From a virus: a stretch of DNA of 24,770 bases. Of the stretch, positions 1-24,770 are shown piece after piece (position 1 is the first letter of the stretch; each line of letters starts with the position of its first letter). The stretch is from positions 1 through 24,770 of IMG/VR virus record IMGVR_UViG_3300020411_001981; one strand, 5' to 3'. Under the pieces are notes generated by a model. The model had not been told where the DNA came from. It saw only the letters and a list, made by a program, of their open reading frames with translations, and did no database searches. A program made the translations under genes and the position numbers.

Positions 1-3000
1 TAAGACTAAATGCCGCCCGCTGGTGTAGGCTATCTTGGAATGCGGGGGCTCTCGACCCCCTAACTGCTCGCTCAATATTAACCACTTCCGCGATCTGGTC
101 GAGAGACGCGCCCGCAACAGAATCAACAGCTTGGGTAAAAAATCCATCTTGTAGACCATTTAAGGTCTGTTTAACATCTTTAGTGTGGAGAGTATTAGAA
201 GAGAAAATCTCGGCCAAAGCCAACAGACCAAGTTTTGAATCTTTAACCGCGGCCCCGAATTCGTTCGAGAACTTAACGCGCAACTCTTCTATCGCCCTCT
301 CCACGTTTTGGGATTCTTCCTCGGAAATGCCAAGTGCTAACGGATCTGACACCAGCTTCTGAAGAGTTACGGAAAGTTCTAAATATTTATGTAAAGACGT
401 CTGTGCTCCCCGCATGTCCGCGACATGTTCATCAAGCCCGTCATAAAACTCATTTAGCGCCGCGTTGGCTTCAAGGTTTTCATCTAGAATAGTTTCTAAT
501 GCAGAAGTTAACTCGTCTTTGATTGGCTGAAAATCAGGAATCGCTTCCATACGTTCCTGTAATTCAAGGGCCTCTTTCGTTTTCTCACGCGCCTCTGTTT
601 CTTCAACAACTTCGCCCTCACCCACATCGAGGCCGCGTGCTTGGCCAGCCCCCACATCCCCCAGCCCGACGCCCACATCCGCAGGGCGTCCAACACCCTC
701 GGGGGCTTCGGCACCAACCCCTTTGTCTGCTTCTTCATCGCCCCTGCCAGAAAGTTCCGCTCCTAAACTGTCAAAGGTGTCTTCCTGATCTAAACTTTGT
801 GCCCTGTTTGACATCCCACGCACACTATTGTCAGCATAGAGCTGCATCGCGCGGTCTACTTGTAGTTTGATGATGTCTCTAGCAGGGTTGTAAAGATTTG
901 GTACCGGCCTAATTGCCCCCTCTGCCGACGGATTAGCGGCCCCCTTGTTACGGGGGGTATCGCCCCGTGTAGTAGACGCCTTTAATGCTTCAGCAACTTT
1001 GCCTAGAATAAAGTCTAGAACATCTATATCGGGGTCTTTTTTAAGTGCTTTTTCAAGAGCTGTAGAAGTTGCAATCCGTGAGCCCATCAAAAACTCAGAT
1101 AAGGCGAAAGCTGCGGCACCTCTCCCAGACTCAACAGAAACACCTTCCCCCGCCATCGACTTGAAAATCTTCAAGGCCGCGGCATACATGGGGTCACTTG
1201 CCATATCCTCAGGGATAGTGACATTATCATGTATTGCAGCTACAAGCGCATCAGCATCACTCTGGTCTTCGCGCTTGTTTTCCATTGCTTGTATAAGGGC
1301 TACCTCAACCGCGGCGCGTTCCGCACGTGCGGTCAGCCCATTTAGATACAAGCTTCTTATGTCTTGCCTTTCCCGCGCCCCCCGTTCGGGATCATTAACC
1401 TTTTCAATAAGATCCAGCTTATCCTTTGAAGTAGGGACCTGAATACTGCCATAGTTATTGTTGACCCAATCAGCTAGTATCCTGACATACGTTCCGATAG
1501 TTACCTTGTTTGGGGCCGTAGCGGCTGTCTTTGCGTCAAGATTGTTCTCGTCTACTCTGATCTCCAGAGCAGTGTCCTCGTCAACAAAGTGCATCAAGAA
1601 CTGAACCTTCTGGCTAATTTTGCCTGTAGTAACTTCTGGGTTAGCAACCCTGCTCCGCTCTTTGTTTCCAAGAATACTGGTTTCTTTAGAAAGGTCAGAA
1701 CCAACGGGATAGAAAATGTCGTAAACTTCTTTCGTATCTTGGGATAAGGTTTCTCCTGCGCGGTCTCCTCTAAAAGTCTTGTTTACTTTATCACCGCTAA
1801 AACCCACTGGGATCGGAATATAATAGTGCCCCAGTTCATCCATAGCCTTCGCCATTGCGCGAGGGTCGTTGTTAAAAAGAATAACGGGTTCGTCTGGTCT
1901 ACCTCCTTCCCCATCATCAAAGATACCTTCGTCAACATCCCTAATCAACCATACCGTAGAACCACCAAACTTGACCCCAGAAGAAGTCACACCCCTACCC
2001 CCCATCCATTGGTGGTCGGGGATAAACACTCCGTGTTCTTCTAAATGTTGTTTTACCTCTAGCTTTTTGCGGGGTCTTACACCTTCACCTGACTCATCTG
2101 CAATTTTGTCACCTAGAATAGGGTGGTCCGATGTAATCCCCTCATTAATTGTGCGGGCGGTTTTCGATTTTTCGATTGTATTTAGCTTAAGCGAATTCGG
2201 TATACCCATCGCAGCCACGGGCCAGTCGCCCTCAGATCGGGACTTTAATGCCCCTGCGGCGATCATGTTCTGCTCAAATGTTTCACGTAGAGGTTCGGGA
2301 GCAGGGGGTTCTTCTAGCGATTCTGGCGCTGGCTCTTGAGGGGCAGGCTCTGGCGTCTTCTCACCCTTGATGGTGACTTTTTCTACATTGGTGGGGTTGC
2401 CCTTTTCATCTGTATCAAAGAGATAGATTGGGACTGTATCCACCAAGTCGCCCAAGTCGTCGCGGAGCTTTTGCTCAGTTGAGCGGTATTTCCTCTCAGT
2501 TCCTGTCCTAGGGTCGAGCCCTTCTAATTCTAGAGCCCTGTCGTAAAACCGATCAGCATCCCTATCTAGTATCTTGGACTCCCTCTCTAGTTCCTCTATC
2601 TTCTTTTGCTTGGCTGCAATATGCGGAAGGTCGCGCGCGCGCCTAGCAAGGTATGCGATTGTCTCAGCATCTGAGCCAATCGGAACAGTTAGCCTAGTAT
2701 TTATAGTCAGCGGCCCCCGTCCCGAGCGTGCCAAAGTTCCCGAGATGACCTTAAACGTATCTCGGCCCTCAGACACATCCCCTCGGGGAGCGAATAAAAT
2801 AACAGTTTTTCCCTCGGGGGTTACTAGCCGCCATGATCCGTCTTCGTTTTTCTTTACCGCTTCTTTGGAACTTGTTTCTATTTCATCCGTTAATGTCTCA
2901 ATCTCAGCAGCGAGCTTACTGCTCTGCTCTGTTTTTTCTGTAACGAGTTTAGCGAGTTTTTCTGACTCGGCCTCATCTTTGGAAATCCTTTCATCAGCCT

Positions 3001-6000
3001 CGTAGACCTCGCGCTCGGCAAGGATCTCAACAAGCTCGGGCTGGATCAAGAGGCCGTCGGCTTCTTGTTTTATTACCCCCTCGTTATCCTGATGTTTTTT
3101 TATTTCTACAAATTCCCCCAATGCCGGATCAAAAACCAAGACAATGTTATTGAGAGATTGGTTCGGCTTGGTGCTATCGAGGGTTACGTTGGTTCCGGGC
3201 GCAAGGCCCATAAGCATACTGGGTATATCCGCGGGATCGCGTACACTGTGCAGAACGTGGGGGGAATTAAAGGCTTTAGCCGTGTCCCCTTTCGCAGGCC
3301 CCTCACCTTTTTTCTTCTTCGCAGCTTTCTTCTTCGCGGCTTTCTTCTTCGCGGCTTTCTTCTTCGCAGCTTCTTCTGCTTCTGCTTTTCTTAAAGCGGC
3401 AACGCGCTCGCGCTTTTGCTCACGTTCAAGCTGATCTTCCAACTGTTGTTGGCGTCTGCTTGCACCTTCAATCTCAGCGCGACGGTCGTTAATTGTTTTT
3501 AACCCCGTCAAAACATCCCTCAGAGATCTAAGAAGAGTCAGTTCCTGTTGGCGCGCGGGGCGCTCCTTTGCCTCGGGGTCGTTAAAATCTTTTTCTTTGT
3601 CAGCAATTAAGTTGCTGACACTCCCGATGTCCGCATCATTTGGCCGTTCGGTTAAGGAGTTTGCGCCTATTAGTCGGCCTTGGCGCCCGCCACCAGCTTT
3701 GTAACCCTTCCTTCCTAATCTTCCGCTTTGCGCTTTATGCAGGCTTTCAAACTCTTCCCGCAATCCGGCAAGTCTGTCCAAAAGCTCTTCTTCTATATTA
3801 TCAATCGCGCGAAGGTCTTCTTGTTCCCTAAGGTCCCTCCGCAAGGGCTGCATAGCTTTCTCTACAAACTCAATAGCTGTGCGCTCAAGCTCCTCATCAG
3901 TTCTTCTATACTCTAGATCTCTTTGACTTTCAGTGGCCCTGAGTCTTTCGAGCACACCTTGGACGAGCTGCTCTTTATCAGAAACAGAAACAATGGACTC
4001 TCCCGTACCCGACGAAGTGTTACCCCCACCAGCTCCTTCATGAAGTGTTTCTTCGATAGCGTTTTTTACATCCTCTTCGTCAGCGTTATCTAGGTTTTGG
4101 CCTGCCTCTTCCTCGGTGACACCTTTTAGCAACTGTTCTTCAAGGTAACCCTTGGACTCTCTAAGAGCAGCCCTGTCACTATTGTCCTTGGTAGTGTTGA
4201 GCTTTTCTTTAAGAGCTTTATCTACTACTGCTAAAGCAGCTTTGCGGTCCGCTTCATCTGCTTGAGCTGGAGCAGCAATAACATTGAAAAAATTAGCTAG
4301 ATCTACTTCTGCTGCTCTAAAAGCTTCTGGGTTAGTTGGGTCCTGTATAATAAGACCAAGAGCTTCAAGGGCGGCGCGGGTATTATTTTCCTGTAACTGA
4401 GCTTGTTCTGATTCTGAATCGGCTTCAGAACTTTCGGCGTCTTCTTTTTTACTCTGCTCCGCTTCGGGATCGCCTGTTGAGGTTTCAGCTGACTTTGCCC
4501 TGAGTATTGAAAGCTCAGTTATAAGGGTGGCCACTTCACCCTCTAATCTCTTTTGCTCCTCTTCGCTGGTTGCAGCAGCTAGTTTAACTTGAAGATCAAC
4601 AATTTCTTGCTCAATCTTATCCGCTGTATTTATATCATGGTCACTCGATGACTCATCCTTGCTCTGCTCCCGCTGTTTTTCCCGGTCCTTAAGCCGTGCC
4701 GCAATAGCTTCTTCTGGGAGAGAACGCGCAGCAACTTGGAGCCCACCAAGTATTTCTTCTACTGTAGCGGCGGATTGAGGGCTACCGCTCTCTTCAAGTT
4801 TAGCTACTAGTTGCTTGTGAATTTTTCTAGCAATTTTGGGTAGCGTTTCCCGCTCTACTTGCGCTTGCTCGCTTAGTTTTGTTAATTCACTCTTAAAAAG
4901 ACCCTTCAAACCACGCCCGCCCTTTGCAAGTGTGGGTGCTCCAGCCCCTAATGTGACTCCGTATATAGCCCCCATTCCCCCTTCCTTCAGCCTGTCCATG
5001 AAAGGACGGTCCATGTCAGAAGCCGAAGTCCCAGCCATAGCCGCAGACCGTGCGAAAGTGTTAAGAAAAGCATCCAAACCTTCTTGCAGCCCTTCAAATG
5101 CCGCACCCCTAGCTATAGGGCCGCGTAACCACGCAAACTTTATGCCGTCCTTTACTACCTTATTCGCAACATCTGTAACAAAGTTATTAAAGTTCACATA
5201 TTTTTTGTTACGTAGCTTTTCAAAAACACGTTTGACCTGTCCCGTAGTCGCCCCGCCAGTAACCCAGTCTTCCAAACCACCCATGCCCAGACGCTGGAGA
5301 CCCACCACTGTAGCCACAGTGAACATCCCCCCCATTACAGCCCCACCAAATGCACGGTCGTGAATCTCTTCAGCAGATAACGGTTTTCCGTCCGATCCCG
5401 TAGCGCCTTGGAGCGCCATGTGTATATCCCCATACGTGTGTGCGGATGATCGCAAAAACGCTGGGGCTGAAATAGCAGGATACTGCCCCGCCCTAATCCC
5501 CCGGCCAATCGCCGTAAGCGCATCGACTGCCGCTTCTGACCGCATAGACATAGGCAGTGCAGCAGAAACTCTTTTGGCTGACTTAGAGTTTTTAATTACG
5601 TTTTCAACGAACCGCTTGGGCAAAACTCCCTGCGGAAGGTTACCCAAAGTCATTTTGCTAAGCCCGCCATCAGTAGCTCGCAAAAATTGGCTTTTCAAAG
5701 CAACTTGGCCTTTGGCCCCACTCACTGTCCCCGACCACCCCGGCAGCAAATTGTCTGCTTCCTTGGCATATTTTTTTACTGAAGGAAGCGTCTTGATGTA
5801 CCCGCGCGCATACGCTTTTTCTAGTGACAGACGCATTGTATCTTCGGCCCCGTCTTTAAGAATGTTCCTAAGACCAAACCCGAAGGCCCCTGTGATATAA
5901 GATTTTGCTGTCGCTGTAAGGCCGTACTTAGATAGAGCAGCAGAAGCATAAGCGGTTGACCCCACACCAGCTGTGGGGGTTGCTAAAGCAAAAGACGCAC

Positions 6001-7957
6001 CAATGTCTATAGCTAGAGGCACAGCCATCGTGAAAGCTGTGTCCGCAAACGTGTGCTTGCGCCCAAACATAGATGCAATAGCTCGGTCAGCCTGCCGCTC
6101 GCGCGCGCTAGTCGCTAAAACCGACGCCATGTTTTTTTCCATCTCCGTGTTAGGCCCGTCGTCTAAGTACCCAACTCCCCCCGTCCAGAAATCTTTGGCG
6201 TCCCCTACAATACCGGCACCAAACATCCCGAGAGCGCCCACAAGATCCCCTGCGCCTTGAGAAGCTGCCCTAACTGTCCGGTTCCAAAAATTTCTCCCTG
6301 ACTCAGAGTCTAGCCAACTAGCCAATACTTCTGCCCCGCCCTCATCACTGACCCATTGCCCCGGAGACACTTCGCGGAGGCTTGCTTGAACGCTGTCACT
6401 TGTCTTCCCAACGTGAGCAATCCAAGAGTTTCGGATATCTGCTGTTGAGTTGTATATGTTAGTTAGAAAATAATCATACTTACTTCCTAGGTAAGCGAGA
6501 CGCCTAGCTTCAAGCTGGTCTTTTGTTAACCCAAGTTCTTCGGCGTTTTCCTTAAGGTTTTCAAAATCAAGCTTTGATACCAACAGCCCCGGATGAATAA
6601 TTTTTTCCCCAAACTCTGTTGTGTAAATGTTGTTTGCTACACGCTTAGCAGAGTCTTTTTTAAGGGTCTTTTTGTCCTGCCTAACAGCCCGCATTTTAGC
6701 CTCATGGTACGGCAACATTCCGTTCGCCGCAGCCATCTGATAAGCCATAGATTGAAAAGCTTTACCAATAACTTCATCGCTCAGATGCTCGGAAGACCCC
6801 CTGAACATCTGCCTGAAATCTTCAACAGCTCCCGCATAATTCTGATTAACAAAAGAATCCGGTTTAGCCTCTACCAGTTCGGTTTGTGCTAAAAAATTAC
6901 CCTCGGGGGTTTTCACAAATGCCGGTATGTAACCCCCAGACTTGGGGTGTGTCAGCACAACTTGTTGTATTAGATTTTCTAGCTGGAACATCATGGTCCC
7001 AGTATGAGGACCTCCTTTTTTGAGGGCGCTAGAAATCATCCTCTTGGCTTCTAGGTAATTTTGAGTTTTTACCGGACGCCGCTCGTCAGAATTTTCCAAC
7101 TGTAACCCATTAGCAAGTGTGTCGAGAGCATAGCCTCTAGCTCTATAATCTATAAACCCTTCTCGGATCGACCTATCAACAGACTCTTCTCTTTCATCTT
7201 CAGGGACATTGTCCGCAAAGATAAACTTAGACCCTACTTCTTGTGTTTCAGGGTCTGTAAACGGTACCTCTATGACACTCGCCCCCCGCTGGCGGTGTAC
7301 CAACTGTTTATAGTCAGGCCATACTTTTTCAGCGTACTGTTTAACAAGATCGGAAAACTGATCTACGTATGCCTGCTCTTCTTCTGTTACTGTCCACAAC
7401 TCGGGCTGTTCATCAGCCTCGCTCGTAAATACGGCTTTACCATCAATGTAGTCCATTCGGACTGATGGCTTCCGCTTATTAGGTCCACTGATCTTATCAA
7501 TCTTATCGGCAATCCTGAAAAACTTATTAGAATCAAAATACTGCGCGTCTAGCTGGGCTCTCAATTCGTTCCCATTTACAGCCTCGCTTAAGAGAATATA
7601 CGGCGTTGCGGTCCCCCCGACTCCCCCGTCAACCTGCTCGCGAAAAATGCGGTCCGATTTTTCCTCAACAGGAATTGAGTAGAACTGGTCATAGGCGCTT
7701 TGGACTTCTTCCTTTGACCTTACCTCTTGTGCGTCCGCAATAAAATTGGCGAGCTTGCTGCCCACCATCTCCAGCTCATCTGGGCGTGGCTTTTCAAATC
7801 CTTGCGGCACGTTCTGGGCCTGCTGCATAACGTAATGTGCATAGCCCGCGCGGAGTTGTACTTCGTCCTGTCCAAGAGGAATGCCTCTGGCATCAACAGG
7901 GTTGTTCTCCTTCCATTCTTCATAGGAAGGCAGCTTATCAAGATGGGTCAACGCCAT
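1..7957 (-). CDS. giant phage protein, probable virion/DNA-ejection protein (C-terminus beyond window)
   Basis: An open frame of 2652 codons starts at ATG 7957-7955 (MALTHLDKLPSYEEW) and meets no stop before the window edge, so the protein is longer than 2652 residues. Residues 1-550 look globular. Gly/Ala-rich apolar stretches lie near 556-595, 639-666 (AFTMAVPLAIDIG) and 870-905. Long charged, heptad-like coiled coils (Glu/Lys/Arg/Gln rich) dominate about 1000-1530. A Lys/Ala repeat covers 1530-1549, with further charged helices after it. No catalytic motif was recognised. It is the last visible gene of the terL-led operon, 21 bases after its neighbour, and has no clear Shine-Dalgarno. Large coiled-coil proteins with apolar segments in phage late operons are often internal virion proteins ejected with DNA; that role is inferred. 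Alternatives are a polyvalent protein carrying enzyme domains downstream or a giant virion polymerase. Confidence 0.85.
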   Translation of the reverse strand, partial: MALTHLDKLPSYEEWKENNPVDARGIPLGQDEVQLRAGYAHYVMQQAQNVPQGFEKPRPDELEMVGSKLANFIADAQEVRSKEEVQSAYDQFYSIPVEEKSDRIFREQVDGGVGGTATPYILLSEAVNGNELRAQLDAQYFDSNKFFRIADKIDKISGPNKRKPSVRMDYIDGKAVFTSEADEQPELWTVTEEEQAYVDQFSDLVKQYAEKVWPDYKQLVHRQRGASVIEVPFTDPETQEVGSKFIFADNVPEDEREESVDRSIREGFIDYRARGYALDTLANGLQLENSDERRPVKTQNYLEAKRMISSALKKGGPHTGTMMFQLENLIQQVVLTHPKSGGYIPAFVKTPEGNFLAQTELVEAKPDSFVNQNYAGAVEDFRQMFRGSSEHLSDEVIGKAFQSMAYQMAAANGMLPYHEAKMRAVRQDKKTLKKDSAKRVANNIYTTEFGEKIIHPGLLVSKLDFENLKENAEELGLTKDQLEARRLAYLGSKYDYFLTNIYNSTADIRNSWIAHVGKTSDSVQASLREVSPGQWVSDEGGAEVLASWLDSESGRNFWNRTVRAASQGAGDLVGALGMFGAGIVGDAKDFWTGGVGYLDDGPNTEMEKNMASVLATSARERQADRAIASMFGRKHTFADTAFTMAVPLAIDIGASFALATPTAGVGSTAYASAALSKYGLTATAKSYITGAFGFGLRNILKDGAEDTMRLSLEKAYARGYIKTLPSVKKYAKEADNLLPGWSGTVSGAKGQVALKSQFLRATDGGLSKMTLGNLPQGVLPKRFVENVIKNSKSAKRVSAALPMSMRSEAAVDALTAIGRGIRAGQYPAISAPAFLRSSAHTYGDIHMALQGATGSDGKPLSAEEIHDRAFGGAVMGGMFTVATVVGLQRLGMGGLEDWVTGGATTGQVKRVFEKLRNKKYVNFNNFVTDVANKVVKDGIKFAWLRGPIARGAAFEGLQEGLDAFLNTFARSAAMAGTSASDMDRPFMDRLKEGGMGAIYGVTLGAGAPTLAKGGRGLKGLFKSELTKLSEQAQVERETLPKIARKIHKQLVAKLEESGSPQSAATVEEILGGLQVAARSLPEEAIAARLKDREKQREQSKDESSSDHDINTADKIEQEIVDLQVKLAAATSEEEQKRLEGEVATLITELSILRAKSAETSTGDPEAEQSKKEDAESSEADSESEQAQLQENNTRAALEALGLIIQDPTNPEAFRAAEVDLANFFNVIAAPAQADEADRKAALAVVDKALKEKLNTTKDNSDRAALRESKGYLEEQLLKGVTEEEAGQNLDNADEEDVKNAIEETLHEGAGGGNTSSGTGESIVSVSDKEQLVQGVLERLRATESQRDLEYRRTDEELERTAIEFVEKAMQPLRRDLREQEDLRAIDNIEEELLDRLAGLREEFESLHKAQSGRLGRKGYKAGGGRQGRLIGANSLTERPNDADIGSVSNLIADKEKDFNDPEAKERPARQQELTLLRSLRDVLTGLKTINDRRAEIEGASRRQQQLEDQLEREQKRERVAALRKAEAEEAAKKKAAKKKAAKKKAAKKKKGEGPAKGDTAKAFNSPHVLHSVRDPADIPSMLMGLAPGTNVTLDSTKPNQSLNNIVLVFDPALGEFVEIKKHQDNEGVIKQEADGLLIQPELVEILAEREVYEADERISKDEAESEKLAKLVTEKTEQSSKLAAEIETLTDEIETSSKEAVKKNEDGSWRLVTPEGKTVILFAPRGDVSEGRDTFKVISGTLARSGRGPLTINTRLTVPIGSDAETIAYLARRARDLPHIAAKQKKIEELERESKILDRDADRFYDRALELEGLDPRTGTERKYRSTEQKLRDDLGDLVDTVPIYLFDTDEKGNPTNVEKVTIKGEKTPEPAPQEPAPESLEEPPAPEPLRETFEQNMIAAGALKSRSEGDWPVAAMGIPNSLKLNTIEKSKTARTINEGITSDHPILGDKIADESGEGVRPRKKLEVKQHLEEHGVFIPDHQWMGGRGVTSSGVKFGGSTVWLIRDVDEGIFDDGEGGRPDEPVILFNNDPRAMAKAMDELGHYYIPIPVGFSGDKVNKTFRGDRAGETLSQDTKEVYDIFYPVGSDLSKETSILGNKERSRVANPEVTTGKISQKVQFLMHFVDEDTALEIRVDENNLDAKTAATAPNKVTIGTYVRILADWVNNNYGSIQVPTSKDKLDLIEKVNDPERGARERQDIRSLYLNGLTARAERAAVEVALIQAMENKREDQSDADALVAAIHDNVTIPEDMASDPMYAAALKIFKSMAGEGVSVESGRGAAAFALSEFLMGSRIATSTALEKALKKDPDIDVLDFILGKVAEALKASTTRGDTPRNKGAANPSAEGAIRPVPNLYNPARDIIKLQVDRAMQLYADNSVRGMSNRAQSLDQEDTFDSLGAELSGRGDEEADKGVGAEAPEGVGRPADVGVGLGDVGAGQARGLDVGEGEVVEETEAREKTKEALELQERMEAIPDFQPIKDELTSALETILDENLEANAALNEFYDGLDEHVADMRGAQTSLHKYLELSVTLQKLVSDPLALGISEEESQNVERAIEELRVKFSNEFGAAVKDSKLGLLALAEIFSSNTLHTKDVKQTLNGLQDGFFTQAVDSVAGASLDQIAEVVNIERAVRGSRAPAFQDSLHQRAAFSL
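3311..3370 (-). repeat. four tandem 15-bp repeats coding Ala-Ala-Lys-Lys-Lys
   Basis: The plus strand reads TTTCTTCTTCGCRGC four times in perfect register, differing only at one A/G position. In the giant gene on the minus strand it encodes four AAKKK units at about residues 1530-1549, between a coiled-coil region and a region rich in beta-type sequence. Such histone H1-like repeats usually bind nucleic acid, or act as a flexible basic linker. Confidence 0.9.
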
Positions 7958-7978
7958 GCTTAATTATGTGGTTATCGG

Positions 7979-9217
7979 TTATTTAGACTTGGGTAGTAGA
8001 TCGTCTACGATTTTTTCATCCGTAGAAGACACTTGTGTGTCTGCTCCACGGGCCGCTGATACTCCAATAGCTCTTGCGTCTTCGTCGAGCGTATTTTTTT
8101 CATCAGATAAATAATCAATTATACGTTTATACAGGTCTTCAGAAAACTCATCAAAAGAAGATGGCTCTTCCAGAGTCTCGTCACCGTGCCCTTTTTCTAG
8201 CACCCCTGCTGAGCCTTCCACAGCCTCTCTATCTCTTCCGACATATTCTCGATAACCAGCGGGGGAGCGTGCAAGATCCCCCAGCAAAGAAAGATACTCT
8301 TTGTAGACGCTCCTAACAAATATAGGGTCATTCGGTACTCGGCGTATAACTTGGTCCTGTAGCAATTCACCTTCCCTCTGAACCTCGGTCGTAGCTACGA
8401 ACTTGCGTTTATTAGCTACCCTATCTTGCAGGGCTTTAACTCGGTCAATTCGTGATTTCAGTCGGTCCCGTTCTTGGTCGAGGTTTTTCTTACCTACCCT
8501 GAGGACCGCTTTGAAGTCATTCACATTACGATCAACCTGAAATTTTTTGTACGCTTCTTGATACTTATCAGAAGTCCTCCCAATAACCTCTCCTTTTTCT
8601 TCAATTTCAAAGTCATCATAAGTAAGCAGGTCTTCGTAATCTGACATTAAAGACGCAGTTTGGTCTCGTTGGGTGGTTGCGTTAGCAATCGCTTTCTCTC
8701 CCTGAGCGAGTTTGTCAGAAAACAGTTTCTCATACCCCGTCTTGTCTGCGCTATTGATGATCAAAGACCTTAAGCCAAAATCATTATATATTTTTTTAGC
8801 TTGGCCTAATTGAGTTTGCATCTGAGATATGGAAGCAGGCACCATATTACGAGGCTCTGCGCCTTCTAAATCATCAGGGTCAGGAACAAGCCCTATGTTA
8901 TCAATAATATCGCTCATCTGCCTAAAGCCTCTTTGAATAGCAAGAAAGCCGTCCTGCCCTTGATCATCCGTTTCTTTTGCCTCCTTCAGCTTAGCGATAC
9001 TAGCTTCCAGCTCCTGTCGTTTAAGTTTATGAATCTCGGCATCCTGTCTCCGCTTGGCCATACGGTCATAAGTGTCCGTAATGCTTTTTAAGCGCGGGGC
9101 GATGTCGCGCTCATAACGAATTCTTGCGGCGTCCTGTTCCTCACGGGTAACCGGAGCCTCTAGCTTAAATCTGTTTTTAAGGGCTCTTACGCCCCTTTTA
9201 AGGTCTGGTTCAGCCAC
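7979..9217 (-). CDS. coiled-coil protein, probable virion-associated protein
   Basis: A 412-residue acidic and basic helical protein with no recognised family. GTG at 9217 is the only reasonable start, since the previous gene stops at 9224. Heptad-like stretches lie around residues 40-85 and 225-275 (rich in K, R, E, Q and D), with a Pro/Asp-containing segment between them near 108-125. The C-terminal 80 residues are strongly acidic. No membrane segment, signal peptide or cysteine pattern is seen. It sits between the Arg/Gln-rich gene and the giant gene in the terL operon, with 6- and 21-base gaps, so it is probably co-expressed with them late in infection. An internal-core or scaffold-like virion role fits the composition but is only inferred. 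Confidence 0.75.
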   Translation of the reverse strand: MAEPDLKRGVRALKNRFKLEAPVTREEQDAARIRYERDIAPRLKSITDTYDRMAKRRQDAEIHKLKRQELEASIAKLKEAKETDDQGQDGFLAIQRGFRQMSDIIDNIGLVPDPDDLEGAEPRNMVPASISQMQTQLGQAKKIYNDFGLRSLIINSADKTGYEKLFSDKLAQGEKAIANATTQRDQTASLMSDYEDLLTYDDFEIEEKGEVIGRTSDKYQEAYKKFQVDRNVNDFKAVLRVGKKNLDQERDRLKSRIDRVKALQDRVANKRKFVATTEVQREGELLQDQVIRRVPNDPIFVRSVYKEYLSLLGDLARSPAGYREYVGRDREAVEGSAGVLEKGHGDETLEEPSSFDEFSEDLYKRIIDYLSDEKNTLDEDARAIGVSAARGADTQVSSTDEKIVDDLLPKSK

Positions 9218-9223
9218 GGTTAT

Positions 9224-10030
9224 TTAGTTTCTATCTTCGTTTTCTTTCCGCCTATCCTCTCTGGCTCTTTTTCTAGCCTCGTTATCTCTCTTTCTAGCAG
9301 CTCTTGCGTCTTGTCGGTCGGCACGTTCTTTCTGGCGCTGGGCGTTTTGGGCTCTCTGGGCGTCTCGCTTTTCGCGTCGTCTTTCTTCCTGCGTCCTGAT
9401 ATTGGGTTCTCCTGCGCGTTCTTCAAATTGTCTCGCACGGGCTTTTGCTGCCGCCGCTTGATCTCCGGCTCTTTCGTGGGCTCGCGCTTCAGCTCCATGT
9501 ACTGCCGACCTAGGAGTTACCGTCCGTCTAGACTGTTGCCCAACCCCCTTGGCAACCGAACCAGCCAAAGCGGTGTTGCCCCCAAACCCCGCTTTTTGCA
9601 TCGCGTCTTGTCTAGCCAAACCGGGAGTGTCTGGGCCGTCTCCCATTTTGCCCCCAAAGTTCTTAAGACTTTTCTTGCGGAGTTCATCCCGCTTAGAAAT
9701 AAATTTATCTTGCCGCTTCTGTTGTTCTTGCCGTTGGGCTTGGGCAAAATCTCTCTTCTCTTGTCGCCGCATGGCAAGTTTGTCAGCCAGCGTATCTTTT
9801 CTCCCCCCATACAGCTCGCCAATGTAACCCCCCACAAGTTCCCCGGCGGGCTTAGACATATCAAAACCAACCTGAGACTGGATCTGGGCTGCTCGGGGCT
9901 GCTCAGATTTCTTAAATAGATCTTCCAAAGAGGTGGTTCTCATCGTCTCCTCAGTCATACCACCTCGTCTCATCCTTTTTAGGGCCTCAGCCATACGTTG
10001 CCGCGCAACATTCTGTGAGAGTTTAGCCAT
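9224..10030 (-). CDS. Arg/Gln/Ala-rich hypothetical protein downstream of terL
   Basis: A protein of 268 residues from ATG 10030 (MAKLSQNVARQRMAEALKRM). An alternative TTG at 10063 adds 11 residues and overlaps the terL stop as TTGA. I prefer the ATG because the extension adds no helical continuity, though coupled initiation at TTG is possible. The sequence is extremely rich in R, K, Q, E and A, with long low-complexity helical runs at about residues 85-125 and 180-268, separated by a Gly-rich linker near 125-165. No family is recognised. Its place directly after terL, where many phages have a portal gene, is unusual; it is far too short and too polar for a portal. A DNA- or core-binding structural protein is possible. 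Confidence 0.7.
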   Translation of the reverse strand: MAKLSQNVARQRMAEALKRMRRGGMTEETMRTTSLEDLFKKSEQPRAAQIQSQVGFDMSKPAGELVGGYIGELYGGRKDTLADKLAMRRQEKRDFAQAQRQEQQKRQDKFISKRDELRKKSLKNFGGKMGDGPDTPGLARQDAMQKAGFGGNTALAGSVAKGVGQQSRRTVTPRSAVHGAEARAHERAGDQAAAAKARARQFEERAGEPNIRTQEERRREKRDAQRAQNAQRQKERADRQDARAARKRDNEARKRAREDRRKENEDRN

Positions 10031-10059
10031 GCCATATACTATATTTAGGGGTTTATAAG

Positions 10060-11844
10060 TCAATCCAGCAATACTGCTTCAGGGTTCTGTAACGCCCCAT
10101 TCAACTGCTTGATGGTCACAGGTGGACGAACAGGCCCAGATCCCGACTGGGGTGGGTCAATCGCTACGAGGCCCAGCCGCTGGCGAGCACAATCAAGAGC
10201 TAGAAATGCCGCGTCTGCCAAGTCGGGGCTCCTGCCGAAACGTCCCTTGAACTCGGGCTTAGGCTCGATCTTCACCTTGAGCGATCCGCTCTTTACTAAT
10301 TCATAGTTCCTAGCCGTTATCTCCTGTGCCAGATCAGGGGCCACCCCGAACACCTGTTTAGTCCTCATCAATTCTTTTCCCACGAACCACATCTCAGATA
10401 CGCGGTTCGTGTACATCTCGGCCCCCGTTAGTTTGCTACTCAGACTAACGCGCTTGTCACTAGGCTTACCCCCAAAGCTTACCCTCAAAAATGTACCCGC
10501 CCACTCTCCCGCCAGCACATCACAGAAAGGAGCCCCTGCCCCTGTGGCATCAACTGCCACATTTTCAGGATCAATGTTTCGTTTTTCACAATGTTCCTTG
10601 ATCTGTCGAACAATTTGATAAGTCCGTGGAACAGCCTTGTTAGTCGCGTCGTCATTCAAATGAATTGCTTCACCGAACTCTATTACGTATTGACCGGATT
10701 TATCATATCCAACTGCAGCAGTGTACAGAATAGTCCGGTCTCCTCCATTGGTGAACGCTGGGTCACACCCGGCTATGTACACGGGTTTACTAGCCCACTC
10801 AACTTTGTTCATGGCCCCGCAGGTAGATAACTCAGACTCACTGTAGATTCCGGTGGTTTCGTCTGAATCAAAGAAAACGGCCCGTACCATCCGCATATAC
10901 CCCCGCGACTCTACCCCCAACAGAGCCTTATCCTCATCGAGTTTTTCCTGTGTCGGTAACCACGGGTACAATGTCTCCCCCGCCACGATGTTGGGGGATC
11001 GCTCCCCATCCAACCGCAGGTAATGCCCACCCCACTTGGTCTCCCAATTATCATACGTATTTGTATCTACTGAATCCCACCCCTCTTTTGGCTGAGACCA
11101 GATACCAAAAGCGTCGAACCTGCTGTTCGGGTTCGACATCCCAATAAGCTGGAATTCGGGGTTCTTGGAAAGGTTGGTAAGGCCCGCCTGTAAGATCGCT
11201 TCAGACAATTCGGATAGCTCATCCCCGATCAAAATTACACGCTTCTGCTTGATCCCGATAAATTTGCCCACGGCCTCGCGTGTCTTAGATTTCTCTGCAG
11301 AAATAAGGCTTAGGCCCGCTCGCTCAATTAAAGTCTGATTCTCATCTACATAAGCAGCGTTGCCAATGGAGTCCCTTATCTTTATCGGAGCCCCTTCAAT
11401 TACTGTAAGCAAAGACATGACCGACCCCCATATGCGTTTACGCGCTTCTCGCAATGTAGTGGACGTCATCAATACCAGTGTGTCTTTAGGTTGAGACAAC
11501 CAGTTAACAATGCCCCATGCCGCCATCGTGTGAGACTTACCCGATGAAGCGGACCCACCAATCGCCAAGTACTTATGCTCAATGGCACACCGAATCATTT
11601 CTTCCGCCCACGGGTGGCGCACCATAAGCTTTTCGGGCAAGTCTGGGTGATTCCACAACTCATCACACACCCTCCAAAAGTAATACTCTTTTGCCTTGTC
11701 ATGGGTGTGGTGTGCGAAACCATAGAGTAAAGCAGTTATTAAACTCGTAGGAGGTATGAGTAACCCACCCACATCCATCCGCTTGGTCTGTGGGTCAATA
11801 GTGGGTTCTAGTATCTGCTTGTAGGTCTTCTTCTTTGAAGCCAT
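10060..11844 (-). CDS. terL: terminase large subunit (packaging ATPase/nuclease)
   Basis: A 594-residue motor that docks on the portal, pumps DNA into the prohead and cuts the concatemer. The ATPase domain has Walker A GSASSGKS at 97-104, Walker B ILIGDE at 204-209 and a coupling-type motif GMSNPN near 235-240. The RNase H-like nuclease domain has three acidic positions: D361 (AGCDPAFTNGGDRT), D432 (VAVDATGAG) and D541/D544 (RSPDLADAAFLALD). Length and domain order fit a complete TerL. ATG 11844 has no Shine-Dalgarno; its leader reads GTTTAATT. It heads the minus-strand late operon and is divergent from the small-terminase-like gene, 29 bases away. Assignment is firm; the packaging mechanism (cos, pac or terminal repeats) cannot be read from the sequence. 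Confidence 0.96.
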   Translation of the reverse strand: MASKKKTYKQILEPTIDPQTKRMDVGGLLIPPTSLITALLYGFAHHTHDKAKEYYFWRVCDELWNHPDLPEKLMVRHPWAEEMIRCAIEHKYLAIGGSASSGKSHTMAAWGIVNWLSQPKDTLVLMTSTTLREARKRIWGSVMSLLTVIEGAPIKIRDSIGNAAYVDENQTLIERAGLSLISAEKSKTREAVGKFIGIKQKRVILIGDELSELSEAILQAGLTNLSKNPEFQLIGMSNPNSRFDAFGIWSQPKEGWDSVDTNTYDNWETKWGGHYLRLDGERSPNIVAGETLYPWLPTQEKLDEDKALLGVESRGYMRMVRAVFFDSDETTGIYSESELSTCGAMNKVEWASKPVYIAGCDPAFTNGGDRTILYTAAVGYDKSGQYVIEFGEAIHLNDDATNKAVPRTYQIVRQIKEHCEKRNIDPENVAVDATGAGAPFCDVLAGEWAGTFLRVSFGGKPSDKRVSLSSKLTGAEMYTNRVSEMWFVGKELMRTKQVFGVAPDLAQEITARNYELVKSGSLKVKIEPKPEFKGRFGRSPDLADAAFLALDCARQRLGLVAIDPPQSGSGPVRPPVTIKQLNGALQNPEAVLLD

Positions 11845-11847
11845 AAT
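11819..11847 (+). promoter_or_regulatory. candidate sigma70-like promoter of the rightward operon
   Basis: TTGTAG at 11819-11824 and CATAAT at 11842-11847 are separated by exactly 17 bases. The -10 matches the consensus at five of six positions; the -35 keeps only its first three bases plus spacing. Predicted transcription start is near 11854, about 20 bases before GTG 11874. It lies inside the 5' end of terL, because the 29-base intergenic gap cannot hold a full promoter. It is a weak match and unproven. Confidence 0.35.
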
Positions 11848-11855
11848 TAAACCAC

Positions 11856-11884
11856 AAAGTAAGGACCGTTCTTGTGAGTGACAA
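11856..11884 (-). promoter_or_regulatory. candidate sigma70-like promoter of the leftward terL operon
   Basis: On the minus strand TTGTCA (plus coordinates 11879-11884, five of six matches to TTGACA) is followed after 17 bases by TACTTT (11856-11861, three of six). Transcription would start about 5-7 bases before ATG 11844, leaving a very short leader. The -35 lies within the first codons of the divergent gene, so the two promoters would face away from each other across less than 70 bases. Confidence is low because the -10 is poor. Confidence 0.3.
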
Positions 11885-12467
11885 CCCCAAAGACGATCTA
11901 AAGCAAAGGGCTTTAGAGATGCACAATAAGAACTACAAGATGAACGTAATTGCGCGTGAGCTTGGAGTTCACTCGGGAACCGTGCGACGGTGGTTCAAAG
12001 CAATGGGGCTCCCCCCACGGAAGGGGGGTAACGTACCGCACAAACCTGTGGTAAGTGACGACCCTCCAGACGATCAACTCGCGGCAGACATTGATGACGA
12101 ACTTAACAATATGACTAATGATGCGATTCTCTGTGCACAGCACGACGCTAGAAAAGAAGAGGATCAAACCATGATGGAAATTGCGGAACGTCAGTCCACC
12201 CCTGCTGATAAGTATCAGCACTACATTGCTGCCGCAGGAATAAAGCTTCTACGGGACAGTGTGAAAAACCTTCGCGGTCCTAAAACCGTCAGGGAACTGT
12301 CAGAACTAGATCAACTTATACGAAGGAACCTAGGTCTTAACGCCAAAGGCGGGGGTGCCAGCTCCATGCAGATTGACATATCAATTCTGAACAACACGAA
12401 AGCAGATCGTGGGGGCGGGGCCATAAGCCCCAAAAAAGTAATAGATATAGACCCCGACAATGATTAA
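11874..12467 (+). CDS. helix-turn-helix protein, probable small terminase subunit
   Basis: A 197-residue protein starting at GTG 11874, with AAGGA at 11861-11865 as one of the few good ribosome binding sites in the window. Residues 15-45 form a homeodomain-like helix-turn-helix (MNVIARELGVHSGTVRRWFK). An acidic linker follows at 55-85. A helical segment around 110-160 (KYQHYIAAAGIKLLRDSV, then TVRELSELDQLIRRNLGL) resembles the oligomerisation region of phage small terminases. The C-terminus is acidic. Small terminases recognise the packaging site and form a ring that presents DNA to TerL. The divergent orientation to terL is unusual, so the HTH could also, or instead, regulate the divergent promoters. 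It overlaps the next gene by 8 bases. Confidence 0.6.
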   Translation: MSDNPKDDLKQRALEMHNKNYKMNVIARELGVHSGTVRRWFKAMGLPPRKGGNVPHKPVVSDDPPDDQLAADIDDELNNMTNDAILCAQHDARKEEDQTMMEIAERQSTPADKYQHYIAAAGIKLLRDSVKNLRGPKTVRELSELDQLIRRNLGLNAKGGGASSMQIDISILNNTKADRGGGAISPKKVIDIDPDND

Positions 12468-12795
12468 CAACTTTGATGACTTCGATTCTGGGCGAATGGA
12501 CGATCTGTCGTTTGACAGAAACGCGCACATAAACGAGCCCGCAAAGAAAGACCGATCTGATGATAAGCCTTTTATCCTCCTATCAGAATTGCGGGACGCA
12601 CTCATAGGAGTAATCGAGGGTGCGGACACCCACCCGCGCGCTTGCTATAGCATAAATATGGTAAAAACCATACTGCAGGAAAAACACGACCTACCAGAAG
12701 ACGTTCTCCAAGAAGCTGTAAACACATTGATGCGGACTTATTTAGGTCCATCAACTCCTTGTTTTTTAGATACAAGCATACTCTCAGATGAATGA
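12460..12795 (+). CDS. small hypothetical acidic protein
   Basis: A 111-residue protein of no recognised family. It begins at ATG 12460, overlapping the upstream stop as ATGATTAA, and ends by overlapping the next start by 8 bases, so translation of the three genes is probably coupled. The first 35 residues are polar and rich in D, N and K, probably disordered. Residues 38-100 look globular and mainly helical (FILLSELRDALIGVIEG, then NMVKTILQEKHDLPEDVLQE). It has no Cys/His metal pattern or membrane segment. Position between the small-terminase-like gene and the resolvase suggests an early accessory role. Confidence 0.7.
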   Translation: MINNFDDFDSGRMDDLSFDRNAHINEPAKKDRSDDKPFILLSELRDALIGVIEGADTHPRACYSINMVKTILQEKHDLPEDVLQEAVNTLMRTYLGPSTPCFLDTSILSDE

Positions 12796-13036
12796 CCTGT
12801 TTCAAACAAAGGTCAGGGAGGAAAAACCAGTAGCAATGGTGCGGGTGCAGCTTCCTGATATTAACGATTTCAAATTCAAAAGGGTGGAACTCGTTGGTAG
12901 TTTCTACCGAGTAATTCCTAAAACAGGTAAAGAAGTGGGTTTTCTGCGTTGTCTGCAAAAGAATATGGATCTTTTCGTTCCCGAATCAGGGAATGGTCTG
13001 TTAGTCTCAGCGAAGCTAATAGACCAACTTGCATGA
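12788..13036 (+). CDS. small hypothetical protein
   Basis: An 82-residue protein of no recognised family. It appears mostly beta-stranded (VAMVRVQLPDI, FKRVELVGSFYRVIP, GLLVSAKLIDQLA), with basic patches that would suit a small nucleic-acid- or protein-binding fold, but no motif is decisive. It overlaps the upstream gene by 8 bases and its stop overlaps the RuvC-like start as ATGA. This tight coupling suggests expression in step with the resolvase. Function unknown. Confidence 0.65.
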   Translation: MNDLFQTKVREEKPVAMVRVQLPDINDFKFKRVELVGSFYRVIPKTGKEVGFLRCLQKNMDLFVPESGNGLLVSAKLIDQLA

Positions 13037-13536
13037 TCGTAGGTGTAGATAACGGCTTAGATGGTGGGTTGTGTGCCATCTCAAAACACGACGGTTCGAT
13101 TATAGACAAGATATCCATGCCGTGCCTCCAGCGATCTAAGAAAAGAGAAATAGACATCCATAAGATCAACAACTGGTTAGTAGATCTCTGCACACCTTTT
13201 GAATTAGCTATCGAAGAGCCTCTCGCGCACGCAAGAAGCTCACAAGCTGTGAGGTCTATGGCCATAAGTTTCGGCAAGTTGCTAGGGATGGCCGAGTCAC
13301 ATGACTACACAGTCAAAAGAGTGAGTGTTCATAAATGGCAAAAGCATATGCTCGGCAACACAGTCAAAGGCAAAACTAAAGAAGCGGCTCTAGCTGTCGC
13401 AGAAGAGCGTGCGCCCCAAGAAAACTGGCTCAAGAATAAGAGATGCCGCACCCCCCACGACGGAATGATAGACGCCTACCTTATTGCGCTCTACATCCGT
13501 GAAAAAGAAATTAAAGAATTTTCTGGCGGTGGTTGA
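13033..13536 (+). CDS. RuvC-like Holliday-junction resolvase
   Basis: A 167-residue RNase H-fold endonuclease predicted to cut four-way junctions or branched replication intermediates before packaging. The sequence opens with the first strand and catalytic Asp (MIVGVDNGLDGG, D6). A second acidic site is IEEPL (E61/E62). The C-terminal catalytic cluster is PHDGMIDAYLIALY (H142, D143, D147). The basic helix VKGKTKEAALAVAEE is typical of the family. Length matches cellular and phage RuvC. I chose ATG 13033, which overlaps the previous stop as ATGA, over a longer in-frame start at 12949 that would run through the upstream gene. It acts in the cytoplasm with the downstream helicase and nuclease. 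Confidence 0.85.
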   Translation: MIVGVDNGLDGGLCAISKHDGSIIDKISMPCLQRSKKREIDIHKINNWLVDLCTPFELAIEEPLAHARSSQAVRSMAISFGKLLGMAESHDYTVKRVSVHKWQKHMLGNTVKGKTKEAALAVAEERAPQENWLKNKRCRTPHDGMIDAYLIALYIREKEIKEFSGGG

Positions 13537-13557
13537 AAGATCTGGTAAATAGCCCGA

Positions 13558-14853
13558 GTGAAAACTCTCTACGCACCGCAACAAAGAGCCGCAGACTTCT
13601 TTATCAATCAGCTAGTCAAACGTATAAACACCTTAGATGGCTCTAGTACAGGGTGTGGTAAGACCGTAGTCGCCTGTTACGTCGCTAAGATGCTGGGGTT
13701 CCCAGTTGCCGTAATCTGTCCCAAGGCAGTCATTACCAGCTGGGAACGTGAGCTTAAGGAGTTCGGTATTGAACCCGTATTTGTCCTAAACTATGAAAAA
13801 ATACGTACCGGCAACACAAAATTCATGAGCCGGAAGGGGAAGAAAATTTTCAAATGGCACTTACCGCGGAACACTTTCGTACTGATGGATGAAATCCACA
13901 AAGCTAAAGGCCCTTTCACCCTTAACGCTCAGCTATTGATTTCCCTAGTCCTACAGAAATTCCGAGTCCACGGGATGTCGGCTACCGCCAGTGAGACTCC
14001 TGTAGAAATGAGGGCGCTGGGCTTCTGCCTTGGGCTCCATTCTCTCAACAAAGATGTGTACCCCCTCCACAACTGGTTTAAGTGGATGCGTAAAAAAGGG
14101 TGCCTCAAAGACCAGTGGAACAACTGGAAGCTATCGAGACGAAGTGCCCTCAAAGAATTACACGCAGAGATGTATGGACAATGTGCGCGCAGACTAACTG
14201 TTAAGGACTTCCCCGACTCATTCCGCGATAACATGGTTTTCGTGGAACCCATTGACTTCAAGGACTCAAGCAAGATCTTCGATGCTTACGAAGCATTAGG
14301 GGTTACACCCGACATCATCACAGAATTTATAGAGAATGGGACCGTCGCCAGTAGCGAACACCTTATTGTGAACCTAGGAAAAGCTCGTAGGTTGGCGGAA
14401 TCTTTTAAGGTTCCTGAAATGGCCGATATGGCACAAGACCTTATTAACGAAGGTAATAGTGTCGTGCTCTTCGTTAACTACAAAGACACTGTGGACGCGC
14501 TATGTGGCTTACTAAAATGCGGGAGAATCGAGGGGGGCCAAACAGCCGAAGAGCGGCAAAAAGTTATCGACGATTTCCAAGCAGATAAAACGCATTGTGT
14601 TGTAGCCAATATTGCAGCGGGGGGTACGGGGATCTCCCTCCACGACACCCACGGCCATAGACCGAGAATTTCACTTATAAGCCCAACATTCGACGCCAAG
14701 AGTTATTTACAGACATTAGGGCGGATTCACAGAAACGGGGGCAAAAGTGATGCCATCCAAAAAATCCTAGTCGCCGCCGGGACAGTCGAAGAATCAGTCA
14801 TGGCCTCGGTACAACAGAAAGCACTCAACATTAAAGAACTACACGGAGAATGA
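13558..14853 (+). CDS. SF2 DEAD/SNF2-like helicase
   Basis: A 431-residue ATP-dependent DNA translocase or helicase from GTG 13558. The RecA1 domain has a Q-type start (YAPQQRAA), Walker A SSTGCGKT at 29-36, motif Ia near ICPKAVITSWERE (53-65), DEIH at 111-114 and SAT at 141-143. The RecA2 domain has VVLFVNYKDTVDAL (302-315), AGGTGISLHD (354-363) and motif VI QTLGRIHRNGG (385-395). It is short for SNF2 enzymes, as is usual for phage members, and has no accessory domain. Stop and next start overlap as ATGA. It probably remodels replication forks or recombination intermediates beside the Cas4-like nuclease. No Shine-Dalgarno is visible. Confidence 0.9.
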   Translation: MKTLYAPQQRAADFFINQLVKRINTLDGSSTGCGKTVVACYVAKMLGFPVAVICPKAVITSWERELKEFGIEPVFVLNYEKIRTGNTKFMSRKGKKIFKWHLPRNTFVLMDEIHKAKGPFTLNAQLLISLVLQKFRVHGMSATASETPVEMRALGFCLGLHSLNKDVYPLHNWFKWMRKKGCLKDQWNNWKLSRRSALKELHAEMYGQCARRLTVKDFPDSFRDNMVFVEPIDFKDSSKIFDAYEALGVTPDIITEFIENGTVASSEHLIVNLGKARRLAESFKVPEMADMAQDLINEGNSVVLFVNYKDTVDALCGLLKCGRIEGGQTAEERQKVIDDFQADKTHCVVANIAAGGTGISLHDTHGHRPRISLISPTFDAKSYLQTLGRIHRNGGKSDAIQKILVAAGTVEESVMASVQQKALNIKELHGE

Positions 14854-15962
14854 ACACACCAGACCACTCATCCAGAGGACACGCGGAATTTTCGCCCTCG
14901 TCATTAAAATACGTAGCAGGCTGTGCAGGCTACCACGGGAGAGACGGCACTAATGCCGCCGCCGAAATGGGCACCCGCATTCACGAAGCCTTGGAAGTCC
15001 ACGACCCCTCGGCCCTTCACAACGAGCAAGAGCTACAGATCTACGATCAGATCGTGGAGATGGAGGAGGCGTTCATGGGTAACTTCTCGGGGATACAAGA
15101 GGAACACAATGAGATACAGGTAGACGTAGAACTGGACGGGACAGGCACATGGGGGACCTGTGACCGCTTCCTTATTTTAGAGTCTGGTTCTGAGGCCGTA
15201 ATGGCCGATTACAAAACCGGTATCAGCATCATCGACCCACCAGAGAAGAACTGGCAAGCAAAGGCTTACACGGTTGGAGCGTTCCAGAAGTTCCCTGATA
15301 TAGAGAAGATTGTCTTCGTATTCTATGTCCCACAACACAATGCGAGCCTCCACCACACTTTTGTGCGTTCTGATGTAGACGGGATAGTCTCGGAGCTGAG
15401 CGATATAATTAAACAAGCAGAGAAGATCCGACCTAAATGGAATGAAGGGACTCCTAGTCTGGATGACCTAACCCCCAACGTGAACTGTCGCTTCTGTAGA
15501 TACGAAGACTCCTGCCCCGCCCTCGGTGGATTAGTTGTCGAGGTCGCCAAGAAGATCAACCCCCAGCTACCAGACGTAGACATCGAGAACACGGAAGATC
15601 CTGAGCTTGTAGAGCAACTATGGGCCATCGCTAAAATCGTTTCCAACTGGGCAGACCGTTTCAAAAAGAGAGCAGTAGCCCTAGCAAAAGACGGGACTGA
15701 ATTTCCCTCACTGAAACTACGAAGTATGGGCTCGTCTCGCCGTATCATGGACAACAAAAGTCTGCTAGAAGTAGCCGCAGAATTTGGTGTCAGCGCCGAA
15801 GATGTGTTGGAACACGCGAATATCCCATTGGCGAAACTTGCTAAGGCTGTAGGTGATACAGCCGAAAAAGGAGGAAAGAGAAAATTATCTGACAATTTCG
15901 TTGACGCCTGTCAAGATGCGGGCATTATCGAAACATCAGACCCGCGATACACATTATCGTAG
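14850..15962 (+). CDS. Cas4/RecB-like PD-(D/E)XK nuclease with candidate Fe-S cysteines
   Basis: A 370-residue predicted exonuclease. Residues 40-50 hold the RecB-family His (GTRIHEALE, H45). The catalytic core is TCDRFLI (D105), then MADYKTG (D120, K122), followed by NWQAKAY (Q136) as in motif QxxxY. Four cysteines, C25 in GCAGY plus C213, C216 and C222 (CRFCRYEDSC), are spaced like the Fe-S cluster of Cas4, AddB and Dna2. The C-terminal 130 residues are an extra helical domain. It resembles the DUF2800-type genes that phages often carry beside an SSB-like gene, polA and a VapE-type primase, the order seen here. It probably resects ends or processes flaps. There is no cas1 or cas2, so it is not a CRISPR adaptation gene. 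Confidence 0.85.
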   Translation: MNTPDHSSRGHAEFSPSSLKYVAGCAGYHGRDGTNAAAEMGTRIHEALEVHDPSALHNEQELQIYDQIVEMEEAFMGNFSGIQEEHNEIQVDVELDGTGTWGTCDRFLILESGSEAVMADYKTGISIIDPPEKNWQAKAYTVGAFQKFPDIEKIVFVFYVPQHNASLHHTFVRSDVDGIVSELSDIIKQAEKIRPKWNEGTPSLDDLTPNVNCRFCRYEDSCPALGGLVVEVAKKINPQLPDVDIENTEDPELVEQLWAIAKIVSNWADRFKKRAVALAKDGTEFPSLKLRSMGSSRRIMDNKSLLEVAAEFGVSAEDVLEHANIPLAKLAKAVGDTAEKGGKRKLSDNFVDACQDAGIIETSDPRYTLS

Positions 15963-15991
15963 GTCGTAACCGGAAACAAGAAACACGAACC

Positions 15992-16642
15992 ATGAGTGAT
16001 GACACTACGGCTCTCGCAGCCGCACCTAAAGGAGGGATTATCCCTAACGAAGCTGGCTTCATTATTGACGCCTCGGATATTGATATCCCCCGACTGAACA
16101 TCGTCCAAAAGACGAGCGACATTGACGCTCCCTTTGGAAGTGTTGTTCTGGACAAGAAGCACATTATGCTCGCCCCGGAAGCGGCAACCGAAGTCTCGGT
16201 TCTGGCTGCAACCAAAGGGTGGCGCGAAGATGTGCCCTTCGATGACGATGTAATGCCGCAGATCGCCTACACAGAGGCTGATCGGGCGCGTATTGCCGAG
16301 TCTTCGGAATACAACCTGTTGGAGTTCGCAGAGATTACTCTGCTTTTCCAACAGCCTGAGGACAGTGAAAATGACAGTGCTTACCCATTTACCATTGGTA
16401 AGCTCAGTTATGCCCTCGGCAAAATCAACGTCGCGAAGGACGCCTACAGGCAAACCTTCAAGCGGTTAGCGACGTACGCAGCCTTCAACCGAGACAAGAA
16501 TCTCGGGGAAGTTCTGTGGAACTTTGAGTCCTGCCCCATTACTCGGGGCAAGTATAGTTGGTTTGCACCAATGCTCACCGTTTCTCAGAACACACCTGAT
16601 AAGGCTGTGACCGCATGGATCAGGGATTTCAACGGAAACTAA
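15992..16642 (+). CDS. probable single-stranded DNA-binding protein
   Basis: A 216-residue protein with no catalytic motif. Residues 28-150 alternate short beta strands and acidic loops (IPRLNIVQKTS, FGSVVLDKKHIML, EVSVLAATKGW), as expected of an OB-type fold. A basic/aromatic helix follows (KDAYRQTFKRLATYAAFNR, 145-165), then another strand pair ending in an acidic-aromatic tail (TAWIRDFNGN). In many phages a DUF2815-type or gp2.5-like SSB gene sits between a DUF2800-like nuclease and polA, so synteny supports this role more than direct similarity. It would coat ssDNA at the fork and interact with polymerase and helicase. A separate recombination mediator is possible. Only 29 bases separate it from the nuclease gene. 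Confidence 0.5.
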   Translation: MSDDTTALAAAPKGGIIPNEAGFIIDASDIDIPRLNIVQKTSDIDAPFGSVVLDKKHIMLAPEAATEVSVLAATKGWREDVPFDDDVMPQIAYTEADRARIAESSEYNLLEFAEITLLFQQPEDSENDSAYPFTIGKLSYALGKINVAKDAYRQTFKRLATYAAFNRDKNLGEVLWNFESCPITRGKYSWFAPMLTVSQNTPDKAVTAWIRDFNGN

Positions 16643-16644
16643 TT

Positions 16645-16869
16645 ATGTCTGGGGAACCCGTAGATACCACAGTGCCCATCCTCACTAGCGAGGCTAAAAT
16701 GCTCCAGCAGATGATTTCCAAGCTGGACGAGCAGCTTCAGGAGTTGGAGTTCAACAAGCTCAAGTTATGTACGGTGCGTGACGCGCTGTTAAAAAACCTT
16801 GGGCTGACCGTTGAGCAACTGGAGCTTCCGCTCGCTTTAGCGGAGGGTGAGGAACAAAGTTCCGACTAG
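16645..16869 (+). CDS. small coiled-coil protein
   Basis: A 74-residue protein from ATG 16645; a longer in-frame start at 16615 lies inside the upstream gene and is less likely. Residues 15-45 form a clear heptad helix (MLQQMISKLDEQLQELEFNK), followed by a shorter amphipathic helix and an acidic tail. Family is not recognised. It could be a dimeric adaptor for replication proteins. It is the last gene before the folded RNA and terminator at 16880-17010, so a transcript started upstream would end just after it unless the terminator is read through. Confidence 0.7.
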   Translation: MSGEPVDTTVPILTSEAKMLQQMISKLDEQLQELEFNKLKLCTVRDALLKNLGLTVEQLELPLALAEGEEQSSD

Positions 16870-16879
16870 GTAAGATCAA

Positions 16880-16969
16880 GGGGGTTTAGGAAATGCGGCG
16901 GGGTGTTGCAGCTCTGGTTAGTGATGTATCCTGTCCAGTAACCGCATAAAACTGGACTCCCCTAAACCT
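16880..16969 (+). ncRNA. candidate structured RNA with H-type pseudoknot upstream of DNA polymerase
   Basis: The pairing is visible by eye. Closing stem: GGTTTAGG (16883-16890) with CCTAAACC (16961-16968). Internal hairpin: GTCCAGT (16933-16939) with ACTGGAC (16951-16957), 7 bp with an 11-nt loop. Within that loop CCGCAT (16942-16947) is perfectly complementary to ATGCGG (16893-16898), giving an a-b-a'-b' pseudoknot inside the closing stem. A competing pairing, GGTTA (16916-16920) with TAACC (16939-16943), would break both inner elements. The intervening 34 nt show no strong stem. I do not match it to a riboswitch, ribozyme or tRNA I know. It could be a cis-regulatory leader of the polymerase gene, a free small RNA ending at the terminator, or an origin structure. 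Confidence 0.6.
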
Positions 16970-17010
16970 ACGGCCCTCACTGGTTCGTTCATTCCAGTGG
17001 GGGCCGTTTT
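16970..17010 (+). terminator. strong intrinsic terminator immediately before DNA polymerase
   Basis: ACGGCCC-T-CACTGG (16970-16983) pairs with CCAGTG-G-GGGCCGT (16994-17007): 13 Watson-Crick pairs and one G-U, with a 10-nt loop. TTTT at 17007-17010 follows, then ACTT. The stem starts one base after the closing stem of the upstream RNA. Its apical 5-mers CACTGG/CCAGTG repeat the ACTGG/CCAGT of the upstream hairpin, so strands could be exchanged. It ends about 10 bases before the polymerase ATG. Confidence 0.85.
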
Positions 17011-17020
17011 ACTTAAAACT

Positions 17021-18793
17021 ATGGTTACTTACGCGCTTGATTTTGAAACTTACTACGACAAGACCTGCAGTATCAGGACCCTCGGGCCTCTGGGTTACTT
17101 CTCTCACCCCGAGTTTGACGCCTATATGGTGTCGGTGGTTGGCACCGATGGGACGTCTTTTGTTGGGCACCCGAAAGACTTTCAATGGGATATCCTGAAT
17201 GATAATGTGGTTCTCAGCCACAATGCTTCTTTCGATGAAACCCTATATCTATATGGAGTTACCCAGTCGTGGTGGCCCGAAGTCAAACCAGCCGAGTGGC
17301 ATTGTACCGCAGATATGGCCGCGTATGTGCGGATTCCTCGCGCGCTCAAGGGGGCTGCTGAAGAAGCTTTTGGGCTCACGGTAGACAAGAGCACCCGCGA
17401 CAACATGAGCGGGAAGCGGTGGGAAAAAATGACGGACGAGTTCCGAGAAGAGGTGAGCAACTATGCGCTCGCAGACTCACAGATATGTCTGGACTTGTGG
17501 AATACCTACCAGAAGTTCTGGCCAGAGAGCGAGAAAACCATAAGCACCCTCAACAGAAGGATCGTCCAGCGGGGGCTACCCATCGACACGGATCTCCTGA
17601 AGTCCCAGCTAGAGGTAATAAACAGTAAATTATTTGAGGCCGAGGAGTCTATTCCGTGGTTGGGGAATGCACCGCTACTAAGTCGGAAAGCTTTCGATGA
17701 CCAATGTCGGGCCGTAGGTATTGAACCTCCGGGTAGCCTCGCCGCAACAGACGAGGAGGCACAGAAATGGATAGATTACCACAGCAAGAAACACGCATGG
17801 ATCGACGCGGTTCGTAGCTGGCGCAGAATCAACGCGCTCAAGAAAAAGATAGAGAGCTTCGACTTCGCCACTATGCCTGACGGGCGTTACTACGGCGGGA
17901 TCATGTACTTCGGGGCGCACACAGGGCGTTTCAGCGGGGGTGGGGGTAACCTGAACCTGCAGAATCTGCCGCGCGATGAGATGTTTGGTGTGAATTTAAG
18001 AAACCTGATTGCTACTAAGCCTGACAAAAAACTGATCGTTGCGGACCTCAGTCAGATTGAGGTACGTACTCTCTGCTGGCTGGCAGAAGACGAGACGATG
18101 TTAAAGGAAATCAAAGAATCCGAAGACATATACGAGGCATTCGCTATTCGGTTTGGGCAATGGGACAAAGAGAAAGGCCCCCTTAAACAAGACCCCAAGC
18201 TGCGCCACAAAATTAAGGCGATGGTTCTCGGCTGCGGTTACGGGGCGGGTAAAGCTCGGTTCGCTCAGATGTCGGGAATGGAACAGGAAGCCGCCGACGC
18301 GGCAGTCGATTTGTACCGAGAATCAATGCGGTCGGTAACAAAACTGTGGAAGTCGTACAACACAGACATCGCTACTTCTTACGATCTTAGCGTAACAGGT
18401 TACCTCACTCCATTTGTTGTCCCCCTCCCAAGTGGGCGGGTTCTCGACTACGGTGTTATTCGCACGGATGGGAAAGGGAGAGAACGACATTTCGTCTCCA
18501 AGTTAATGCGGCACGGTAAGAAAATAGCCGTAAAGCTTTGGGGTGGGTTCGTAGCAGAGAATGCCTCCCAAGCTCTCGCCCGCGACATTTTCAGCGATAT
18601 GCTTGTAAGGATACATGAAGCGGGCTACAAGATCGTGCTCCATGTGCATGACGAGGTGGTTATTGAAGCCTCCGCTGATGAAGCAGAGGATTCCTTGCAA
18701 CACATCCTGAAAATAATGTCTGAACCGCCCAAGTGGATATCTGATATTCCACTCGCCGCTGAAGGCTCAATCTTATCACGTTACACAAAATGA
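17021..18793 (+). CDS. polA: family A DNA polymerase with 3'-5' exonuclease
   Basis: A 590-residue phage replicase. The N-terminal proofreading exonuclease has D7 and E9 (YALDFETYYD), D72 (NASFDETLY) and Y148/D152 (YALADSQICLDLW). The polymerase domain has the GRFS/NLQN segment (302-316), motif A with D342 (VADLSQIEVR), motif B around K399 to G408 (KAMVLGCGYGAG) and motif C HDE at 543-545. There is no 5'-3' exonuclease domain, as usual for phage enzymes. ATG 17021 starts directly before the first exonuclease strand; GTG 16997 would start inside the terminator stem. No Shine-Dalgarno precedes it, and the leader is TTTTACTTAAAACT. The stop overlaps the next start as ATGA. Expression may depend on read-through of the upstream terminator. 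Confidence 0.95.
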   Translation: MVTYALDFETYYDKTCSIRTLGPLGYFSHPEFDAYMVSVVGTDGTSFVGHPKDFQWDILNDNVVLSHNASFDETLYLYGVTQSWWPEVKPAEWHCTADMAAYVRIPRALKGAAEEAFGLTVDKSTRDNMSGKRWEKMTDEFREEVSNYALADSQICLDLWNTYQKFWPESEKTISTLNRRIVQRGLPIDTDLLKSQLEVINSKLFEAEESIPWLGNAPLLSRKAFDDQCRAVGIEPPGSLAATDEEAQKWIDYHSKKHAWIDAVRSWRRINALKKKIESFDFATMPDGRYYGGIMYFGAHTGRFSGGGGNLNLQNLPRDEMFGVNLRNLIATKPDKKLIVADLSQIEVRTLCWLAEDETMLKEIKESEDIYEAFAIRFGQWDKEKGPLKQDPKLRHKIKAMVLGCGYGAGKARFAQMSGMEQEAADAAVDLYRESMRSVTKLWKSYNTDIATSYDLSVTGYLTPFVVPLPSGRVLDYGVIRTDGKGRERHFVSKLMRHGKKIAVKLWGGFVAENASQALARDIFSDMLVRIHEAGYKIVLHVHDEVVIEASADEAEDSLQHILKIMSEPPKWISDIPLAAEGSILSRYTK

Positions 18794-20940
18794 ATTACAG
18801 ATACATAAAGAACCTACGAGACACGAAATGCCACAAGACTTCTGACCCCTCTACTCTTAAGAATAAAAAACCCAAGTTCCAGACTAAGGCTGACTTTAGA
18901 GCATGGTGTGCGGACGCCAAAACCGACCATGTGTTCTACAGCCTTGTTGAGGGTAGCGCACCATCAAAACGAATATCGACAGACAACCCACCCAACATTA
19001 TCCACGGGATCGTGGCAGATTACGACGCTCCTGTTAACTGGCCTGAGGTTGATGCGATCATCGGAGCTAAGTGCGCTGCCCACCCACCTACTTGGCGGTC
19101 AGAAACTCAATCAGGCTATATACGCTTGGTTTGGGAGTTTGAGAAAGCCCTCCCCATCTCTCCAGAGATGTTTGACACGTTTATCAAGTGCCTCAAAAAC
19201 ATAATTAAATTGGACCGCGTCTTCGCGGGGTTCGATTCTTCATCATTACGGGCATCTCAATATTTTGAGTTGGGGGATAACTGGGTAAACTTGGGGGGTG
19301 TCGTGTCTAGTGCAACGATACAAACAGCCCTCACTAAGGCGGCGAGTGTAAAACCACCTACAACAAATGACACCGCGATACCTATCGACGTTGTCGCGGA
19401 GCAGATAGACAAACAGTTCCCCAATCGCTGGATAGGCGATTTCGAGGTGGGGGCTCGGGGACCTCTATTCTGGATAGACGACGGGGTCCACAGAGAGGGG
19501 TGCCAAGTAGCCGAGGACGGTATGATTTGCTACTCAGACCGGGCGGGTAAAGGGTTTGTAAGTTGGCGCGAAATATTCGGGGCTAAGTTTGTTTCTGACT
19601 ACGAGGAAGCGAAGATGGGTAACCTCTTAGACGAGTACTGGTTCAACGGAAGAAACTTCTTCAAGTTGCTATACAACTCAGCAGTAACAATCCCCAAAGA
19701 ACAGCTTGTATTGGAGTTGCGGCAGACGGGTTTTTCTATGAAGCCTAAGAAGGGGCAGGCTCTTACAGAAGTGGAGGCCGCGATACTAACAATAAGTAAC
19801 CACAACCGCATAGACGAGATCGCCCCCGTCATTTTCTCTAAAAATCGTGTGGTGTCATATAACAGCCAGAGAATACTCAACAACGCAAACATATCCCCCG
19901 TAGAACCCGATGCCGACGGTGACCCTGTTCACTGGCCGTTTATTCATGATTGGTTGGGCCAGCTATTCAAGAACTCCACCCCTATTGTAACAGTAAACTA
20001 TTTCTACGCTTGGCTTAAGCGATTTTACGAGGCCGTCATAGAACGAAAAATGTCACAAGGTCAGGCACTGATATTAGTCGGGGCAACCAGCAAGGGAAAG
20101 AGCTTGTTGTCAAACAGAGTTATATCGGGTCTGGTTGGGGGTTATGCCGACGCTAGTGATTATTTGTCGGGGCAAACCAAATTCAACAAAGACCTCGGAC
20201 GGGTGGCCGCATGGGTCATTGACGATACAACATCAGCGGCGAGTTTCCAAGATCAGCGCAAAGCTACAGAGCTAATCAAACGCGCCGTAGCCAACCCAAG
20301 GGTCGAATACCAAGCCAAATACGCCGACGCCCTCTCGGTCCCGTGGGCTGGTAGGGTCGTGCTGTCCCTCAATATGGATGCAAATAGCTTATCCGTTATC
20401 CCGGCCCTCGATAGTAGTAACCGTGACAAACTAATGGCCCTCCGTGTAAGAGACGACGCCCGTAGCAAATTCCCCGCTAACAGCGTGGTGGAGTCCACGA
20501 TCCAACAAGAACTCCCCCACTTAGGGAGGTGGTTACTAGACTGGGACCCCCCGGAAGAAGTCATGGTCGGGGGGCGGTTTGGTGTAGCTAGTTTTATTGA
20601 CGAGTCCGTAGCCTCTGCCGCTTATGATAACTCCAGCAGATCTTCTATTGCCGAACTGGTTGAGTTCTTCTGCAAGCGGTGCCGGGAACAGAACGACACT
20701 ATTCCTGAGTGGAAAGGTACACTTACAGAGTTCCAAGTACTTCTACACGAATTCAACAACGGTAGAAGTGTGGGCATGAGCCACAACCTAGAATTTGTAC
20801 GTAGGGGGATGGCTTCGTTGGAAGAGGCGGGCAAAAATAACTCCCATGTGCGCCCCGTGTTCTCCAAGGGTAAGGGAGGGGGAAAGATGTGGACAATCGA
20901 CCTAGCGAAAAGTTTTGACATATCTGAAGCCTCTGCCTAA
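18790..20940 (+). CDS. bifunctional primase / SF3 helicase (VapE/D5-like)
   Basis: A 716-residue replication initiator. The N-terminal part resembles an archaeo-eukaryotic primase: DYD at 77-79 (IVADYDAP), a basic/aromatic strand near 110 (GYIRLVWEFE) and an SSSLRASQYFE segment near 152-163. The C-terminal part is a superfamily 3/VapE-type helicase: Walker A GATSKGKS at about 431-438, Walker B AAWVIDDT at about 473-480, and a strand followed by a polar sensor, VVLSLNMD, near 520-527. An Arg-rich strand with the SSNRDKLMALRV segment lies near 540. A helical C-terminal domain of about 130 residues may contact DNA. It starts on the polymerase stop codon (ATGA), so the two fork enzymes are probably coupled. 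The helicase half is surer than the primase half. Confidence 0.85.
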   Translation: MNYRYIKNLRDTKCHKTSDPSTLKNKKPKFQTKADFRAWCADAKTDHVFYSLVEGSAPSKRISTDNPPNIIHGIVADYDAPVNWPEVDAIIGAKCAAHPPTWRSETQSGYIRLVWEFEKALPISPEMFDTFIKCLKNIIKLDRVFAGFDSSSLRASQYFELGDNWVNLGGVVSSATIQTALTKAASVKPPTTNDTAIPIDVVAEQIDKQFPNRWIGDFEVGARGPLFWIDDGVHREGCQVAEDGMICYSDRAGKGFVSWREIFGAKFVSDYEEAKMGNLLDEYWFNGRNFFKLLYNSAVTIPKEQLVLELRQTGFSMKPKKGQALTEVEAAILTISNHNRIDEIAPVIFSKNRVVSYNSQRILNNANISPVEPDADGDPVHWPFIHDWLGQLFKNSTPIVTVNYFYAWLKRFYEAVIERKMSQGQALILVGATSKGKSLLSNRVISGLVGGYADASDYLSGQTKFNKDLGRVAAWVIDDTTSAASFQDQRKATELIKRAVANPRVEYQAKYADALSVPWAGRVVLSLNMDANSLSVIPALDSSNRDKLMALRVRDDARSKFPANSVVESTIQQELPHLGRWLLDWDPPEEVMVGGRFGVASFIDESVASAAYDNSSRSSIAELVEFFCKRCREQNDTIPEWKGTLTEFQVLLHEFNNGRSVGMSHNLEFVRRGMASLEEAGKNNSHVRPVFSKGKGGGKMWTIDLAKSFDISEASA

Positions 20941-20949
20941 GGAAGATGT

Positions 20950-21162
20950 ATGGCAGGCCCTGATGATATCAACTACCTTGATGAGTTCGCAGATCTTGAA
21001 CGGGTGGAGACGCGCATTCAACTTATACGAGAAGATTACCGCACTCTAACCAACAGAATCGACCACTACTCTTCGGAGCGCAGTCGGCTGGAAGCTGAGC
21101 TTCGATCTCTTAAAGGACTGGCTTCTAGGATCAAAGTGATGCGGGAGGACGAAGACATTTGA
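20950..21162 (+). CDS. small coiled-coil protein at the end of the replication operon
   Basis: A 70-residue acidic protein made almost entirely of one amphipathic helix (about residues 12-58, with heptads through VETRIQLIREDYRTL and SRLEAELRSLKGLASR). It has a good ribosome binding site (AAGGAAG, about 5 bases before ATG 20950), unlike most genes here. It follows the primase-helicase by 9 bases. Its last 32 bases overlap the 3' end of the convergent nuclease gene. It is similar in style, not in sequence, to the coiled-coil protein at 16645. Function unknown; a dimeric partner of replication proteins is one guess. Confidence 0.7.
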   Translation: MAGPDDINYLDEFADLERVETRIQLIREDYRTLTNRIDHYSSERSRLEAELRSLKGLASRIKVMREDEDI

Positions 21163-21667
21163 TAGGTAAATGGTACCCGCTTACTTTGTAGGTAAATCCC
21201 TCGCTATCTTTCTCTCCTCGTCTCTTATACTCCCCTTGCTTTAACAGGCTCTTCGTGGGCACCCACCCCAGCAGCCACGCGCGGCTAAGGTCTTTGCGGA
21301 CACGCACAAAATAATAATAATCGGCTGAAGGGTCCCGGCTTTGGGGGCAATTAACCGACGCTGTGAAGTGGGGTTTCGGGCGACTACTACAGCTTTTAGA
21401 CTTTATATCTATTTTCTTACCGCCTAGAGAATAGTCGTGGGTAAAACTTCGCCCCCCGACATACCTAGCCTCAGGATATAGAAGGCCAAAAGCGACCTCC
21501 CCGAGGAACCCGGTCATCCGGCCCACGCCCCGCGTAAACGAACCGGGGGTTACCCCTAGTTTCTGACTGCGCTCAAAAGCTTGCTTAACATTCTCTGATG
21601 AGGGGGTGAACACGATGTACCGGCTCCCCCGCTTCTTTGTAAACTGGCGGGGTAGCTTTCGTCGCAT
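21131..21667 (-). CDS. predicted PD-(D/E)XK superfamily nuclease
   Basis: A 178-residue protein whose middle has the layout of a PD-(D/E)XK fold: helix with Glu GFLGEVAFGLL (E57), then a strand containing D78 (THDYSL), then KKIDIKSKS with D87 and K89 as the D-x-K pair. A further strand follows (DYYYFVRVR, then AWLLGWV). The basic ends could bind DNA. Start ATG 21667 overlaps the upstream stop as TGATG; a GTG at 21670 is also possible. It lies at the end of the lysis operon and converges on the replication operon with a 32-base overlap. It may degrade host DNA, act as a homing-like nuclease or process phage DNA; the specific role is unknown. Confidence 0.6.
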   Translation of the reverse strand: MRRKLPRQFTKKRGSRYIVFTPSSENVKQAFERSQKLGVTPGSFTRGVGRMTGFLGEVAFGLLYPEARYVGGRSFTHDYSLGGKKIDIKSKSCSSRPKPHFTASVNCPQSRDPSADYYYFVRVRKDLSRAWLLGWVPTKSLLKQGEYKRRGEKDSEGFTYKVSGYHLPIKCLRPPASL

Positions 21668-21960
21668 CACCAGAGATGGCTACATGCCCAATATCTAGCC
21701 GTGGTTTTGTCTTTAGCAGTGTCGCAGTTGTGGCGCTTGCGGAAGTTGGATCTTCTTTTAGGATCTTTGTGTTTAGTGAAATCACTATAGTCCCTATGGC
21801 CGTAAGATACTTTCTTCACCTTGTTTCCTTGTTTGGCTAGGACTACGAACTTCTTTTTAGATCCTTTGGGGGCTCGTTTAGGTTTATTGATACCCGGAAA
21901 AGTCTCACCCATGTAAGATATTCTACCAGATGGTAAGCGTTTGAATCGTTGTCGGGTCAT
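21667..21960 (-). CDS. basic small protein of a recurrent phage family
   Basis: A 97-residue, highly basic protein. The C-terminal half carries DPKRRSNFRKRHNCDTAK and ends in KTTARYWACSHLW. From memory this resembles a conserved pattern in small proteins of marine phages and cyanophages (DDP-RR-SFRARHNCD ... KARYWSC), where no biochemical function is assigned. Two cysteines and one histidine could bind a metal. The N-terminal half is a Lys-rich strand segment (KKKFVVLAKQGNKVKKVSYG). ATG 21960 overlaps the upstream stop as ATGA. A structural or DNA-compacting role is plausible from charge alone. Confidence 0.7.
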   Translation of the reverse strand: MTRQRFKRLPSGRISYMGETFPGINKPKRAPKGSKKKFVVLAKQGNKVKKVSYGHRDYSDFTKHKDPKRRSNFRKRHNCDTAKDKTTARYWACSHLW

Positions 21961-22235
21961 GATATTCTTTTCTTCTGCTTGTTTTTTCGTTTTTTCTCCA
22001 CAAAGCCGTGGGCTTTCCGTTCTGCGTCAGTGTACTCCGCGTCTTGTTTACCTCTAGCATGTGCTTTACGCTTGCGCGCGTTTGCAGCCGCTTTCTCTGA
22101 AGAGGATAGTCTATCTCTTACGCGCTTTGGCCCATACCGACCCCTCTTGCTACGGGGTTTATTTTTGTCCGACGCGTTGTAAAAATCCCAATCCTCGTCG
22201 GTCCACTTCTTAAGGGACTTTTGCGGAGCTTTCAT
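21957..22235 (-). CDS. very basic small protein (DUF6321-like by memory)
   Basis: A 92-residue protein, strongly Lys/Arg rich. It begins with an aromatic-acidic motif (LKKWTDEDWDFYN), then KRGRYGPKRVRDRLSSSEKA, and ends in a Lys/Arg/Gln tail (EKKRKNKQKKRIS). The RGRY.P..VR..L...EKAA..RKR pattern is one I recall from small basic phage proteins (probably DUF6321), but I cannot verify the name. No enzyme motif is present. It lies between two other basic proteins with only 3- to 4-base gaps or overlaps, so the set is likely made together, possibly for DNA condensation or as minor virion proteins. Confidence 0.65.
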   Translation of the reverse strand: MKAPQKSLKKWTDEDWDFYNASDKNKPRSKRGRYGPKRVRDRLSSSEKAAANARKRKAHARGKQDAEYTDAERKAHGFVEKKRKNKQKKRIS

Positions 22236-22238
22236 AGT

Positions 22239-22424
22239 CTAAGAGGTGTAGCCTCCTCCTCTTTTTTTATACTCCGCGGCTAAGAACTGCGCCTTCCGCG
22301 CCGACCACTGTCCGGGTTTACCGCCCTTGGACCCAGCCATGATCTTTTTGAAAAGGGTCTCCCGCATTCCCGGCTTGGTGTAGTTAGCCGCTTTGTTGAC
22401 TGTAGACTTTTTCTTAGTAGCCAC
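22239..22424 (-). CDS. small basic protein with GGKPGQWSARKAQ motif (DUF5872-like by memory)
   Basis: A 61-residue protein from GTG 22424 (MATKKKSTVNKAANYTKPGM). An in-frame ATG at 22475 would overlap the upstream gene by about 60 bases and adds a poor N-terminus, so I prefer GTG, which overlaps it by 11 bases. The core at residues 20-60 reads RETLFKKIMAGSKGGKPGQW and continues with an SARKAQ...EYKKRGGGY segment. I recall this pattern from a widespread small domain in phages and giant viruses (DUF5872), of unknown function. It is 3 bases from the next gene. Confidence 0.65.
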   Translation of the reverse strand: MATKKKSTVNKAANYTKPGMRETLFKKIMAGSKGGKPGQWSARKAQFLAAEYKKRGGGYTS

Positions 22425-22677
22425 TGGATTTGGCAGGGTTACTATTATGATTTTTGAGTCTCCTTTCGACAGCATCCGCGTAGGATTCTTTTTTGGCTGC
22501 TTTCTTGGCTGCTTTCTTGGCTGCTTTCTTGGCTGCTTTCTTGGCGGCTTTCTTTTTTGCCGAATGTCCGTAGCCTTTTTTCTTTAGAGACAAGTGCTGC
22601 TCATACGTTTTGGCAGACACGGCTTCACCCGTTTTAGGGTGGTACATTTTGTGGGGTTTGAAGTCTTTTTTATTCAT
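22414..22677 (-). CDS. histone H1-like Lys/Ala repeat protein
   Basis: An 87-residue protein. The N-terminal 35 residues hold a compact motif (YHPKTGEAVSAKTYEQHLSL) that looks like a small folded domain. It is followed by a tandem AAKK repeat at about residues 40-62 and a short acidic/basic tail (ESYADAVERRLKNHN). AAKK repeats are typical of histone H1-type and other DNA-condensing tails. ATG 22677 lies 6 bases after the lysozyme stop. It probably binds DNA or RNA without sequence specificity; a virion core role is inferred. The repeat number may vary between relatives because the DNA itself is a tandem repeat. Confidence 0.7.
   Translation of the reverse strand: MNKKDFKPHKMYHPKTGEAVSAKTYEQHLSLKKKGYGHSAKKKAAKKAAKKAAKKAAKKAAKKESYADAVERRLKNHNSNPAKSSGY
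22493..22552 (-). repeat. five tandem 12-bp repeats coding Ala-Ala-Lys-Lys
   Basis: On the plus strand TTGGCTGCTTTC is repeated five times in register (22493-22552), with one C/G change in the last copy. Read on the minus strand it gives the AAKK units of the basic protein at 22414-22677. Near-identity at the DNA level suggests recent expansion by slippage. Confidence 0.9.
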
Positions 22678-22683
22678 GGCAAG

Positions 22684-23247
22684 TTATTGTAACATACGTT
22701 GTTCTACTGCTTCTTCAAAAGTAGGGGTCTTTTTATTGGCCTCTGATAAAAGAGCCTTGGAGAGGTTTTCCATTCGGGGAGCTACTCCACTTCCAGATTT
22801 AACTGCGGCCCGGTACTCATCGTTGTCTAAAAACTCTTTTGACGCTTTTTCAAACTCACCCTTGCGGATATGTTCAAGAGTCTTGGGAGAACCTGTTATA
22901 CCGCCCCTGTAAAACGAAGATATAAGCTGACGTTGGGTGTTGGGCTGCATATCAAAGAACCCTTTACCAATCAAAGATACTACCTTGGGTAGGCGGTCAG
23001 ATAACTCCGACTTAGCTAGTTTTATGGCCGCATCTTTACTTAAAGTCTTATTATAAAAAGGAGACTTCTTGTAAGCTGCATCAGAACCATCCCCAATAAG
23101 ATGCCCCACACCAATCGTCCATTTGCCTTTGGTGTCCTTGTACGCTTCAGGTCGGAACCCTTCATACGCCAACAAAACATCAAAAGCTTTGTCGATGTTT
23201 ACTGGGGGTTTATTCGGGCTCGTTAAAGCCGTTTTCATCTTGGGCAT
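22684..23247 (-). CDS. T4-type lysozyme (GH24 muramidase endolysin)
   Basis: A 187-residue muramidase cutting the N-acetylmuramic acid to N-acetylglucosamine bond. The catalytic triad spacing is exactly that of T4 lysozyme: E29 (LLAYEGF), D38 (AYKDTKG) and T44 (KWTIGVGH), nine then six residues apart. A C-terminal helical region follows, with FFDMQPNTQRQLISSFYRGG near 97-116 and PRMENLSKALL near 155-165. There is no signal peptide or membrane segment, so release would need a holin. Start ATG 23247 is used; an ATG three codons further on is possible. It lies 9 bases after the metallopeptidase gene. A second wall hydrolase, the amidase, is two genes upstream. Confidence 0.92.
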   Translation of the reverse strand: MPKMKTALTSPNKPPVNIDKAFDVLLAYEGFRPEAYKDTKGKWTIGVGHLIGDGSDAAYKKSPFYNKTLSKDAAIKLAKSELSDRLPKVVSLIGKGFFDMQPNTQRQLISSFYRGGITGSPKTLEHIRKGEFEKASKEFLDNDEYRAAVKSGSGVAPRMENLSKALLSEANKKTPTFEEAVEQRMLQ

Positions 23248-23256
23248 AGTATCAGG

Positions 23257-23556
23257 TTATTGTGGGTTAAATCGTTTTAAGAAGCGTTCCCACGCGGGAA
23301 AAAATATTTCATCCATGCATCGTACGATGGCTTCTTCTTCATAGGCTTCACAATACGCGAGACCTGATATTCCTAGGGCCGCGTGGATCATCTCATGTCG
23401 AATAGTCTCTAGTAGTTCTTTACCTTTGAGGGTCTTGTCTATTGTGATTAGTTTTCGCCTATGGGAGTATATACCGTAACAGTCATCATCGCCCAGATCT
23501 CGGAATTTTATCCGAACGCGGATGCCTGCCATAGTTATGCTCTTGGGGATGTTCAT
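23257..23556 (-). CDS. small HExxH zinc metallopeptidase-like protein
   Basis: A 99-residue protein. The central helix carries HEMIH at 54-58, the zincin signature with two His ligands and a catalytic Glu. A likely third ligand, E74 or E75, lies in YCEAYEEEAIVRCM about 17 residues later. The N-terminal half is strand-rich (GIRVRIKFRDLG, then RKLITIDKTL), like a minimal SprT/ImmA-type metallopeptidase. No signal peptide. It starts on the amidase stop (ATGA). Small HExxH proteins occur in phages, usually uncharacterised. Here the position between two cell-wall hydrolases suggests a lysis or wall-peptide role, but cleaving a host regulatory protein is equally possible. Confidence 0.75.
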   Translation of the reverse strand: MNIPKSITMAGIRVRIKFRDLGDDDCYGIYSHRRKLITIDKTLKGKELLETIRHEMIHAALGISGLAYCEAYEEEAIVRCMDEIFFPAWERFLKRFNPQ

Positions 23557-24101
23557 CCATCAACAAACTTTGTTATAGCGCGGGCATAAACACCGGCCAG
23601 TTTACCTCGGTTATTATTTATCATCCGCCACTCCTCGACGTTTGTTCCAAAAAAGGGTTCTCCGATAACCGCATAACAATGTGTCTCACGTAAAAACGCG
23701 GACCCTCTCTGGCGAGACTGCCGTGGTTTTACTCCACGCGATGCCAAATCAGGATAGGCTTTATCCATCTCATCCTTCAGGACCGTGGCGAGTTTCAACC
23801 CACCTTTACTAGAGTGCCAATAAAGCCACTCATGGCCAGTCGCTGCGGGGCTGGCGGCATTGAAATGAAGCTCAATAGCCGCTTTTACCCCATCGCACTT
23901 CATCTTACGCGCTACATTGCGGATAGCAGAAGAGTAGGTGCTGAATTCATAGTTATCGTAAATCTTGTAATCCACATCGAGAACATGACCAATCCTGCGG
24001 GCTAGGTCTCGGTTGAAGTCCCACTCACTCACTACATATTCACCAGAGCTGTAAGCTCCTTCATCACCTTTGCGGCTATGGCCTACACAAATACCAATCA
24101 T
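23553..24101 (-). CDS. N-acetylmuramoyl-L-alanine amidase (Amidase_3-type endolysin)
   Basis: A 182-residue zinc amidase that cuts the bond between N-acetylmuramic acid and the stem peptide. Zinc ligands are H8 (VGHSRKGDEG), E26 (VVSEWDFN) and H79 (AIELHFNA). The catalytic Glu is E148 (AVIGEPFFGTN). This order and spacing fit a complete Amidase_3 domain with no cell-wall-binding appendage. No signal peptide, so export depends on the holin-like gene just upstream, whose stop overlaps this ATG (ATGA). Having both an amidase and a muramidase in one cassette is not common for small phages; one could be virion-borne. Confidence 0.9.
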   Translation of the reverse strand: MIGICVGHSRKGDEGAYSSGEYVVSEWDFNRDLARRIGHVLDVDYKIYDNYEFSTYSSAIRNVARKMKCDGVKAAIELHFNAASPAATGHEWLYWHSSKGGLKLATVLKDEMDKAYPDLASRGVKPRQSRQRGSAFLRETHCYAVIGEPFFGTNVEEWRMINNNRGKLAGVYARAITKFVDG

Positions 24102-24265
24102 TTTTTAACCAATCTGTATAAGGATGCGATTCCAACGGCGATTCCCACAATAAGAGATCCCACTCTTAGCCAGTATTCAAACTGTTCCTGCATACTGGTA
24201 ATCAGCCCCAACATCGGGGCGGTCATTCCGACTAAAGAATCAACAACCTTGGAATAGTTAATCAT
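24098..24265 (-). CDS. 55-residue single-membrane-segment protein, candidate holin
   Basis: Read by hand on the minus strand: ATG 24265 to TGA 24098, MINYSKVVDSLVGMTAPMLG... The second half contains a membrane segment (VGSLIVGIAVGIASLY, about residues 35-50) followed by a basic tail RLVKK. The first half is amphipathic with a second weak apolar stretch (LVGMTAPMLGLITSM). It overlaps the upstream stop as ATGATTAA and the amidase start as ATGA, so it is translationally tied to the endolysin. Size, topology and place fit a small holin or pinholin. Function is inferred from context. Confidence 0.65.
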   Translation of the reverse strand: MINYSKVVDSLVGMTAPMLGLITSMQEQFEYWLRVGSLIVGIAVGIASLYRLVKK

Positions 24266-24563
24266 TGTTCAAGTTTCTCAGGGGGTCACGGTTGTAGAGC
24301 TTGTTCATAAGCTGATCTACCTCTTGCTCCAGCTCTCCGATTTTAAGGTTCTGCCTCACATCATCTGGCAAAGACCCACTTCCCCATTTTCCGGCAGGCC
24401 AATCACGAACGAAAATTGCATGTTTCTCGACGTCCTTCGCCAACATCTGGATCTGGAAGTCGTTATGGGCCACCTTGCTCTGCAAGTCACTCGCCCACCA
24501 GACGATCCCTGCCGCCTGAACAGCAAGGCCGACACCGAGAGAAACTATAAACTTTGTGTCCAT
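24258..24563 (-). CDS. membrane-anchored coiled-coil protein, candidate inner-membrane spanin or holin partner
   Basis: A 101-residue protein. An N-terminal membrane segment (IVSLGVGLAVQAAGIVWWA, about residues 6-24) is followed by a periplasmic-type domain. That domain has a first helix (SDLQSKVAHNDFQIQMLAKD), a Trp/Gly/Pro-containing loop (RDWPAGKWGSGSLPDD) and a second coiled coil (IGELEQEVDQLMNKLY). This topology matches an inner-membrane spanin or a membrane protein of the holin region. The upstream lipoprotein gene would be its outer-membrane partner. Its ATG overlaps the lipoprotein stop by one base (TAATG). Similar short proteins are frequent in marine phages and usually unannotated. 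The spanin role is an inference. Confidence 0.6.
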   Translation of the reverse strand: MDTKFIVSLGVGLAVQAAGIVWWASDLQSKVAHNDFQIQMLAKDVEKHAIFVRDWPAGKWGSGSLPDDVRQNLKIGELEQEVDQLMNKLYNRDPLRNLNND

Positions 24564-24770
24564 TACTTCTCCCCAATGATTACCGCACGACGATAACTGT
24601 AGTCGCTGTGAAACTTGTGGTCTTTACGCCCAACTAGGACGCCTTCCTTGAACTGGTAAGACCGCCCTTCAATCAGCGTCACTGTGGGCGGATCGTATAA
24701 TGCGCTGGCGTTCGCGCTTGATGCGCTTTGCGACCCGTTCCATGAGCAACTTACTATGAGGGTCACCAAC
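24563..24770 (-). CDS. small lipoprotein, candidate outer-membrane spanin (start uncertain, may be partial)
   Basis: Sixty-eight codons are visible from a TTG at 24769; the true start may lie outside the window. An apolar stretch ends in LIVSC, an acceptable lipobox, followed by a Ser/Asn/Ala-rich linker (SWNGSQSASSANASALYDP). A compact C-terminal part follows (VTLIEGRSYQFKEGVLVGRK, then YSYRRAVIIGEK). I recall similar C-termini in small lipoproteins of marine phages without assigned function. It overlaps the next gene by one base and would be its natural partner if that gene encodes an inner-membrane spanin. Pro is scarce, unlike Rz1-type outer spanins, so another envelope role is possible. 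Confidence 0.55.
   Translation of the reverse strand, partial: LVTLIVSCSWNGSQSASSANASALYDPPTVTLIEGRSYQFKEGVLVGRKDHKFHSDYSYRRAVIIGEK

Follow-up and report, generated by a model that had tools for sequence, protein, structure and literature searches.

Structured RNAs, the DUF2800 and DUF2815 motifs, reportedly precede the corresponding genes in phage replication modules, and in the pistol ribozyme the loop of a hairpin forms base pairs with one strand of a second helix. GOLLD and ROOL are structured RNAs of phages and prophages that are often located near tRNA genes and whose function is unknown; one GOLLD is located downstream of a Met-tRNA (PMC12286853). The manA and wcaG motifs are conserved structured RNAs of marine metagenomes and cyanophages (PMC2864571).

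The RNA analyzed here was found in a virus record of 24,770 bases, the whole of which is referred to below as the window; the letters of positions 16880–17020 were read directly. As judged from sequence comparison and covariation, this RNA belongs to a large family of structured phage RNAs that is as yet undescribed. In line with the initial annotation, in which the fold was not recognized, Rfam 15 contained no match for the window RNA; with E-values up to 10, a single chance match on the other strand was obtained. Other family members had no Rfam 15 match except for a real tRNA in L153, and no description of the RNA was found in the literature, searched mainly in open-access journals. Newness is claimed for the RNA family only and not for its mode of action.

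Locus, fold and covariation

The RNA is located in an untranslated gap of 151 nt, between the stop codon of the upstream ORF at 16869 and the ATG of the family A DNA polymerase gene (polA; 17021–18793, plus strand; PF00476, phrog_17), and no ORF of at least 60 aa was found inside this gap. Since the start codons of the window generally have no clear Shine-Dalgarno sequence, its absence beside the RNA is uninformative. For the ORF directly upstream (74 aa, 16645–16869), no match was found in Pfam or PHROGs, yet several relatives carry an ORF of comparably small size at the same place.

Inspection of the plus strand confirmed the three pairings proposed earlier. The outer stem P0 is formed by GGTTTAGG (16883–16890) and CCTAAACC (16961–16968), and hairpin P3 by GTCCAGT (16933–16939) and ACTGGAC (16951–16957). 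The pseudoknot is formed by strand PKa, ATGCGG (16893–16898), and strand PKb, CCGCAT (16942–16947), the latter within the P3 loop GTAA-CCGCAT-AAAA. PKa is followed by a conserved CGG and hairpin P2 (16899–16914), which is weak in the window copy, and then by the conserved and mostly unpaired CTGGTTAGTGAT (16914–16925). An additional helix, P1, pairs AGGA (16888–16891) with TCCT (16929–16932). The 8-bp closing stem is thus present, but at its inner end it overlaps P1, a helix conserved in the family; the bases AGG at the 3' end of the 5' strand of P0 are common to both, and full formation of both stems is impossible. Since P1 uses these bases, the true outer stem of the window is probably shorter than 8 bp.

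The view that such pairings are unlikely by chance was borne out by shuffling. A 7-bp hairpin with a loop pairing to six upstream bases occurred in 18 of 20,000 dinucleotide shuffles, and none of these (0/20,000) also had the enclosing 8-bp stem. The fold energy of the window RNA corresponds to z = −3.9 relative to shuffles.

Model R1 aligned 106 hits from 100 loci (alignment A7), which form 76 clusters at approximately 90% similarity; its E-values are rough owing to a short calibration. Pair counts were made on the 104 distinct sequences of A7. In this model alignment, which leans towards its own structure and on which the final counts rest, the covariation score was 0.564 against 0.150 for shuffled alignments and at most 0.135 for slid structures. 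The whole structure exceeded the shuffles in 500 of 500 cases for cells paired, double changes and covariation score, and it exceeded all slid registers. The MAFFT alignments A2 and A3 misplaced P3 or CTGG and were not used for the final counts; A2, aligned without the model, concurs for the pseudoknot and P2.

The pseudoknot had 99.8% of its cells paired, with double changes at four of its five pairs. P2 had 98.1% of cells paired and double changes in 60 and 40 sequences at two variable pairs, while in P3 (93.8% of cells paired) each variable pair had 23–65 double-changed sequences, with 52–65 at the inner ones. P1 is weaker, with 67.5% of cells paired, although each of its four pairs has double changes. 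P0-type stems scored at least 9 in 34% of clusters versus 4% when the 3' flanks were swapped between clusters. G-U pairs are common in the helices, for example in 23 sequences at a single pair of the pseudoknot and in 18 in P2. None of the 106 sequences varies at columns 68, 70, 71 and 73 of A7 (T, G, T, A).

The stems named in the initial annotation covary, and the pseudoknotted RNA is real. In the compact fold supported by the comparison, P1 encloses P2, and P3 follows, its GTAA-YCGCAT-AAAA loop pairing back to TGCGG inside P1; the unit can further be closed by an outer stem, P0, which is optional. The search patterns left P0, P1, P2 and P3 free, as well as those pseudoknot positions that were given as N. 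GCGGCGG (in some patterns), CTGGT (in most) and much of the 3' TAAxCxCAT were fixed, and therefore selection accounts in part for how conserved they are among the sequences found with the patterns.

Distribution and gene neighbourhoods

A search with the PolA protein, in which relatives were picked by protein alone and the RNA was not considered, yielded 25 relatives. The RNA core was found in all 23 that had enough upstream sequence, 59–81 nt before the polA ATG and down to a PolA identity of 67–68%. The pseudoknot variants of these relatives (TGCGG/CCGCA, TGCGT/GCGCA and TGTGG/CCACA) represent compensating changes.

Scanning viral contigs with patterns, irrespective of gene context, added many unrelated loci; matches in L035, L040, L083 and L084 were discarded as chance. 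The RNA is found in well over a hundred phage sequences in unrelated settings, and the family comprises at least the copies counted here from pattern scans. A virus record typically carries a single copy, with few exceptions. Two copies approximately 470 nt apart, with a small ORF (116–122 aa) between them, were observed in L052 (8042–8580), where they are located between the exonuclease and SSB genes, and in L171 (6939–7488), where no family was found for the small ORF.

The RNA precedes the same kind of polA in approximately 26 of 76 clusters. In about two thirds of the clusters, the RNA has different neighbours, including unrelated genes and tRNA-Met, which argues against the earlier assignment of the RNA to polA or the replication module. 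These neighbours encode an SSB and an exonuclease (L052), a helicase (L075), a RusA-like resolvase (L133, weak match), a Sak4-like protein (L130), a PDDEXK nuclease (L247), a terminase (L177) and an FkbM methyltransferase (L059). In L047, the neighbour is a 699-aa protein (3411–5510) with no Pfam or PHROGs match, whose gene, in our reading, lies after a capsid-like gene. The RNA is codirectional with both neighbours in 55 of 106 hits, and in many phages (e.g., L247, L079 and L131) a start codon follows it within approximately 20 nt.

The initial annotation also described the RNA as fused to an intrinsic terminator. A terminator-like hairpin is indeed present on the plus strand of the window, at about 16971–17007 (CGGCCCTCACTGG/CCAGTGGGGGCCG, then TTTT; 16971–17012 with its short T tract), but it has only four Ts, was not listed in a consensus terminator scan and forms a separate module outside the RNA core. 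The fusion itself is not supported, as many copies have no terminator. A hairpin or terminator follows the RNA in only some of the 76 clusters, and the terminator is missing at two polA loci, L079 and L218. In L064, L164 and L230, an intrinsic terminator comes after the RNA, and its T tract is good. In some members of the polA lineage (L016:3945–3985, L019, L234 and others), the hairpin 3' of the RNA is long, G+C rich and without a T tract, and may not be an intrinsic terminator.

A same-strand tRNA-Met(CAT) adjoins the RNA in three separate lineages, while most copies have none; within 260 nt around 165 distinct copies, every tRNA found was tRNA-Met. In the L131/L153 lineage, the CCA end of the tRNA precedes P0 by a few nt and in L286 by approximately 4 nt, whereas in L268 the tRNA begins approximately 9 nt after P0. 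Given the position of the CCA end, tRNA maturation in the former two lineages would leave the 5' end of the RNA at P0. In the phage tRNA-Met genes L153:3305–3373 and L131:5321–5389, the D arm is shortened or irregular. Mimicry of a CAU anticodon by TTCAT was considered and rejected, as TTCAT is not conserved.

A pattern scan of all genome contigs gave five matches, three of them real. It led to the MAG QDN_3, labelled Bathyarchaeota, with eight dispersed copies; no archaeal SSU was found in this MAG, and the archaeal domain is a label only. In most of these copies, P0 is preceded at a distance of approximately 28 nt by a conserved ACCTTTAAGCGGTGATG box, which resembles an archaeal promoter and may act as one. 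Two copies (L127:2524 and L087:1951) lie between minus-strand ORFs and are antisense to both neighbours. A AACCYTTAANCGGTGATG box occurs approximately 22 times in QDN_3 with up to two mismatches (e.g., in L127, L128, L129 and L086). Its occurrences are mostly restricted to one strand of a small number of contigs, and only some are accompanied by the RNA; the box could be either a promoter module or an independent repeat.

The model is specific: Verrucomicrobia phage P8625 has no copy, and among whole genomes it matched 1 of 300 from the phylum of QDN_3 and 3 of 388 from Verrucomicrobiota, the phylum of the Verrucomicrobia MAG. Relatives of the 699-aa protein of L047 were found in 15 of the same 388 genomes, and on these two counts Verrucomicrobiota is likely to be the host phylum of some members. 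The host of the window was not found, its terminase having only remote matches. In a collection of isolate phages, blastn with the motif sequences gave short chance matches only, and PolA relatives among the matches listed were less than 30% identical. The RNA has been missed so far because its phages seem to be without isolates and very few sequenced genomes carry a copy.

Possible mode of action

Among the options named earlier (metabolite sensor, protein-binding autoregulatory site, stable small RNA, replication origin), the stable small RNA fits best. With moderate confidence, we suggest from the sequence data that the RNA of this undescribed family would be a discrete or processed phage ncRNA of about 80–110 nt acting in trans. 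This reading is favored because of the varied neighbours, the placement beside tRNAs, the antisense copies of QDN_3 and the self-contained fold; the ACCTTTAAGCGGTGATG box before most QDN_3 copies, the intrinsic terminators of L064, L164 and L230 and the usual single copy per virus record also speak for it. The RNA would be cut from phage transcripts, beside tRNAs through tRNA maturation, or it would be made as its own transcript, terminated by a hairpin in those copies that have one. A surface that binds a host or phage macromolecule, through which the RNA would act in trans, could be formed by its invariant unpaired bases (A before PKa, CG before P2, TGGTYA, GTAA and TAAAA). Since the RNA is repeatedly placed beside tRNA-Met, the translation apparatus would be the first candidate partner; three lineages suggest this link. 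The full proposal, a new class of small phage ncRNA that is released beside tRNA-Met in some phages and whose target in trans is the translation apparatus of host or phage, is put forward with low confidence.

The main rival is a leader acting in cis, either a riboswitch or an element for protein binding or antitermination. It would control the next gene by means of the terminator or by occluding the start codon, and we regard it as possible at a distinctly lower probability. The codirectional orientation that most copies in dense phage operons share with both neighbours counts against action in trans and fits a leader too, as does the repeated position before the same kind of polA. A leader would also agree with the hairpin or terminator 3' of the RNA in a subset, the closely following start codons and the aptamer-like appearance of a compact pseudoknot with invariant unpaired bases. 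However, the downstream genes are unrelated and have no metabolic theme, the terminator is often missing and does not overlap the RNA, and copies adjoin tRNA-Met or, in QDN_3, are in some cases antisense to both flanking genes. While a riboswitch combines an aptamer with a gene-control platform before related genes, here the core is conserved, the genes are unrelated and there is no common platform.

It is unlikely that the RNA is an element of RNA processing or stability, namely a ribozyme that cleaves itself or a ring-like fold at which a 5'–3' exonuclease would stall, so that downstream RNA is protected. Its size, junction and pseudoknot are within the range of known small ribozymes, and flaviviral xrRNAs, likewise composed of a three-way junction and a pseudoknot, stop bacterial RNase J1 (PMC5760640), but none of the ribozyme or xrRNA models of Rfam showed similarity, and the L3 loop of mosquito-borne flavivirus xrRNAs pairs downstream, whereas the P3 loop here pairs upstream. 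A DNA element (origin, packaging site or mobile repeat), which the dispersed copies in one MAG and the common replication-gene neighbourhoods might suggest, is very improbable given the free use of G-U pairs in the helices, which favors RNA, and the structural genes and tRNAs in other neighbourhoods.

New RNA families with such depth of covariation are rare, and a pseudoknotted RNA retained by so many unrelated phages probably serves a need of theirs. The alignment, the model and the host leads make its function directly testable.

Comparison with described RNAs

The likeness to the pistol ribozyme is topological only: the RNA described here would have a swapped domain order, the conserved bases do not correspond, and there is no Rfam match. 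With flaviviral xrRNAs it has in common only the topology of a compact three-way junction with a pseudoknot; the pairing partner of the loop is on the opposite side, and there is no sequence similarity. The DUF2800 and DUF2815 motifs are similar in setting in that the module of the window includes a DUF2800 protein, but no Rfam match was obtained, and the RNA precedes polA and is found in many other modules. The manA and wcaG motifs precede metabolic genes, whereas the RNA described here has no such theme and no Rfam match.

GOLLD and ROOL are nearest by setting, being phage-encoded with a tRNA nearby, as is the case here for tRNA-Met(CAT) in three lineages. They are several hundred nt long (GOLLD often exceeds 800 nt) and form multimeric cages, whereas the phage RNA described here has about 80–110 nt; sequence and fold are unrelated, and their Rfam covariance models were not matched. 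If the proposed action in trans is true, the RNA would represent a compact counterpart to GOLLD and ROOL across a wide range of uncultivated phages and, in addition, a multi-copy RNA gene in at least one cellular genome bin.
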